NCBI RefSeq assembly: GCF_018141425.1
Contig: NZ_CP058561.1
Span: forward strand, 2,542,001-2,606,000
Reading direction: 5' to 3'
Origin: Vallitalea guaymasensis
GTDB lineage: Bacteria; Bacillota; Clostridia; Lachnospirales; Vallitaleaceae
Length of the DNA stretch: 64,000 bases
This document shows positions 1 through 64,000 of this stretch, in pieces (within the stretch, counting starts at the first letter, position 1; every line of letters begins with the position of its first letter). The position numbers and the translations under genes are program-made. The notes under the pieces were generated by a model. It worked only from the letters and a program-made list of their open reading frames with translations, did no database searches and was not told the origin of the DNA.

Positions 1-939
1 GGTGTTATCGTTGGAACAGGTGTCGGCGGATTAGGTTCAATTGAAAAAGAAGCACAAAAATTATTAGCTAAAGGGCCTAACAAAGTTTCTCCTATGTTCA
101 TACCAAAAGTAATTACCAATATGGCAGCAGGTAATATCGCTATTCAATTTGGATTAAAAGGAGTATGTACCAATGTAGTTACAGCATGTGCTACGAGTAC
201 TAATACTATAGGTGATGCTTTTAGAACAATACAATATGGTGATGCAGATGTTATGGTTGCAGGTGGAACCGAAAGTTGTATAGTACCTCTTGGAGTTTCA
301 GGATTTACAGCTCTTCAAGCATTAAGCAGCAGTGAAGATCCTGCAAAAGCATCAAGACCATTTGATAAAAACAGAGATGGTTTTGTTATGGGAGAAGGAT
401 CAGGGATTGTAATTCTAGAAGAATTAGAACGTGCCAAGGCTAGAGGTGCTAAGATATTAGCTGAAGTAAAAGGATATGGAGCTGCTTGTGATGCTTACCA
501 TATTACTGCACCAGCACCTGGTGGAGAAGGTGCTGCAAGAGCCATGAAATTAGCTATAAAAGATGCAGACATCAAACCAGAGGATGTATCTTATATCAAT
601 GCCCATGGAACAAGTACTGAATATAATGATAAATTGGAAACAGCTGCTATCAAAACAGTATTTGACGAGTACGCTTATAAAGTTCCTATCAGTTCAACGA
701 AATCAATGATAGGACATTTACTAGGAGCAGCTGGAGCAGTAGAAGTCGTTGCATGTGTAAAAACCATATTAGATGGTTTTGTACATCCGACAGTAGGATA
801 TACAACACCGGACGAAGAATGTGACTTGGATTATATTCCAGTAAAGGGAAGAAATCTAGATGTAAAATATGTTCTTTCTAATTCGCTTGGTTTTGGTGGA
901 CACAATGCATCATTAATCATAAGTAAATATGAGGAATAA
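1..939 (+). CDS. fabF: 3-oxoacyl-ACP synthase II (KAS II), 3' part
   Basis: The reading frame is open from base 1, so the gene begins upstream of the window. The product is the condensing enzyme that extends acyl-ACP with malonyl-ACP in type II fatty acid synthesis. The thiolase-fold catalytic residues are visible: the nucleophilic Cys in VTACATST (codon at 187), the His in NAHGTST and the His in [13 protein letters not shown]. The C-terminus [13 protein letters not shown] is the usual KAS II ending. It is followed 45 bases later by accB, and fabZ and the other acc genes come next, so it belongs to a fatty acid synthesis operon. FabF rather than FabB or FabH is inferred from the His/His motif set and from overall similarity. 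Confidence 0.95.
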
Positions 940-984
940 ACCTAGGTGATGGTTTAAAATAATAGTGTAAGGAAGTGATGATTC

Positions 985-1455
985 TTGAAATTTGAAAATA
1001 TAAAAGAGCTTATAAATCTAGTAAGTGATAAAGGGTTAACACGTGTAGATATTGAGAAAGATGGTTGTAAGATATCCATAAGAAAAGAAAAAGAAGTTTT
1101 GATGACATCAAACCCAGAACCTTATGTACAAAAACCGAATACAAGCCAGACTGTTAACGTCAATAAAGAGACTGTACAAGAAAATGACAGCCATAAAGTA
1201 GAAGTAGAAGATGAAAATACAGTAACAATCAAATCACCTATAGTAGGAACATTTTATAGTGCTCCAAGTCCTGATGAAGATGATTACGTTAAAATAGGAG
1301 ATAAAGTATCAAAAGGCAAGACTCTATGTATTATAGAAGCTATGAAGTTAATGAATGACATAGAAGCTGAAGTTTCAGGTGAGATTGTTGATGTATTGGT
1401 AGAAAATGAAGAAATAGTAGAATATAATCAGCCTCTGTTTAAAATTAGACCATAG
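985..1455 (+). CDS. accB: Biotin carboxyl carrier protein of acetyl-CoA carboxylase
   Basis: This 156-residue protein carries the biotin that shuttles carboxyl groups between AccC and AccA/AccD. The C-terminal biotinyl domain (about residues 80-156) contains the EAMKLM motif, with Lys121 as the biotin attachment site. The N-terminus has the typical helical [10 protein letters not shown] segment, and a Pro/Thr/Asn-rich linker lies between (about 40-78). The start codon is TTG at 985, preceded by AGGAAGTG at a good distance. The gene sits between fabF and fabZ in the fatty acid operon. Length and domain order are normal for the family. Confidence 0.95.
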
Positions 1456-1524
1456 ATAATTTATTATTTGTATCAAAGGCATTTATTACTTTTTAAAACA
1501 TTAAGAGGAAAGGAATAGATTGTT

Positions 1525-1947
1525 ATGTTAGATGCTGTGGAAATTCAAAAGATTATCCCACATAGGTACCCATTTTTACTAGTTGACAGAATAACAGAGA
1601 TGGAACCTGGTAAAAGAGCGATAGGCTATAAAAATGTCACAATGAATGATTATTTTTTTGCTGGACATTTTCCAGAAGAACCAGTAATGCCAGGAGTGCT
1701 TATTGTTGAAGCTCTTGCCCAAGTGGGAGCAGTTACTATGCTTAGTTTAGAAGAATATAAAGGTAAAACAGCATATTTTGGCGGTATAAATAAAACTAAG
1801 ATAAGACGAAAAGTTGTACCTGGAGATAGATTGGATTTGGAAATAGATATCATAAAACAAAAAGGTCCAGTAGGAGTAGGAAAAGTAGTGGCATCTGTTG
1901 ATGGTGAAATAGCTGTTACTGGAGAATTAACTTTTATTGCTAAATAG
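1525..1947 (+). CDS. fabZ: 3-hydroxyacyl-ACP dehydratase
   Basis: This 140-residue hot-dog-fold enzyme dehydrates 3-hydroxyacyl-ACP to trans-2-enoyl-ACP. The signature HRYPFLLVD is at residues 13-21. The catalytic pair is visible as His48 in [12 protein letters not shown] and Glu62 in VLIVEALAQ. Length is normal for FabZ. FabA is unlikely because the protein is short and lacks FabA-type extensions. It lies between accB and accC, the same gene order found in many Clostridia. Confidence 0.95.
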
Positions 1948-1980
1948 TTGATAAAAAGTTAGTAGAAGTAGAGGTGAATT

Positions 1981-3324
1981 ATGTTTAATAAGATTCTGAT
2001 TGCTAATAGAGGAGAAATTGCTGTAAGGATTATTAGAGCCTGTCGAGAAATGAATATACAGACAGTAGCGGTATATTCAGATATTGATAAAGAAGCTCTT
2101 CATACACAATTGGCAGATGAGGCTATATGTATTGGACCTGCACCAGCCAAAGACAGTTATCTTGATATTAAGAGGATAATTAGTGCAGCGATTGTTACAG
2201 GTGCTAATGCAATACACCCTGGCTTTGGATTCTTGTCCGAAAACAGTAAATTTGCTAAGGTATGTGAAGAATGCAACATTACATTCATAGGTCCAACAGG
2301 TGATATGATGGACAGAATGGGTAATAAATCAAAAGCTAGAGAAACAATGATTGAAAATAATATACCAGTTGTACCGGGTTCAGAAGGTGCTGTAGATGGT
2401 ATTGATGAAGCCATAGAATTAGCAGATAGTATCGGTTACCCAGTCATTATCAAAGCATCCGCTGGTGGTGGTGGAAGAGGTATGCGTATTGCTAATAGTA
2501 GAGAGGAACTAGTTAACTCCTATAAAACTGCAAGTGCGGAAGCAAAAAGTGCTTTTGGTGATGACACTATGTATTTGGAAAAATATGTAACGAATCCTAG
2601 ACACATTGAATTCCAAATCTTAGCTGATAATTATGGTAATACAGTACATCTAGGTGAAAGAGATTGTTCCATGCAGAGAAGACATCAGAAAGTTCTAGAA
2701 GAATCACCTTCTGCAGCTATTGACGATGAGCTTAGAAAAAGAATGGGTAAAGCAGCAGTTAAAGCAGCTAAGGCAATCAATTATAAAAATGCTGGTACTG
2801 TAGAATTTTTATTAAGTGATAGTGGAGAGTTCTATTTCATTGAAATGAATACAAGAATTCAAGTAGAACATCCAGTCACAGAAATGGTTACAGGTATAGA
2901 TTTGATAAAAGAACAGATAAGAATAGCTGACGGAGAAAAATTAAATTATACCCAAAAGGATGTCAAGATAGAAGGGCATGCAATTGAATGTAGAGTCAAT
3001 GCAGAGAATCCTAGTAAAGGATTTAGACCGTCTCCTGGAGAGATTAGTTTTCTACATATGCCTAGTGGAAAAGATATTAGAGTAGACAGTGCCATATATT
3101 GCGGTTATAAAATACCTCCAACATATGATTCAATGATAGCAAAATTGATTGTTTATGATAAAGACAGAAAGAGTGCCATAAAGAAATTAAACAGTGCTAT
3201 TGGTGAATTTATCGTTGAAGGAATAGACACTAACATAGATTTTCAATATGACTTAATAAATAACGAGAGTTTTGTAAAAGGAAATTACAATACTTCTTTT
3301 ATAGAAAAGTTAATGGAGAAATAG
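1981..3324 (+). CDS. accC: Biotin carboxylase subunit of acetyl-CoA carboxylase
   Basis: This 447-residue ATP-grasp enzyme carboxylates the biotin on AccB using ATP and bicarbonate. The N-terminal domain begins FNKILIANRGEIAVRII, typical of biotin carboxylases. The glycine-rich ATP loop reads ASAGGGGRGMRI, and the active-site strand EMNTRIQVEHPVTE is intact. There is no biotinyl or carboxyltransferase domain fused to it, so it is the free AccC type and not pyruvate carboxylase. It follows fabZ by 33 bases with RBS GAGGTG. A 258-base gap holding two palindromic elements separates it from accD. Confidence 0.95.
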   Translation: MFNKILIANRGEIAVRIIRACREMNIQTVAVYSDIDKEALHTQLADEAICIGPAPAKDSYLDIKRIISAAIVTGANAIHPGFGFLSENSKFAKVCEECNITFIGPTGDMMDRMGNKSKARETMIENNIPVVPGSEGAVDGIDEAIELADSIGYPVIIKASAGGGGRGMRIANSREELVNSYKTASAEAKSAFGDDTMYLEKYVTNPRHIEFQILADNYGNTVHLGERDCSMQRRHQKVLEESPSAAIDDELRKRMGKAAVKAAKAINYKNAGTVEFLLSDSGEFYFIEMNTRIQVEHPVTEMVTGIDLIKEQIRIADGEKLNYTQKDVKIEGHAIECRVNAENPSKGFRPSPGEISFLHMPSGKDIRVDSAIYCGYKIPPTYDSMIAKLIVYDKDRKSAIKKLNSAIGEFIVEGIDTNIDFQYDLINNESFVKGNYNTSFIEKLMEK

Positions 3325-3335
3325 ATAACTTGATG

Positions 3336-3390
3336 AGGGCTGTCGGATAATACATTTTTGTAGATGGCTACATATTATCCGATAGCCCCT
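3336..3390 (+). repeat. Imperfect palindrome between accC and accD
   Basis: Arms at 3336-3352 and 3373-3390 pair almost completely (AGGGCTGTCGGATAATA against TATTATCCGATAGCCCCT), around an apical part containing GATGGCTACA. No run of T follows, so it is a poor intrinsic terminator. The left half resembles a sequence near 34818-34855 (GCTGTCAGATAATA...GATGGCTACA) and, more loosely, the ends of the IS4-family element at 38346. It could be a small non-autonomous element or a processing hairpin. Confidence 0.6.
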
Positions 3391-3421
3391 TGTTGAGATA
3401 TAAATACCAAATGCCAATTTA

Positions 3422-3534
3422 TTAGATACTAAGAATAGTAAAGGGTAATATTGCCGCTTAATATGCTATTTATAAAAGTAAGTTTGCCATTTCCCTAGGT
3501 TCAATATTACCTTTTACTATTTATTAGTATATAA
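3422..3534 (+). repeat. 113-bp element with ~33-bp imperfect inverted ends
   Basis: The arms at 3422-3453 and 3502-3534 are inverted copies of each other, with one gap and three mismatches; the innermost part, GGTAATATTG against CAATATTACC, is perfect. It contains no reading frame. Its size and ends suggest a MITE-like element or a large mRNA hairpin in the leader of accD. I see no convincing target duplication. Confidence 0.55.
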
Positions 3535-3582
3535 AAGACAATGATAGCTACAACCAAATAAACCAATTAAAGGGGTATATGT

Positions 3583-4455
3583 ATGAAAGAATTATTTAAA
3601 AAGAAAAAATACATTAAATTACCTATAAAGACAGCTGTAAACGGAAAAGAACAATACAACGATATGAGTGATCCATCAGTACCTACTGGTAAATGGATTA
3701 AATGTAATAATTGTGGAGAGATAATTTACAGAGATGACTTTGAAGCAAAAGATCAGATATGTACCAAATGTCATAAACATTTCAGGATGGATAGTGAATC
3801 AAGGATATCACAGATTATCGATTCTGGTTCTTTCAAAGAACTTAACACTAATATGGGAACCAAAAATGTTCTGGATTTTCCTGAGTATCTAGAGAAGATA
3901 TCTTCATTACAAAAGAAAACAGGTCTAAAAGAAGCAGTTGTAACAGGAGAAGGTAAAATAAATGGAATAAAAGTTGTTATAGCAGTTATGGACAGCAGGT
4001 TTATGATGGGAAGTATGGGAGAAGCTGTAGGCGAGAAAGTAACTAGAGCCATTGAACATGCTACTGATAAGAAATTACCGATTATTATATTTACAGCTTC
4101 TGGTGGAGCAAGAATGCAGGAAGGAATAGTATCTCTTATGCAGATGGCTAAGACATCTTCGGCATTAGCTAAACATAGTGAAGCGGGACTATTATATATA
4201 ACTGTACTTACAGACCCCACTACTGGTGGTGTTACAGCTAGTTTTGCTATGCTTGGAGATATAATTCTAGCTGAACCTGGAACCTTGATAGGATTTGCTG
4301 GGGCAAGGGTAATAGAACAGACTATAAATCAAAAATTACCAGAAGGATTTCAAAAGGCTGAATTCTTATTAGAGCATGGATATATAGACATGATCGTAGA
4401 AAGAAGAGACATGAAAAATACATTATTCAAATTGCTAGAGTTTCATCAGAACTAA
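3583..4455 (+). CDS. accD: Acetyl-CoA carboxylase carboxyltransferase beta subunit
   Basis: This 290-residue protein joins AccA to transfer the carboxyl group from biotin to acetyl-CoA. The N-terminal zinc ribbon is clear, with Cys41, Cys44, Cys60 and Cys63 (CNNCG and CTKCH). The crotonase-type core contains [12 protein letters not shown] and [14 protein letters not shown], both typical of AccD. An SD (AAAGGGG) precedes the ATG at 3583. accA follows after 84 bases. Length is normal. Confidence 0.95.
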
Positions 4456-4539
4456 CGTTCATTCTAGCTGATTAATATGAGAAATTTTGAACTTTTGGCA
4501 GTTATCAATTAAAATTATATTTGAAGAGGTGTTTATTAT

Positions 4540-5328
4540 ATGAACCCATGGGAAAAAGTTAGTATAGCTAGAATGGCAGAAAGGCCTACATCAGAAGATT
4601 ATATCAGGCTTATTTTTGATGATTTTATAGAACTTCACGGAGATAGATTATATAGTGATGATAAAGCTATAATAGGCGGAATAGGTTTGCTTGAAGGAAT
4701 ACCAGTAACGGTTATCGGTCAGCAAAAAGGACGTTCAACAAAAGAAAATATAGATAGAAATTTCGGTATGCCCCATCCAGAAGGTTATAGAAAAGCTCTA
4801 AGGCTTATGAAACAAGCCGAAAAGTTCAATAGACCAATAATATGTTTTGTAGATACTCCGGGAGCATATTGTGGATTAGGAGCAGAAGAAAGAGGTCAGG
4901 GTGAAGCGATTGCAAGGAATCTATTTGAAATGGCTAGACTGAAAGTTCCTATCATATCAGTTGTTATAGGTGAAGGCGGTAGTGGTGGAGCTTTAGCTTT
5001 AGCTGTATCAGACAGGGTTTGGATGTTGGAGAACTCCATATATTCAATATTGTCACCAGAGGGATTTGCTAGTATTCTATGGAAAGACAGCAAAAGAGCC
5101 AAAGAAGCAGCTGAAGTAATGAAAATAACTGCTGAAGACCTATTGGAATTAGGTATAATCGAGAAGATTATAGAAGAACCTGATGGAGGAGCACATAACA
5201 GTTATCACCAAATAAGTGCAGAATTAAAAGATAGTTTCATCAAAGAGTTAGAGATATTAAATGGATTAGATGAAGAGCTATTGATTGAAAACAGATATAA
5301 CAGATATAGGAAACAAATCAAGGAATAA
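4540..5328 (+). CDS. accA: Acetyl-CoA carboxylase carboxyltransferase alpha subunit
   Basis: This 262-residue protein is the partner of AccD. Family motifs include [30 protein letters not shown] and [11 protein letters not shown] (oxyanion/biotin pocket). It is shorter than the roughly 315-residue E. coli and Bacillus proteins because the N-terminal helical extension is reduced, which is common in clostridial AccA. It is the last gene of the fatty acid cluster; a strong hairpin with a T-rich tail follows. Confidence 0.93.
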
Positions 5329-5411
5329 ATAGTAAAATAATATGGTGAAATATAGAAGAATATAGGAAATAATTATCTAGATTTATGTCATAAAAAAGAG
5401 TATAATATAGG

Positions 5412-5470
5412 CAAGAAATTTCTAATTAGGTATAATCATGATCTAATTAGAATTTCTTGTCTTGTTTTAT
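5412..5470 (+). terminator. Intrinsic terminator after accA
   Basis: The arms CAAGAAATTTCTAATTAG (5412-5429) and CTAATTAGAATTTCTTG (5443-5459) form a long stem with one bulge, followed by TCTTGTTTTAT. It ends the fab/acc operon. Confidence 0.8.
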
Positions 5471-5508
5471 AATAGGGTGAATATAGTAACTTTGAAGGGA
5501 GAATAATA

Positions 5509-6615
5509 ATGGCAAAGAAGAAGAAAAAAGACACAAAAACATTAAAAGCATTAGCTATATTTGTTTTGGTTATAGGAGCAGTATACTTAGGTCTTACAGT
5601 AGGAAAAGGTGCTTTTAAACCAGACACCACTGCTAAAGATGATAATGAGAACAATACTATTGCTAAGGAAGAAAATGATAATAAGGGAAAAACTGATAAT
5701 GAATTAGATGAAACTAATACTGAATCCGAAATTCACCCAGAAAAAGAAGTAAAACCAGAATCAGAAGAAAAGTCAGAGACAGAAGAACCTAAGGTGACCG
5801 AAGAAGAAAAAGACAGTGAAGAAGAAAATCCTTCTGACCAAGAAGATATCAAAGAAGAAGATAATGGGGAGATACCTCAGGGAAGTAGTACAGAAGATAA
5901 CTTTGATATGAATGTTGATGCATCTACTTTATCTAATAAAGGATATAGTTGGAGTTTCAAAAGAAATAAAGAACATAAAAAGGTAATTGGATATAACAAG
6001 TTTGATATTAAACAATATGGTGGTTACTATATTGTAGATACAGATGAAAAAGTTATCTATCTGACCTTTGATGAAGGATATGAAAATGGATATACACCTA
6101 CCATACTTGATACACTAAAGGCTAATGAAGTAAAAGCAACTTTTTTTGTTACGAAGCCTTTCATTGAGAATAATGCGGAGTTAGCAAAAAGAATGAAAGA
6201 TGAAGGTCATATAGTTGGAAATCATACTGTACATCATAAAAGAATGTATGAATTGACAGATGATGAAATTAAGTATGAGATAGAAGAAACAGCAAGATAT
6301 TTTGAAGAAATGACTGGATATAAGATGGATACATTCTTCAGACCACCAGAAGGAGCATATAGTGAAAGGTCTATATACTTAACTAGGGAGTTAGGATATA
6401 AAACAATTTTCTGGAGTATGGCTTATGCCGATTGGGATACAAATAACCAAAAGGGTAAAGAATATGCTTACAATCACGTAATTAATAATGCTCATCCTGG
6501 TATGATTTCGTTACTACATGCTGTATCATCATCTAATACAGAAGCGCTTGATGATATTATTAAAACATTAAAAGAGCAAGGTTACAGATTTGGTAATCTG
6601 TATGAAATTGAATAA
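5509..6615 (+). CDS. pdaA: PdaA-like polysaccharide deacetylase (muramic delta-lactam type)
   Basis: This 368-residue protein has a Lys-rich N-terminus, one membrane segment (about residues 12-32), a long acidic Glu/Asp/Ser linker (about 38-130) and a NodB deacetylase domain (about 165-365). Motifs match PdaA: LTFDEGYENGYTP (metal and catalytic Asp), NHTVHH (metal His pair), RPPEGAYSE, the segment IFWSMAYADWDTNNQKG and ISLLHAVS. PdaA removes acetyl groups from muramic acid when spore-cortex delta-lactam is made. The acidic linker is unusual compared with B. subtilis PdaA and suggests a membrane-anchored enzyme reaching into the wall. It appears to be a single-gene unit between two terminators. 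The assignment to the family is firm; the sporulation role is inferred. Confidence 0.85.
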   Translation: MAKKKKKDTKTLKALAIFVLVIGAVYLGLTVGKGAFKPDTTAKDDNENNTIAKEENDNKGKTDNELDETNTESEIHPEKEVKPESEEKSETEEPKVTEEEKDSEEENPSDQEDIKEEDNGEIPQGSSTEDNFDMNVDASTLSNKGYSWSFKRNKEHKKVIGYNKFDIKQYGGYYIVDTDEKVIYLTFDEGYENGYTPTILDTLKANEVKATFFVTKPFIENNAELAKRMKDEGHIVGNHTVHHKRMYELTDDEIKYEIEETARYFEEMTGYKMDTFFRPPEGAYSERSIYLTRELGYKTIFWSMAYADWDTNNQKGKEYAYNHVINNAHPGMISLLHAVSSSNTEALDDIIKTLKEQGYRFGNLYEIE

Positions 6616-6633
6616 ATGAAATGATTATATAAT

Positions 6634-6670
6634 AAAAAAATAGGAGCTGTATGCAGCTCCTTAATTTATA
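6634..6670. terminator. Bidirectional terminator between pdaA and ABC exporter
   Basis: The perfect stem GGAGCTG/CAGCTCC (6643-6660) has AATAAAAAAAT on its left and TTAATTTAT on its right. On the minus strand the hairpin is followed by a long T run, so it best serves the ABC exporter gene; it may also stop pdaA transcripts. Confidence 0.75.
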
Positions 6671-6699
6671 GACATGGTAAATATATTTTTAACTATTTT

Positions 6700-8418
6700 T
6701 TAGGATATAATTTTTTTATATAATTGACTTAGTTGCAATAATTCATCATGAGTTCCTATCTGGGTAATGTTCCCTTTATCAAGTAGAATAATTCTATCCA
6801 TATATTTTAATAATTCAGGTCTATGTGTAACACAAATCACAGTCTTATTTACTAAGTGAGAATTAATAAGTTTAGAAATATTAATTTCTGACCTAATATC
6901 AAGGGAAGAGGTTGCTTCATCTAAAATAAATATTTTTGAATCCTTGGCAATAGCTCTAGCTATTGCTATTTTTTGACTTTGCCCTCCTGACAGACAAGAA
7001 CCATTTTGCCCAATCATATACGAATCAGGAAGCGTATTATAAAAATCACTTAATTCGGACATAGATATTATATTATCAAACATATCATTACTTATTTTTT
7101 TATCTAATACAATATTGTCTTTTATAGTATTTTGAAATAGATGGGAATTCTGCATTACTGTAGCAAAGTGCTGTCTATATTCATCAATAGGATAGTAATT
7201 AATATCTGTATTATATAATAGAATTTTACCGTTATTAGGCGTATAAAAACGTAATAGTAAATTAAGCATTGTTGATTTACCTGAACCGTTATCTCCAATA
7301 AAAGCTATTTTTTCACCTTCTCGAATTTCTATATCAATATTACTTACAACGGTGTTGTTGTTATCATAAGCAAATGATACATCTTTAAAAGTTAAAATTG
7401 GATGTTTAGTAGGGAGACAATTATGAGTAATGTTCTTGTGAGTATTAGCTTCCATTTCATTTTCTAAGTCCATAAAATCAAAATAACGTCTAGCAGATGG
7501 TATAATACCTGTTAAATAGTAACCTATATTCATAATAGCTGATAATGGACTTGTTACTTTGATACTATAAGAAATAAGAGCTATTATACTTCCATAGCTT
7601 AATTCTCCACCAATAAGAAAGATAGCACCTACAATATATAAAATACTAATAAGAGTCTGAATGCTAATACTTTCTGTTACCATATTAATTTCACTAAGTA
7701 TATTTAACTTTTGTCTTATGTGAATTAATTCCTTTTGCTTAGATTTCAATTCAATTAGTTTAGTATTTATTAATCCGTATAACCTTACATCTTTTATGCC
7801 GGCAATAACATCACCATACCAGTTTGCAAACTCACTACTTTTATTAATAAATAATTTTTCATATTTCATACGCAATTTAGAAAAATATTTAGCACAAAAA
7901 AATTTAATGGGTGCAATACTTAATACTATAAGAGAAAGTTTCCAACTGATGAGGAATAATCCTACACAACTACCAATAATAGTAAATATCTGCGTGGTAA
8001 TGAATAAAATGTTTTTATCTGCTACTCGAGAAATATTATTAATATCAGTATATATTCTATTAAAAAGATCTGTATCGTTTATATCTCTAATTTCTTCAAT
8101 TTTAACTCTAGAAAGTTTCAAAAATGTTTTTTTATTTAATGTATAGACTATATTATTTTGCAATTTTATTCTTATTGTTTCTTGAATTAATGTCAATATA
8201 CCTTGTGAAACAGCCAGCAAAAGAAGGATTAGTGACATCTTAATTACTGTGCTTAAATTGTGTTGTAGTAAACCATCATCTGTTATATTCTTAATAATTA
8301 ATGGATTAATAATTGATACAACTGTTAGCATAATGACACATAGCATAATAAGAAAAAATTTAAACTTATAGGGTTTTAATAGTTTAATAACTTTCTTAAG
8401 TATACCAAAGTTATTCAT
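6700..8418 (-). CDS. ABC exporter (fused membrane and ATPase domains) of the RiPP cluster
   Basis: This 572-residue half-transporter has an N-terminal six-helix exporter domain (about residues 20-310) and a C-terminal ATPase domain. Walker A GDNGSGKST is at 375-383, the signature LSGGQ at 476-480, Walker B IFILDE at 496-501 and the switch His at 532. There is no N-terminal C39 peptidase domain, so leader removal must be done by another protein; the subtilisin-like protease encoded just upstream is the obvious candidate. ATG at 8418 follows GGAGAATCTC. The gene starts 20 bases after the protease stop codon, so the two form an operon divergent from the Cys-rich precursor. Likely role: export of the modified peptide; self-protection is also possible. 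Confidence 0.85.
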   Translation of the reverse strand: MNNFGILKKVIKLLKPYKFKFFLIMLCVIMLTVVSIINPLIIKNITDDGLLQHNLSTVIKMSLILLLLAVSQGILTLIQETIRIKLQNNIVYTLNKKTFLKLSRVKIEEIRDINDTDLFNRIYTDINNISRVADKNILFITTQIFTIIGSCVGLFLISWKLSLIVLSIAPIKFFCAKYFSKLRMKYEKLFINKSSEFANWYGDVIAGIKDVRLYGLINTKLIELKSKQKELIHIRQKLNILSEINMVTESISIQTLISILYIVGAIFLIGGELSYGSIIALISYSIKVTSPLSAIMNIGYYLTGIIPSARRYFDFMDLENEMEANTHKNITHNCLPTKHPILTFKDVSFAYDNNNTVVSNIDIEIREGEKIAFIGDNGSGKSTMLNLLLRFYTPNNGKILLYNTDINYYPIDEYRQHFATVMQNSHLFQNTIKDNIVLDKKISNDMFDNIISMSELSDFYNTLPDSYMIGQNGSCLSGGQSQKIAIARAIAKDSKIFILDEATSSLDIRSEINISKLINSHLVNKTVICVTHRPELLKYMDRIILLDKGNITQIGTHDELLQLSQLYKKIIS

Positions 8419-8438
8419 ATGAGATTCTCCTTTGTATA

Positions 8439-9983
8439 TTATGATAATAATTTTATTAATAAATCGAAAAACGATTCTATATTTTTTTTAGTTAAGCTTT
8501 CAAAAGTTAAACTATATTTTTGTTGGTTATCTGTTAATACACTTAGTATTATGTTATTATAATGTATCATGTTGATTTCTATAATTATGTCGTATTTTAG
8601 TTGACTGAGTATTTTATTATAATAATCTTTATTATCATTACTGCTAAACCATATATTTAAGTCATAATTAGCTAAGAACGTAAAATAACTAATATAATCT
8701 ATCGCTTTTTTATGGTCATTTCTAATGCAATCAAGAGGAATATAATCTATATCATAGAGTATACATGATGCCTCATCATTTATTAAATTGATATTATAAC
8801 CTTTTTTACCAAAGCATTCTCTTAAATAACATGAAAACATAATCACATCAATATTCTTATCATAGAATATGCAGAGATTTGGTATGTTAAGAATAGCATT
8901 ATGTGATTGATGAGAATTATTTAGGATTGCATTATATTTTAATTGATTATGCCATAACATATGTGCATTAATTTTATCGTAATTATGTTCGGGGTTAATA
9001 TTAATTAAAACGATATTTTTTTCTAGCGATAGTAATGAATCTAAGGATTCTTGATGAATATTTATAGGAGTCTTTGCTCTAATAATAAGTGTGTCAAAAG
9101 TATAATTTGCTATCTTATTCATTATTGACTCTATATTCATAGTTGAATAGGATAGATGTAAAATTATATCAAAATAATAATCCCATGAAGTTTTTTCATC
9201 ATAATCTATATCTATAATGATAGCTTTAATTATCCAATCTATATATAGATAATTTTTAATCCTGTTCTCATTCTTACAATCATTAACTGCATCATTTTTT
9301 AATTTATTCAAAAGAGTATTGATGTTAATATTATTATCTTCGCTTATCATATTGCATATCTTAGCAGTAATCATAGGTGTAGCAAAACTATTACATTTAT
9401 CAGAAGTATAATAATTATGTGTGATAGGGTTATATAACTTATGCTCTGAATATGCAACTATATCTATTCCATTTTGATATTTATTATTTAACATATAATA
9501 TTGATTCTTTGATAAATCATATATATTATTATAATCGCAACTAACCCCTATAGCATTAGAGAATGAAGATGGGTATGTTATAAAATCACTATTGGATGCA
9601 GCACATACAAGTATTATATTAAGACTTGCACATCTATTTACTATTTTTCGTATGGATTGCATATCATCAAAATATATACTTCCCAAACTTAAATTAACTA
9701 CATTAATATTATATTGTATACACCATTCTAGAGCTGTGTATAATTGAGTAATATTACCATTGCCGTTATGGTCTAATATCTTAATACTGCTTATACTACT
9801 TATGTTATGAGCATATTTTTCAATAATACTTGCACATATAGTACCATGTGTTAATTTGTCTTCACCATTACTCTGTAATAATATATTATTTGAGTTAATT
9901 TCTATATTTTTATTAATTAATTCTCCTGGTAAACATTTGGCAATACCATCATCTATAATAGCAACTCGTAATTTATTAGACAT
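8439..9983 (-). CDS. Subtilisin-like (S8) protease with long C-terminal domain, RiPP cluster
   Basis: Starting from ATG 9983 the protein has 514 residues. Residues 1-215 form an S8 domain with Asp11 (AIIDDGI), His46 (THGT), Asn131 (CAASN) and Ser199 (NSFATP); the usual GTS before the Ser-containing motif is replaced by CNS. There is no signal peptide and no propeptide, so it is probably cytoplasmic. Residues 215-514 match no family I know and are rich in Ile, Asn and Tyr. It is encoded divergently from the Cys-rich precursor and upstream of the exporter, so leader cleavage is the likely job (inference). An in-frame TTG at 10025 would add 14 residues, but the only good SD (AAGGAG, 10013-10018) lies just inside that extension. 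A hairpin between this SD and ATG 9983 may bring them together. Confidence 0.8.
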   Translation of the reverse strand: MSNKLRVAIIDDGIAKCLPGELINKNIEINSNNILLQSNGEDKLTHGTICASIIEKYAHNISSISSIKILDHNGNGNITQLYTALEWCIQYNINVVNLSLGSIYFDDMQSIRKIVNRCASLNIILVCAASNSDFITYPSSFSNAIGVSCDYNNIYDLSKNQYYMLNNKYQNGIDIVAYSEHKLYNPITHNYYTSDKCNSFATPMITAKICNMISEDNNININTLLNKLKNDAVNDCKNENRIKNYLYIDWIIKAIIIDIDYDEKTSWDYYFDIILHLSYSTMNIESIMNKIANYTFDTLIIRAKTPINIHQESLDSLLSLEKNIVLININPEHNYDKINAHMLWHNQLKYNAILNNSHQSHNAILNIPNLCIFYDKNIDVIMFSCYLRECFGKKGYNINLINDEASCILYDIDYIPLDCIRNDHKKAIDYISYFTFLANYDLNIWFSSNDNKDYYNKILSQLKYDIIIEINMIHYNNIILSVLTDNQQKYSLTFESLTKKNIESFFDLLIKLLS

Positions 9984-9988
9984 TATAT

Positions 9989-10018
9989 GTCGAGTATATA
10001 TCTCGACTCTCACTCCTT
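9989..10018 (-). promoter_or_regulatory. SD-hairpin-start arrangement for the S8 protease
   Basis: On the minus strand AAGGAG (10013-10018) is followed by the perfect 6-bp hairpin GTCGAG-ATATATA-CTCGAC (9989-10007) and then ATG at 9983. The linear distance from SD to ATG is 29 bases, too long; with the hairpin folded it is 10. A folded stem bringing SD and start together is known from phage T4 gene 38. Confidence 0.55.
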
Positions 10019-10126
10019 CCAGCAATTAGTTATGTATTATAATAATAAAATTTATATTAATTTATAAATAATTATATAATATTAAATAATTCTAATAATA
10101 AAATTTAATCTAATTAATACAGCATA

Positions 10127-10157
10127 ATTATATTAACATATTATATCGTCTTGTCAA
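10127..10157 (-). promoter_or_regulatory. Candidate promoter for protease/exporter operon
   Basis: On the minus strand TTGACA (10152-10157) and TATAAT (10127-10132) are both perfect, but the 19-base spacer is longer than ideal. The -35 box lies inside the GTCAA/TTGAC palindrome. Confidence 0.5.
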
Positions 10158-10213
10158 GTTTTGACGGTTTATCCTTTGAAACGTAAAATTATTAAATAAA
10201 ATAAACTTATTGA

Positions 10214-10242
10214 TTGACTATTTTAACAAAAGGGTATATTAT
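10214..10242 (+). promoter_or_regulatory. Promoter of the Cys-rich precursor gene
   Basis: TTGACT (10214-10219), a 17-base spacer and TATTAT (10237-10242) form a good vegetative promoter. The transcript would have a leader of about 100 bases before the precursor ATG. Confidence 0.65.
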
Positions 10243-10352
10243 ATATCTGGTGCTTAATAATTTTGATAATAATATGAGCACAGTATAATAAAAATCACCA
10301 ATAATAATTCATATTGATGATGTAAAACTAAATTATAGGAGGTTTTTAGTAA

Positions 10353-10535
10353 ATGAAAAAACTAGGAAAAAAAGTAATGAAAACTGGAAACACAATTAAG
10401 GCGCATATGTATTGTATGTGTAATTCTTGCGGATGCTATTGTAATTGTTGGGGCGACGAAAGTGCTAGTCATTCTTCTTTCTATAGTAGCCAATCAAGTT
10501 CTAGTTCAAGCTCTTACTATTCAAGGGTTAACTAA
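10353..10535 (+). CDS. Cys-rich RiPP precursor peptide (CLI_3235-like)
   Basis: This 60-residue peptide has a basic, Cys-free leader (residues 1-20, beginning MKKLGKKVMKTGNT) and a core with Cys at 21, 23, 26, 28, 30 and 32, so Cys alternates with other residues, ending in Trp33. The tail (34-60) has 14 Ser, including seven in a row (48-54), and several Tyr. A strong SD (AGGAGG) precedes the ATG. The leader and Cys pattern match what I remember of the CLI_3235 bacteriocin family, whose members sit beside the same radical SAM, TIGR04066 and carrier-like genes. The likely modification is thioether bonding from Cys to other residues (ranthipeptide-like), with the Ser/Tyr tail as possible acceptor. 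Product and activity are unknown. Confidence 0.88.
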   Translation: MKKLGKKVMKTGNTIKAHMYCMCNSCGCYCNCWGDESASHSSFYSSQSSSSSSSYYSRVN

Positions 10536-10737
10536 GAGAGAATTTAATTTAGTTCCTATTTAATACTTAGCATTACATTATAGCTTACATAAATGTGTAA
10601 TACAAAGCTGTTATTAATTATTAAAATGTAGAGTATACATTAAATATTTTTCTTTATTTGTATACAGGATATAAGTGGTGACAGTAAATAAAATAGGTAA
10701 TTAAATAATATGCTCAGTTACAAAGTTACGTCTGTAC

Positions 10738-10765
10738 GGAGGTGTCTCTGGTAAGAGACACCTCT
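10738..10765 (+). terminator. Attenuator-like hairpin between precursor and radical SAM gene
   Basis: A perfect 10-bp stem, AGGTGTCTCT (10740-10749) with AGAGACACCT (10754-10763), encloses a GGTA loop and can extend by two pairs. CTTACATG follows instead of a T run, so it would be a leaky terminator or an mRNA stabilising or processing stem. Such an element would let the precursor be made in excess over its enzyme. Confidence 0.6.
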
Positions 10766-10810
10766 TACATGTTCAGATAAATTTTATATAAACATAGGAG
10801 GAAAAAAAAG

Positions 10811-12253
10811 ATGCAGAATGATGCGTTACCTTTTATTCATTTATTTAAAACATATGAAAATACATATGTTTTTGATATAAATTCAAATGCAATATTTAAA
10901 ATACCTAAATATGTTTATGATGACTTGGAACATTATCTTAACAACAAAAAAATTACATTTTCATGTGATAAATCTAAAGAAATAATTGAAATGATGATGA
11001 CAAACGGTCTATTATCTAGTCACAAATGGAAATATATGGAGCATCCAAGTACATCTATTATACCACAATACCTTAAAACGTCGGTATCAACACTTACTTT
11101 ACAGATTACACAAGCATGTAATCTTATGTGTAATTATTGTCCTTATGCGGGTTCTTATCATAACAGAAAACATTCTTCCAAAAAGATGAGTTTTGAAACT
11201 GGTAAAAGAGCTATAGATTTTTATGTAAAGCATGCGGTTGATGTAGAGAGCTTGAATATAGGTTTTTATGGAGGAGAGCCATTAATTGAATTTGATTTAG
11301 TTAAAAGACTTGTTGAATATGCAAATGACACTTATAAAGGTAAAAAGATTAGATATCATATGACTACAAATGCCACTCTTCTAAAGGATGAAATTATTAA
11401 GTTTTTAGATGATAATAACTTTAATCTACTAATTAGCTTAGATGGTCCAAAAGAAATACATGATAAAAATCGTAAAGATTCTCAGGGAAGAGGTTCCTTT
11501 GACAGAATTTTAGAGAACTTAAAATATCTACAACAAAATTATAAAGATTTTGCTAGTAAGATAAATTTTAATTGTGTTATTGATCCTAGCTTAGATTTTG
11601 ATTGTTTACATAAGTTCTTCACAGATTATGATACTGTAAAGAATTACTATACATCTTTTAACTATATAAATAAACAAAATATCATAGAAGATAAATTCAA
11701 TCCAACTGAAAATTATACAATAAAATATAAATATGAGATTTTTAAATTATTTTTATTCCTTATTAAGCGATTAGATGAACGTCATGTATCTAAGATAGTA
11801 AAATCATATTATAGCGTACTATTTTCTACTATGAAGGAGAGACGAACCGTTTCATTTTCGGAAACTGAATACGGACATCATAGTGGACCGTGTATAGCAG
11901 GCAGTCATAAAATATTTGTTGATACAGAGGGAAACCTATTTCCATGTGAAAAAGTCAATGAACAATCAAAGAGTTTTATTATAGGAAATATTTGGGATGG
12001 ATTTGATGTAGAAAAAGCATCTAAGCTAACTAATATTGGAAAATTAACAGAAAAACAATGTTTATCTTGTTGGAACGTTAATTTTTGTTATCTATGTTGT
12101 GTTTTTTCTGACGATAACGGAACACTATCAGCTAATGCAAAATTAACTCAATGTAAAAATCTTAAGAGAGATACAGAAGAGATGATGAAAGATTATTGTT
12201 ATCTAAAAGAAATGGATTTTACATATGATGATGAAGTATTTAGAATAATCTAA
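10811..12253 (+). CDS. Radical SAM/SPASM peptide maturase (CcpM-like)
   Basis: This 480-residue enzyme has an N-terminal region (1-90) that may bind the leader, followed by the radical SAM core with CNLMCNYC (Cys103, 107, 110) holding the SAM-binding 4Fe-4S cluster and the GGEP motif (FYGGEPL). The C-terminal SPASM/twitch region has Cys361, 379, 417, 420, 426, 429, 430 and 448, enough for two auxiliary Fe-S clusters. Peptide-modifying enzymes of this type form thioether or C-C links in RiPP precursors. ATG at 10811 follows AGGAGG. It lies 275 bases after the Cys-rich precursor and is followed immediately by the TIGR04066-like gene. I recognise it as the Cys-rich peptide radical SAM maturase type (TIGR04068, from memory); the bond formed is unknown. 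Confidence 0.9.
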   Translation: MQNDALPFIHLFKTYENTYVFDINSNAIFKIPKYVYDDLEHYLNNKKITFSCDKSKEIIEMMMTNGLLSSHKWKYMEHPSTSIIPQYLKTSVSTLTLQITQACNLMCNYCPYAGSYHNRKHSSKKMSFETGKRAIDFYVKHAVDVESLNIGFYGGEPLIEFDLVKRLVEYANDTYKGKKIRYHMTTNATLLKDEIIKFLDDNNFNLLISLDGPKEIHDKNRKDSQGRGSFDRILENLKYLQQNYKDFASKINFNCVIDPSLDFDCLHKFFTDYDTVKNYYTSFNYINKQNIIEDKFNPTENYTIKYKYEIFKLFLFLIKRLDERHVSKIVKSYYSVLFSTMKERRTVSFSETEYGHHSGPCIAGSHKIFVDTEGNLFPCEKVNEQSKSFIIGNIWDGFDVEKASKLTNIGKLTEKQCLSCWNVNFCYLCCVFSDDNGTLSANAKLTQCKNLKRDTEEMMKDYCYLKEMDFTYDDEVFRII

Positions 12254-12273
12254 AAGAATTGGAGGGTGCAATT

Positions 12274-13380
12274 ATGAAAGAGGCAATTTTATTTCCATAT
12301 GACATATCTAATATACATCTATTAATGCATCAAGATATGTTAAGTGATTTTAGGATTTCTGGAGTAGTATCCCCTAATTCTTGGGGATATGCTGATGAAG
12401 ATGCTGGAAGGATATTAGGGATAGATACAGGATACATGGTTAGGTCTTCTTTTGAAGGTCTTATAGATCAATGTGAATGTGTCTTGTTTTGTGAATCTTA
12501 TCTTGAATTACCATATGAATCATTTCTAAAAGAGTATATTGAATATATAGCTCAAAAGGGTAAAAAACTCATTTTTTTAGGTGAATATGAACAACATTGT
12601 GAAGAAATAAAAGATATAGCTAAACACTACAATGCAGAATATGAATTTATTATTAAAAAAGATGATAAGAAATATGAAGAAATGTATTGTTACAAGATGA
12701 AAGATATTCCAGTACCCATAATAACAGTTATTGGAACTAATGAAAGAACAAATAAATTTGATACACAATTATCTGTTGGAAAGTTTTTCAGAGAACAAGG
12801 ATATAAAGTTTTACAAATCGGGACTAAGGGATATAGCAATATATTTGATATGATAGCATATCCAAAATTTATGTATAACCAAGAATTAAGTACAACTAAT
12901 AGAATCCAACAGTTTAACTATTACATACATTCATTATGCATTGAACAAAAACCAGATGTTGTAATATTAGGAGTACCTGGAGCTGCTTTCCCTATGGATA
13001 ACAAATTCCATAATAATTTTGGCTTTCACAATTACTTAGTTTCCAATGCTATATTATCTGATTATACGATCTGTAGTATACCTTATGAAGATTATAAAGA
13101 AGATTATTTTAATTATCTTAGTACCCATATTAAGTACAAGTATGGATATAATATCAATTGTTTTATTATTGCTAACCAAGCAATTAAGTGGGATGAAACA
13201 GATAATAGTGAAAAAATACAATATTTAACTCTTGATAAAGAGACAATGAATCGTAAGTGTAGACATTATTTAGATAAGAATTATCCAGTATTTAATATAT
13301 TTGATAGTAAACTAAATACTATGTTAACTCATTCTATTCTTGATGAGCTTTATAGTAATAGTGATGAAGAATTAATGTAG
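12274..13380 (+). CDS. Peptide maturation system protein, TIGR04066-like
   Basis: The protein has 368 residues from ATG 12274, which has GGAGGG seven bases upstream; an upstream in-frame TTG at 12259 overlaps that SD region and is rejected. The N-terminal half resembles a Rossmann-like fold (strands ending in VLFCES and KLIFLGEY). The middle, PIITVIGTNERTNKFDTQLSVGKFFREQGYKVLQIG, looks like a P-loop-like or DUF1611-type nucleotide-binding fold, though the classic GKT motif is missing. A later segment, PDVVILGVPGAAFPM, fits the same fold. I recall the family as one found only beside CLI_3235-type precursors. Its function is unknown; it may be a scaffold or a second modifying enzyme working with the carrier-like protein. 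Confidence 0.75.
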   Translation: MKEAILFPYDISNIHLLMHQDMLSDFRISGVVSPNSWGYADEDAGRILGIDTGYMVRSSFEGLIDQCECVLFCESYLELPYESFLKEYIEYIAQKGKKLIFLGEYEQHCEEIKDIAKHYNAEYEFIIKKDDKKYEEMYCYKMKDIPVPIITVIGTNERTNKFDTQLSVGKFFREQGYKVLQIGTKGYSNIFDMIAYPKFMYNQELSTTNRIQQFNYYIHSLCIEQKPDVVILGVPGAAFPMDNKFHNNFGFHNYLVSNAILSDYTICSIPYEDYKEDYFNYLSTHIKYKYGYNINCFIIANQAIKWDETDNSEKIQYLTLDKETMNRKCRHYLDKNYPVFNIFDSKLNTMLTHSILDELYSNSDEELM

Positions 13381-13399
13381 ACTTGAGAGGAGATTAAAT

Positions 13400-13648
13400 A
13401 TGACTGATAATAATATAAAAGAACAGATAGTTAATTTGATAAATACAGTAAAAGGTATTAATCTAAAAGAAGAAGATTATGATGAACATTTATTTTCTTC
13501 AAAAATTGATCTATCACCCCGTGACCTCGTATACGTCTTTTTAAAAATTGAAGAGTTATTTAAGACTAAGATACCTGAAGAGAATATAATTAATGAAGAT
13601 TTTATTACAATTAATAAAATTACAGAAATAGTATCATCAGTTAGATAA
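13400..13648 (+). CDS. Acyl-carrier-related protein of the peptide maturation system
   Basis: This 82-residue acidic protein has the four-helix layout of acyl carrier proteins; its C-terminal half (KIEELFKTKIPEENI) lines up well with ACP helices II-III. The phosphopantetheine site is abnormal: ordinary carriers have DSL, here the matching stretch reads KIDLSPRDL, with Ser one position off. It may still be modified, or it may act only as a protein partner. RBS GAGAGGAG is present, and the gap after the TIGR04066-like gene is 19 bases. It resembles TIGR04069 as I remember it. It is the last gene of the rightward RiPP operon, followed by a long hairpin. Confidence 0.78.
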   Translation: MTDNNIKEQIVNLINTVKGINLKEEDYDEHLFSSKIDLSPRDLVYVFLKIEELFKTKIPEENIINEDFITINKITEIVSSVR

Positions 13649-13661
13649 ATAATTATATCAT

Positions 13662-13712
13662 ATAGAACCATGGCTTAAACTAAACTGATTTAGTCTAAGC
13701 CATGGTTCTATA
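13662..13712. terminator. Long bidirectional hairpin ending the RiPP operon
   Basis: A stem of about 23 bp (13662-13684 with 13690-13712, one mismatch, centred on CCATGG) separates the convergent carrier-like gene and PHP gene. A perfect T run is absent on both sides, but the position and strength fit a shared terminator. Confidence 0.6.
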
Positions 13713-13724
13713 GCTATTTCATAA

Positions 13725-15011
13725 TTATTTTGAAAATAGTTTATTGTATAGGTTACTCACTTGACCTTTTAGACTATTTAACCTAACCTTGGCATTTTCA
13801 TCACCTGATATATGTTTTAGCATTAATTGTCCCTCTTCATAGCAAAGTTCATCATGTAGTGGAAAAACCTCTCTAATGAGGAATAGAGCGTATTTTACAA
13901 GACGGAAAGGTCCAACTGGTCTAACAGTCTCTCCAGCAGGGAACTCCACACCTACACTATATAGATCTTTAATGCTTTTGATTATATCTGGTTGTTCATT
14001 AGAAGGTGCAAAAACTATAGTATAGAACCAGCCGAACAGGTCTTTGTTCTCACAGCCATGTGCATCACTTACACCTACTATGGGTACTTTTTTACCCTTT
14101 GCTCGTTCTTCGTAATACCTAGCGATCTGTAAAGTATTTGATGAAAATTCAAATGGATGATATCCCCCTACAACTTCATTGGCATCATAAGGCTGATTAT
14201 CATACATAAAGTCAATTACAGAATTAGAGATATAGTAACCCGAATCAATCAACCAATATGGATGACAGAATATAGATAATCCCCCACCTTCTCTAATCTT
14301 ATCAAAGCACCACATGCTTGAAGCACATTCATATTTTGCATGTTCGTCATCAAGATTTATTGTTTTTTCAATTTCTTTTACTTCTTTATAATATTCATCT
14401 TTATTATCTTGCATATATTCATTTACACTGAAATCCCCACCAAAATTAATAATATGAACGTTGTTATTCTCTGGATGTACTTCTTCGCCTCTAGCTATTA
14501 GTATATCAAGATCAATATCTTTATAAGTCTCTTGGCATTCTATGGATGGATAATATTTCCCGTGGTCGGTTAATGCCATAAAATCAAATCCTATTTTTCT
14601 ACAAGAAGCAGTTACGAATCCAGGAGATTCCTTGCCATCGGAGTGATGGCTATGCATATGTAAGTCACCTTTATAAGGTATTCTATCAAATAAGTCTGCT
14701 CTGACAGAGTAGAAATTGAAAGTATATGATTTCTTGGTTGCAGTATCAGTAATTTTAATTATATGTTCTTGCTCTCCTATAAAATATTGAGTCAGTTGAA
14801 TAACACCATCTTTTGCTCGGACCATATACTTTTCTTGATAGTTATATTCACCAATGGTAGAAAAATGTTCTAAAGGATAATAAGCGACTTCAATATCGGT
14901 ATCAGAATCAAAAGTCGCATATTTTGCTAATGGTTTGATTTCAATTTCAGCAGTTGTATCAGCAAGTATAATCTTAGGCGTAACCTCAAAAAAACGTAAT
15001 TCTTCTTTCAT
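13725..15011 (-). CDS. PHP-domain metal-dependent phosphoesterase
   Basis: This 428-residue protein has a beta-rich N-terminal part (1-115) followed by a PHP domain. The metal-binding motif is KGDLHMHSHHSDG, with LTDHGKYY and FCHPYW and a C-terminal VSDAHG providing the remaining His/Asp ligands. Domains of this kind hydrolyse phosphoesters; the substrate is not evident. ATG at 15011 follows GGAGGAGG. It is divergent from an organophosphate-type transporter, so the two may handle a shared phosphorylated compound (inference). Confidence 0.75.
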   Translation of the reverse strand: MKEELRFFEVTPKIILADTTAEIEIKPLAKYATFDSDTDIEVAYYPLEHFSTIGEYNYQEKYMVRAKDGVIQLTQYFIGEQEHIIKITDTATKKSYTFNFYSVRADLFDRIPYKGDLHMHSHHSDGKESPGFVTASCRKIGFDFMALTDHGKYYPSIECQETYKDIDLDILIARGEEVHPENNNVHIINFGGDFSVNEYMQDNKDEYYKEVKEIEKTINLDDEHAKYECASSMWCFDKIREGGGLSIFCHPYWLIDSGYYISNSVIDFMYDNQPYDANEVVGGYHPFEFSSNTLQIARYYEERAKGKKVPIVGVSDAHGCENKDLFGWFYTIVFAPSNEQPDIIKSIKDLYSVGVEFPAGETVRPVGPFRLVKYALFLIREVFPLHDELCYEEGQLMLKHISGDENAKVRLNSLKGQVSNLYNKLFSK

Positions 15012-15043
15012 GGATATCCTCCTCCAAAGTAATATTTTTAGAA

Positions 15044-15072
15044 ATTATAGCACATTATTATTGGGAAAACAA
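15044..15072 (-). promoter_or_regulatory. Promoter of the PHP gene
   Basis: On the minus strand TTGTTT (15067-15072), a 17-base spacer and TATAAT (15044-15049) with an upstream TGC form an extended -10 promoter 32 bases before the ATG. Confidence 0.6.
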
Positions 15073-15093
15073 GAATATTATTGATAATTTATG

Positions 15094-15128
15094 AATAAAT
15101 GTGTAATTGTGGTGTAATAAATGTGTAA
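15094..15128. repeat. Three GTGTAA repeats at 11-bp spacing
   Basis: GTGTAA occurs at 15101, 15112 and 15123, exactly 11 bp apart, inside a 13-bp direct repeat AATAAATGTGTAA (15094 and 15116). Read on the minus strand it is TTACAC-N5-TTACAC-N5-TTACAC. Spacing by one helix turn is typical of sites for PhoB/PhoP-type response regulators. Confidence 0.55.
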
Positions 15129-15165
15129 ATATAGCTTGTCTATATAAAAAACCCTTATAAAAAAG

Positions 15166-15193
15166 TTGATATTATATAAAAATGTGGTATAAT
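15166..15193 (+). promoter_or_regulatory. Promoter of MFS transporter operon
   Basis: TTGATA (15166-15171), a 16-base spacer and TATAAT (15188-15193), preceded by TGG, lie about 85 bases before the transporter start. Confidence 0.6.
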
Positions 15194-15277
15194 TAATAAA
15201 AATAATTGGTTTTGTAAGTATATATGTGTATATGTGTGGAATTAATTAAAAGTTAAGAAGGAGAAGTGCTAATTAAT

Positions 15278-16543
15278 ATGACTAAATTAAGTAAATCACA
15301 AATAAGAATATTTATATTATGTTGGGTTGCGTATGCTAGTATATACTTTGGAAGGGTTAACCTATCAGTAGCCATTCCTCAGATTCAAGATACTTTTGGT
15401 TGGTCAAAAGGGTCCATGGGGTTAATCGGTAGTCTATTTTATTGGGTGTACGGTTTTGGACAACTTATCAATGGACAAATAGGAGATAGGATATCAACTA
15501 GAAGAATAGTCTTTTTTGGATTAATCACTACAGCTATATGCAATATATGTTTTGGATTCAGTACTACATATATATTTATGATGGTTTTATGGATTATAAA
15601 TGCATATGCCCAGTCAACTCTATGGGGACCCATAGTAAAATCTATAACCAATTGGTATGAACCTAAAAAAAGAAGTTCTGTTTCAATAGGTATCTCAACT
15701 TCAATGGTAGGAGGTTATATACTAGCCTGGGGAGGTTCAGGACTTATTATTGCAAAATCCCATTGGAATCTTGTTTTTTGGGTACCAGGTATTATCATAC
15801 TTATATATTCAATAATATGGTTCTCGTTTTTTAGAGATACACCAAAAGAAGCCAGTAAGTATATATCTGATGAGCCTACTGAAGGGGCAACTGTAAAAGA
15901 CAATAAATACAGTCTATTACAAGTCATAATAGAATCCAAATTAATATACATAGTATTAGCTTGTTTTGTGCAAGGAATAATAAAAGATTCTATTGCATTA
16001 TGGGCACCAACTCTATTCATGGAAACTCAGAATCTGGACATTACTGAAACCACTCAATTCATTATATTCATACCTGTGATGAATCTATTGGGTATGATGT
16101 TTGCGAGTTTCCTGAATAAAAAATTGAAGCACAAAGAAAAAAGGACAATATATATTTTGTTTTTGATAAGTATATTCATGATAATAGGGTTTGTGAAATT
16201 AGGTTCCTACAATATAATAATCGCTCTTATATTTTTAGGTTTGACATCTGCGGTTATGTATGGAGCCAATACTTTATTGCTTGGTGTAATTCCATTACAT
16301 TTTGCAAAATATAATAAAACATCTTCTATAGCTGGATTTCTGGATTTCTGTTCCTACCTTGCAGCAGGGTTTGCTGCATTTATTACAGGTGCTTTAGTGG
16401 ATAGATTCAGTTGGAATGGTGTTATGATTTTTTGGATAGTTTGCTTAGTTGTTGGAATATTTGCTTTGCTTATGAGCCTTAAGTGTGATAAAATAGCAGT
16501 GAAAATGGAAAAAGTAACAGATAATACATATTTAATTGATTAG
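15278..16543 (+). CDS. MFS transporter, organophosphate:phosphate antiporter-like
   Basis: This roughly 421-residue protein has about 12 membrane segments. The N-terminus, with YFGRVNLSVAIPQ followed by a GW segment and the loop GQLINGQIGDRISTRR, is typical of the GlpT/UhpT/UhpC branch of the major facilitator superfamily. ATG 15278 is preferred; an in-frame GTG at 15266 lies too close to the AAGGAG sequence. The DeoR-family regulator gene begins about 15 bases after its stop, and a glucose-6-phosphate isomerase gene is next, so a sugar-phosphate or related substrate is likely. Exact substrate unknown. Confidence 0.82.
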   Translation: MTKLSKSQIRIFILCWVAYASIYFGRVNLSVAIPQIQDTFGWSKGSMGLIGSLFYWVYGFGQLINGQIGDRISTRRIVFFGLITTAICNICFGFSTTYIFMMVLWIINAYAQSTLWGPIVKSITNWYEPKKRSSVSIGISTSMVGGYILAWGGSGLIIAKSHWNLVFWVPGIIILIYSIIWFSFFRDTPKEASKYISDEPTEGATVKDNKYSLLQVIIESKLIYIVLACFVQGIIKDSIALWAPTLFMETQNLDITETTQFIIFIPVMNLLGMMFASFLNKKLKHKEKRTIYILFLISIFMIIGFVKLGSYNIIIALIFLGLTSAVMYGANTLLLGVIPLHFAKYNKTSSIAGFLDFCSYLAAGFAAFITGALVDRFSWNGVMIFWIVCLVVGIFALLMSLKCDKIAVKMEKVTDNTYLID

Positions 16544-16557
16544 AGGAGATGGGAGTT

Positions 16558-17319
16558 TTGTTAGCAGAAGAAAGATATAAAATTATACTAGACCTATTAG
16601 AAAAAAATAATTCCGTAAAATCTTCTTATTTAATAGAACTTTTTGGTGTTTCAGTTGAAACAGTAAGAAGAGATCTAGAACATTTAGAAAAAGAAGGTTT
16701 TCTACATCGTGTACATGGTGGTGCAATGCTGGACCAGATAAACCCAAAATCAATAGACTTTAAAATAAGGGAAAAAAGCCATAACCAAGAAAAAGTAAAT
16801 ATAGCCCAAAATGCAATGGGATTTATATCTGAAGAATCTGTAATAGCTCTTGATAATGGAACTACAACGTTAGAAATAGCAAAACTTCTAAAAAACAAAT
16901 ACAAGAAATTGACTATACTGACCAATTCCATATTGGTAGTTGAAGAATTAGTAAATGAACCGGATTATACAATAATACTGCTAGGTGGTATTGTTAATAC
17001 TAAGGACAAGTCTCTGAAGGGTGAGCTTGTAGAGAATTATATCAATCTATTTCATATAGATATATGTTTTATAAGTGTAAGCGGAATATCTTTAAAAGAA
17101 GGAGCAACAGAATTTGAGATTGATACCATTCCAATACAGAAAAGGCTTATTGAGCGTTCTGGCAAGAAGATACTACTAGCTGATAGCAGTAAATTTGGAG
17201 TTGTATCCTTATTGAAAGTATGTGATCTCAATGATGTAGATCATATCATAACTGACTCCAATCTAAAAGAAGCAATTTATGAAAGATATAAAGCAAAAGG
17301 AATAGATGTAATTAAATAG
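16558..17319 (+). CDS. DeoR-family transcription regulator
   Basis: This roughly 254-residue protein starts with a winged helix-turn-helix (ERYKIILDLLEKNNSVKSS, then VSVETVRRDLEHLEKEG and HRVHGGAM), followed by a DeoR sensor domain with DNGTTTLEIA, LTNSILV and ADSSKFG, which bind phosphorylated sugars in this family. TTG 16558 is chosen because GAGGAG (16543-16548) is well spaced for it; ATG 16549 directly abuts the SD. It is cotranscribed with the MFS gene and probably controls it in response to a sugar phosphate. Confidence 0.85.
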   Translation: MLAEERYKIILDLLEKNNSVKSSYLIELFGVSVETVRRDLEHLEKEGFLHRVHGGAMLDQINPKSIDFKIREKSHNQEKVNIAQNAMGFISEESVIALDNGTTTLEIAKLLKNKYKKLTILTNSILVVEELVNEPDYTIILLGGIVNTKDKSLKGELVENYINLFHIDICFISVSGISLKEGATEFEIDTIPIQKRLIERSGKKILLADSSKFGVVSLLKVCDLNDVDHIITDSNLKEAIYERYKAKGIDVIK

Positions 17320-17501
17320 CTCTTTACTATTTACAAAGCTATCCATATTATATATAATTTATGCTGTCGTACAATAACAATAATGATAGTAGACGTTACT
17401 TCATTTTTAAATTAATAAAAAAACAAGGAAAGTTTCATACATTTTTGCAAATAATAATTATGAAATGGACTTTACTATAAAAAATATTAGGAGGTACATA
17501 A

Positions 17502-18941
17502 ATGTCCAAGAGATTTGAACAAAAAGACTGGCAAGAAAGCATGAGATTAAAATTAGATTTTAATAATATGATGACATCTTATGTTGGAGAGAACGGTATC
17601 AGCGAAGAAGAAATCGCTGATTTACAAGCACAAATTGAGAAAGCTGAAAAAGCAATGGTAGAAAAAAGAGCTAATGGTGGTATGGATTGGAGAGATTTAC
17701 CATATAACCAAGCTGATATAGTTAAAGATATTAATGCATATGTTGAAAGCGTTAAAGATGACTTTGATACTTTTGTAGTACTTGGTATCGGTGGTTCAGC
17801 ATTAGGACCAATCGCTGTACAACAAGCTATCAATCATCCATATTATAATGAACTGTCAAAAGAAAAAAGAGGCGGTTATCCTAAGTTGTATGTAATGGAT
17901 AACATCGACCCTGAAAAGTTAGTATCACTATTTGATATTATAGATCTTGATAAAACTTTATTCAATGTTATAACAAAATCAGGAAGCACTTCTGAAACAA
18001 TGTCCCAATTCATGATTATCAAAGAGATGTTAGAAGAGAAATTAGGCAAAGAAGAGTCTAAAAAACATGTTGTTTGTACAACAGATGCCAAAAACGGTAA
18101 TCTTAGACCGATAGCTGATAAAGAAGGCTATAAGAGTTTCATTATCCCAGCAGGAGTTGGTGGAAGATTTTCAGAACTTACACCAGTTGGTTTATTACCA
18201 GCAGCTATGTGTGGTATAGATATTGAAGAAATATTGGCTGGAGCAGCTTATATGGACGAATTATGTAAAACTGATAATACATTCAAGAACCCAGCTTCAA
18301 TGTATGCAATTCTTAACTACCTAGCTATGAGAAGAGGTAAGAATATATCAGTTATAATGCCTTATGCTGATACATTAAAATACATTGGTGACTGGTATGC
18401 ACAGTTATGGGCAGAATCATTAGGTAAGAAATTTGATAATGATAAAAATGTTGTTAATGTAGGACAAACTCCAGTAAGAGCATTAGGAGCTACAGACCAG
18501 CATTCACAAGTTCAATTATACTCAGAAGGACCAAAAGATAAAGTTATAGTATTTGTTGGTGTTGATAAATACAAAACAACTTTAGATATTCCAAAGATCT
18601 ATGGTGATATTCCTAGCCTTGGATTCTTAGGTGGAGAAACTCACAATAAATTAATTAAAACTGAGCAAATGGCAACTGAATACGCCTTGTTGAAATCAGG
18701 TCAAACAAATATGACTATTACTTTACCAGAAGTAAATGAATTCACACTTGGTCAAATCTTATACTTGTTTGAAGTAGCTACTGGATTTGCAGGTGAACTA
18801 CTTGACATTAATGCTTTTGACCAACCAGGTGTAGAAGAAGGTAAAAATGCAACATATGCTATGTTTGGAAGACCAGGCTATGATGAAAAGAAAGCTGAAC
18901 TTGATAATAGACCAGCTAAAAATGATAAATTCATCATCTAG
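17502..18941 (+). CDS. pgi: Glucose-6-phosphate isomerase
   Basis: This 479-residue enzyme interconverts glucose-6-phosphate and fructose-6-phosphate. Signatures include LGIGGSALGP (phosphate loop), TKSGSTSET, GGRFSELTPVGLLPAA and GATDQHSQVQLYSEGP. Length is close to the Firmicute form and shorter than the E. coli one. ATG at 17502 follows AGGAGG. A 182-base gap separates it from the DeoR gene; a strong terminator follows, so it is probably its own transcript. Confidence 0.95.
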   Translation: MSKRFEQKDWQESMRLKLDFNNMMTSYVGENGISEEEIADLQAQIEKAEKAMVEKRANGGMDWRDLPYNQADIVKDINAYVESVKDDFDTFVVLGIGGSALGPIAVQQAINHPYYNELSKEKRGGYPKLYVMDNIDPEKLVSLFDIIDLDKTLFNVITKSGSTSETMSQFMIIKEMLEEKLGKEESKKHVVCTTDAKNGNLRPIADKEGYKSFIIPAGVGGRFSELTPVGLLPAAMCGIDIEEILAGAAYMDELCKTDNTFKNPASMYAILNYLAMRRGKNISVIMPYADTLKYIGDWYAQLWAESLGKKFDNDKNVVNVGQTPVRALGATDQHSQVQLYSEGPKDKVIVFVGVDKYKTTLDIPKIYGDIPSLGFLGGETHNKLIKTEQMATEYALLKSGQTNMTITLPEVNEFTLGQILYLFEVATGFAGELLDINAFDQPGVEEGKNATYAMFGRPGYDEKKAELDNRPAKNDKFII

Positions 18942-18960
18942 TACTAGATAAAAAATATAT

Positions 18961-19003
18961 GGCTTACTTATAATAGAATCCGATATTATAAGTAAGCCTT
19001 TTT
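18961..19003 (+). terminator. Intrinsic terminator after pgi
   Basis: A perfect 15-bp stem, GGCTTACTTATAATA (18961-18975) with its complement at 18984-18998, is followed by TTTTTAT. Confidence 0.9.
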
Positions 19004-19018
19004 ATATAAATATGATGT

Positions 19019-19037
19019 GATAATGATTATCATTATT
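19019..19037 (+). promoter_or_regulatory. Fur box upstream of AraC regulator
   Basis: GATAATGATTATCATTATT matches the 19-bp Fur consensus GATAATGATAATCATTATC at 17 of 19 positions and is itself an inverted repeat. It abuts the -35 box of the downstream promoter, so iron-loaded Fur bound here would block transcription. Confidence 0.85.
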
Positions 19038-19064
19038 GAAATTAAATGGAATCTTTGGTATACT
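19036..19064 (+). promoter_or_regulatory. Promoter of AraC regulator gene
   Basis: TTGAAA (19036-19041), a 17-base spacer and TATACT (19059-19064). It overlaps the end of the Fur box. Confidence 0.75.
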
Positions 19065-19092
19065 TGAATAAATAAACTTAGGAGGACTATAT

Positions 19093-20073
19093 ATGAAGGA
19101 TGTTAAAGACGATTCTATGTATCTTAATATAATAGCTAAACTGACAAATGCTAATAAAGATTATTCTACATATACAATTCAACCTCAATATGGAAAAGGA
19201 ACATATATAATTGTAAAAATTATACCTGGGTTTAGTTTGGCATTCAATAATTTTAGTATGAATGAAAATATGTTAAACATAATAGATAGATATCAACATT
19301 TTTCAGAGCCTATTCTTAAGATAAATTATTGTTTAAAAGGGAAAATGCTTGCATTCGATAAGAAAGGCAAAATCTGTGCATCAGGAAAAGGCAGTACTGC
19401 ATATTATGAAGGCATTGAGAATATATGCAAGTTTAGTCATTTTGATGAATATGAGAGTATATCACTATTTGGTTATACCAATCAAATAACTAATATTTTT
19501 CAACAGGTGTTTCATATGGATAAAAGTATTTTAAGAGGTTTTTGTAATCAGATAAATGAAGAAGATAACTATACAGTAATTAAAAATGATTTAACAACTA
19601 TAGGTTTACTTAATGATATCAAAGATAATTTCAGCAACGGTGATATAGATAGTCTAAGAATTAGAGCTATAGAATTATTCATGTATGAATTGAAAAACTT
19701 TAAGACCAACAAAGAACGAAAAGAATTGTACTATAGTAGAACAGTAGTTGAGAAAGTAGAAAAAATAGAAAAATATATAAGTGAGAATCTGGATGAAAAG
19801 CTTACAATTGATTATTTGTGTAATGAGTTCAATATCTCGATGGATACCTTGAAGCGTTGTTTCAAGCAAGTATATTCAACTAGTATATATGCTTATATTA
19901 AGAAATCAAGACTTGAAAAAGGAAAAGAATTATTGGTTAGTAGTGAAAAGAGTATAACTGAAATAGCATTGAATTGTGGTTATAACAATCATCATAGTTT
20001 TAGTAAAGCATTCAAAGACCATTATAAAATAACTCCAAGAGAGACTCGTAAAGTTTATGTTATAGGTGGGTGA
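19093..20073 (+). CDS. AraC-family regulator, PchR-like, Fur-controlled
   Basis: This 326-residue protein has an N-terminal sensor region (LKINYCLKGKM, then FDEYESISLFGY) like that of PchR-type siderophore regulators, and a C-terminal double helix-turn-helix (about 225-322) with FNISMDTLKRCFKQVYSTSIYAY and ITEIALNCGYNNHHSFSKAFKDHY. ATG 19093 follows TAGGAGG. The Fur box in front implies expression under iron shortage. PchR-like proteins commonly sense a siderophore and activate uptake genes; here a MATE exporter follows by about 110 bases. Ligand unknown. Confidence 0.83.
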   Translation: MKDVKDDSMYLNIIAKLTNANKDYSTYTIQPQYGKGTYIIVKIIPGFSLAFNNFSMNENMLNIIDRYQHFSEPILKINYCLKGKMLAFDKKGKICASGKGSTAYYEGIENICKFSHFDEYESISLFGYTNQITNIFQQVFHMDKSILRGFCNQINEEDNYTVIKNDLTTIGLLNDIKDNFSNGDIDSLRIRAIELFMYELKNFKTNKERKELYYSRTVVEKVEKIEKYISENLDEKLTIDYLCNEFNISMDTLKRCFKQVYSTSIYAYIKKSRLEKGKELLVSSEKSITEIALNCGYNNHHSFSKAFKDHYKITPRETRKVYVIGG

Positions 20074-20182
20074 ACAACTTTTTATCTGAATGGAACCTTT
20101 TTGCACGAAACGCGATAGAAGCTGTTATCTTAATGTGTTAAACTGGTAAAAAATTGACACAAAAAGATATGGAGTGATTAAA

Positions 20183-21565
20183 TTGCAGGAAAAAATAAAT
20201 GATAAAGATAAGCAAAAACAGATGATACTTTCTGAAAATCTTTGGAAGGTTATGCTGAAAATATCTTGGCCTGCTGTATTAGCAATGGTATTATACGGAC
20301 TCAATACAGTATTTGATGCCATTTTTGTAGGACAGTTTGTAGGAGAAGATGCTTTAGCTGGAGTTTCAATAGCCTATCCTTTATCACAAGTAACTCTAGG
20401 ATTTGGTTCTTTGATAGGTGTTGGAGCTGGTTCGGCACTGAGTATTGCACTAGGCTCAGACGACAAAAATTATCAGAAAAAAATATTGGGTAACGTAAAC
20501 TATCTGTCAATAGTAATAAGTGTTTTATACATAATATTTGCTATGTTATTATCTACTCCTCTAGTACGAGTTATGGGTGGTACAGGTGATACATTAACTA
20601 TAGGTAGAACCTATTTCCAAATAACTGTAATCGGTTCTTTGTTCTGGGTATATGGTTTAGCTGGTAACATGATAGTACGTGCTGAAGGAAAGATGAAATC
20701 TGCTGCTGTTATGATGGGAGTTGGACTTGTAGTCAATATAATAGCTAATTACATTTTGATTGTTATTTTAGATATGGGAGTTGCAGGAGCTGCATGGGGA
20801 ACCAATCTAGGTATGTTGGTATATACCATTGCAGGACTTGTCTATTTTGCAAAAGGCAAGGCATCCTTTGAAGGTCATCCATTCAAGATTAGAAGGGACA
20901 AACATATAATAAAAGACATTTTCAATATGGGTATACCGTCATTAATAATGACTGTTATGAGTTTAGTTCAAGCAGTAGTAGTTTTTAACGCATTATCAAG
21001 ATATGGAACAACATATGACCTTGCACTCTATGGTGCTATCTATAGGATATTCACTTTACTCATGACTCCTATATTTGGACTAATGAGAGCCTTGCAACCG
21101 GTTATTGGTATTAACTACGGTGCAAAGCAGAATATGCGTGTAATCAAGAGCTTCAAAATATTTGCTGTAGGAAGTACATTGATGATGTTGCCGTTCTGGC
21201 TGATAATCATGATTATTCCACAAGCACCATTAGGCTTAATGTTCCCTAATAGGATCTTTGATACAACCAGTTTGAATTATTTTAGAACGTTTATGATTCT
21301 ATTACCGATTTTACCAATCATATTTATGGCTATGACCTTCTACCCAGCAATAAATAGAGGTAAGCCAGCAGCAGTTATAGGTATTGTTAGACAATTGATA
21401 TTCTATGTGCCAGTAATGCTTATATTACCAAGATTCTACGGTATAGGATGGGTTTATTATGGATCAGTGTTAATTGATGTAATCATAACATTATGGGCAT
21501 GTATGTTACTTGCTAAAGACTTTAGAGTTCTTAGGAAAGACATGAGATTAGCATATGAAACTTAA
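20183..21565 (+). CDS. MATE-family efflux transporter
   Basis: This roughly 460-residue membrane protein has about 12 helices in two similar halves, with MATE features such as ISWPAVLAMVLYGLNTVFDAIFVGQ and GFGSLIGVGAGSALSIALG. TTG 20183 is preferred, with GGAG (20171-20174) eight bases upstream; GTG 20174 would overlap the SD. It follows the Fur-controlled AraC gene and may export a siderophore or a toxic compound during iron limitation (inference from context). Its terminator has been split by an IS256-family insertion. Confidence 0.85.
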   Translation: MQEKINDKDKQKQMILSENLWKVMLKISWPAVLAMVLYGLNTVFDAIFVGQFVGEDALAGVSIAYPLSQVTLGFGSLIGVGAGSALSIALGSDDKNYQKKILGNVNYLSIVISVLYIIFAMLLSTPLVRVMGGTGDTLTIGRTYFQITVIGSLFWVYGLAGNMIVRAEGKMKSAAVMMGVGLVVNIIANYILIVILDMGVAGAAWGTNLGMLVYTIAGLVYFAKGKASFEGHPFKIRRDKHIIKDIFNMGIPSLIMTVMSLVQAVVVFNALSRYGTTYDLALYGAIYRIFTLLMTPIFGLMRALQPVIGINYGAKQNMRVIKSFKIFAVGSTLMMLPFWLIIMIIPQAPLGLMFPNRIFDTTSLNYFRTFMILLPILPIIFMAMTFYPAINRGKPAAVIGIVRQLIFYVPVMLILPRFYGIGWVYYGSVLIDVIITLWACMLLAKDFRVLRKDMRLAYET

Positions 21566-21571
21566 CGATAA

Positions 21572-21593
21572 AAAAGGAGCGAAAAGCTCCTTT
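21572..21593 (+). terminator. Terminator remnant after MATE gene, cut by the IS
   Basis: AAAAGGAGC-GAAAA-GCTCCTTT still forms a hairpin, but its T tail now lies beyond the insertion at 23222. Joined without the IS it reads as a standard bidirectional terminator serving the MATE gene and the convergent small gene at 23222. Confidence 0.75.
21586..21593 (+). repeat. Left 8-bp target duplication of IS256-family element
   Basis: GCTCCTTT is repeated at 23214-23221 on the other side of the element. IS256-family elements typically make 8-9 bp duplications. Confidence 0.85.
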
Positions 21594-21620
21594 GAGAATG
21601 TCCTAAAAAGTGTGTAAAAT

Positions 21621-21666
21621 ATCTCCAACCTGGCTAAAATCTAAATAAAAATGCCAGGAAGGAGAT
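21621..21666 (+). promoter_or_regulatory. Hairpin covering the transposase ribosome site
   Basis: CTCCAACCTGGC (21623-21634) pairs with GCCAGGAAGGAG (21653-21664), leaving only an AA/AA internal loop. The right arm contains the SD of the transposase gene, so transcripts entering from outside would have it masked. Other insertion sequences use a comparable device. Confidence 0.6.
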
Positions 21667-21672
21667 TTTACT

Positions 21673-22896
21673 ATGGCAAATAATCTTATTACTAAAGAAC
21701 AAGCACAATCAATAATTGAAAACAATGATATCAAAACTCCACAAGATATTATGGGTGCTCTAAAAAATATGTTTAGGGATGTTATTCAAGAAATGCTTGA
21801 AAACGAGATGGATGAAACTCTAGGCTACGAACGTTACGATCATGACCAACCTAAATCCAACTATCGAAATGGTTATTCTCAAAAGAAAGTTCGTTCTTCT
21901 CTAGGTGAAATAGATATTGATGTGCCTAGAGACCGAAATGCTGATTTTGAACCTAAGATTGTTCCTAAACGGAAAAAAGATATTTCAGATATTGAGAAAC
22001 AAATCATAAGTCTCTATGCTCGTGGTATGTCCACAAGAGATATTCATGAACAAATGAATGAACTCTATGGAATAAATGTTTCGGCAGATATGGTAAGTAG
22101 AATAACGGATAAGCTAATACCAACAATTAAAGAATGGCAAGGAAGACCCTTAGAACCTATATACCCTTTTGTTTTTATGGATGCAATTCACTTTAAAGTA
22201 AGAACCGAAGGACGCGTTATCAATCGAGCAGCTTATGTGATCATTGGTGTTAACCTAGATGGTATGAAGGATGTATTAGGTATCTGGATAGGTGAAAACG
22301 AGAGCTCTAAATTCTGGTTAAACATTCTTAATCAATTATCTTCACGAGGAGTTAAAGATGTCCTTATCTTCTCTGTAGATGGGCTTTCTGGTATGAAAGA
22401 AGCTATCCAAACAGTTTATCCACGAGCAGAAATACAGCGTTGTATCATACATCAATTAAGAAATTCATTCAAGTTTGTATCCTATAAAGATTACAAAGAA
22501 TTTACAAGAGATTTCAAAGAGGTTTATCGTGCTTCATCAGAAGATTTAGCTTTATTAAAGCTTGATGAATTAGAAGATAAATGGGGAGCTAAATATCCTC
22601 ATGCGTTAACGAGTTGGAGAAAAAATTGGGATGTATTGTGTCCATTTTTTAAATTCCCAGATGACATCAGGCGTATTATGTATACAACAAATGTTATTGA
22701 AAATCTTAATAGGCAATATCGTAAAGTAACAAAGAGCAAATGTATTTTTCCAACAGATACATCCTTACAAAAAATGCTTTTTTTAGCTACAGATAAAGCT
22801 ACAAAAAAATGGACACAAAGGTATCGAGGTTGGGATAAAATACTCAATCAATTAACCATTTTATATAATGAACGTATAACACCTTACATTGGCTAA
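21673..22896 (+). CDS. IS256-family transposase
   Basis: This 407-residue mutator-type transposase has the DDE triad at Asp170 (FVFMDAIHF), Asp236 (FSVDGLSG) and Glu343 (TTNVIENLNRQYRK), and the Cys257-x2-His260 motif (QRCIIHQLRNS) characteristic of the family. The N-terminal helical DNA-binding region is complete (YRNGYSQKKV, then VPRDRNADFEP). ATG follows AAGGAG inside a hairpin. Length and motifs indicate an active gene. Confidence 0.95.
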   Translation: MANNLITKEQAQSIIENNDIKTPQDIMGALKNMFRDVIQEMLENEMDETLGYERYDHDQPKSNYRNGYSQKKVRSSLGEIDIDVPRDRNADFEPKIVPKRKKDISDIEKQIISLYARGMSTRDIHEQMNELYGINVSADMVSRITDKLIPTIKEWQGRPLEPIYPFVFMDAIHFKVRTEGRVINRAAYVIIGVNLDGMKDVLGIWIGENESSKFWLNILNQLSSRGVKDVLIFSVDGLSGMKEAIQTVYPRAEIQRCIIHQLRNSFKFVSYKDYKEFTRDFKEVYRASSEDLALLKLDELEDKWGAKYPHALTSWRKNWDVLCPFFKFPDDIRRIMYTTNVIENLNRQYRKVTKSKCIFPTDTSLQKMLFLATDKATKKWTQRYRGWDKILNQLTILYNERITPYIG

Positions 22897-22908
22897 CTAC
22901 CGTTCACT

Positions 22909-22953
22909 TTTACGAAGTAAAGGTAGTATAAATCTCCACCTTTACTTCGTAAA
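22909..22953 (+). terminator. Strong hairpin after transposase
   Basis: A perfect 14-bp stem, TACGAAGTAAAGGT (22911-22924) with its complement at 22938-22951, extends by two A-T pairs and is followed by ATTTTAC. The remainder of the IS to 23213 holds no gene I can support. Confidence 0.6.
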
Positions 22954-23213
22954 TTTTACATGCATTAAGTAAGTGCTGATGGGACCCAAAAATGAAACAG
23001 GATATATTAACTTCCCATCATGTGAAGAATTTAGCATGTAAAAACGTTCACTAAACAGTGTTAATTCTAGAGATTTTGCACCCCAAAAATGATACTATTA
23101 TAGTATTGTCATAATACAGCTAAATTATGGGAATATTATTAATAAATGTAAAAATAACCACCCCAGCCGTACATAGCTAGGATGGATTTTTACACACTTA
23201 GTGTGACACTACC

Positions 23214-23221
23214 GCTCCTTT
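23214..23221 (+). repeat. Right 8-bp target duplication
   Basis: GCTCCTTT, matching 21586-21593. Confidence 0.85.
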
Positions 23222-23527
23222 TTATATTCTTCTTATTTTTCTTCTTTTCTTTTTCTCTTTTTCTTCATCAATAATCTCTATTTCAAGATAATCAAAATCA
23301 ATTTGTTCAATAAAATGGTCTTGCTTGAAAGATGTCTTGCCATATGCTGGATAATCTTTATTATTATCATTCAACCACATAGGATGTTGTAAATCAAATT
23401 CATAGCAGATCTTATCCAGACAATCATAAGTAAGATCATCCTTTGATAAACCCTCTTCATTAAGTTCAATCACAGTATCTTTTAACATCTTATTGTTTTT
23501 GTACACTTTTCCCCAAAGTCTAAACAT
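23222..23527 (-). CDS. Conserved hypothetical protein, MFRLWGK family
   Basis: This 101-residue protein begins MFRLWGKVYKNNKML and has the segment DCLDKICYEFDLQHPMWL and later HFIEQIDFDYLEIEI, a pattern I recall from a small conserved family in clostridia with no known function. The very basic tail EKEKKKRRKIRRI is a local extension. The start at 23527 has AGAGGA upstream; an ATG at 23569 would add 14 hydrophobic/basic residues and has no better SD. The stop codon abuts the IS256 target duplication, so its terminator was displaced by the insertion. Confidence 0.65.
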   Translation of the reverse strand: MFRLWGKVYKNNKMLKDTVIELNEEGLSKDDLTYDCLDKICYEFDLQHPMWLNDNNKDYPAYGKTSFKQDHFIEQIDFDYLEIEIIDEEKEKKKRRKIRRI

Positions 23528-23773
23528 AAATATTATCCTCTCTATAAATAAAAATTTATATTTCTTCAATTAATTAAATAGTATTGCTATTATTATATAT
23601 GCATTATAACTCAGCTTCAACCTTTAATTTTTATATTTACTAGAAGCATCTAGTATCTTCTAATATTTTTAATGGCAAAAACTATATAATTAAGTTCTTT
23701 ACAATCATGTTATAATAATAATGTGAGTTTTTTTACTATCTTTTATTTAATAAAATAATGGAAGGACATGAAT

Positions 23774-24460
23774 ATGATCTATGAAGATATAGTAGAAGGA
23801 GTTTTTCTTGAACGTCCCAACAGATTCATTGCAAAAGTACTGATAGATGGTAATCCAGAAACAGTTCATGTGAAAAATACAGGACGATGCAAGGAAATAC
23901 TTACTGAGGGAACCAAGATATTTTTACAAAAAAGCAATAATCCAAATAGGAAAACAAAATATTCGTTAATAAGTGCTTACAAAAAGGATATGCTCATAAA
24001 TATTGATTCACAGGTACCAAATGAAGTTGTACATGAAGCAATTATTCAAAATAAGTTACCAGAACTAATTGATCTTAACTATGTAAAAAGAGAACAAAAA
24101 TATAAGAATTCTAGATTTGATATATATTTTGAAAGAGGTAATAAGAAGGGTTTTATAGAAGTAAAAGGTGTCACATTAGAAAAGGATGGGTTATCAATGT
24201 TTCCAGATGCTCCTACAAAAAGAGGTACCAAACATTTGGAGGAATTAATTGATGCTATTGCAAATGGATATGAAGGATACTTGTTCTTGTTGATACAGAT
24301 GAATGATATACATAAATTTACGCCTAATTACATAACAGATGAAACATTTGCAAAAACTTTAATGAAAGCTAATGATGCAGGAGTTAAAATATTATGTTAT
24401 AATTCATTAGTGACAAGGAATGAAATTACGATAGGAAAGAAAGCTGAAGTATTATTATAG
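23774..24460 (+). CDS. sfsA: SfsA family protein (DNA/RNA nuclease SfsA)
   Basis: This roughly 228-residue protein has typical SfsA motifs: FLERPNRFIAKV, the N-terminal VHVKNTGRCKEIL, then SRFDIYFE and IEVKGVTLEKDGLSMFPDAPTKRGTKHL. The latter carries the Asp/Glu-x-Lys pattern of a PD-(D/E)XK nuclease-like site. SfsA was first linked to maltose gene control in E. coli; its cellular role is uncertain. ATG 23774 is chosen over ATG 23768 because of spacing from GGAAGG. Length is normal. Confidence 0.9.
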   Translation: MIYEDIVEGVFLERPNRFIAKVLIDGNPETVHVKNTGRCKEILTEGTKIFLQKSNNPNRKTKYSLISAYKKDMLINIDSQVPNEVVHEAIIQNKLPELIDLNYVKREQKYKNSRFDIYFERGNKKGFIEVKGVTLEKDGLSMFPDAPTKRGTKHLEELIDAIANGYEGYLFLLIQMNDIHKFTPNYITDETFAKTLMKANDAGVKILCYNSLVTRNEITIGKKAEVLL

Positions 24461-24493
24461 ACCATTTATAATTTTAAACAAGAGGTGAAGATT

Positions 24494-25000
24494 ATGGAAG
24501 GACTAGAAAGAAGAAATAATATCAAAAAACTTTTAACTGAAAGTGTTGAACCAATAACAGGCTCTAGATTAGCCAAAACTTTTTCAGTTAGCCGTCAAGT
24601 AATTGTGCAGGATATAGCATTACTTAGAGCCAAAGGTTGTAAAATCATATCTACATCCAATGGTTATATGATATATGAAAGTAAAAAAGAATATACGAAA
24701 TTATTAGCTGTAAAACATACAAAAGAAGACATAAGGGAAGAACTGGAAACCATAGTTGATTTTGGTGCTACTATAGTCAATGTGATGGTTATTCATCCCG
24801 TATATGGTGAAATAACTGCTAACCTTATGCTATCATCAAGAAAGCATATAGATGATTTTATCAAAAAACTTCAAAAAGATGAATCAATTCCTCTTATGAG
24901 ATTAAAAAATGGTGAGCATTATCATTTGATAAAAGCTAATAATAGCAAGACACTGGAATTAGTTGAAAAGGAACTTGAAAAAAAAGGATTTTTAATATAA
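24494..25000 (+). CDS. niaR: NiaR-like niacin-responsive repressor (HTH + 3H domain)
   Basis: This 168-residue protein has an N-terminal winged helix (RRNNIKKLLTESVEPITG, then VSRQVIVQDIALLRAKG) and a C-terminal 3H domain with the conserved His in AVKHTKEDI, VIHPVYGEI and GEHYHLI. In Firmicutes this family represses NAD synthesis and niacin uptake genes when niacin is bound. ATG 24494 lies 7 bases after AGAGGTG. No NAD gene is adjacent; a permease gene follows 49 bases downstream and may or may not be a target. Confidence 0.85.
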   Translation: MEGLERRNNIKKLLTESVEPITGSRLAKTFSVSRQVIVQDIALLRAKGCKIISTSNGYMIYESKKEYTKLLAVKHTKEDIREELETIVDFGATIVNVMVIHPVYGEITANLMLSSRKHIDDFIKKLQKDESIPLMRLKNGEHYHLIKANNSKTLELVEKELEKKGFLI

Positions 25001-25049
25001 AAATTTTTAATTATATGTGACAAGACATATGAATTTACAGGAGGATAAC

Positions 25050-26138
25050 ATGGATAAGCAAAATAAGAAAAAAAGTATTCTAACTAAACTAGTCAATAGG
25101 TACTTTATTGATGGATTAAGTGGTATGGCGATGGGATTATTCTCTACACTCATTGTGGGATTAATCATTAAACAGATTGGATCGTTGATAGGTGATAATG
25201 TAATTGGAATCACACTTTCAAGAATAGGCTCTATAGCTAGCATACTTACAGGAGCCGGAATCGGTATTGGAATAGCTCATAAACTAAAGACTTCAAGTCT
25301 AATTATGTATTCATCAGCAGTTACAGGATTGGTTGGTGCCTATGCAGGTAAAATCATCAGCGGACAAGCCTTTGTTGAGGGAGATGTTCTGCTGATTGGT
25401 CCTGGAGAGCCTCTAGGGGCTTTTGTTGCAGTTATAGTCGGTATCGAAATAGGAAGACTGGTATCAGGAAAAACCAAAATAGATATAATACTTACACCTA
25501 TAACAACTATCATAGCTGGTAGTAGTATTGGACTTATAATTGGTCCATCCATATCTGCTTTCATGAATTGGTTAGGAGACATTATTGAATTTGCTACAGT
25601 ACAGCAGCCTTTTGTCATGGGGATATTGGTTTCTGTGTTAATGGGTATGATTCTCACATTACCAATAAGTTCAGCTGCTCTATCAATTATTCTCAACCTT
25701 AATGGACTTGCCGCTGGAGCAGCAACAGTAGGATGTGCTACACAAATGATAGGTTTTGCAGTAGCAAGTTATAGAGAAAATAAGGTTAATGGACTTATAG
25801 CTCAAGGATTAGGGACATCAATGCTGCAAGTCCCTAACATAGTTAAGAATCCAAGGATATGGATACCCCCTATTGTAGTTAGCGCAATACTTGGTCCAAT
25901 CTCTACAAAAGTGTTTATGATGAAAAATAATGCTTATGGTGGAGGAATGGGGACATCTGGTTTGGTAGGACAGATTATGACTTGGGATACAATGATTGAA
26001 AGTGAATCTCCAGGGGTTCTAATAACCAAGATAATTGTCTTGCATATAGTTCTCCCAGCTGTTATGACATTAGCTTTATCAGAAGGTCTCAGGAAAATTG
26101 GCTGGATCAAATATGGAGATATGAAATTGGATAGTTAA
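25050..26138 (+). CDS. PTS EIIC-like membrane permease
   Basis: This 362-residue protein has about 9-10 membrane segments and many Gly/Ser pairs. It matches the PTS_EIIC_2 type (single-domain EIIC without EIIA or EIIB), with segments YFIDGLSGMAMGLFSTLIVGLI, GPGEPLGAFVAVIVG and PISSAALSIILNLNG. ATG 25050 follows AGGAGG. No EIIA/EIIB genes are nearby, so whether it phosphorylates a substrate is unclear. It follows the NiaR-like gene in the same direction. Confidence 0.75.
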   Translation: MDKQNKKKSILTKLVNRYFIDGLSGMAMGLFSTLIVGLIIKQIGSLIGDNVIGITLSRIGSIASILTGAGIGIGIAHKLKTSSLIMYSSAVTGLVGAYAGKIISGQAFVEGDVLLIGPGEPLGAFVAVIVGIEIGRLVSGKTKIDIILTPITTIIAGSSIGLIIGPSISAFMNWLGDIIEFATVQQPFVMGILVSVLMGMILTLPISSAALSIILNLNGLAAGAATVGCATQMIGFAVASYRENKVNGLIAQGLGTSMLQVPNIVKNPRIWIPPIVVSAILGPISTKVFMMKNNAYGGGMGTSGLVGQIMTWDTMIESESPGVLITKIIVLHIVLPAVMTLALSEGLRKIGWIKYGDMKLDS

Positions 26139-26176
26139 GAAAGAATATTATACTCGTGCTTGTTATATTATAAAAG

Positions 26177-26219
26177 AAGCTGTTAAATTGTCTCATATGG
26201 GCATTTTAACGGCTTTTAT
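26177..26219 (+). terminator. Terminator after EIIC-like gene
   Basis: The arms AAGCTGTTAAA (26177-26187) and TTTAACGGCTT (26205-26215) pair with one G-T, followed by TTATA. The loop is large (17 bases). Confidence 0.6.
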
Positions 26220-26326
26220 AATAAATATATATTTTTTTTATATTTTTTGAAGGGTATATAGAATAATTAGCGTCTAAACATATGTAAGCTTTTTTAATTA
26301 ATGATTGAAGGGAATGTGATTCTAAA

Positions 26327-27721
26327 ATGAAACATAAAAAACTAGGTACTTTTACTTTGGCTATAACTCTCATAGTGTTAGGTATCATTCTTCTTATTAG
26401 TAACTTTATATATATAGATATTAATAGGATATTAAGAATTCTTTCAGCAGTAAGTGTAATACTAATAGGTGTAGAATTTTTGTTCTTTGATTGGTATTAT
26501 AAAAGAAAACAATTGACAATGGAATTAAAAGTAAGCGTTACATCCATTGTATTACTGGTAATAATTTATTGTTCTTCTTTTCTTATTTCAGGCATCTATA
26601 TGTACAGTAATGATTCAGTGAACGGTTTTAGAAGAATATTCAATATAACAGATGAATATGAAGTAACTAAGAACTATACTGAAAAAGCAACTGGTCTTAC
26701 TAACATACAAGTAGATAATAATAGGGGAAATATTGAGATACAAGGAACTGATACAGAAGATATATTAATAACAGCAGTATTTAACATAAGTACTTTTGAA
26801 GAAAAAGAAACAGCCATGGAGTTAGCAGAAGATATGGTTTCTATAGACAGGAGGCAAGACAAAATATTGACTATAAAGACTAAGAATAATATTCTTAATC
26901 ATAGAGGTACATATACTCATGTTAGTTATATAATTGAAATACCTAAAAACATGGAAGTAGATATATCTAATAGAAATGGTAACATCTATGTGGGTAAAGT
27001 TGACAAAAGAACTACTATCAAGACTAATAACAGTGATATTCAAGTTGATAATATAGGTGATGAATTAATAATCGAAAACGATTATGGTAGTATTGAAGTT
27101 GAAGCCGTATCAGGTTCCACAAAAATTAAAAATAAAAATGGATATGTCAATGTGGAAAATGTAGTTGGTGATTTAGATATTAGAAATAGCTATAGTGAAA
27201 CTAACTTTGACAATATCAGTGGAAATGTTACCATAGACCAAGAATATGGTGATATTGACGGTAATAAAGTAGGTAAGAACTTAGAGATAAATGGAGAAGG
27301 TGCTTCCGTAAAAATAGATGATGTACAAGGATTGGTTACTATTGAAACCAGTAATGAATCAATAACTGCTAAGAACATTAATTCAGATATAGAATTATCC
27401 AATAATTATGGAGATATTTCATTAGAGAAGATAAACAGTAATATCAAAATTAAAAGCGAGAATGGTGATATTGATATAGATAACTACAATATTAATGTTA
27501 ATAAAATAGATATAGTCAATAGCTATGGAAATGTCAATATTGATATACCAAACGATCAACAAGCAGCTTTTGAATTGAGGTCCAATTATGGTAACATTGA
27601 TTCAGTATTTGATTTTGATATTAAAGAAGATGATAATGAGAAGTCAGTAAAAGCTACAATAGGTGATTCAGACAATATAATCACTATAAAAGCTGATAAC
27701 GGAGATATTTTTATTAATTAA
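26327..27721 (+). CDS. DUF4097 beta-repeat membrane protein
   Basis: This 464-residue protein has two to three N-terminal membrane segments (about 8-30, 36-58 and 70-92; LiaF/toast-rack style) and a long extracellular beta-helix-like region (about 115-464) in which NGNI, YGDI or NGDI turns recur about every 18-25 residues. This is the DUF4097/LiaG-type fold of cell-envelope stress systems. The ECF sigma gene starts just after it and overlapping small membrane genes follow, so it is probably part of an envelope-sensing operon. The ligand is unknown. Confidence 0.8.
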   Translation: MKHKKLGTFTLAITLIVLGIILLISNFIYIDINRILRILSAVSVILIGVEFLFFDWYYKRKQLTMELKVSVTSIVLLVIIYCSSFLISGIYMYSNDSVNGFRRIFNITDEYEVTKNYTEKATGLTNIQVDNNRGNIEIQGTDTEDILITAVFNISTFEEKETAMELAEDMVSIDRRQDKILTIKTKNNILNHRGTYTHVSYIIEIPKNMEVDISNRNGNIYVGKVDKRTTIKTNNSDIQVDNIGDELIIENDYGSIEVEAVSGSTKIKNKNGYVNVENVVGDLDIRNSYSETNFDNISGNVTIDQEYGDIDGNKVGKNLEINGEGASVKIDDVQGLVTIETSNESITAKNINSDIELSNNYGDISLEKINSNIKIKSENGDIDIDNYNINVNKIDIVNSYGNVNIDIPNDQQAAFELRSNYGNIDSVFDFDIKEDDNEKSVKATIGDSDNIITIKADNGDIFIN

Positions 27722-27754
27722 TGAATGAGTAAGGTTCAAAAAGAGGGTGGTTAT

Positions 27755-28327
27755 TTGGATGATTACATAAAAAATTTAATAGAAAAAGACCAAATAGCTT
27801 TTAGAAAACTCGTTGAAGAATATCAAAGCAAATTTCTGACTATGGCATATAAATTTACTGATGATTATAATGATGCTGAAGATTTGTGTCAGGAAATATT
27901 TATAAAAGTGTATAGAAATCTTTCAGGGTTCAAAAACCAAAGTAAATTATCCACATGGTTATATAAGATAGCTATAAATACTTGTCTTGATTGGAATAGA
28001 AGAAATAAACCTAAGATATTCAACATAACCAACATAATGGATAAATCAGTTAAAGAACTCAGTTCCAAGCATAATACAGAGCAGATTATTATATATAAAG
28101 AAAGACAGCAGATGGTGCACAATGCTGTTTACAGCTTAAAGGATAAATATAAGACCATTATTATATTATATCATTTCAATCAATTAAGTTATAAAGAGAT
28201 CTCTTTTATATTAAATATACCAGTAAAGACTATAGAGACCAGATTATATAGAGGAAGAAAGCAGATAAAGGAACAACTAATGAAGGAAGGTTTTGGAGGT
28301 GAGATTATTGAATTGCAAAAAACATGA
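27755..28327 (+). CDS. ECF-type RNA polymerase sigma factor
   Basis: This roughly 190-residue protein has region 2 (FRKLVEEYQSKFLTMAYKFTDDYNDAEDLCQEIFIKVYRNL and ff.) and region 4 (LNIPVKTIETRLYRGRKQIKEQL). TTG 27755 is preferred since AGAGGGTGG lies 5 bases upstream; ATG 27725 immediately follows the previous stop and would add 10 residues. The next gene overlaps its end by 20 bases. Likely responds to envelope conditions sensed by neighbours (inference). Confidence 0.88.
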   Translation: MDDYIKNLIEKDQIAFRKLVEEYQSKFLTMAYKFTDDYNDAEDLCQEIFIKVYRNLSGFKNQSKLSTWLYKIAINTCLDWNRRNKPKIFNITNIMDKSVKELSSKHNTEQIIIYKERQQMVHNAVYSLKDKYKTIIILYHFNQLSYKEISFILNIPVKTIETRLYRGRKQIKEQLMKEGFGGEIIELQKT

Positions 28328-28649
28328 AGAATATAACGAACAAATAGATATTGATACCATTGATTTGCTTAATAATCATCCATCCATAAAAGGAAATAAT
28401 TATCTGACAGATAGGATTATGGAAGCTGCTCTGCAACCAGAAACAGGTAGAAGCATAGTAAAACGCAAGAGCTATTCATTTGAAATGAAACTAGCCAGTA
28501 GTCTTATTTGTACAGGTGTTTTTGTATTAGTCACTAATCTGGTAGCATTGAATACTAATATATTCTTTGCTGATGGGTTTCAAAGGACAATAAGTAACAT
28601 TAACGATATTTTAGCTGATGTAATAAATAAGTTTCAAATATTTTATTGA
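28308..28649 (+). CDS. Small single-pass membrane protein, possible anti-sigma factor
   Basis: This 113-residue protein begins at TTG 28308, five bases after GGAGGTGA, and overlaps the sigma gene, implying coupled translation. The N-terminal ~65 residues are polar (MNCKKHEEYNEQI) and face the cytoplasm by charge; one hydrophobic segment lies at about 67-87 (LASSLICTGVFVLVTNLVAL). I see no full zinc anti-sigma motif. The position directly after an ECF sigma gene is the usual place of its anti-sigma partner; that role is inference only. Confidence 0.6.
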   Translation: MNCKKHEEYNEQIDIDTIDLLNNHPSIKGNNYLTDRIMEAALQPETGRSIVKRKSYSFEMKLASSLICTGVFVLVTNLVALNTNIFFADGFQRTISNINDILADVINKFQIFY

Positions 28650-28660
28650 GGAGGAATAAT

Positions 28661-29455
28661 ATGAAATGTTTTTTTCATCCAAGTAGAGATGGACAGTACA
28701 AATGTGCAGTATGTGGAAAAATAACATGTGCAGAGTGTACTTGTTTTGATGGTAATAAATCATTGTGTAAGAACTGTTACGAATCAATGAAGGCTACAAA
28801 TATTAACTATGGCTACAATAGATTCTGGGCTTTCGTATTCTCATTGATTCCAGGTGCAGGACGCATGTATTTAGGATTCATGGAACAAGGATTATTTATG
28901 ATGGCAATATTCTTTGGTATTATTGCTGTATCAAGTATGATATTCTATTCATCATTATTACCTATAGTATTATTAGTTGTATGGTTCTATAGTTTTTTCG
29001 ATACTTATCATTTGAAAAAGAAAATTGATAATAATGAAGTAATTATTGACAAACCAATATTTAATTTTAAGATTAAAAAAAGTTATACAGCTTATGGGAT
29101 GATTGTTTTGGGATCAGTCATATTGATTAATGAGTTGATTGTTAAGCTATATATTCATAGACTCACATATGCCCAAAGAAGAGCCATCGGTAGTATTACC
29201 ATGCCGTTAATATTGATTATCATAGGTTTGATACTTCTAAAGCAAGTAAAGAAATCAGTTGGGGTAAATGGTACAGATGATACCCGAACTGAGTATGAAG
29301 AAGAAATAAGATATAATGACAGGTATGATAATGTAGACAGTAGTATTGTGGAGAATGACATTACTGTAGAAAATGAAGGTATGGAGCCTGAAATAAAGAG
29401 AAGCATTGAAAAGAATGATTTTGAGATAGAAAATGAGATAGAAATAGAAAATTAA
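28661..29455 (+). CDS. B-box zinc-finger membrane protein
   Basis: This 264-residue protein starts with a zinc-binding module (CFFHPSRDGQYKCAVCGKITCAEC, then LCKNCY) like B-box fingers. Next come a TM2-like amphipathic turn (SLIPGAGRMYLGFMEQG) and about four membrane segments (about 60-205), then an acidic cytoplasmic tail rich in Glu and Asn. ATG 28661 follows GAGGAGG. It is the last gene of the sigma operon; zinc-finger/TM2 proteins are often found in such sigma clusters, with unknown role. Confidence 0.75.
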   Translation: MKCFFHPSRDGQYKCAVCGKITCAECTCFDGNKSLCKNCYESMKATNINYGYNRFWAFVFSLIPGAGRMYLGFMEQGLFMMAIFFGIIAVSSMIFYSSLLPIVLLVVWFYSFFDTYHLKKKIDNNEVIIDKPIFNFKIKKSYTAYGMIVLGSVILINELIVKLYIHRLTYAQRRAIGSITMPLILIIIGLILLKQVKKSVGVNGTDDTRTEYEEEIRYNDRYDNVDSSIVENDITVENEGMEPEIKRSIEKNDFEIENEIEIEN

Positions 29456-29472
29456 TAGTATAATGAATAGAA

Positions 29473-29535
29473 AATGTCTCTGTTTAGTTGCACAGGTCTA
29501 AAATCCTGTATAGACTAAATAGAGACTTTTGTTAT
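29473..29535 (+). terminator. Terminator after sigma operon
   Basis: GTCTCTGTTTAGT and ACTAAATAGAGAC pair at the base, with a second internal pairing ACAGG/CCTGT, followed by TTTTGTT. Confidence 0.75.
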
Positions 29536-29729
29536 CTTATAAGAAGTTCTATTAATTAGACATATGGAATAGAAATGTTTTTACTATGTCTTTATAATTA
29601 AACTTCACATTAGTTTACATTATCAATATTAAATGATAAAATTTAATTAATACCAACTATATTAATCCAATTATTCTAGCATAATTATTAAGCCTGAGGA
29701 TTAATCCAATAAAAAATGGAGGTTTTATT

Positions 29730-30791
29730 ATGTTGAGAAGGTTTTTGAAAGTGTTAGGCATCATTGTAGTACTATTAGCTTTAGTTGTTGTAATATATTT
29801 CGTTTTCATGACTGTAACAGATTATAAACCAAAGGAAGTCATATCTCTTAATGTTGAAAATAACCTAGATAATATCTTACCAAAAGAAACTAAACTATCA
29901 GCATTAACATTTAATATTGGTTACTGCGGACTGGATGCAGGACAAGACTTTTTTATGGATGGTGGTACAGGTTCAAGGTCAAAAAGCAAAGAAAAGACCT
30001 TAGAAAATCTTAAGGGTATTACTGAATTCATTGAAGGTCAGACTGTAGATTTCATTCTACTTCAGGAAGTTGATATAAAAGCAACTAGAAGCTATAATAT
30101 CAATGAATATGAACAGTTGAAAGAAAAATTAACTGATTATAGTTCAACATATTGTATAAATTATAAAGTTCCTTGGGTTCCAGTACCACTGGCAAAACCT
30201 CATGGCAGTGTAAAATCAGGTTTGGTTACATTGGGAAAATATAAGATAGATGAAACTAATCGTTATGGATATCCAGGAAAAGAGAAGTGGCCGAGACAAT
30301 TAGCACTTCTGGACAGATGTTTCATAGAAAGCAGATTACCTGTTGAAGATGGCAAGGAACTGGTTCTACTCAATTCACACTTATCTGCATATGATAAAGG
30401 TGGAGTTATACGTAAACAACAGTTAGGTTTTTTGAAAGAGTACATAAGCCAGGAATATGAAAAAGGCAATTATGTGGTAGTTGCAGGTGATTGGAATCAT
30501 GCTATACCAGGTACGGATTCTAATATATTTGAATCAAGCCAGGAATGGCCAGAATGGCTTAAGGAGATTCCAGAAGACTTCAAACCAGAAGGTTTTAAAT
30601 GGGGAGCAGATAAGAATGTTCCAACTAATAGAACAGTAGATATACCTTATAAAAAAGGTGAGAACTATTTAAGTGTCATTGATGGTTTTCTTGTATCACC
30701 TAATGTGGATATAGTAGGTGTAAAAGGTCATCAACTTGAATTTGAATACACTGACCATAATCCAGTAACATTGGAATTCATATTGAAATAG
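29730..30791 (+). CDS. Membrane-anchored endonuclease/exonuclease/phosphatase-family protein
   Basis: This 353-residue protein has one N-terminal membrane segment (about 6-28) and an EEP catalytic domain. Landmarks are LTFNIGYCG (metal Asn), LLQEVD (metal Glu), LNSHLSAYDKG, AGDWNHA (Asp/Asn) and the final YTDHNPVTLEF (catalytic Asp-His). Such enzymes cleave phosphodiesters or phospholipid headgroups, here outside the membrane by topology. It is followed 36 bases later by two PH-domain genes. Substrate unknown. Confidence 0.8.
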   Translation: MLRRFLKVLGIIVVLLALVVVIYFVFMTVTDYKPKEVISLNVENNLDNILPKETKLSALTFNIGYCGLDAGQDFFMDGGTGSRSKSKEKTLENLKGITEFIEGQTVDFILLQEVDIKATRSYNINEYEQLKEKLTDYSSTYCINYKVPWVPVPLAKPHGSVKSGLVTLGKYKIDETNRYGYPGKEKWPRQLALLDRCFIESRLPVEDGKELVLLNSHLSAYDKGGVIRKQQLGFLKEYISQEYEKGNYVVVAGDWNHAIPGTDSNIFESSQEWPEWLKEIPEDFKPEGFKWGADKNVPTNRTVDIPYKKGENYLSVIDGFLVSPNVDIVGVKGHQLEFEYTDHNPVTLEFILK

Positions 30792-30827
30792 AAGTGTATT
30801 GGTAGTTTTTAGGAGGAAAGATATACA

Positions 30828-31310
30828 ATGAGTTACAAAAAGATAGATAAAAAAGCTGTAAAAGCTTGGATTATAGCAAGGACCATATTCTTAGTCATAT
30901 TTGCAGCAATATATTTTATTGGAATCTACGGATTTCTAATGCCGATTATTAATAATACTATGGAAAGACTAATTATACATATACTTACCGTAATAATTAA
31001 CGGTTACTTACTTTTATATGCTTTTTTATTTCCTTTAATTGAATATAAGGAATGGAAATATAGCATTACTGAGGATAAAATCGAATTGGTTCATGGTATT
31101 TTTGTAAGAAAGAAAATAATAATTCCCATATCTAGATTGCAATTTTTAGATGTTAATCAAGGGCCCATTCATAGAAGGTATGGTTTATCAACAATCAGAC
31201 TTAATACAGCAGGAGGGTTACATGAGATTCCTGCATTGACTAACGATGAAGCAGAAGAGATATCCAAGAACTTAGCAAGTGTCGTAGAAGCAGGTGAAAG
31301 TATTGAATGA
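30828..31310 (+). CDS. PH-domain membrane protein, YdbS-like
   Basis: This 160-residue protein has two membrane segments (about 15-38 and 48-68) followed by a bacterial PH domain (bPH2), with the typical EDKIELVHGIFVRKKIIIPISRLQFLDVNQGPIHRRYGLSTIRLNTAGG pattern shortened here to its landmarks: ISRLQFLDVNQGP and YGLSTIRLNTAGG. In B. subtilis ydbS-ydbT lie in tandem as here; they are implicated in resistance to a bacteriocin-like toxin (remembered). It overlaps the start region of the next gene. Confidence 0.82.
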   Translation: MSYKKIDKKAVKAWIIARTIFLVIFAAIYFIGIYGFLMPIINNTMERLIIHILTVIINGYLLLYAFLFPLIEYKEWKYSITEDKIELVHGIFVRKKIIIPISRLQFLDVNQGPIHRRYGLSTIRLNTAGGLHEIPALTNDEAEEISKNLASVVEAGESIE

Positions 31311-32700
31311 TGTAGAGAGAAACCATCCCCTACATGTGTTGAAACAGATTTTTAGTGGGATAATCAGCCAAATTGTTATAATCATATTGATATTCACTTA
31401 CGTAAATAAAAGACTTGGATTCATGATTTCCATACTGATAATTGTTGGATTAATAATCCTATTTGTCCTATTCTATGTATTAGCATGGTACAAAACAACA
31501 TATTACATTAGTGAGAATTCCATATTTTATCAAAAGGGAATAATGAATATTAATAAGAGAGAAGTGCCCATAGAGAAAATAACGACTATTGATATTTCTC
31601 AGGGGCTGTTTGAACGTATATTCAGTTTATCAAAAATTAAAATCGATACAGAAAATGTCAAGGCAGATAAAAGTGAAATAACACTGACTCTGACTAGAGA
31701 AAAAGCTTTGGAGGTTAAACAAAGATTACTACACGATAATGAAGAAACTGAAATTTTGAATGACAGTAACTCCAATGAACGCAAGTATAAACTAGGTTTC
31801 AAAGATTTGATTCTCTATTCACTTGCATCCAATTCTGTTTTTCAAGGTTTAGTAATCATCTTAGCATTATATAACTACTTGGATGATTTTGAGGACATGA
31901 CTAATTTTGATAGTCTAGAATACATTAATAAGTTTCAATTCAGCGTTTATATAATAGTAGGTTTGATTTTAGGAGTGTTCATAATCAGTTTGATCATATC
32001 CTTCATCAAGAACTGTATAAAATACTCTTACTATAGTGTTCATGTGGAAAATGATAAATTACACATAAGCCATGGTTTAATAAGTAAAAAAAATTATACG
32101 TTCGATAAGAAGAAGGTTAAGGGTATTCACATAAAACAAAAATTCATAATGCAGTTGTTTCATGTAAGCACCATAGAGATCGAGAGTATCGGATATGGTG
32201 ACGAAAAAGGGGAAAGAGCAGTATTGTTTCCATTTTGTAATGATGTTCTAAGAGTTAAGATAATCAATGACTTAATGCCTGAGTTTAATTATCGTGGTGA
32301 AATAAACAACCCACCAAAAAAAGCCTATATACGTTTTTTTCTCAAGAAACTATTATTAACATTAATAGTTGTATGTATAGTAACCTATAAAGTACAATAT
32401 GGTTTTATAAGTCTACTATTACTTGGATTAGCTATATTACTAGGTCATATGCAGTTAGGGAATACTGGCATAGGCATGTCTGACCAGTTAGCATATATGT
32501 CCTATGGTGGATTCAGGAAAAAACAATCTATAGTTAAAACAAGCTCCATACAGTCAATAAAAATGTCACATACATATTTTCAAAAAAGGAAAAGTGTATG
32601 TAATTATACTATTAACATATGGGGTAAGATACTAGGGAAAAACATAACGGTTCAAAATGTTAGTAACCATTTGTTTAAAACCTACATAGACAAGCTTTAG
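31303..32700 (+). CDS. PH-domain membrane protein, YdbT-like
   Basis: This roughly 465-residue protein has a layout of paired membrane segments and repeated bPH2 domains: about 20-65 membrane, 68-145 PH, membrane around 175-235, PH around 245-330, then a further hydrophobic pair (345-385) and a last PH-like part. PH landmarks are VPIEKITTIDISQGLFERIFSLSKIKI and KVKGIHIKQKFIMQLFHVSTIEIES, cited only in part. TTG 31303 follows AGGTGA and overlaps the previous gene by 8 bases; GTG 31294 is the alternative. Partner of the YdbS-like protein. Confidence 0.8.
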   Translation: MNDVERNHPLHVLKQIFSGIISQIVIIILIFTYVNKRLGFMISILIIVGLIILFVLFYVLAWYKTTYYISENSIFYQKGIMNINKREVPIEKITTIDISQGLFERIFSLSKIKIDTENVKADKSEITLTLTREKALEVKQRLLHDNEETEILNDSNSNERKYKLGFKDLILYSLASNSVFQGLVIILALYNYLDDFEDMTNFDSLEYINKFQFSVYIIVGLILGVFIISLIISFIKNCIKYSYYSVHVENDKLHISHGLISKKNYTFDKKKVKGIHIKQKFIMQLFHVSTIEIESIGYGDEKGERAVLFPFCNDVLRVKIINDLMPEFNYRGEINNPPKKAYIRFFLKKLLLTLIVVCIVTYKVQYGFISLLLLGLAILLGHMQLGNTGIGMSDQLAYMSYGGFRKKQSIVKTSSIQSIKMSHTYFQKRKSVCNYTINIWGKILGKNITVQNVSNHLFKTYIDKL

Positions 32701-32710
32701 GTTAGTATGC

Positions 32711-33286
32711 TTATCCAACAGATCTCTTCAAGTTATTGATGGTTCTTCTTATGCCGAAGGCAATAAAGTCAGCCATACCCATAACAGTGTTGAGACGAGT
32801 GTTCTGTAATATAAGCATATCCATGAAACCAGAAAAATTTACGATTCCAGTTATATACATATCACCAACAGGAGGTAAGGTTTTATTAACACCTGCACCA
32901 GGGTTAATAGAGCCTTTTCCTATACTTACATATCCGATATGATCCATTTTACCAAGGCAGGCATCTATAGCGATTATAAAAGGATTTTTAAAATTGGATT
33001 TGATATTATTTACGGTCTCTTCAATATTCTTGGCATGGACAGGATTACTTAATGTTCCCAAAACCGTTACATTGTTAAGGAACATCTTCTTTAGCTTATA
33101 TCCCACTATGGGTCCAAGACAATCCCCTGTTGCTCTATCAGTTCCTATGCATAAAATAACGATACTGGTATTGATATCTGTGTTCTTTTCTATAAGATTA
33201 AATAACGTATTAGAAAAATTACTAATAGCAGATATATCTTTCACATTATAATAATGAATTTCTTCGGAATTTCTTTTTAATCTCAC
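32711..33286 (-). CDS. yyaC: YyaC-like sporulation protein (HybD/GPR-like fold)
   Basis: This 191-residue protein contains CIGTDRATGDCLGPIVG, NPVHAKN, IAIDACLG and a later GSINPGAGVNKTLPPVGD segment, all typical of the YyaC family related to spore germination protease and hydrogenase maturation peptidases. The family is restricted to spore formers. The start is GTG 33286 with only a weak SD; no better in-frame start is evident. It is convergent with the YdbT-like gene, with just 10 bases between the stops. Confidence 0.85.
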   Translation of the reverse strand: MRLKRNSEEIHYYNVKDISAISNFSNTLFNLIEKNTDINTSIVILCIGTDRATGDCLGPIVGYKLKKMFLNNVTVLGTLSNPVHAKNIEETVNNIKSNFKNPFIIAIDACLGKMDHIGYVSIGKGSINPGAGVNKTLPPVGDMYITGIVNFSGFMDMLILQNTRLNTVMGMADFIAFGIRRTINNLKRSVG

Positions 33287-33619
33287 TTTTATCAGCCTAC
33301 TTTCTTAGAATTTTTAATGGATTTTAGTCATAAACATATAGCTAGATAAACTATTGAATTGAATATTAATGTTAGATATATATATTTTTAGCAAAAAAAT
33401 AGTTAATTAAACCAAAGGAATAGATATTGTAAATAATTTACAATAAATACCAATTATCTTCATATAAATGCATCAACATCTATACCAAATCACTTTTTCC
33501 AATAAAAGGAAATTTAGTATCGAATAAAAAACTATTTCACAGACAAGCTTTGATAAAATTTTTTATTTATATGTGCTATTATCTTCATATACTTAATGTA
33601 TTTATGGGGTGTGGGAATT
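33287..33619. other. Intergenic region between yyaC and LysM gene
   Basis: This 333-base AT-rich gap has no gene. It contains a perfect palindrome, ATTGTAAA-TAA-TTTACAAT (33426-33444), an operator candidate, and an extended -10 sequence TGCTATTAT (33574-33582) that could start the downstream gene. Confidence 0.5.
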
Positions 33620-34786
33620 ATGAATGAAAATTATAAGAATAATAAATTATATCTAGAGGGTCTTGAATCACTTCCCAAAAATGTTCGTCAAATTGGTGAT
33701 GCCAGAGAAGGTAATAGAATCTACATGGAAGATTATGTATATTCATACCTGCATCAATTTGCAGCAGAAGAAACATCATCTGAACAGATAGCCTTTTTAA
33801 TAGGGAAATATTATACTTATAAAGGTGATGTAATAGTCATAATAGATGGTGCAATTCAAGGTGATTATGCTGAGAAAGTTAATGGAGATCTATGTATAAC
33901 AGAAAGAACATGGTACCATGTCTATGAAAAAATAAGGAAGTATTTTGAGGATTACAGTGTAGTTGGTTGGATGTATACTCAGCCAGGCTATGGTATATTA
34001 TTAACCTCTTTTTTGAAAGAACACCATAATAAGAATTTTATTGATGATAAACAAGTTTTATATATTGTTGACCCTCTGGAAAAAGAGGATTCATTTTTTG
34101 CATATGAAAATGGTGAGTTAGTAGAGAAAAAAGGTTATTATATATACTATGACAAGAATCCATCAATGCATAATTATATGTTAGAGAATAAAACTAAAAA
34201 GGAAGAAAAGAATGAGCAAGATATAGATGAGGATAATGATATCATTAAAACATTCCGAAAGAAAGAACAACAAAGGAAAGATGATATATATCAAAAGAAA
34301 TTCATCAATATGTTATCTATATTGTGTGGTGGTTTAGTGCTTATCTGCCTTGTTATGGGAATTGGATTATTGAATAACATTGAAAAACTTAATGATCTCC
34401 AGGCAGCTATGAAAACCATGACAGAAAAATATAATAACATAAAAAAAGAAGTCATAGACTTGGAAAATGAAAACAGCATCATGGTTAATAATGAATTAGG
34501 TGCCCAAATACCTGATGTCAATGGCAATAATGATGGACAAACATCCAAAAGTGGATTAGAAAGTGAAGAAAAACATACGGAAACAATAACACCACCAAAG
34601 ACGCAAACTATTAATCCAGAGGACATACCAACAAGTTATACAGTGCGAATTGGGGATAGTCTTAATACTATAAGTGAGAAATTCTATAATACATTGGATA
34701 TGGTACCAAACATTCAGAAGTTGAATGATATTTCAAACAAACATAAAATTTATGTTGGACAAGAAATCAAGCTACCAAAACCATAA
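33620..34786 (+). CDS. LysM membrane protein with degenerate JAMM-like domain
   Basis: This 388-residue protein has an N-terminal domain (about 20-180) resembling the JAB1/MPN metalloprotease fold: FLIGKYYTY, then GWMYTQPGYGILLTSF where active members have GW-x-HTHP-x-S-x-x-D, then QVLYIVDP. Both metal His are replaced (Tyr119, Gln121), so it should be inactive. A charged linker (190-225), one membrane segment (229-251), a short coiled coil (253-290), a spacer and a C-terminal LysM domain (339-386, YTVRIGDSLNTISEKFYN) follow. ATG 33620 is chosen for its SD (GGGGTGTGGG). The topology puts the JAMM-like part in the cytoplasm and LysM on peptidoglycan. Confidence 0.75.
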   Translation: MNENYKNNKLYLEGLESLPKNVRQIGDAREGNRIYMEDYVYSYLHQFAAEETSSEQIAFLIGKYYTYKGDVIVIIDGAIQGDYAEKVNGDLCITERTWYHVYEKIRKYFEDYSVVGWMYTQPGYGILLTSFLKEHHNKNFIDDKQVLYIVDPLEKEDSFFAYENGELVEKKGYYIYYDKNPSMHNYMLENKTKKEEKNEQDIDEDNDIIKTFRKKEQQRKDDIYQKKFINMLSILCGGLVLICLVMGIGLLNNIEKLNDLQAAMKTMTEKYNNIKKEVIDLENENSIMVNNELGAQIPDVNGNNDGQTSKSGLESEEKHTETITPPKTQTINPEDIPTSYTVRIGDSLNTISEKFYNTLDMVPNIQKLNDISNKHKIYVGQEIKLPKP

Positions 34787-34860
34787 TGTGGGAGAATAAT
34801 ATTTTATAAGATGATAATAGCTGTCAGATAATATAATCTTCGGGATGGCTACAAGTATTT

Positions 34861-34913
34861 AAAAAGATAGAATAGGTTTAGATATTTCACTGAACCTATT
34901 CTATCTTTTTTAT
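34861..34913. terminator. Bidirectional terminator between LysM gene and GH2 gene
   Basis: AAAAAGATAGAATAGGTT (34861-34878) pairs perfectly with AACCTATTCTATCTTTTT (34893-34910). T runs exist on both strands, fitting the convergent genes. Confidence 0.9.
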
Positions 34914-34941
34914 ATTGATGTTAAGAAATGAATGGTATTGA

Positions 34942-37272
34942 TTAATAAGAGGTTATCTCTATAGAACCAGATTTAACTGCTATTTTTTCGTACTTCTGTG
35001 GATGTAGAAGTTCAGCTTTTACATGAATATTTCCAGGTTGGGTAGTTGATTGAATCAGGATACCTGTTTGCCCTAATTCAGGACGTTTAATATTGTCTCC
35101 AATAATTTTCCCTGGACCTTCTATAGAGAAAAGAATATCATGATTATCAAGTGTCAAAGGAGTAATGCTATTCTTGTCATCATGGACTATACACCTTACA
35201 AATAATAAGTCTGATCCATCAGCTTGGAGATTAAGTCCCATATAATCACCTTCTAAATGTAACTTGACAGGAACTCCAGGAGAATAACGCTTGTCTGAAG
35301 CTACAACCTTACCATCAATAATACCTTCAGCTCTGATTTCAGAACGTTCCCTGCCAAAATAAAAGTTATTCTTGAAGGTAAATGGAGGATGCTTTATCTT
35401 AATCTTATCAGGCTCCCTCTCTTCAATAAATCTATCATTATGATATAGCCTTATCTTATCACAATTACTGAATATGGTTATATCATCAGGACTTACCTCA
35501 GACCAGCTGTTAGCGATATATACCATAGGACCAGAATCTACAAGATTCAAATAGTCATCAGGTTCTCTCTGGCTCTTGAAGAAATAAAAACTGTATTTAG
35601 GTATTCTCTGTAAATCTAAGAATCCACCCCAGCAAGGGTTAATATGATAACCTCTATTATGTTCAATACCAGGCCACATGGCAAATCCACATAATTTGGC
35701 ATCGTTATATAAATAGGTGTAATTAGTCATCCAAGGGTTCTTATTCCATATCATACGTCTAACCTGTTTAAGCATTATATCTTCACCCCAACCTCTAGGT
35801 ACCCTCCAAGCACAGCTTTGGTCTACAAAATTATCTGGATAATCTCCATATTCTCTGATCCATCTTGGTTTGTCAACTTGCTTTTCTATGATTTTATAGG
35901 CTTCAGGGTCAAAATTCTCTGATTTTGGACCTAACATATAAGGGTCGAATTTACGGTATGAAATATCACCTAATCCTTGGTCAGAACCAGTATAACAAGG
36001 ACCGTAAGGCAATTCTTCATGAACAATCTCATTAACTCGTAGCTGATAATCCTCTGGCATAACGCTTTCATTTAGAATAGGTTCCCAAATAATGATTGAA
36101 GGATGGTTACGTAGCCATCTAACGATATCTTTTAGATTTTGGTAACTTCTTTCTTTGAATATCCCTTCTTCGTAGAATTGCCATCCAGGATTGCTTATGG
36201 TCAATGTTATACCCAATCTATCACATTCATCAATAAAGTCTTCTGAAAAAGGGTAATGAGAACGAATATGAATCATTCCTGCCTCCCTAAGCTTTCTTGC
36301 ATCTCGCTTAAGGAGATTAGATGACATTGCATTGCCTACGTGAATAAAAGTCTGATGATAATTTGCTCCTGATATTTTTAGATGCTCATTGTTAATAAGA
36401 AAACCTCTATCATTAGTAAATTCAAAATCCCTAATCCCCAAAGGAGTCTCTATAAGGTCACTTAATTCACCATCTATCATGATTTCTGTCCTTAATTTAT
36501 ACATGTAAGGTGAGTGAGGGTGCCAGAGATTTGGTTTAACCACTACCTGAGATTGTACATAATGAGCATCTTCTGAAGAATTTAACTCATAGGCATTATA
36601 GGTTTCACTGACACAATGGTCTTCTTTGTCTAATAACTTTTGGGATAGAGTAAAAGTCTTAGATTCATTATATTCATTTCGGATGTGGGTTTGAATACGT
36701 AATTGGGCTTTATCTTTTGATACAGAATCAAAGGATACGAATAAACCACCACCAGCAACTTTATTTTCTAATACTGCATTTGTAATATATAAGGGGTTAA
36801 CCCTATGTAATCTCACTTGTCTATATATGCCGCCATCATATGAAAAATCCAAGTCTTGCTGTTTCTTTCCAGGAGGAACATCACTTCTGTCAGAATTATC
36901 CAATATCACTGAAATTATGTTCTCAGCGTTGTAATTTACAAGGGAAGAAATATCATAGACAGCAGGGGTATAACCGCAGTAGTGAGTTGCCAGTTTTTCA
37001 TTGTTCACCCATACTTCCAGAACCTGCATAGCACCTTCAAACTCTAGGAATACTTTTTTGCCTTTCATCTTTTTTTCTAGATTAAAATGTTTTCTATAAC
37101 GGCATATACCTTGATAATTACGTCCACCACTACTATTTATGGGTGTTATATCAATACTATGGGGTAAGTTGACCATATCCCAGCTACTATCATCATAATC
37201 ATTTAAATGAGAAGAACTGTCGTCTCCTTTAATGAAACGCCACTTACTGTTTAATGAAATAATTTCTCGCAT
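34942..37272 (-). CDS. Glycoside hydrolase family 2 protein (beta-galactosidase/glucuronidase type)
   Basis: This 776-residue enzyme has the GH2 order: sugar-binding jelly-roll (about 1-180, PHSIDITPI and CRYRKHF), Ig-like domain (180-285), TIM barrel (285-600) and a C-terminal Ig-like domain. The acid/base Glu402 sits in NHPSIIIWEPILNES and the likely nucleophile Glu474 in WIREYGDYPDN. No signal peptide is present, so it is cytoplasmic and acts on an imported oligosaccharide. It is divergent from an AraC-family gene that probably controls it. Substrate cannot be read from the sequence. Confidence 0.85.
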   Translation of the reverse strand: MREIISLNSKWRFIKGDDSSSHLNDYDDSSWDMVNLPHSIDITPINSSGGRNYQGICRYRKHFNLEKKMKGKKVFLEFEGAMQVLEVWVNNEKLATHYCGYTPAVYDISSLVNYNAENIISVILDNSDRSDVPPGKKQQDLDFSYDGGIYRQVRLHRVNPLYITNAVLENKVAGGGLFVSFDSVSKDKAQLRIQTHIRNEYNESKTFTLSQKLLDKEDHCVSETYNAYELNSSEDAHYVQSQVVVKPNLWHPHSPYMYKLRTEIMIDGELSDLIETPLGIRDFEFTNDRGFLINNEHLKISGANYHQTFIHVGNAMSSNLLKRDARKLREAGMIHIRSHYPFSEDFIDECDRLGITLTISNPGWQFYEEGIFKERSYQNLKDIVRWLRNHPSIIIWEPILNESVMPEDYQLRVNEIVHEELPYGPCYTGSDQGLGDISYRKFDPYMLGPKSENFDPEAYKIIEKQVDKPRWIREYGDYPDNFVDQSCAWRVPRGWGEDIMLKQVRRMIWNKNPWMTNYTYLYNDAKLCGFAMWPGIEHNRGYHINPCWGGFLDLQRIPKYSFYFFKSQREPDDYLNLVDSGPMVYIANSWSEVSPDDITIFSNCDKIRLYHNDRFIEEREPDKIKIKHPPFTFKNNFYFGRERSEIRAEGIIDGKVVASDKRYSPGVPVKLHLEGDYMGLNLQADGSDLLFVRCIVHDDKNSITPLTLDNHDILFSIEGPGKIIGDNIKRPELGQTGILIQSTTQPGNIHVKAELLHPQKYEKIAVKSGSIEITSY

Positions 37273-37401
37273 ATTAACGCCACCTTTACAATTGTTGTCT
37301 TCAATCTTTTTTTCTCTATATGTATTAACGAATAAGGATTGAAGCTACTTTTATTATAAGTAAAGAATCATTAATATTTGAATACATAAAATCACTTTTA
37401 G

Positions 37402-37430
37402 TTATACAATATCACTCTATATGATATAAT
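37402..37430 (+). promoter_or_regulatory. Promoter of AraC regulator next to GH2
   Basis: TTATAC (37402-37407), a 17-base spacer and TATAAT (37425-37430) with an upstream TGA. Confidence 0.6.
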
Positions 37431-37482
37431 AAAAAAGATTAGGTTACAGATGAATTATTACAGAATTCGAGAGGTTGATTTG

Positions 37483-38343
37483 ATGAGAAAAATCAATATT
37501 GATAGTAATGAAATTAATCCATTCATAAGAAGAGCAGGACTTCAAGGTTCAACAGGGTGGCCTTATACTCGTAAATTATATGACTATGAAATGTTATACT
37601 TCATAAAAGGAAAAGGAAAAATAGAAATTGCTTCAGAGAAAAGTATGTTATCATCAGGTTCTGTATTGCTCATTCCCCCTAATACTCCAAGCAAATTATT
37701 TATTACTGATAAGAACAGTAACATTATATGGGTACATTTTGACTTTTTTTACGTTTCAGAAGAGGAAGAGATAGATTACTATGACATGTATCTCAAGCAA
37801 CAGCATTTGATACGACCAAAAGTGTTTTTGAATAATGGCTTTACTTTTCCTTACCATATTGTAATAAATGATTCTGAAAAGATGAGTAGTAATTTTCAGG
37901 AATTACTTAACTGTTACCAACAACATTCCCTCTTTTGGCAACTTAGATGTAAAAGTATATTGTTAGAAATTATATATAGTATCATAAATCAAGTATATAC
38001 AGAGGAATCTTACCCTGATGTACTATCAAAAGAACGTATAGTATATGATATCAGACAATATATATATCAATATTATCAACATAAATTAACTTTAGGTGAG
38101 ATAGCTAATTATGCTGGAATAAGCAACAACTACGCAAATAGGATTTTCAAAGAAATGACAGGTGAGACCATTATACAGCATCTTAATAATTATCGGTTAA
38201 AAAAAGCTGTCAGAATAATTGAGAACAGTAACTTGACTATTGAACACATAGCTGAGAGTGTAGGATTCGCTAATACATATTATTTTAGTAGAATGATGAA
38301 AAAATACACTGGTAAATCACCTAGGCAATACAGAACAAAATAA
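37483..38343 (+). CDS. AraC-family regulator with cupin sensor
   Basis: This roughly 286-residue protein has an N-terminal AraC cupin domain (YEMLYFIKGKGKIEI, then LLIPPNTPSKLF) and a C-terminal double helix-turn-helix (about 190-286; ISNNYANRIFKEMTGETIIQHL and VGFANTYYFSRMMKKYTGKSPRQYR). ATG 37483 follows GAGAGGTTG; an upstream in-frame ATG at 37450 has no SD. It is divergent from the GH2 gene and probably activates it when a sugar is bound. Its stop is 2 bases from the left end of the IS4-family element. Confidence 0.85.
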   Translation: MRKINIDSNEINPFIRRAGLQGSTGWPYTRKLYDYEMLYFIKGKGKIEIASEKSMLSSGSVLLIPPNTPSKLFITDKNSNIIWVHFDFFYVSEEEEIDYYDMYLKQQHLIRPKVFLNNGFTFPYHIVINDSEKMSSNFQELLNCYQQHSLFWQLRCKSILLEIIYSIINQVYTEESYPDVLSKERIVYDIRQYIYQYYQHKLTLGEIANYAGISNNYANRIFKEMTGETIIQHLNNYRLKKAVRIIENSNLTIEHIAESVGFANTYYFSRMMKKYTGKSPRQYRTK

Positions 38344-38345
38344 CA

Positions 38346-40167
38346 AGGGGCTGTCTCACAATACATTTCACCTAATTAGCCCAGTAAGATGGATTCTGTT
38401 TAGCGTTAAGCGAAGCCATGGACCAATGTCATTAAGTTAAGAAAATAGAGTTTCTGTATATTAATAATGCAGAGCTCTTTTTTTATACGATTTTATATTA
38501 ATCTTTTAAAAAATGCTTGACATTTACCCGAAAATTTGTGGCGAAGCCTCTTAAATGAATTATTTAAAGGAGGTTTAGCTATGAATAATACTTATGCTAA
38601 TACAATTAAAAATCATCTATATGACAGTATCTCTGAACTTGATACTATTTCATCTTTATTTCTTCAAAATCCTGAGAAAGATTTTACTCGTATTAGAAAA
38701 CTTGATTTTAGGACAATGGTAGAAATTCTTCTAACTATGGGTGGTCAAAATTTGAAGCTTGAAATTATGAATTATTTTTCCTTTGGTATTAATACACCTA
38801 CTGCTTCTGCATTTGTACAACAACGCCATAAGATTTTACCTGATGCTTTCAATTATCTTTTCCATGATTTTACTAAAAAGGCTATGAACTTTTCTAGAAC
38901 TTTTAATGGATATAGACTTCTTGCCGTTGATGGTTCTAACTTAAGTATTTTCTATAATCCTGATGACACTGAAACTCATTTTCCAAATCGGGCTAATGCG
39001 AAAGGTTTTAATCACTTACAGATTAATGCTCTTTATGATATTTGTAATAAAATTTTTGTTGACGTTGAGATTTATCCTGGACGAAGACAAAATGAAAGAA
39101 AGGCATTGCTACAGATGATTGATCGTATGGAAGACATATCTGACAATACTATTATCATCGCTGACAGAGGATATGAGGGTTATCATGTTTTTGAGTATAT
39201 AAAACAGAAGAACTTGAACTGTCTATTTAGAGTAAAAGATATAACTGGCAATGGAATAACATCCAGCCTGAAGCTTCCACATGAAGATTGCTTTGATGTT
39301 GATTATCGTATATTAGTCACAAGAAGACATACTAAAGAAATCAGGACCAATCCAGACAAATATAAGTGTATTAGAAAAGGAAATCGATTCGATTTTCTAC
39401 CAGTAAATTCAAAAGATACATATCCTATAGAGTTTAGAATTGTAAGATTTCCTATTTCAGAAGATACCTATGAGATATTAATTACTAATCTAAATAGGAA
39501 TGACTTTCCAATTGAAAAATTAAAAGAGATATATCATATGAGATGGGGAATAGAGACTGCTTTTAGAGAGTTGAAATACACTATCGGTCTTATTAATCTT
39601 CACTCCAAAAAAGTGGAATTTATAGTACAAGAAATATATGCTAGACTTATAATGTATAATTTTTGTGAACTAATTACATTAAACACTGTTATAAAGAAGA
39701 CCAAAGGTACTACTAAACATATGTATCAAGTGAATTATACTATTGCGATAGCAATTTGTAGACATTTCATTAAATATAAGGGGCATGAGCCCCCCGATAT
39801 TGAAGCACTAATTGCAAAAAATATTTTGCCAGTTAGACCTGGTAGAAAAGACCCTCGAAAAGTCAAAAAGCAGGCTACTGTAGTTAGCTTCTTATATAGA
39901 ATAGCATAAGGAAACAAAATACTCAAATGTATTTTCTAAAGCAGAGATATCTCTGTTTATTAATAATGCCAAAAATAAAATCTTAACAAGAGGTAAAAGT
40001 AAAACTCATCTATTGGCAACCATGAAAGCATCAATAGATGAATTTTTATATCTGTCAAAGGCTTAACTTAATGACATTGAGCCATGGACGGCGTAGCGCA
40101 GACCCTTTAAACAGAATCCATCTTACGGAAGCTGAATACTAATAAAATGTATTGTGAGACAGCCCCT
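38346..40167 (+). mobile_element. IS4-family insertion sequence with long modular inverted ends
   Basis: The terminal 23 bp (AGGGGCTGTCTCACAATACA and on) are perfectly inverted at 38346-38368 and 40145-40167. Further in, a 19-bp block (38384-38402 with 40108-40126), CCATGG and an 18-bp block (38424-38441 with 40062-40079) are also perfectly inverted, giving about 95-bp mosaic ends. A direct repeat, TCTGT(A/T)TATTAATAATGC, flanks the transposase gene near 38452 and 39952. I see no target duplication. Total length is 1822 bp. Confidence 0.85.
38581..39909 (+). CDS. IS4-family transposase
   Basis: This 442-residue DDE transposase has Asp117 (LLAVDGSNL), Asp195 (IIADRGYEG) and the Y-x2-R-x3-E-x6-K signature (Tyr318, Arg321, Glu325, Lys332) that defines the IS4 family. 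ATG 38581 follows AAAGGAGG; an upstream ATG at 38536 lacks this support. Reading frame intact, so the element may be active. Confidence 0.95.
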   Translation: MNNTYANTIKNHLYDSISELDTISSLFLQNPEKDFTRIRKLDFRTMVEILLTMGGQNLKLEIMNYFSFGINTPTASAFVQQRHKILPDAFNYLFHDFTKKAMNFSRTFNGYRLLAVDGSNLSIFYNPDDTETHFPNRANAKGFNHLQINALYDICNKIFVDVEIYPGRRQNERKALLQMIDRMEDISDNTIIIADRGYEGYHVFEYIKQKNLNCLFRVKDITGNGITSSLKLPHEDCFDVDYRILVTRRHTKEIRTNPDKYKCIRKGNRFDFLPVNSKDTYPIEFRIVRFPISEDTYEILITNLNRNDFPIEKLKEIYHMRWGIETAFRELKYTIGLINLHSKKVEFIVQEIYARLIMYNFCELITLNTVIKKTKGTTKHMYQVNYTIAIAICRHFIKYKGHEPPDIEALIAKNILPVRPGRKDPRKVKKQATVVSFLYRIA

Positions 40168-40180
40168 ATTTCCAGTGTGA

Positions 40181-41986
40181 TTATTTGATTATACTTTCCA
40201 TCTGGTCCAATAATCCTTCAAACACTTTTAGAGCCTTTTCAATAGGTTCAGCAGTAGTCATATCAACACCTGCTTTTTTAAGAGTATCAATAGGATATTC
40301 GGAACTACCGCTCTTAAGGAAGCTCTTGTATTTCGTTACTGCTTCTTCGCCTTCTTTTAATATTTTTTGAGAAAGTGCAATAGCAGCTGAATAACCAGTT
40401 GAATATTGGAATACATAATAATTATAGTAGAAATGAGGAATCCTAGCCCATTCCATATCAACTTCACTATCTATTATCATATCTTCGCCAAAATATTTTA
40501 CATTAATATCATGATACATGGAACTAAGAGTATCTGCTGTTAAAGCTTCTCCTTGTTCAACTAATTCATGAGTTGTTTTTTCGAATTCTGCAAACATTGC
40601 TTGACGATATAGTGTTCCTTTGAACTGTTCCATGAAATAATTAATTAAATACAATCTTTGATTTTTATCTTCCGTAGTTTTTAGTAGATATTCCATCAAC
40701 AAAGCTTCATTAACTGTTGAAGCAACTTCTGCTAAGAAGGTTGGATATTCTGCATATATAAAAGGTTGAGTTTTTGATGAATAATAAGTATGAAGAGAAT
40801 GTCCCATTTCATGAGCAAGAGTAAACATATGATTTACATTATCTTGATGATTAAGCAAAACATATGGGTGAACACCATAAGTACCCCATGAATAAGCTCC
40901 ACTGCGCTTACCTTCATTCTCATATACGTCTATCCATTTTTCATTGAAACCTTTTCTTAGAAGATTACAATACTCTTCTCCAAGTGGAGCAAGTGCTTCT
41001 AGAACCTTTTCTTTTGCTTCTTCAAAAGTAACTTTTACATCAATGTCTTTAACTATTGGTGTATAAACATCATACATATGAAGTTCATCCAGATTGAGCA
41101 TTCTCTTACGAATAGATACATAACGATGCATTAATGGTAGATATTTATGAACTGTTTCAATTAATTGGTCATATACAGCAACTGGAATATTATTTTCAAA
41201 TAGACTAGCTTCACAAGTTGAATTAAACTTCTTGGCTTGCATATAGAATATATCTTTTTTAATATTTGCATTATAAGTAGCTGCTAATGTATTTTTATAT
41301 TTACTATAAGTACCATACAAAGCCTCAAAAGCATCTTTTCTAACACGTCTGTCTTTGCTTTCCATAAAAGTGACATAACGACCTTTTGTAAGTTCCACAT
41401 CGTTGCCATCTTCACCTTTGATTGTAGGGAACTTGAGATCTGCATTATTGAACATTGCAAAGATATTTTCTGGTGTTCCAGCCAATTCTTGAGCTCTAGC
41501 CAATAATAACTCTTCTTCCATACTTAAGATATGTTCTTTTTTACGTAATAAATCATCAAAATAAGTTTTGTAGAGCTTTAATCCATCAGCTGATTCCATG
41601 TAATTTTTCAAAAGGTCATCTGACATAGAAGAAATCTCTGGTTCAATAAAAGAAATACTACTATTAACTTTTACCATTAACGAATTAGCTTTTTCTGCTG
41701 TATTTTGTGCTTCAGAGTTATTTGCATCCTCATGTAATTTCATATTGGAATATACATATAATCTTGAAAGTTTTTCTTCCAATTGGTCTCTCTTTTTAAG
41801 ACAATCAAGTAAGGTATCTGCTGATTCTTTTAATTTACCTGAATAAGATGTGATTTCCTCTGTCATAGACATAATTTCCTTGTACATGTTTTCCCATTCT
41901 TCTTTGGATGAAATCATATCTTCTAATCTCCATTTGAATTCATCACTAATCTCATTTCTCTTAGGCAATTTTGCCATTTTACTCAT
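40181..41986 (-). CDS. pepF: Oligoendopeptidase F (M3B)
   Basis: This roughly 601-residue cytoplasmic zinc peptidase cleaves short peptides. The zinc motif HEMGHSLH is present, with the downstream third ligand Glu in the segment FLAEVASTVNEALL. The N-terminal helical lobe (RLEDMISSKEEWENMYKEI) is typical of PepF. Start ATG 41986 has GGAG upstream. The right end of the IS4-family element lies 14 bases beyond its stop codon, so its natural terminator may have been replaced by the IS end. Confidence 0.92.
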   Translation of the reverse strand: MSKMAKLPKRNEISDEFKWRLEDMISSKEEWENMYKEIMSMTEEITSYSGKLKESADTLLDCLKKRDQLEEKLSRLYVYSNMKLHEDANNSEAQNTAEKANSLMVKVNSSISFIEPEISSMSDDLLKNYMESADGLKLYKTYFDDLLRKKEHILSMEEELLLARAQELAGTPENIFAMFNNADLKFPTIKGEDGNDVELTKGRYVTFMESKDRRVRKDAFEALYGTYSKYKNTLAATYNANIKKDIFYMQAKKFNSTCEASLFENNIPVAVYDQLIETVHKYLPLMHRYVSIRKRMLNLDELHMYDVYTPIVKDIDVKVTFEEAKEKVLEALAPLGEEYCNLLRKGFNEKWIDVYENEGKRSGAYSWGTYGVHPYVLLNHQDNVNHMFTLAHEMGHSLHTYYSSKTQPFIYAEYPTFLAEVASTVNEALLMEYLLKTTEDKNQRLYLINYFMEQFKGTLYRQAMFAEFEKTTHELVEQGEALTADTLSSMYHDINVKYFGEDMIIDSEVDMEWARIPHFYYNYYVFQYSTGYSAAIALSQKILKEGEEAVTKYKSFLKSGSSEYPIDTLKKAGVDMTTAEPIEKALKVFEGLLDQMESIIK

Positions 41987-42297
41987 ATTATAACAACTCC
42001 TTTCAATGGTAGTATAATATATATACATTAAAGTTTCTATATTTTTTATTATTATTTTTTGTTAATAGATATTTAAAATTATAAAAAATAGTTAAAACTT
42101 GATTTAATTATATTTAATTAGCAATAATACTAATAAAAGGATAATCTACATCATTACAGCAATTGAAAATTTTAGCATATTATATGGTGGTTTTTTATAT
42201 ACTATAAAAGTTGAAAAAAAATACGATTATATAACAGATATATAAAGATTATATTAACCAGCTTAATAAAACTTTAATGATTTTCTCAAATTAGTTG

Positions 42298-42306
42298 TGG
42301 TATAAT
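42298..42306 (+). promoter_or_regulatory. Extended -10 promoter of glycogen synthase gene
   Basis: TGGTATAAT is an extended -10 sequence 54 bases before the start codon; no good -35 box is visible, which is usual for this promoter class. Confidence 0.5.
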
Positions 42307-42359
42307 CATAGATGTATATTTTGAATATTTCATATTGTCTGTTAAAAGGAAGGATCATT

Positions 42360-43799
42360 ATGATGAAAAATAAATTGAGCGTTCTCTATGTTTCAGCTGA
42401 GATTGCACCTTTTGGTACAACGGGTGGTTTAGGAGATGTTGGAGAATGTCTACCAGAAGTTTTAGCTGATAATGGACTCGAAATGATAAGAGTGATGCCA
42501 AAATATAAAGGGTTAGAAGAAAAGTATGAATTAAATGAAGTTGGCAGTTTTATTGTAGAAACCTCAGGTAAAGCAAATCAAGCTAAGATTTATAAATATG
42601 AAGAAAAAAAGCTTACTACTTATTTTATAGGAAGTCAGGAATATTTTGAAAGAGATAATTTGTATGGGTATGATGATGACGATATAAGATTCGGCTTTTT
42701 TTCGAAAGCAGTTCTAGAAATGTTGATGGTGCTTAATATCAAACCAGATGTAATTCATGTTAATGACTGGCATGGTGGCTTAATACCGTTTCTTCTAAAA
42801 AATGAGTATAGCCATATAAGCTTCTATAGTAGTATTAAGACTGTTTATACTATACACAATCTACAGTATCAAGGAGTGTTTGGAAGTGGTTCTCTGGAAA
42901 GAATCGGATTGTCTCATAAATATTATGATAGCAATAAATTAGAGTACTATGGTAATATTTCTTTTATGAAAGGTGGTATCATCTACTCTGATATAGTCAC
43001 TACAGTTAGTGACAATTATGCTAAGGAAATACAAACTCCCCAATATGGCTATGGTTTAGATGGAATCCTAAGACAATATAAAAGCAAAATATATGGTATC
43101 ATTAATGGTATAGATTATGATAAGTTCAATTGTGAGACAGATGAATATGTTTATAGAAATTATAATATAGATAATGTTTCAATGGTAAAGCATGAAAATA
43201 AACATTTTTTACAAAATAAAATTGGCCTACCAGTGAAAAAAGTACCTTTGATAGGTATGGTATCAAGACTTAGTGAACAGAAAGGCATAAATCTGTGCTT
43301 ACAAGCAATAGAGGAATTAATCGATGAAGATTTACAATTTGTTATATTAGGTACAGGAGAAAAAAAATACGAACAAGCATTAATGGATTTATCAAATAAA
43401 TATCCTGATAAACTAGGGGTAATAATAGATTTCAATCAAAAAATGGCAAGACGTATATATTCAGGGTGCGATTTTTTCTTGATGCCATCTCTATTTGAAC
43501 CTTGTGGATTGTCACAGATATACAGTATGAGATTTGGTACTGTTCCTATAGTTAGGAAAACAGGTGGTCTAGCTGATACTGTTATACCTTTTGGATCAAA
43601 CAAGGGTACAGGTTTCGTATTTGACAGATATGATGTAGATGAATTCATTGAAGCTATTAATGAAGGTTTAGAAACATATAGTGATGAAGATAAATGGAAA
43701 TGTATTGTTGCTAATTGTATGAATCAAAGATTTTCCTGGGATAACTCAGCTAAAAAGTATATAGAAAAATATAATCAATTAATTAAAATAAAAGATTAG
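42360..43799 (+). CDS. glgA: Glycogen/starch synthase (GT5), variant KXGGL motif
   Basis: This 479-residue GT-B enzyme would add glucose from ADP-glucose to a growing alpha-glucan. N-terminal LSVLYVSAEIAPFGTTGGLGDV is the ADP-glucose loop, where the usual Lys of K-x-GGL is Thr20. C-terminal motifs are VSRLSEQKGINL and MPSLFEPCGLSQIYSMRFG with TGGLADTV. ATG 42360 has AAAGGAAGG upstream. No glgB, glgC or glgP gene is next to it. The Lys change may alter nucleotide preference, so glycogen synthesis from ADP-glucose is likely but not certain. Confidence 0.85.
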   Translation: MMKNKLSVLYVSAEIAPFGTTGGLGDVGECLPEVLADNGLEMIRVMPKYKGLEEKYELNEVGSFIVETSGKANQAKIYKYEEKKLTTYFIGSQEYFERDNLYGYDDDDIRFGFFSKAVLEMLMVLNIKPDVIHVNDWHGGLIPFLLKNEYSHISFYSSIKTVYTIHNLQYQGVFGSGSLERIGLSHKYYDSNKLEYYGNISFMKGGIIYSDIVTTVSDNYAKEIQTPQYGYGLDGILRQYKSKIYGIINGIDYDKFNCETDEYVYRNYNIDNVSMVKHENKHFLQNKIGLPVKKVPLIGMVSRLSEQKGINLCLQAIEELIDEDLQFVILGTGEKKYEQALMDLSNKYPDKLGVIIDFNQKMARRIYSGCDFFLMPSLFEPCGLSQIYSMRFGTVPIVRKTGGLADTVIPFGSNKGTGFVFDRYDVDEFIEAINEGLETYSDEDKWKCIVANCMNQRFSWDNSAKKYIEKYNQLIKIKD

Positions 43800-43888
43800 A
43801 TTAACCTATTATAATTATAGTAATATGGTATTAACTACACTTTGTGAACATAAATATATAATGTACATTATGTTCAGGAGTTGATTGA

Positions 43889-45013
43889 TTGAAATTAGAT
43901 TTTAAAAATTCTATAAAGATAGCATCAGTATATATAGGAACTGTTTTAGGAGCAGGATTTGCTTCTGGGCAAGAATTAATGAAATTTTTTGCTTATTATG
44001 GTTATAAAGGTATGATAGGATTATTACTTACAGGGGTAATGTTTGCTGTAGTAGGCTGGGCTGTACTGGAAATCCTGTTTTTCAACAAAGCTACAAGTTA
44101 TAAAGAGTTCATCTATCCCATTGCTGGAAAAACATTTGGGAAGATACTGGAGCTTTCAGTTATATTTTTTATGTTTGTATGTTTTTGCGCAATGTTTGCA
44201 GGCTCAGGAGCATTATTCCAGCAGAGATTTCATATACCATATCAAGTAGGGGTTCTTGCTATGGCAGTTTGTTGCTATATCACTTTTCTGTTTGATGTAA
44301 AAGGAGTTATAGCTGTTAACTCAATATTAGCCCCTATTTTGCTTATTGGTGTTTTGATTGTGGGATTATACATGTGGTTCTTCAGAAGCACCACAGTGAT
44401 GAATAAGGTTGTAGAAGTATTTTTAGTTGTTAGAGATAATTGGTTAAGTTCAGCAATCATTTATGTATCCTATAATATAATAACCGCTGTTGTAGTGCTC
44501 ACAACTCTACATAAATTAGTTAAGAGTAAATTCACAGCAAGATTAGGTTCATTGATGGCGGGAATAGCATTAGGAATGATTGGTATTATATTAGGTCTTG
44601 TTATACTAGTGCATTATTCTGATATACAAGGAATAGAAATTCCTATGCTGGCTATTGTAATGAGATATGCCAAGGTGTTACAATATATTTATATTGTAGT
44701 TTTGATTTCTGCCATGTTTACGACTGCTGTTGCTAATGGATATGGTATATTATCCAAGTTGAAATTGACAAATACCAAACATGGGAAGATAAAATTAGCT
44801 GTATTCATCTTATTAGCTGTTATATTTTCTCAGATAGGTTTTTCTAATATGGTAGGAAAAATATATCCTATTTTTGGATACATAGGTGTATTTGAAGTTA
44901 TACTTATATTGGTTTACTTTGTAAAGATGAAATATGAACAACTTAAGGTTAAAATTAAAAATAGCATGTTTCCTTTTGGAAAAACTCTTACTAAAAATAT
45001 TAAAAGCAGGTGA
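43889..45013 (+). CDS. YkvI-like membrane permease
   Basis: This 374-residue protein has about 10 membrane segments and begins with ASVYIGTVLGAGFASGQELMKFFAYYG, the hallmark of the YkvI family (APC-like fold, substrate unknown). TTG 43889 follows AGGAG. The following gene begins within a few bases of its stop, so it is cotranscribed with the DUF5711-type and CvpA genes. Confidence 0.78.
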   Translation: MKLDFKNSIKIASVYIGTVLGAGFASGQELMKFFAYYGYKGMIGLLLTGVMFAVVGWAVLEILFFNKATSYKEFIYPIAGKTFGKILELSVIFFMFVCFCAMFAGSGALFQQRFHIPYQVGVLAMAVCCYITFLFDVKGVIAVNSILAPILLIGVLIVGLYMWFFRSTTVMNKVVEVFLVVRDNWLSSAIIYVSYNIITAVVVLTTLHKLVKSKFTARLGSLMAGIALGMIGIILGLVILVHYSDIQGIEIPMLAIVMRYAKVLQYIYIVVLISAMFTTAVANGYGILSKLKLTNTKHGKIKLAVFILLAVIFSQIGFSNMVGKIYPIFGYIGVFEVILILVYFVKMKYEQLKVKIKNSMFPFGKTLTKNIKSR

Positions 45014-45018
45014 AATTT

Positions 45019-46158
45019 TTGAAGGAACAAAGGATAAAAATTTTTTTAATAATGCTGTTGGTTATAGTATCTATAACTGCATATGTTCTAGTTATTAGGC
45101 CTAAAGGTTTTGGGTTCGTTAGTGGGAAAGTCAAATTAGAGGTATTAAATAACCTTGAATATAATCCTACTGATAAAGTACATATAAGTAAGTTAGGAAA
45201 AAACATAGTAAGATCTTCAAAAGATGGTGTTACTATGATGGATACTAATGGGACAACCATATGGGATAAGACTTTCAATATGATGAATCCAAAAGTTATC
45301 AAAGAGAATAATTATTTAGCAGTAGCAGATATATCTGCTAGGGATCTGTATCTGTTTGATGAAAACGGTTTTGTTAGAGATTATAATGTTGGTTCTCCGA
45401 TTCTAATGTTTGATATTAATGAGAATGGAATAGTTGCAATCATTGGACAGAAAAACAAAGGACATGTTATAGAGCTTTTTGATGCAGATGGAACTAAGTT
45501 AATACATAGAGAGACATTTACTGAAAATGATGGGTATCCTTTAGCTTTTGATATTTCTGAAGATGGTTCTAAAATGGTTACCAGTTATCTTTACGTTAAA
45601 GGGAATTCTCTAGTATCCAATTTAACATTCTTCAATTTTAGTGATAATGGCAGTGATTATGCTGAAAGAGTAACAGGAGGCTTTAGCATTGATGAAACTG
45701 TGGTTCCTGAAATCAGATTTTTGGATAATGAGCATGTTGCTGCTGTAGGAGATAACGGGATTCTCTTTTATAAGGTAAATGTAATACCTGAAGAAATACA
45801 AAAAATAGAAGTACCTAATGAAATAAACAAGGTCAACTATACAGAGGATAAACTACTTGTTCTCTATGGAAGACCTATTAAAAACGAAGATAATTATAAG
45901 GATAACAGTCTAGTTACATACAATAAAGAAGGAAAATCATTAAACGTAACAGAATTTGATAATGAAATAACTAGATTAATAGGAAATGAAAACAAGTATT
46001 ATGTTGAAAGCGAATTATTTATTAGAGAATATTATAATGGTAAAATAAATTGGGAGTCTACTGTAAAAGGTGATGTCAAAGATATTATGCCCCTTGGTAA
46101 TAATACTTTCTTGATTGTTTTACAAAATGAGTATGAGGTAGTAAAATTAACAAAATAA
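45019..46158 (+). CDS. DUF5711-type membrane-anchored beta-propeller-like protein
   Basis: This roughly 379-residue protein has one N-terminal membrane segment (about 9-28) followed by repeated short beta motifs ending in Asp/Gly turns (VTMMDTNGTTIWDKT, LYLFDENGFV, IELFDADGTKL, ALAFDISEDGSK-like), suggesting an extracytoplasmic propeller. TTG 45019 is preferred, 6 bases after AGGTG; GTG 45010 would overlap the previous stop. I recall the family as DUF5711 of clostridia, function unknown. It lies between a permease and a CvpA gene. Confidence 0.7.
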   Translation: MKEQRIKIFLIMLLVIVSITAYVLVIRPKGFGFVSGKVKLEVLNNLEYNPTDKVHISKLGKNIVRSSKDGVTMMDTNGTTIWDKTFNMMNPKVIKENNYLAVADISARDLYLFDENGFVRDYNVGSPILMFDINENGIVAIIGQKNKGHVIELFDADGTKLIHRETFTENDGYPLAFDISEDGSKMVTSYLYVKGNSLVSNLTFFNFSDNGSDYAERVTGGFSIDETVVPEIRFLDNEHVAAVGDNGILFYKVNVIPEEIQKIEVPNEINKVNYTEDKLLVLYGRPIKNEDNYKDNSLVTYNKEGKSLNVTEFDNEITRLIGNENKYYVESELFIREYYNGKINWESTVKGDVKDIMPLGNNTFLIVLQNEYEVVKLTK

Positions 46159-46170
46159 GGAGGATATAAG

Positions 46171-46875
46171 ATGACTTGGTTAGATATAGTGGTAGTAGGA
46201 ATTATTGCAATCTGTGCAATTATAGCCTATCAGAGAGGACTAATTAAGACTCTTTTCAGTTTTGTTTCATTGATTATATCAGTTGTGCTTACTATGTATA
46301 TATATCCACATGTAAGTGAGTTCTTGATTAAGAATACAGGGGTATATGGCTCTATAAAGAATTCCATAATTGGCTTATTGAATTTAAATAGTGCTACTGA
46401 AAACGTTAATTCAACAGGAGAACAAATCAATTTTATTAATCAGTTAAATTTGCCTGAACAATTTAAACATATATTGGTGACTAATAATAATAGTGAGGTA
46501 TATAATCTACTTAATGTAAATAGTATAGGTGATTACATAGGTGGTTTGATTGCTACTTTAATAATAAATATTATTTCATTTCTAGGAGTATTTATTGTAG
46601 TTACTATTCTTGTTAAGATAATAATTAATCTACTTGATTTAGTTAGTAAATTACCAGTTCTTAATCAAATAAATAAAATAGGAGGATTAGTTCTAGGTGC
46701 TATCAAAGGAGTTATAATAGTATGGATTTTATTCTTGGTTATTTCTCTAATGAGTACTAATCCAAATCTGAACAATGTTTTTGATACATTAAAAGTGTCT
46801 GAAGTTGCTAGATATTTATATGATAATAATTTATTGATGAATTTTGTTACTAATATTAAAAAGAGTATTGTATAG
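46171..46875 (+). CDS. CvpA family membrane protein
   Basis: This 234-residue protein has four predicted membrane segments and the CvpA start WLDIVVVGIIAICAIIAYQRGLIKTLFSF, plus the C-terminal GGLVLGAIKGVIIVWILFLVISL. The family is linked to colicin V export and to envelope or peptidoglycan functions. A hydrophilic insertion (about 62-125, Asn-rich) sits between helices 2 and 3. ATG follows AGGAGG. It is the last gene before the rRNA region. Confidence 0.85.
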   Translation: MTWLDIVVVGIIAICAIIAYQRGLIKTLFSFVSLIISVVLTMYIYPHVSEFLIKNTGVYGSIKNSIIGLLNLNSATENVNSTGEQINFINQLNLPEQFKHILVTNNNSEVYNLLNVNSIGDYIGGLIATLIINIISFLGVFIVVTILVKIIINLLDLVSKLPVLNQINKIGGLVLGAIKGVIIVWILFLVISLMSTNPNLNNVFDTLKVSEVARYLYDNNLLMNFVTNIKKSIV

Positions 46876-46950
46876 ATATCCAATTTCAATTAATAGCTGT
46901 AAATAAATTAAAAGTAATTCAATTATAGAATGTTTTTTATGGTAGGGTAA

Positions 46951-46990
46951 AAAGTCTAGATCCTAAAGTAGGATTTAGGCTTTATTTAGT
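46951..46990 (+). terminator. Terminator after cvpA
   Basis: AAAGTCTAGATCCT pairs with AGGATTTAGGCTTT with two G-T pairs, followed by ATTTAGTTTTT. Confidence 0.65.
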
Positions 46991-47194
46991 TTTTACTTTA
47001 AGTACTTCATAAATAAATTTTAAATAAAAATAAATTTTTTTTCTATAGAAACAGCATAATTTGAATTAATATAGGAAAAAATATATTTTAGTTTTATACA
47101 TTTATCAGATGGTGTAAAGCCAGTATATAACAGGGTTTACACCATATATAATTTATAAATATTAATTACTGATTAAAAAATATTTGAAAAACGC

Positions 47195-47223
47195 TTGACT
47201 TTGATTATGTGGGGTGATATAAT
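47195..47223 (+). promoter_or_regulatory. Promoter of first rRNA operon
   Basis: TTGACT (47195-47200), a 17-base spacer and TATAAT (47218-47223). Confidence 0.85.
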
Positions 47224-47402
47224 TCTCTTCGCTGACAAATAAGGCAGCAAACACAGGAACAACACAGAACCTTGAAAACTGAACAGTGAAACAACCAAAA
47301 ACTTAGTAATAAGTTTTACCCAAGAAAATTCCTTAGTAAATTAATGGATAAAGACGATAGTCTATAAAATATAAGCCAGAGCAATCTGGTCAAGATGAAA
47401 CT

Positions 47403-48937
<1,535 letters not shown>

Positions 48938-49157
48938 AAAATAAGAGAAGCCGAGGCTAATCTTATAAAAGCACTAAGGACTTATGGAATAAAACTAATT
49001 AATTAAGTGGAGATTAATTTTTTAACTAAGTTCATCTAAAATTTGATATTCTCTAAGAATCACAGAGAAAATCAAATCAAGATTTACTAAAGTTAAAATA
49101 TTAATTGATTGTTTCACTGTTGAGTATTCAAGGAACAACAAAAGAATACAGAAAATT

Positions 49158-49274
49158 TCTGGTGGCGATGCGTTTTTGGGAAACACCCGTTCTCATACCG
49201 AACACGATGGTTAAGCCATTAACGGCCGATGGTACTTGGTTGGAGACGACCTGGGAGAGTAGGTGGCTGCCAGA
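49158..49274 (+). rRNA. rrf: 5S ribosomal RNA, copy 1 (between 16S and 23S)
   Basis: A 117-base 5S with terminal pairing TCTGG/CCAGA and the conserved CACCCGTTCTCATACCGAACACG core. It lies 224 bases after the 16S gene and before the 23S gene, not at the usual place after 23S. Confidence 0.95.
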
Positions 49275-49747
49275 TTACCAGTTTTACTTTAACTTCATAT
49301 GACACTATCAAAATTCTTTAAGATGATTAAAGAATTTAGTTATCAGTTATAGGAAATGTAAGTAAAAAAAAATAAAAAAGTGCTTGACACAACGCTGGTG
49401 ACTATGATAATATATCCTAGCGCTTAACACAAGCCAAACAAAGAAACAAAAAAAGATTTATAATGAAAGAGATCGTTTTACATACGTAAAGCCGACTCTT
49501 AAATGAACATTGAAAACTACACATTGTAAGTTATTAATCTGATCTGTTATTGATGATAAGTCATTGATAAGAAGAGAAGAAGAAATAACTAGACATCAAA
49601 TAATCAATATCCTTGAAATAAATAGTAACCATATGTCGCATATGGAAAACTGTGAAAACAAGAAAAACCAAAGCAACAACAAGCTACGAGAATCAAAAGA
49701 TTCTATAAAATAACTTGTAAATCTTAGCTCTTAGATGACTAAACATA
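49275..49747 (+). other. Spacer between 5S and 23S, operon 1
   Basis: This 473-base spacer has no tRNA. It contains an AT-rich hairpin (49311-49337), a promoter (49384-49413), a block with ATTGAAAACTACACATTG, similar in style to the leader before 16S, and a 3' part that can pair with the region after 23S to form the processing stem. From about 49487 on it is nearly identical to the spacer of operon 2. Confidence 0.75.
49384..49413 (+). promoter_or_regulatory. Internal promoter before 23S, operon 1
   Basis: TTGACA (49384-49389) is followed after 16-18 bases by GATAATAT (49406-49413). It would transcribe 23S separately from 16S-5S. Confidence 0.65.
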
Positions 49748-52644
<2,897 letters not shown>

Positions 52645-52782
52645 TAAGTACATCAAAGAGATTTGAATGTATGATAGTTAAGCTAAGAGTTAAGATATAT
52701 AAGTTATGTAGCTTTGCAGAGGTTGATATGATGATTTGTTGTTAAACAATGTGTTGTTTTGAATGTTTATATAATAATTAAA

Positions 52783-52808
52783 AGTTAGGAATATCCTAAC
52801 TATTTTTT
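52783..52808 (+). terminator. Terminator after 23S, operon 1
   Basis: AGTTAGGA-ATA-TCCTAACT is followed by ATTTTTT. It separates the first operon from the tRNA-Met gene. Confidence 0.8.
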
Positions 52809-52830
52809 ACCAATAATTATAATAACATCT

Positions 52831-52904
52831 GGCGGAGTAGCTCAGATGGCTAGAGCATACGGTTCATACCCGTAGTGTCAACGGTTCGACTCCGTTCTCC
52901 GCTA
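52831..52904 (+). tRNA. tRNA-Met (CAT), elongator type
   Basis: A cloverleaf with acceptor GGCGGAG/CTCCGCT, D-arm AGCTCAGATGGCTAGAGC, anticodon CAT at 52865-52867 and T-arm ACGGTTCGACTCCGT. It has a paired first base and lacks the GGG/CCC anticodon stem, so it is not the initiator. A tRNA-Ile2 (lysidine) is possible but less likely. No CCA encoded. Confidence 0.9.
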
Positions 52905-52959
52905 TTCAAGCTAATTTATTAATTAGTTTGCAAAAAAAGAAAAAAACTAAAAAAAATTG

Positions 52960-52988
52960 TTGACACATTGCAATGTATATGATAAAAT
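52960..52988 (+). promoter_or_regulatory. Promoter of second rRNA operon
   Basis: TTGACA (52960-52965), a 17-base spacer and TAAAAT (52983-52988). Different in sequence from the first operon's promoter, while the leader after it is almost the same. Confidence 0.85.
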
Positions 52989-53148
52989 ATACTTCGTTGT
53001 CTCAACAACACAGAACCTTGAAAACTGAACAGTGAAACAACCAAAAACTTAGTAATAAGTTTTACCCAAGAAAATTCCTTAGTAAATTAATGGATAAGAC
53101 GATAGTCTATAAAATATAAAGCCAGAGCAATCTGGTCAAGATGAAACT

Positions 53149-54683
<1,535 letters not shown>

Positions 54684-54800
54684 AAAATAAGAGAAGCCGA
54701 GGCTAATCTTATAAAAGCACTAAGGACTTAGGTAAAAGACTAAGGTAATTAGTTGTTTCACTGTTGAGTATTCAAGGAACACAAAAGAATACAGAAAATT

Positions 54801-54917
54801 TCTGGTGGCGATGCGTTTTTGGGAAACACCCGTTCTCATACCGAACACGATGGTTAAGCCATTAACGGCCGATGGTACTTGGTTGGAGACGACCTGGGAG
54901 AGTAGGTGGCTGCCAGA
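54801..54917 (+). rRNA. rrf: 5S ribosomal RNA, copy 2 (between 16S and 23S)
   Basis: Identical by eye to copy 1. It lies 121 bases after 16S, ahead of tRNA-Ile and tRNA-Ala. Confidence 0.95.
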
Positions 54918-54947
54918 TTACAAATACTTACACGCCTAGCGTGTTAT

Positions 54948-55024
<77 letters not shown>

Positions 55025-55058
55025 AAATAAAATTAAATAATATAACATAAATGACCCT

Positions 55059-55131
55059 GGGGGTATAGCTCAGTTGGGAGAGCACCTGCCTTGCAAGCAG
55101 GGGGTCAGGAGTTCGAATCTCCTTATCTCCA
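55059..55131 (+). tRNA. tRNA-Ala (TGC)
   Basis: Acceptor GGGGGTA/TATCTCC (two G-T pairs), D-arm AGCTCAGTTGGGAGAGC and anticodon TGC at 55092-55094. No CCA encoded. Confidence 0.96.
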
Positions 55132-55479
55132 CTGTCTCTTGAAAAAGAGACTTGACAAACAAAGCAAGCTGTGATAACATAGCTAAGCTGTTTGAAAAAG
55201 ATTAAGTTTTGCATCTGCAAAGCCGACTCTTAAATGAACATTGAAAACTACACATTGTAAGTTATTAATCCAATCGGACTATTGATGATAAGTCATTGAT
55301 AAGAAGAGAAGAAGAAATAACTAGACATCAAATAATCAATATCCTTGAAATAAATAGTAACCATATGTCGCATATGGAAAACTGTGAAAACAAGAAAAAC
55401 CAAAGCAACAACAAGCTACGAGAATCAAAAGATTCTATAAAATAACTTGTAAATCTTAGCTCTTAGATGACTAAACATA
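55132..55479 (+). other. Spacer between tRNA-Ala and 23S, operon 2
   Basis: A 348-base spacer. A perfect hairpin, GTCTCTT-GAAA-AAGAGAC (55134-55151), is followed by promoter TTGACA...TAACAT (55152-55180) and the same pre-23S leader as in operon 1. No gene. Confidence 0.75.
55152..55180 (+). promoter_or_regulatory. Internal promoter before 23S, operon 2
   Basis: TTGACA (55152-55157), a 17-base spacer and TAACAT (55175-55180). Confidence 0.6.
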
Positions 55480-58376
<2,897 letters not shown>

Positions 58377-58511
58377 TAAGTACATCAAAGAGATTTGAGT
58401 GTATGATAGTTAAGCTAAGAGTTAAGATATATAAGTTATGTAGCTTTGCAAAGGTTGATAAGATGATTTGTTGATGACAATGTGTTGTTTTGAATGTTTA
58501 TGTAAAAGTAT

Positions 58512-58583
<72 letters not shown>

Positions 58584-58593
58584 TTTATAATAA

Positions 58594-58665
58594 GGCTCGT
58601 TGGTCAAGCGGTTAAGACACCGCCCTTTCACGGCGGTAACAGGGGTTCGATTCCCCTACGAGTCA
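58594..58665 (+). tRNA. tRNA-Glu (TTC)
   Basis: Acceptor GGCTCGT/ACGAGTC, anticodon stem CCGCC/GGCGG with anticodon TTC at 58627-58629, T-arm AGGGGTTCGATTCCCCT. Only 10 bases after tRNA-Asn. Confidence 0.96.
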
Positions 58666-58668
58666 TTT

Positions 58669-58783
58669 TCGGTGGTAATGCGTTTATGGGAAACACCCGT
58701 TCTCATACCGAACACGATGGTTAAGACATAAACGGTCGATGGTACTTAGTTGGAGACGACTTGGGAGAGTAGATGGCTGCCGA
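58669..58783 (+). rRNA. rrf: 5S ribosomal RNA, copy 3 (divergent, after 23S)
   Basis: This 115-base 5S has ends TCGG/CCGA and differs from copies 1 and 2 at about ten positions, with several changes in helices (for example ACATAAACGGTCGAT versus CCATTAACGGCCGAT). Some are compensating, so it is probably functional. It sits at the usual 5S place, after 23S, between tRNA-Glu and tRNA-Cys. Confidence 0.92.
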
Positions 58784-58791
58784 TTTTGTTA

Positions 58792-58821
58792 TTGACAAAA
58801 TTAATGCACTATGCATATAAT
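58792..58821 (+). promoter_or_regulatory. Promoter of tRNA-Cys/tRNA-fMet unit
   Basis: TTGACA (58792-58797), an 18-base spacer and TATAAT (58816-58821), directly before tRNA-Cys. Confidence 0.7.
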
Positions 58822-58828
58822 AAATTAT

Positions 58829-58899
58829 GGCGCCATAGCCAAGTGGTAAGGCAGAGGTCTGCAACACCTTCATCATCGGTTCAAATCCGATTGGCGCCT
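58829..58899 (+). tRNA. tRNA-Cys (GCA)
   Basis: Acceptor GGCGCCA/TGGCGCC, anticodon GCA at 58861-58863, discriminator T as expected for Cys. No CCA encoded. It begins only about 7 bases after the -10 box. Confidence 0.95.
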
Positions 58900-58924
58900 T
58901 CGAAACATTTTAATTTTATAATGG

Positions 58925-58998
<74 letters not shown>

Positions 58999-59003
58999 TT
59001 ACT

Positions 59004-59027
59004 AACAGCTTATTAGCTGTTTTTTTA
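59004..59027 (+). terminator. Terminator of the rRNA/tRNA region
   Basis: AACAGCT-TATT-AGCTGTT followed by TTTTTT. It ends the long stable-RNA block. Confidence 0.9.
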
Positions 59028-59245
59028 TTGCTCTTATCTAACATAAGAATCTGTAATTAATAGTAAATAGCTATTATGATTGTCTATAATTAATCATATA
59101 TAGAAGGATACTATACTGATTTATTAGGGGAAGTAATATATTGTTCATCTAATAATTTACTTTTCTATTAGAGTAAGTATAGATTAGGCAAAAATAAATA
59201 GATGATAATCAATACAATTATCATCTACAAAGATAAGATTTGTTA

Positions 59246-60124
59246 TTAGCATTGTTTCTTTTTCATTTCAACTTCTGATATAAGTATAGCTATAAAGATA
59301 ACAATACAGCCTAATATTAATTTGATATTCAGTGATTCCTTCAATAATATTACAGAAAAGATTGTTCCAAATACAGATTCAGTTGATAAGAATATTGCTG
59401 CTTTATTAGCTGGTACTTTCTTCTGAGCATAAGTCTGAATGAAGAATGCAATAGAAGTACAGAAAATACCTAAATATAGAATAGCTAAAATAGCATTTGG
59501 GGTTATGTCCAATTTAACCGTATTAATGTCCATTACAACAAAGGATATTAAAGATAAAATAAATGCTACATACATCTGTATAATAGAAAGTTTTATAGGA
59601 TTGATTTTCTTACTATAATGACCATTAAATACTATATGCAGTGCAAAGAAAACAGCACATATCAAAGTTAGTAAATCACCTAAATTAACACCTGTAGCTG
59701 TATCTAATGTTAATAAACCAATTCCAATAAAACAAATGATCGCTGATAAAAATGATTTAAGTGGGGGCTTCTTACAGTATAGTATCCAACATAAGAATGG
59801 AACGATAATTACATTTACACCTGTTAAAAAAGCATTTTTTGATGGCGTAGTATATAGTATTCCAAAGGTTTGAAATATAAAACCTAGAAAGAGGAATAAG
59901 CCAACAATAAAACCATCTATAATATCTGATTTTGAGATAGTTTTAAGATGTTTAAAGAAAATAATACTAAGCATAATGGCTGCGGTCAAGAATCTTAGGG
60001 TTAGTATTAATATAGGAGTAGCCCCCATGTTTAAAGCTATTTTGGAGGCTATGAATCCACTACCCCAGATTATTGCTACAATAAATAAAAGACCTTCGTA
60101 TAAATATTTTTTTGATTTTAACAT
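59246..60124 (-). CDS. EamA/DMT-family transporter
   Basis: This 292-residue protein has about 10 membrane segments in two EamA repeats: FIVAIIWGSGFIASKIALNMG near the N-terminus and LSTESVFGTIFSVILLKESL near the C-terminus. Such drug/metabolite transporters export amino acids or other small molecules. ATG 60124 follows GTGGTGAA. Single gene, convergent with the tRNA block. Confidence 0.85.
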   Translation of the reverse strand: MLKSKKYLYEGLLFIVAIIWGSGFIASKIALNMGATPILILTLRFLTAAIMLSIIFFKHLKTISKSDIIDGFIVGLFLFLGFIFQTFGILYTTPSKNAFLTGVNVIIVPFLCWILYCKKPPLKSFLSAIICFIGIGLLTLDTATGVNLGDLLTLICAVFFALHIVFNGHYSKKINPIKLSIIQMYVAFILSLISFVVMDINTVKLDITPNAILAILYLGIFCTSIAFFIQTYAQKKVPANKAAIFLSTESVFGTIFSVILLKESLNIKLILGCIVIFIAILISEVEMKKKQC

Positions 60125-60401
60125 ATGTATTCACCACAAATTAGAGATACCCAAACAAAACTAAAGTTATGTTAGTTATAAAAAACTACTGATTCTAATT
60201 AATTCCTTTCTTAATGTAATATTCATCAAAACTTTTGCTTGATAGCATAACTATAACATGAGATAGTGATACAGGTAAATAAAAATATTGAATATGCATA
60301 TTATTTAAACACAGATTATATTTACTATTACATGGATTTAATTTATAATAGTATGCAGGATAATTTTATTAATAAAAGTTAATAATTAATAGAGGTGATT
60401 A

Positions 60402-60581
60402 ATGATGGATATAAAAGTAGGAAATATTATACACTTAAAAAAACAACATCCTTGTGGAAGCCATGAATGGGAAGTACTTAGAACTGGAATTGATTTTAGA
60501 ATAAAATGTTTAGGATGCGGTCACCAGGTAATGATCCCAAGAAAGAAATTAGAAAAGAATATCAAAAATATCAAAGAATAG
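60402..60581 (+). CDS. DUF951 family small protein (YyzM-like)
   Basis: This 59-residue protein contains HPCGSHEWEVLRTGIDFRI and KCLGCGHQVMIPRKKLEK, the two signatures of DUF951, with Cys/His positions suggesting a zinc site (HPCG, CLGCGH). Two ATGs (60402 and 60405) follow AGAGGTG. In B. subtilis the same family (yyzM) lies next to rpsF, as here. Function unknown. Confidence 0.88.
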   Translation: MMDIKVGNIIHLKKQHPCGSHEWEVLRTGIDFRIKCLGCGHQVMIPRKKLEKNIKNIKE

Positions 60582-60621
60582 TGATATCCTTTATATATTA
60601 GTATAAAATATAAATTTCTTA

Positions 60622-60650
60622 TTGCATAATGTGAAGAACTGTGTTAATAT
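60622..60650 (+). promoter_or_regulatory. Promoter of rpsF-ssb-rpsR
   Basis: TTGCAT (60622-60627), a 17-base spacer and TAATAT (60645-60650). Confidence 0.6.
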
Positions 60651-60697
60651 ATTAAATTGTAGTGTGACGATAAAATAGTAATTTTATGTCAAGCTAT

Positions 60698-60748
60698 ATA
60701 ATCATTATTGTAATGATTATTATCCTTGCTCTTATTATTAATAAGGGC
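60698..60748 (+). promoter_or_regulatory. rpsF leader with two hairpins
   Basis: A perfect palindrome, ATAATCATTA-TTG-TAATGATTAT (60698-60720), is followed by a 9-bp stem (GCTCTTATT with AATAAGGGC, 60728-60748), both between the promoter and the SD of rpsF. In many bacteria S6:S18 bind the rpsF leader to repress the operon; these stems could serve that, although I do not see the CCG bulge that defines the known motif. The palindrome could also be a DNA operator. Confidence 0.45.
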
Positions 60749-60773
60749 CAAAGTCCAAAAGGAGGTGTAATTA

Positions 60774-61061
60774 ATGAATAATTACGAATTAGCAGTTGTA
60801 ATCAACGGGAAAGTTGAAACAGAAGTTAAAGAAGCCGCTTTAGAAAAAATCAAAGGTTATATTGAAAGATTTGGTGGTACTATCGGTGAAATCGACGACT
60901 GGGGAAAAAGAAGACTAGCTTACGAAATTGATAAAGTAAAAGAAGGGTATTATTACTTTATTAAATTCCAATCATCTTCTGATGCGCCAGCTGAGATTGA
61001 AAAAAGAATCCGTATTATGGAACCTGTTTTAAGATTCTTATTTAAGAGATTAGAAGACTAA
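60774..61061 (+). CDS. rpsF: Ribosomal protein bS6
   Basis: A 95-residue small-subunit protein with NNYELAVVI, the WGKRRLAYEI motif and KEGYYYFIKF, and a C-terminal RIMEPVLRFLFKRLED. SD AAAGGAGG. It forms a heterodimer with S18, encoded two genes later. Confidence 0.96.
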   Translation: MNNYELAVVINGKVETEVKEAALEKIKGYIERFGGTIGEIDDWGKRRLAYEIDKVKEGYYYFIKFQSSSDAPAEIEKRIRIMEPVLRFLFKRLED

Positions 61062-61080
61062 TTTTAAGGGGGTAATGTTT

Positions 61081-61521
61081 ATGAATAAAGTTATATTGAT
61101 GGGGAGATTAACAAAGGATCCAGAAGTGAGATACACACAAAGTACTCAACCTGTCGCAATTGTTAGATATACATTAGCAGTTAACAGACGTTTCAAACGA
61201 GATGGAGAGGCAGATGCTGATTTCATTAACATTGTATCCTTTGGAAGAGATGGAGAATTTGTAGAAAAATACTTCAAAAAAGGTCAACTTATTTCTGTAG
61301 TTGGAAGACTTCAGATAAGAACTTACGATGATTCACAGGGAAATAGAAGATGGTTTACTGAAGTAGTTACAGAAGAGGTACACTTTGCTGAAAGTAAATC
61401 TTCATTTGAACAAAGAAAATCTATGGAACCAAATGAAACATCTGTTCCAGCACCAGAGAATAATAATGCCGATGGGTTTGTTCCTATAGACGAAAGTTTT
61501 GATGACGACCTACCATTTTAG
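61081..61521 (+). CDS. ssb: Single-stranded DNA-binding protein
   Basis: This 146-residue protein has an OB fold starting MNKVILMGRLTKDPEVRYT, with the typical FINIVSFGRDGEFVEKYFKKGQ, and ends with an acidic tail SFDDDLPF that recruits repair proteins. ATG 61081 is preferred over ATG 61075 because of spacing from AAGGGGG. It lies between rpsF and rpsR, as usual in Firmicutes. Confidence 0.96.
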   Translation: MNKVILMGRLTKDPEVRYTQSTQPVAIVRYTLAVNRRFKRDGEADADFINIVSFGRDGEFVEKYFKKGQLISVVGRLQIRTYDDSQGNRRWFTEVVTEEVHFAESKSSFEQRKSMEPNETSVPAPENNNADGFVPIDESFDDDLPF

Positions 61522-61554
61522 GTATAATATGATTTTTATAAAGGAGGTAAAATA

Positions 61555-61791
61555 ATGGCTTTCCAAAAAAGAAAAGGCGGAAGAAGAAAAAAACGTATTT
61601 GTATTTTTTGTGCAGACAAAAAAGCAACAATTAATTATAAAGATGTAAATAAATTAAAAAGATATGTTTCCGAAAGAGGAAAAATTCTTCCAAGAAGAAT
61701 CACTGGAAATTGTGCTAAACATCAAAGAGCATTAACAGTAGCTATTAAACAAGCAAGACATATAGCATTAATGCCTTATACAGTTGATTAA
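61555..61791 (+). CDS. rpsR: Ribosomal protein bS18 (zinc-binding form)
   Basis: This 78-residue protein has [11 protein letters not shown] near the N-terminus and NCAKHQRAL near the C-terminus, which together give a Cys/His set for a zinc ribbon. This is the C+ form, implying no zinc-sparing replacement here. SD AAAGGAGG. Confidence 0.96.
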
Positions 61792-61805
61792 TATAGATAT
61801 TTTAG

Positions 61806-61830
61806 GGCTCTGAGTAATCAGAGCCTTTAT
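61806..61830 (+). terminator. Terminator after rpsR
   Basis: GGCTCTGA-GTAA-TCAGAGCC followed by TTTATTAATT. Confidence 0.88.
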
Positions 61831-61980
61831 TAATTATTTGACATGAACTCATTAATATAATTTCTTAACTTTTCATATCTTCCATTAAATGTTATAATAT
61901 GATTAATCTATGTAAATAGATAAAATAACTTATGTCAAATAGATATAAATAATTATAAAAAGTAAAAGGGGACTGTAGTT

Positions 61981-62310
61981 ATGTCTATGTATAAAGGGGA
62001 CTTTGATATTACTAAGACCATTAGGATTATTGAAAGGTTAAAAAGTCAGCTGCTTTCAAATGTATCTGCTTTGTTTTCAAACATGGCTGAAGGCAATACA
62101 GGTGACAATAATGAGAATATTGATATTTTAGCTGATATAATTATTCTTTCTTATTTATTATCGGATAGATTAGGTGTTTCAAACGAAGCTCTTGATGTTA
62201 AATTAATAAATAAATTACGTTTGGCTAGTTTACAGGATGCTGAGAATTCTGAATGGGTACAAGAGATACTTACATTATCAAAACATCTTAATAAGTCTAG
62301 ACAAATATAG
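61981..62310 (+). CDS. MazG-like family small protein
   Basis: This 109-residue, mainly helical protein starts with FDITKTIRIIERLKSQLLSNVSALF, then DILADIIILSYLLSDRLGV, which match a short MazG-like family found in clostridia near ssb/rpsR. It lacks the clear EExxD metal sites of active MazG pyrophosphohydrolases (the acidic ENIDILAD is the only candidate). SD AAAGGGG. Function uncertain. Confidence 0.7.
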   Translation: MSMYKGDFDITKTIRIIERLKSQLLSNVSALFSNMAEGNTGDNNENIDILADIIILSYLLSDRLGVSNEALDVKLINKLRLASLQDAENSEWVQEILTLSKHLNKSRQI

Positions 62311-62355
62311 ATATACAATATATTTTGAATGTATTTCAAAATATAGGAGGTTATT

Positions 62356-63318
62356 ATGAAAAAAAGTAGTAATGCTAGATATATACTTCTTTTAATAATA
62401 TTGATTGTTAATGCTTTATATAGTTATCTATTTTTAACAAGGGGAGAAGTAATATTTTTAAGCTTTATCGTTTTTATACCTATTGCAATATATAGTTTGC
62501 AATACGAAGTAGATAGTAGATTGATATGTTGTATGTTAGCAGTTTCTATTGGAATTTATATGTTATACGGTATTGAGGATTTTATTTTATATAGCATGCT
62601 GATAATACTGCCTGCTTTTATCATTAGTTATATAGTAAAAGAGGAAATAGCTTTTTCAAAGGCTTTATCATTTACAAGTTTATTGATGTTTGTATGTTTT
62701 TTATGCGCTATAATTTCATTGAAATATATCTGTAAGATTGATGTTATAGAAGGGTATTTTAATATTATAGATGCATTGGAAATTGAATTCACTAATGTAT
62801 ATAGCGGATTTTTTAAAGCTAATACTAATTCAATACAAGAATATTCCATTGCTATGGGAACATTTAAGAATACTTTTCATTTCATGAAGTATTATTATCC
62901 TGCTTTATTATATCTATTATGTTTAGGTATATCCTTTATATCTATTTTGTGTATTAGAGTAATAGCTATTAAAGCAAAGCTCTATGATCATGGATTAGGA
63001 AATATATTAGGATTGAAAGTTTCTAGAAGCATGATTGTGTTTTTATTAATCACTATTTGCACCAAAGCTTTTAATTTAAGCAGCAACAGTTATTTTCTTA
63101 TAGCTATTAATAATATATTGGTTATTCTAACAGTGATGTTATTTTTATTGGGGATATTATTTGAAGTATCAGTAATTAAGAGAGTTAGGAGTGCTGGAAG
63201 AAGAAGTCTACTGATATTAGTTTCTATCTTTTGTCTTGTCTTTTTCCAAGCTTATTTTGTAGTAGCAGGTTTTATAGATAGTGTTTTCCAGATTAGAGTT
63301 AAATTAAATAATGCATAA
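62356..63318 (+). CDS. YybS-like DUF2232 membrane protein
   Basis: This 320-residue protein has about 8 membrane segments and is placed directly before gdpP, as yybS is in B. subtilis. The pattern of a long periplasmic stretch between helices (about 125-185) and C-terminal helices fits DUF2232. ATG follows AGGAGG. Function unknown; the gene pair with gdpP is conserved. Confidence 0.78.
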   Translation: MKKSSNARYILLLIILIVNALYSYLFLTRGEVIFLSFIVFIPIAIYSLQYEVDSRLICCMLAVSIGIYMLYGIEDFILYSMLIILPAFIISYIVKEEIAFSKALSFTSLLMFVCFLCAIISLKYICKIDVIEGYFNIIDALEIEFTNVYSGFFKANTNSIQEYSIAMGTFKNTFHFMKYYYPALLYLLCLGISFISILCIRVIAIKAKLYDHGLGNILGLKVSRSMIVFLLITICTKAFNLSSNSYFLIAINNILVILTVMLFLLGILFEVSVIKRVRSAGRRSLLILVSIFCLVFFQAYFVVAGFIDSVFQIRVKLNNA

Positions 63319-63388
63319 TAAGCATTAAAATTCTAAAATAGGAAGATAATAATATGGAACTTCTTTAAATCTTAAAGGAGAAGATTAT

Positions 63389-64000
63389 ATGAATAAGAAA
63401 ATTCAAATGAATAAACAAATAGAAAGTTATTTTAGGTGGCCTTTAATATATCTTGCCTTTCTATTTATATTGACCTTAATATTATTTTATATCAATATTA
63501 CTGCAGGTATCATTTCACTGGCATTTTTATTAGTTGCTGTAGCTGTAAGTTTTTTTATTGGAGTTGTTTCCAAAAGACACTTAATGAGCGAGGTAATAAA
63601 TTATGCTCTTACTTTTGGTACTTTACAGAAGAACTTTCTGCAAAAATTTCAGATACCTTATATTCTGTTAGATATTGATGGAAGAATACGATGGTTCAAT
63701 GAAGAATTTGAGACAATGATAGGTGAAAAAAAGATTCTGGACAAAAACATCAATGCACTTATACCTCACCTTAATTCTACTATCTTGCCTGTTGAAGATG
63801 ATACTGTTTTTGAAAAAGAGATATCTTTAGAGGATAAAATATATAGAGTGATAATCCGCAGTCTTGAAATAGATGACGATAATACTTTGGATGCATATGA
63901 TAGAATGAGTGATAGCGGTATTATCTATGCAACATATTTTTTTGATATAACTAATGAAAAAGAGTTACAAACAAAGAATGATGACCAAAAAACAGTTGTT
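63389..64000 (+). CDS. gdpP: GdpP-like cyclic-di-AMP phosphodiesterase, 5' part
   Basis: 204 residues are in the window and the frame runs off its end. Two N-terminal membrane segments (about 17-60) are followed by a degenerate PAS-like domain (about 83-150, beginning FQIPYILLDIDGRIRWFNEEF) as in GdpP/YybT. The degenerate GGDEF and DHH-DHHA1 domains would lie beyond the edge. The full enzyme hydrolyses c-di-AMP. ATG 63389 has AAAGGAG upstream. Gene order yybS-gdpP supports the call. Confidence 0.85.
   Translation, partial: MNKKIQMNKQIESYFRWPLIYLAFLFILTLILFYINITAGIISLAFLLVAVAVSFFIGVVSKRHLMSEVINYALTFGTLQKNFLQKFQIPYILLDIDGRIRWFNEEFETMIGEKKILDKNINALIPHLNSTILPVEDDTVFEKEISLEDKIYRVIIRSLEIDDDNTLDAYDRMSDSGIIYATYFFDITNEKELQTKNDDQKTVV

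Follow-up and report, generated by a model that had tools for sequence, protein, structure and literature searches.

Here we show that a gene cluster of Vallitalea guaymasensis, lying within a 64,000-nucleotide stretch of contig NZ_CP058561.1 (hereafter the window), is a CLI_3235/CcpM-type RiPP cluster with a complete gene set, the same cluster type as that of SacP23 from Paenibacillus polymyxa. We further report as new that tail length tracks Cys number across CcpM precursors, which suggests, at the level of sequence, that the six cysteines of the window's peptide are tied to residues of its Ser-rich tail. The product is probably a small, chemically cross-linked, antibacterial peptide, and we consider an explanation based on CcpM, a hairpin and thioethers to be, as a whole, reasonably probable.

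Composition and identity of the cluster

The features of the cluster (positions within the window) are as follows.

6700..8418, minus strand: ABC exporter with fused membrane and ATPase domains (PF00664, PF00005)
8439..10025, minus strand: S8 (subtilisin-like) protease (PF00082, 73.7 bits), with a putative TIGR04066-like domain at its C-terminus (residues ~257-528, matched part 309-462, by hhalign)
10353..10535, plus strand: precursor of 60 aa (TIGR04065, 38.9 bits; core and tail length shared by relatives), comprising a leader of ~18 residues (MKKLGKK...TIKAH, border approximate), then a six-Cys core and a 28-residue Ser-rich tail
10738..10765, plus strand: 12-bp RNA hairpin predicted by RNA folding in the gap between precursor and maturase
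10811..12253, plus strand: CcpM, radical SAM/SPASM maturase (TIGR04068, 581 bits)
12274..13380, plus strand: TIGR04066 protein with an altered P-loop (336 bits; DUF1611 fold by model)
13400..13648, plus strand: pseudo-acyl-carrier protein, TIGR04069-like (68.1 bits; operon position fits)
13661..13712, no strand assigned: inverted repeat with 17-bp perfect arms, past the operon and between convergent genes

When the window's proteins were searched with NCBIfam HMMs, TIGR04065 (38.9 bits, cut-off 26, E 7e-10, model 1-34 of 34), TIGR04068 (581 bits, cut-off 500) and TIGR04066 (336.3 bits, cut-off 200) were matched above their curated cut-offs, whereas the TIGR04069 match, 68.1 bits over the full model, narrowly missed its cut-off of 70. 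An earlier note, made from the sequence alone, had named a CLI_3235-type maturation system and proposed this search, holding that the name would fall if neither TIGR04068 nor TIGR04066 matched; the name proved right, with TIGR04069 the one model of the four to fall short. That note had also joined an S8 protease and an exporter to a cluster placed at 8439-13648; both are real, but the exporter (6700-8418) lies outside that span.

In this genome TIGR04065 and TIGR04068 each have a single match above cut-off, and none of 14 named control genomes yielded such a match for either model. In relatives, CcpM is again accompanied by protease, exporter and accessory genes, the gene set being much the same; in this count 'precursor present' is a lower bound, as identical precursors were entered at their first locus only. 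Because the control genomes are without matches and the gene set recurs, the cluster is not a product of chance. Relatives were found by a profile search of genome contigs with a CcpM alignment (best 80 of 546 kept), the same search with the single window maturase having found none. Viral contigs yielded 79 loci with distant radical SAM proteins only, and plasmids four records at E<=1e-40 (identity 30 to 37%, one partial match at 46.7%); in one plasmid record, whose gene table is incomplete, no gene beside the radical SAM gene is named as a cluster member. The CLI_3235/CcpM family ranges over Clostridia, Paenibacillus and beyond, and the window cluster is a further member of this already known, structurally unsolved family.

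Comparison with related clusters

The cluster of SacP23, or 'sacti5' (PMC10731318, PMC7343975), comprises a precursor, ABC, TIGR04068, TIGR04066, TIGR04069 and a subtilase, as in the window. Its precursor has a leader MRKLVKR..IEAF, seven Cys spaced by two and a 29-residue tail containing Ser, Thr and Asn, compared with six Cys and a more Ser-rich tail in the window; its published gene table adds sigma-24-like and unknown genes, whereas in the window protease and exporter are divergent. The earlier note knew of no solved product, which holds for structure, but SacP23, with its seven alternating Cys and the same core gene set, is a published antibacterial that has been expressed, purified and found active, its secretion and activity having been observed in B. 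subtilis (PMC10731318). For its published mass of 3404, 11 of 6013 combinations of fragment and bonds fit within 1 Da, so that the bonds are not fixed by mass. The literature covered, which takes in few of the subscription journals, yielded neither a mass-defined bond or structure of a CcpM product nor a recognised rule relating Cys number to tail.

Counterparts also occur in two genomes, G419 (L040/L194) and G830 (L179/L195), which are members of a single genus, probably Ruminiclostridium. Their precursors share the core YCMCTGCGCYCNCWGD, with six Cys at the window's positions and a 28-residue Ser-rich tail, and CcpM, TIGR04066 and TIGR04069 follow downstream of the precursor as in the window; the L040 precursor is 58% identical to that of the window. 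G419 carries six CcpM genes above cut-off, compared with one in the window's genome, and no S8 protease or ABC gene was matched in the 20 kb covered at the G419 and G830 clusters, which counts against the maturation scheme proposed below.

Tail length and Cys number

The precursor is as the earlier note described it, a recount giving exactly 60 residues, Cys at 21, 23, 26, 28, 30 and 32, and 14 Ser past the last Cys. Its six-Cys core, however, is not the unusual feature it had been taken for: spacing by two is the commonest arrangement, accounting for 176 of the 298 spacings counted over 70 precursors, and 3 to 8 Cys occur per precursor among peptides picked for at least three.

Across these 70 precursors tail length rises with Cys number (rho 0.83, slope 3.6; rho was 0.74 in the first test, before the Cys stretch was ended at any gap of >10 residues). 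Twenty-six further precursors behave likewise (rho 0.90, slope 3.1), as do the 19 left after seven were lost on dereplication (0.89) and the 22 left after four from first-set genomes were set aside, so that all come from genomes or records new relative to the first set (0.87), with rho over the subsets running from 0.86 to 0.89. All 96 together give 0.85, or 0.83 once non-Cys residues in the Cys stretch are corrected for, and the tail grows by ~3.4 residues per Cys. Independent contrasts on a CcpM tree gave r 0.82 and slope 3.8 (48 contrasts; the tree takes in 49 of the 51 loci holding a maturase fragment, which 12 of the 70 precursors lack), and a sign test on independent pairs, with six pairs too few for significance, a median p of 0.25. 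These values describe Cys-bearing peptides: the leader model was seeded with Cys-containing examples of 40-110 residues, so that Cys-less peptides cannot appear, results were limited to 40-130 residues, and L067 was left out as having under three Cys.

Individual peptides illustrate the trend. Cys at 21, 23, 26, 28, 30 and 32 are followed by a 28-residue tail in the window and two Ser-tail relatives, and Cys at 21, 23, 26 and 28 only by tails of 19 and 22 (L221 and L098); L096 runs counter to the rule, resembling L098 but bearing a fifth Cys, at 18, and a tail of only 19. Such scaling is as expected if the Cys acceptors sit in the tail, and it lends indirect support to the earlier proposal that the Ser/Tyr tail accepts thioethers, the thioethers themselves remaining our putative reading. 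Ser, Thr and Asn together equal or exceed the Cys number in 93 of 96 tails. A four-residue periodicity of Ser/Thr/Asn was dropped: it stood out in the first 70 precursors (z 4.0; 3.7 in 59 dereplicated), but, preset as a test, it vanished (z 0.0) in the 19 new tails that remained after dereplication, among which lag 6 was prominent instead. Conserved tail positions in close pairs showed no significant periodicity over three disjoint pairs.

The maturase and the type of cross-link

CcpM carries the CxxxCxxC motif and the seven-Cys SPASM set, and C103/C107/C110 and C361/C379/C417/C420/C426/C429/C448 are invariant in 23 aligned CcpM sequences (of 28 listed). The nearest solved structure is 5wgg (E 2e-55), which we take to be the SCIFF maturase CteB, and the N-terminal region of CcpM aligns over it from its residue 3. 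Other maturase models score 211 (RumMC), 197 (PapB), 187 (QhpD-type) and 173 bits (SCIFF), and these scores, RumMC against PapB, do not part sactipeptide from ranthipeptide enzymes.

The closeness of the PapB, QhpD-type and SCIFF scores to that of RumMC, together with the presumed SCIFF nature of 5wgg, would suit a ranthipeptide, whose Cys would bond to a beta or gamma carbon on a residue close by, the pattern of freyrasin (Cys to Asp) and of SCIFF peptides. Local bonds, however, give tail length no reason to follow Cys number, and acidic residues are scarce: Asp equals or exceeds Cys in only 5 of 96 precursors (10 with Glu counted), and the window's has one Asp and one Glu for six Cys. On these counts a freyrasin-type Cys-Asp ladder was rejected, and we regard a ranthipeptide of any kind as unlikely, preferring thioethers to the tail.

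Protease, exporter and accessory proteins

The S8 open reading frame starts with TTG at 10025; judged by alignment and by model confidence, however, the ATG at 9983 is the likely true start. Asp25, His60, Ser213 and Asn145 are invariant in 25 sequences (24 of 28 listed plus the window), and the best 50 of 1249 PDB matches to the model are all subtilisins or engineered ones. Profile comparison of the C-terminal region with TIGR04066 (hhalign 96.9%, E 1.5e-10; controls 0.5% and 0.1%) indicates that this is an S8 protease with a C-terminal TIGR04066-like domain, an arrangement that is new here. In quinohemoprotein amine dehydrogenase maturation, the radical SAM maturase QhpD likewise works with a subtilisin-like leader protease, QhpE. 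The window's N-terminal protease domain scores 86.9 bits against the QhpE model (NF049966), below its cut-off of 165, and the protease as a whole differs from QhpE in its added TIGR04066-like domain and in its unrelated substrate. The exporter lies 20 bp downstream of the S8 stop codon in the same operon direction, and no peptidase domain was matched in it.

In a profile search of the PDB, the protein that the earlier note called carrier-related does match carrier proteins. The column of the phosphopantetheine Ser, however, is occupied by Ser in four of 44 sequences (43 of 60 listed plus the window), by Pro or Ala in 37 and by Thr, Gly and Asp once each, the window having Pro40. Because the attachment Ser is gone, this is not a working acyl carrier, and carrier chemistry was rejected; we report a carrier-like protein without the 4'-phosphopantetheine Ser as new, and propose for it, from sequence features, a scaffold role.

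For the TIGR04066 protein, in print suggested to be an ATPase-subunit-like immunity protein, the predicted model (pLDDT 94.7) points to a full-length two-domain DUF1611 fold, which is new here; 302 of its 368 residues superpose on 2g0t (Z 23.0; Foldseek E 2e-12), although Pfam DUF1611 at E<=0.01 detects 3 of 63 relatives, the window protein not among them. The fold is shared with TM0796 (2g0t), Ava_3511 (2obn) and DgcN (7xrj) at Z 23.0, 22.2 and 18.5 and 10-14% identity, but where their P-loop reads GK[ST] the TIGR04066 proteins have xKF, with a conserved Lys and Phe in place of the expected Ser/Thr (of 63 sequences, 53 have K161 and 50 have F162, these sequences being 62 of 68 listed plus the window).

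This fold raises the question of whether TIGR04066 is itself an enzyme, either an acyltransferase or one dependent on nucleotides, and adds a modification of its own to the peptide, for example at the N-terminus. The neighbour 7xrj is titled an N-acetyltransferase (our statements on DgcN are based on this PDB title, and nothing relevant appeared among the DgcN/DUF1611 literature matches listed), the P-loop Lys is conserved, and SacP23 resists Edman degradation; yet failed N-terminal sequencing is common for sactipeptides and circular bacteriocins too (PMC10731318), a common fold proves no function, and the Mg-binding Ser/Thr is replaced by Phe in 50 of 63. We therefore think an enzymatic role rather improbable, and propose, from model and sequence, that the TIGR04066 protein may serve as a scaffold in a maturation complex.

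The Cys stretch and the Ser run

CxC arrays resemble metal-binding peptides, and the literature found reports no thioether for the CLI_3235/CcpM family; the Cys stretch might accordingly bind metal or form disulphides, the modification by CcpM being of another kind or just a single one. CcpM nevertheless keeps every Cys of a SPASM enzyme, the characterised models nearest to it form thioethers, and metal binding does not predict the scaling of tail with Cys, which leaves this explanation very doubtful beside thioethers to the tail.

The earlier note had also singled out the poly-Ser tail. It is indeed the most Ser-rich among 70 precursors, but the comparison with relatives' precursors that the note proposed showed core, tail length and Ser positions to recur in another genus: L040/L178, L179 and L187 have the same core and tail length as the window, and nine Ser positions are common to the window tail and L040, three of them crossing the AGY/TCN codon divide. 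These shared Ser and codon-family switches argue for selection and against simple slippage. That the tail is drifted low-complexity sequence with no role, as its extreme Ser content might suggest, is the least credible explanation of all, given the length and Ser kept across genera and the mixing of AGY and TCN codons within the window's run.

RNA and DNA elements

The stretch 10715-10800 (86 nt), which contains the 12-bp hairpin, has a z-score of -4.24, one of 200 shuffles being as stable; the hairpin may set the precursor-to-maturase ratio. A terminator scan of 9900-13800 found no terminator-like site, missing the inverted repeat at 13661..13712 because of its long loop; this repeat is perhaps a two-way terminator. 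No Rfam element, riboswitches included, exceeded its gathering score in 6500-14000, and an Rfam MIR1513 hit at the inverted repeat (29.7 bits, gathering 95) was taken as a chance palindrome match.

Proposed maturation and implications

We propose that CcpM would bind the leader through its N-terminal region and join the sulphur atoms of Cys in the CxC-rich stretch to residues in the Ser-rich tail at the C-terminus. The outcome would be a hairpin closed by several nested thioethers, six at most. The TIGR04066 protein and the pseudo-ACP would serve, without any carrier function, as accessory proteins or scaffolds in the maturation complex, to which the S8 protease would dock via its own TIGR04066-like domain, cutting off the leader near KAH/M. 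The ABC transporter would then export the product, for which we infer an antibacterial role as the most likely.

Sactipeptides are defined by thioethers from sulphur to an alpha carbon; subtilosin A, thuricin CD and thurincin H are of the hairpin type. A 2021 review counts all but two of the sactipeptides then known as hairpins, in which the donors lie N-terminally and the acceptors C-terminally, and they generally have 1 to 4 thioethers (PMC8326336). Hairpin sactipeptides and ruminococcin C share with the window a radical SAM maturase, and the hairpin type would also share the N-terminal Cys donors and C-terminal acceptors proposed for the window's peptide; the window differs in its maturase family and accessory proteins and in the six thioethers that may be possible.

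More tentatively, and with doubt prevailing, CcpM peptides in general could be multi-thioether 'ladders', in which each Cys of the CxC array (3 to 8) has its own tail acceptor, mainly Ser, Thr or Asn, the tail gaining 3-4 residues per Cys, and which are built on a complex where TIGR04066, pseudo-ACP and the protease with its TIGR04066-like docking domain pass the peptide along. If true, the number of cross-links would exceed the 1 to 4 that are general among the sactipeptides of that review.

For the CLI_3235/CcpM family, represented in the literature found by one active but structurally unsolved product, SacP23, the tail-Cys rule offers a concrete prediction of acceptor location and possible bond number, and a natural experiment stands ready in the peptides whose cores begin alike but carry four or six Cys. 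The predicted DUF1611 fold of TIGR04066 would redirect the printed immunity-protein lead, and the missing Ser of TIGR04069 redirects the carrier lead.

Gene cluster

The cluster lies in the window (positions 2542001-2606000 of a 5.63 Mb, single-contig genome) and comprises a precursor operon, with a protease and an exporter encoded on the opposite strand:

6700-8418, minus strand: ABC exporter
8439-10025, minus strand: S8 protease
10353-10535, plus strand: precursor, 60 residues (TIGR04065)
10738-10765: 12-bp hairpin between precursor and CcpM
10811-12253, plus strand: radical SAM/SPASM maturase CcpM, 3' of the precursor (TIGR04068)
12274-13380, plus strand: TIGR04066 protein, 3' of CcpM
13400-13648, plus strand: carrier-like protein, 82 residues (TIGR04069-like)

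The earlier note had assigned these genes to a CLI_3235-type maturation system, and the TIGR04065, TIGR04068 and TIGR04066 matches exceeded the curated NCBIfam cut-offs, while TIGR04069 fell 2 bits under its own. The host genome has one TIGR04065 and one TIGR04068 match over cut-off; a further 12 TIGR04068 stretches score below it, and in most control genomes radical SAM proteins likewise match under the cut-off. No canonical terminator was found between precursor and CcpM by terminator scan, the hairpin not being one; this hairpin (fold z -4.24 for 10715-10800) may favour expression of the precursor over that of the maturase. The operon ends in a 17-bp palindrome. A perfect inverted repeat (9989-10007; 6-bp arms, 7-bp loop) separates an AGGAG ribosome-site-like stretch from the S8 ATG at 9983; it could join the two or regulate translation, and its fold is not significant (z -1.08).

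Precursor and tail

The precursor has Cys at 21, 23, 26, 28, 30 and 32, and 14 Ser past the last Cys, which make up half of the tail and the highest Ser content among 70 precursors. This tail is not unique, since the core YCMCTGCGCYCNCWGD with a 28-residue Ser-rich tail also occurs in precursors of two genomes (G419, G830) of one genus, probably Ruminiclostridium because two further genomes of the genus share a precursor with R. cellobioparum. Nine tail Ser are common to the window and the related locus L040; at 37, 39 and 57 the codon is AGY in one and TCN in the other, and Ser was therefore kept through a two-base change. In G830:C1 (L195), identical six-Cys Ser-tail precursors lie about 5 kb apart (8356-8631 and 13335-13610), and CcpM adjoins only one of them. 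The commonest Cys spacing is two (176 of 298 spacings in the 70 precursors); in SacP23, the antibacterial of Paenibacillus polymyxa, all seven Cys are so spaced.

Tail length increases with Cys number by 3.6 residues per Cys (Spearman rho 0.83 in 70 distinct precursors; 0.74 under our first definition), and independent contrasts on the maturase tree gave r 0.82 (48 contrasts). With the prediction fixed in advance, 26 later-found precursors gave rho 0.90. Dereplication left 19 of these, with rho 0.89, and the 22 whose genome or record was absent from the first set gave 0.87. Across all 96, mean tails for 3, 4, 5, 6, 7 and 8 Cys were 20.9, 21.8, 28.9, 29.9, 33.0 and 39 residues, the last being a single peptide, and the partial correlation, controlling for how many non-Cys residues the Cys stretch contains, was 0.83. 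Loci L221 and L098, which have the window's first four Cys positions without the last two, have tails of 19 and 22 residues against 28; the similar L096, with a fifth Cys at 18, has a tail of only 19 and runs against the rule.

From these sequences, we read the rule to mean that the tail carries putative acceptors, with a region for each Cys. Most sactipeptides have such a topology (PMC8326336). A second prediction, a four-residue period of Ser, Thr and Asn in the tails, failed in the later precursor set. A ladder like that of freyrasin, a Cys-to-Asp ranthipeptide, was rejected, Asp being too scarce (as many Asp as Cys in 5 of 96 precursors). Maturase models for alpha- and beta-carbon bonds score alike on the window CcpM, and sequence does not separate them.

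Proteins of the cluster

The three Cys of the radical SAM motif and the seven of the SPASM domain do not vary among 23 CcpM sequences. The nearest solved structure is 5wgg (E 2e-55), the enzyme CteB, with an alignment that starts at residue 3 of 5wgg; the N-terminal domain of CteB binds the leader.

A structure model of the TIGR04066 protein (63 sequences, pLDDT 94.7) matched the DUF1611 proteins 2g0t and 2obn, and 7xrj (titled DgcN), over both domains with Z of 23.0, 22.2 and 18.5 (next row 14.4); Foldseek gave E 2e-12, and sequence search found 2g0t at E 0.0027. The P-loop Lys is present in 53 of 63 sequences, and Phe occupies the Ser/Thr position in 50 of 63. An ATPase-subunit-like immunity role, suggested in PMC10731318, gains no support from fold and P-loop.

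In the S8 protease, catalytic Asp25, His60, Ser213 and Asn145 show no substitution across 25 sequences. Profile comparison relates the region C-terminal to its protease domain to TIGR04066 (96.9%, E 1.5e-10; two controls, 0.5% and 0.1%), and at E <=1e-4 the S8 profile finds 32 of 98 ORFs for TIGR04066 proteins (30 of 86 distinct); we infer a docking domain.

The carrier-like profile matches PDB carrier proteins (best E 1e-8). Its phosphopantetheine Ser column holds Pro or Ala in 37 of 44 sequences and Ser in four, two of them from distant loci (L150, L152) that keep DS. At locus L144 (1751-3163) a single reading frame matches both TIGR04066 and carrier-like profiles, a putative fusion that fits the two working jointly.

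Distribution and known relatives

At E 1e-4, with the host genome included, TIGR04065 matched 14 of 391 genomes of the class sample and 3 of 398 of the phylum sample; counts in three families, partly overlapping genomes of other samples, were 10 of 206, 3 of 22 and, at E 0.003, 8 of 397 (6 over cut-off). TIGR04068 exceeded its cut-off in 3 of 59 relatives, counting the host, and none of five other genomes of the host genus had a window-type precursor (E 0.001). The best 80 of 546 loci from a maturase-alignment scan include Ruminiclostridium, Paenibacillus, Anaerocolumna, Lachnospiraceae, a Halodesulfovibrio and a Spirochaetales bin.

Gene content around strong CcpM matches among the best 80 of 546 loci
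All 62 loci: TIGR04066 53, TIGR04069 49, S8 protease 33, exporter 30, precursor at least 29
The 45 loci of at least 12 kb: TIGR04066 42, TIGR04069 40, S8 protease 28, exporter 28, precursor at least 26

G419 and G083, of the same probable Ruminiclostridium genus, each have six CcpM genes over cut-off and several different precursors, and one of G083's six has an internal stop codon. In a Spirochaetales bin (L107, 2932-3632), three tandem CLI_3235 precursors with differing cores precede one CcpM.

SacP23 was made by expressing the entire cluster in B. subtilis, acts on Gram-positives including MRSA, and gave a MALDI peak at 3404 with a blocked N-terminus (PMC10731318); its sequence appears as 'sacti5' in PMC7343975. 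Other papers describe the cluster type in Roseburia intestinalis without an obvious precursor (PMC4573289) and in Blautia (PMC7872077), and name CcpM as an enzyme annotated earlier (PMC9062424). The window cluster is of a known kind whose structures are unsolved, and the relation of tail length to Cys number provides a testable rule for the chemistry of its product.
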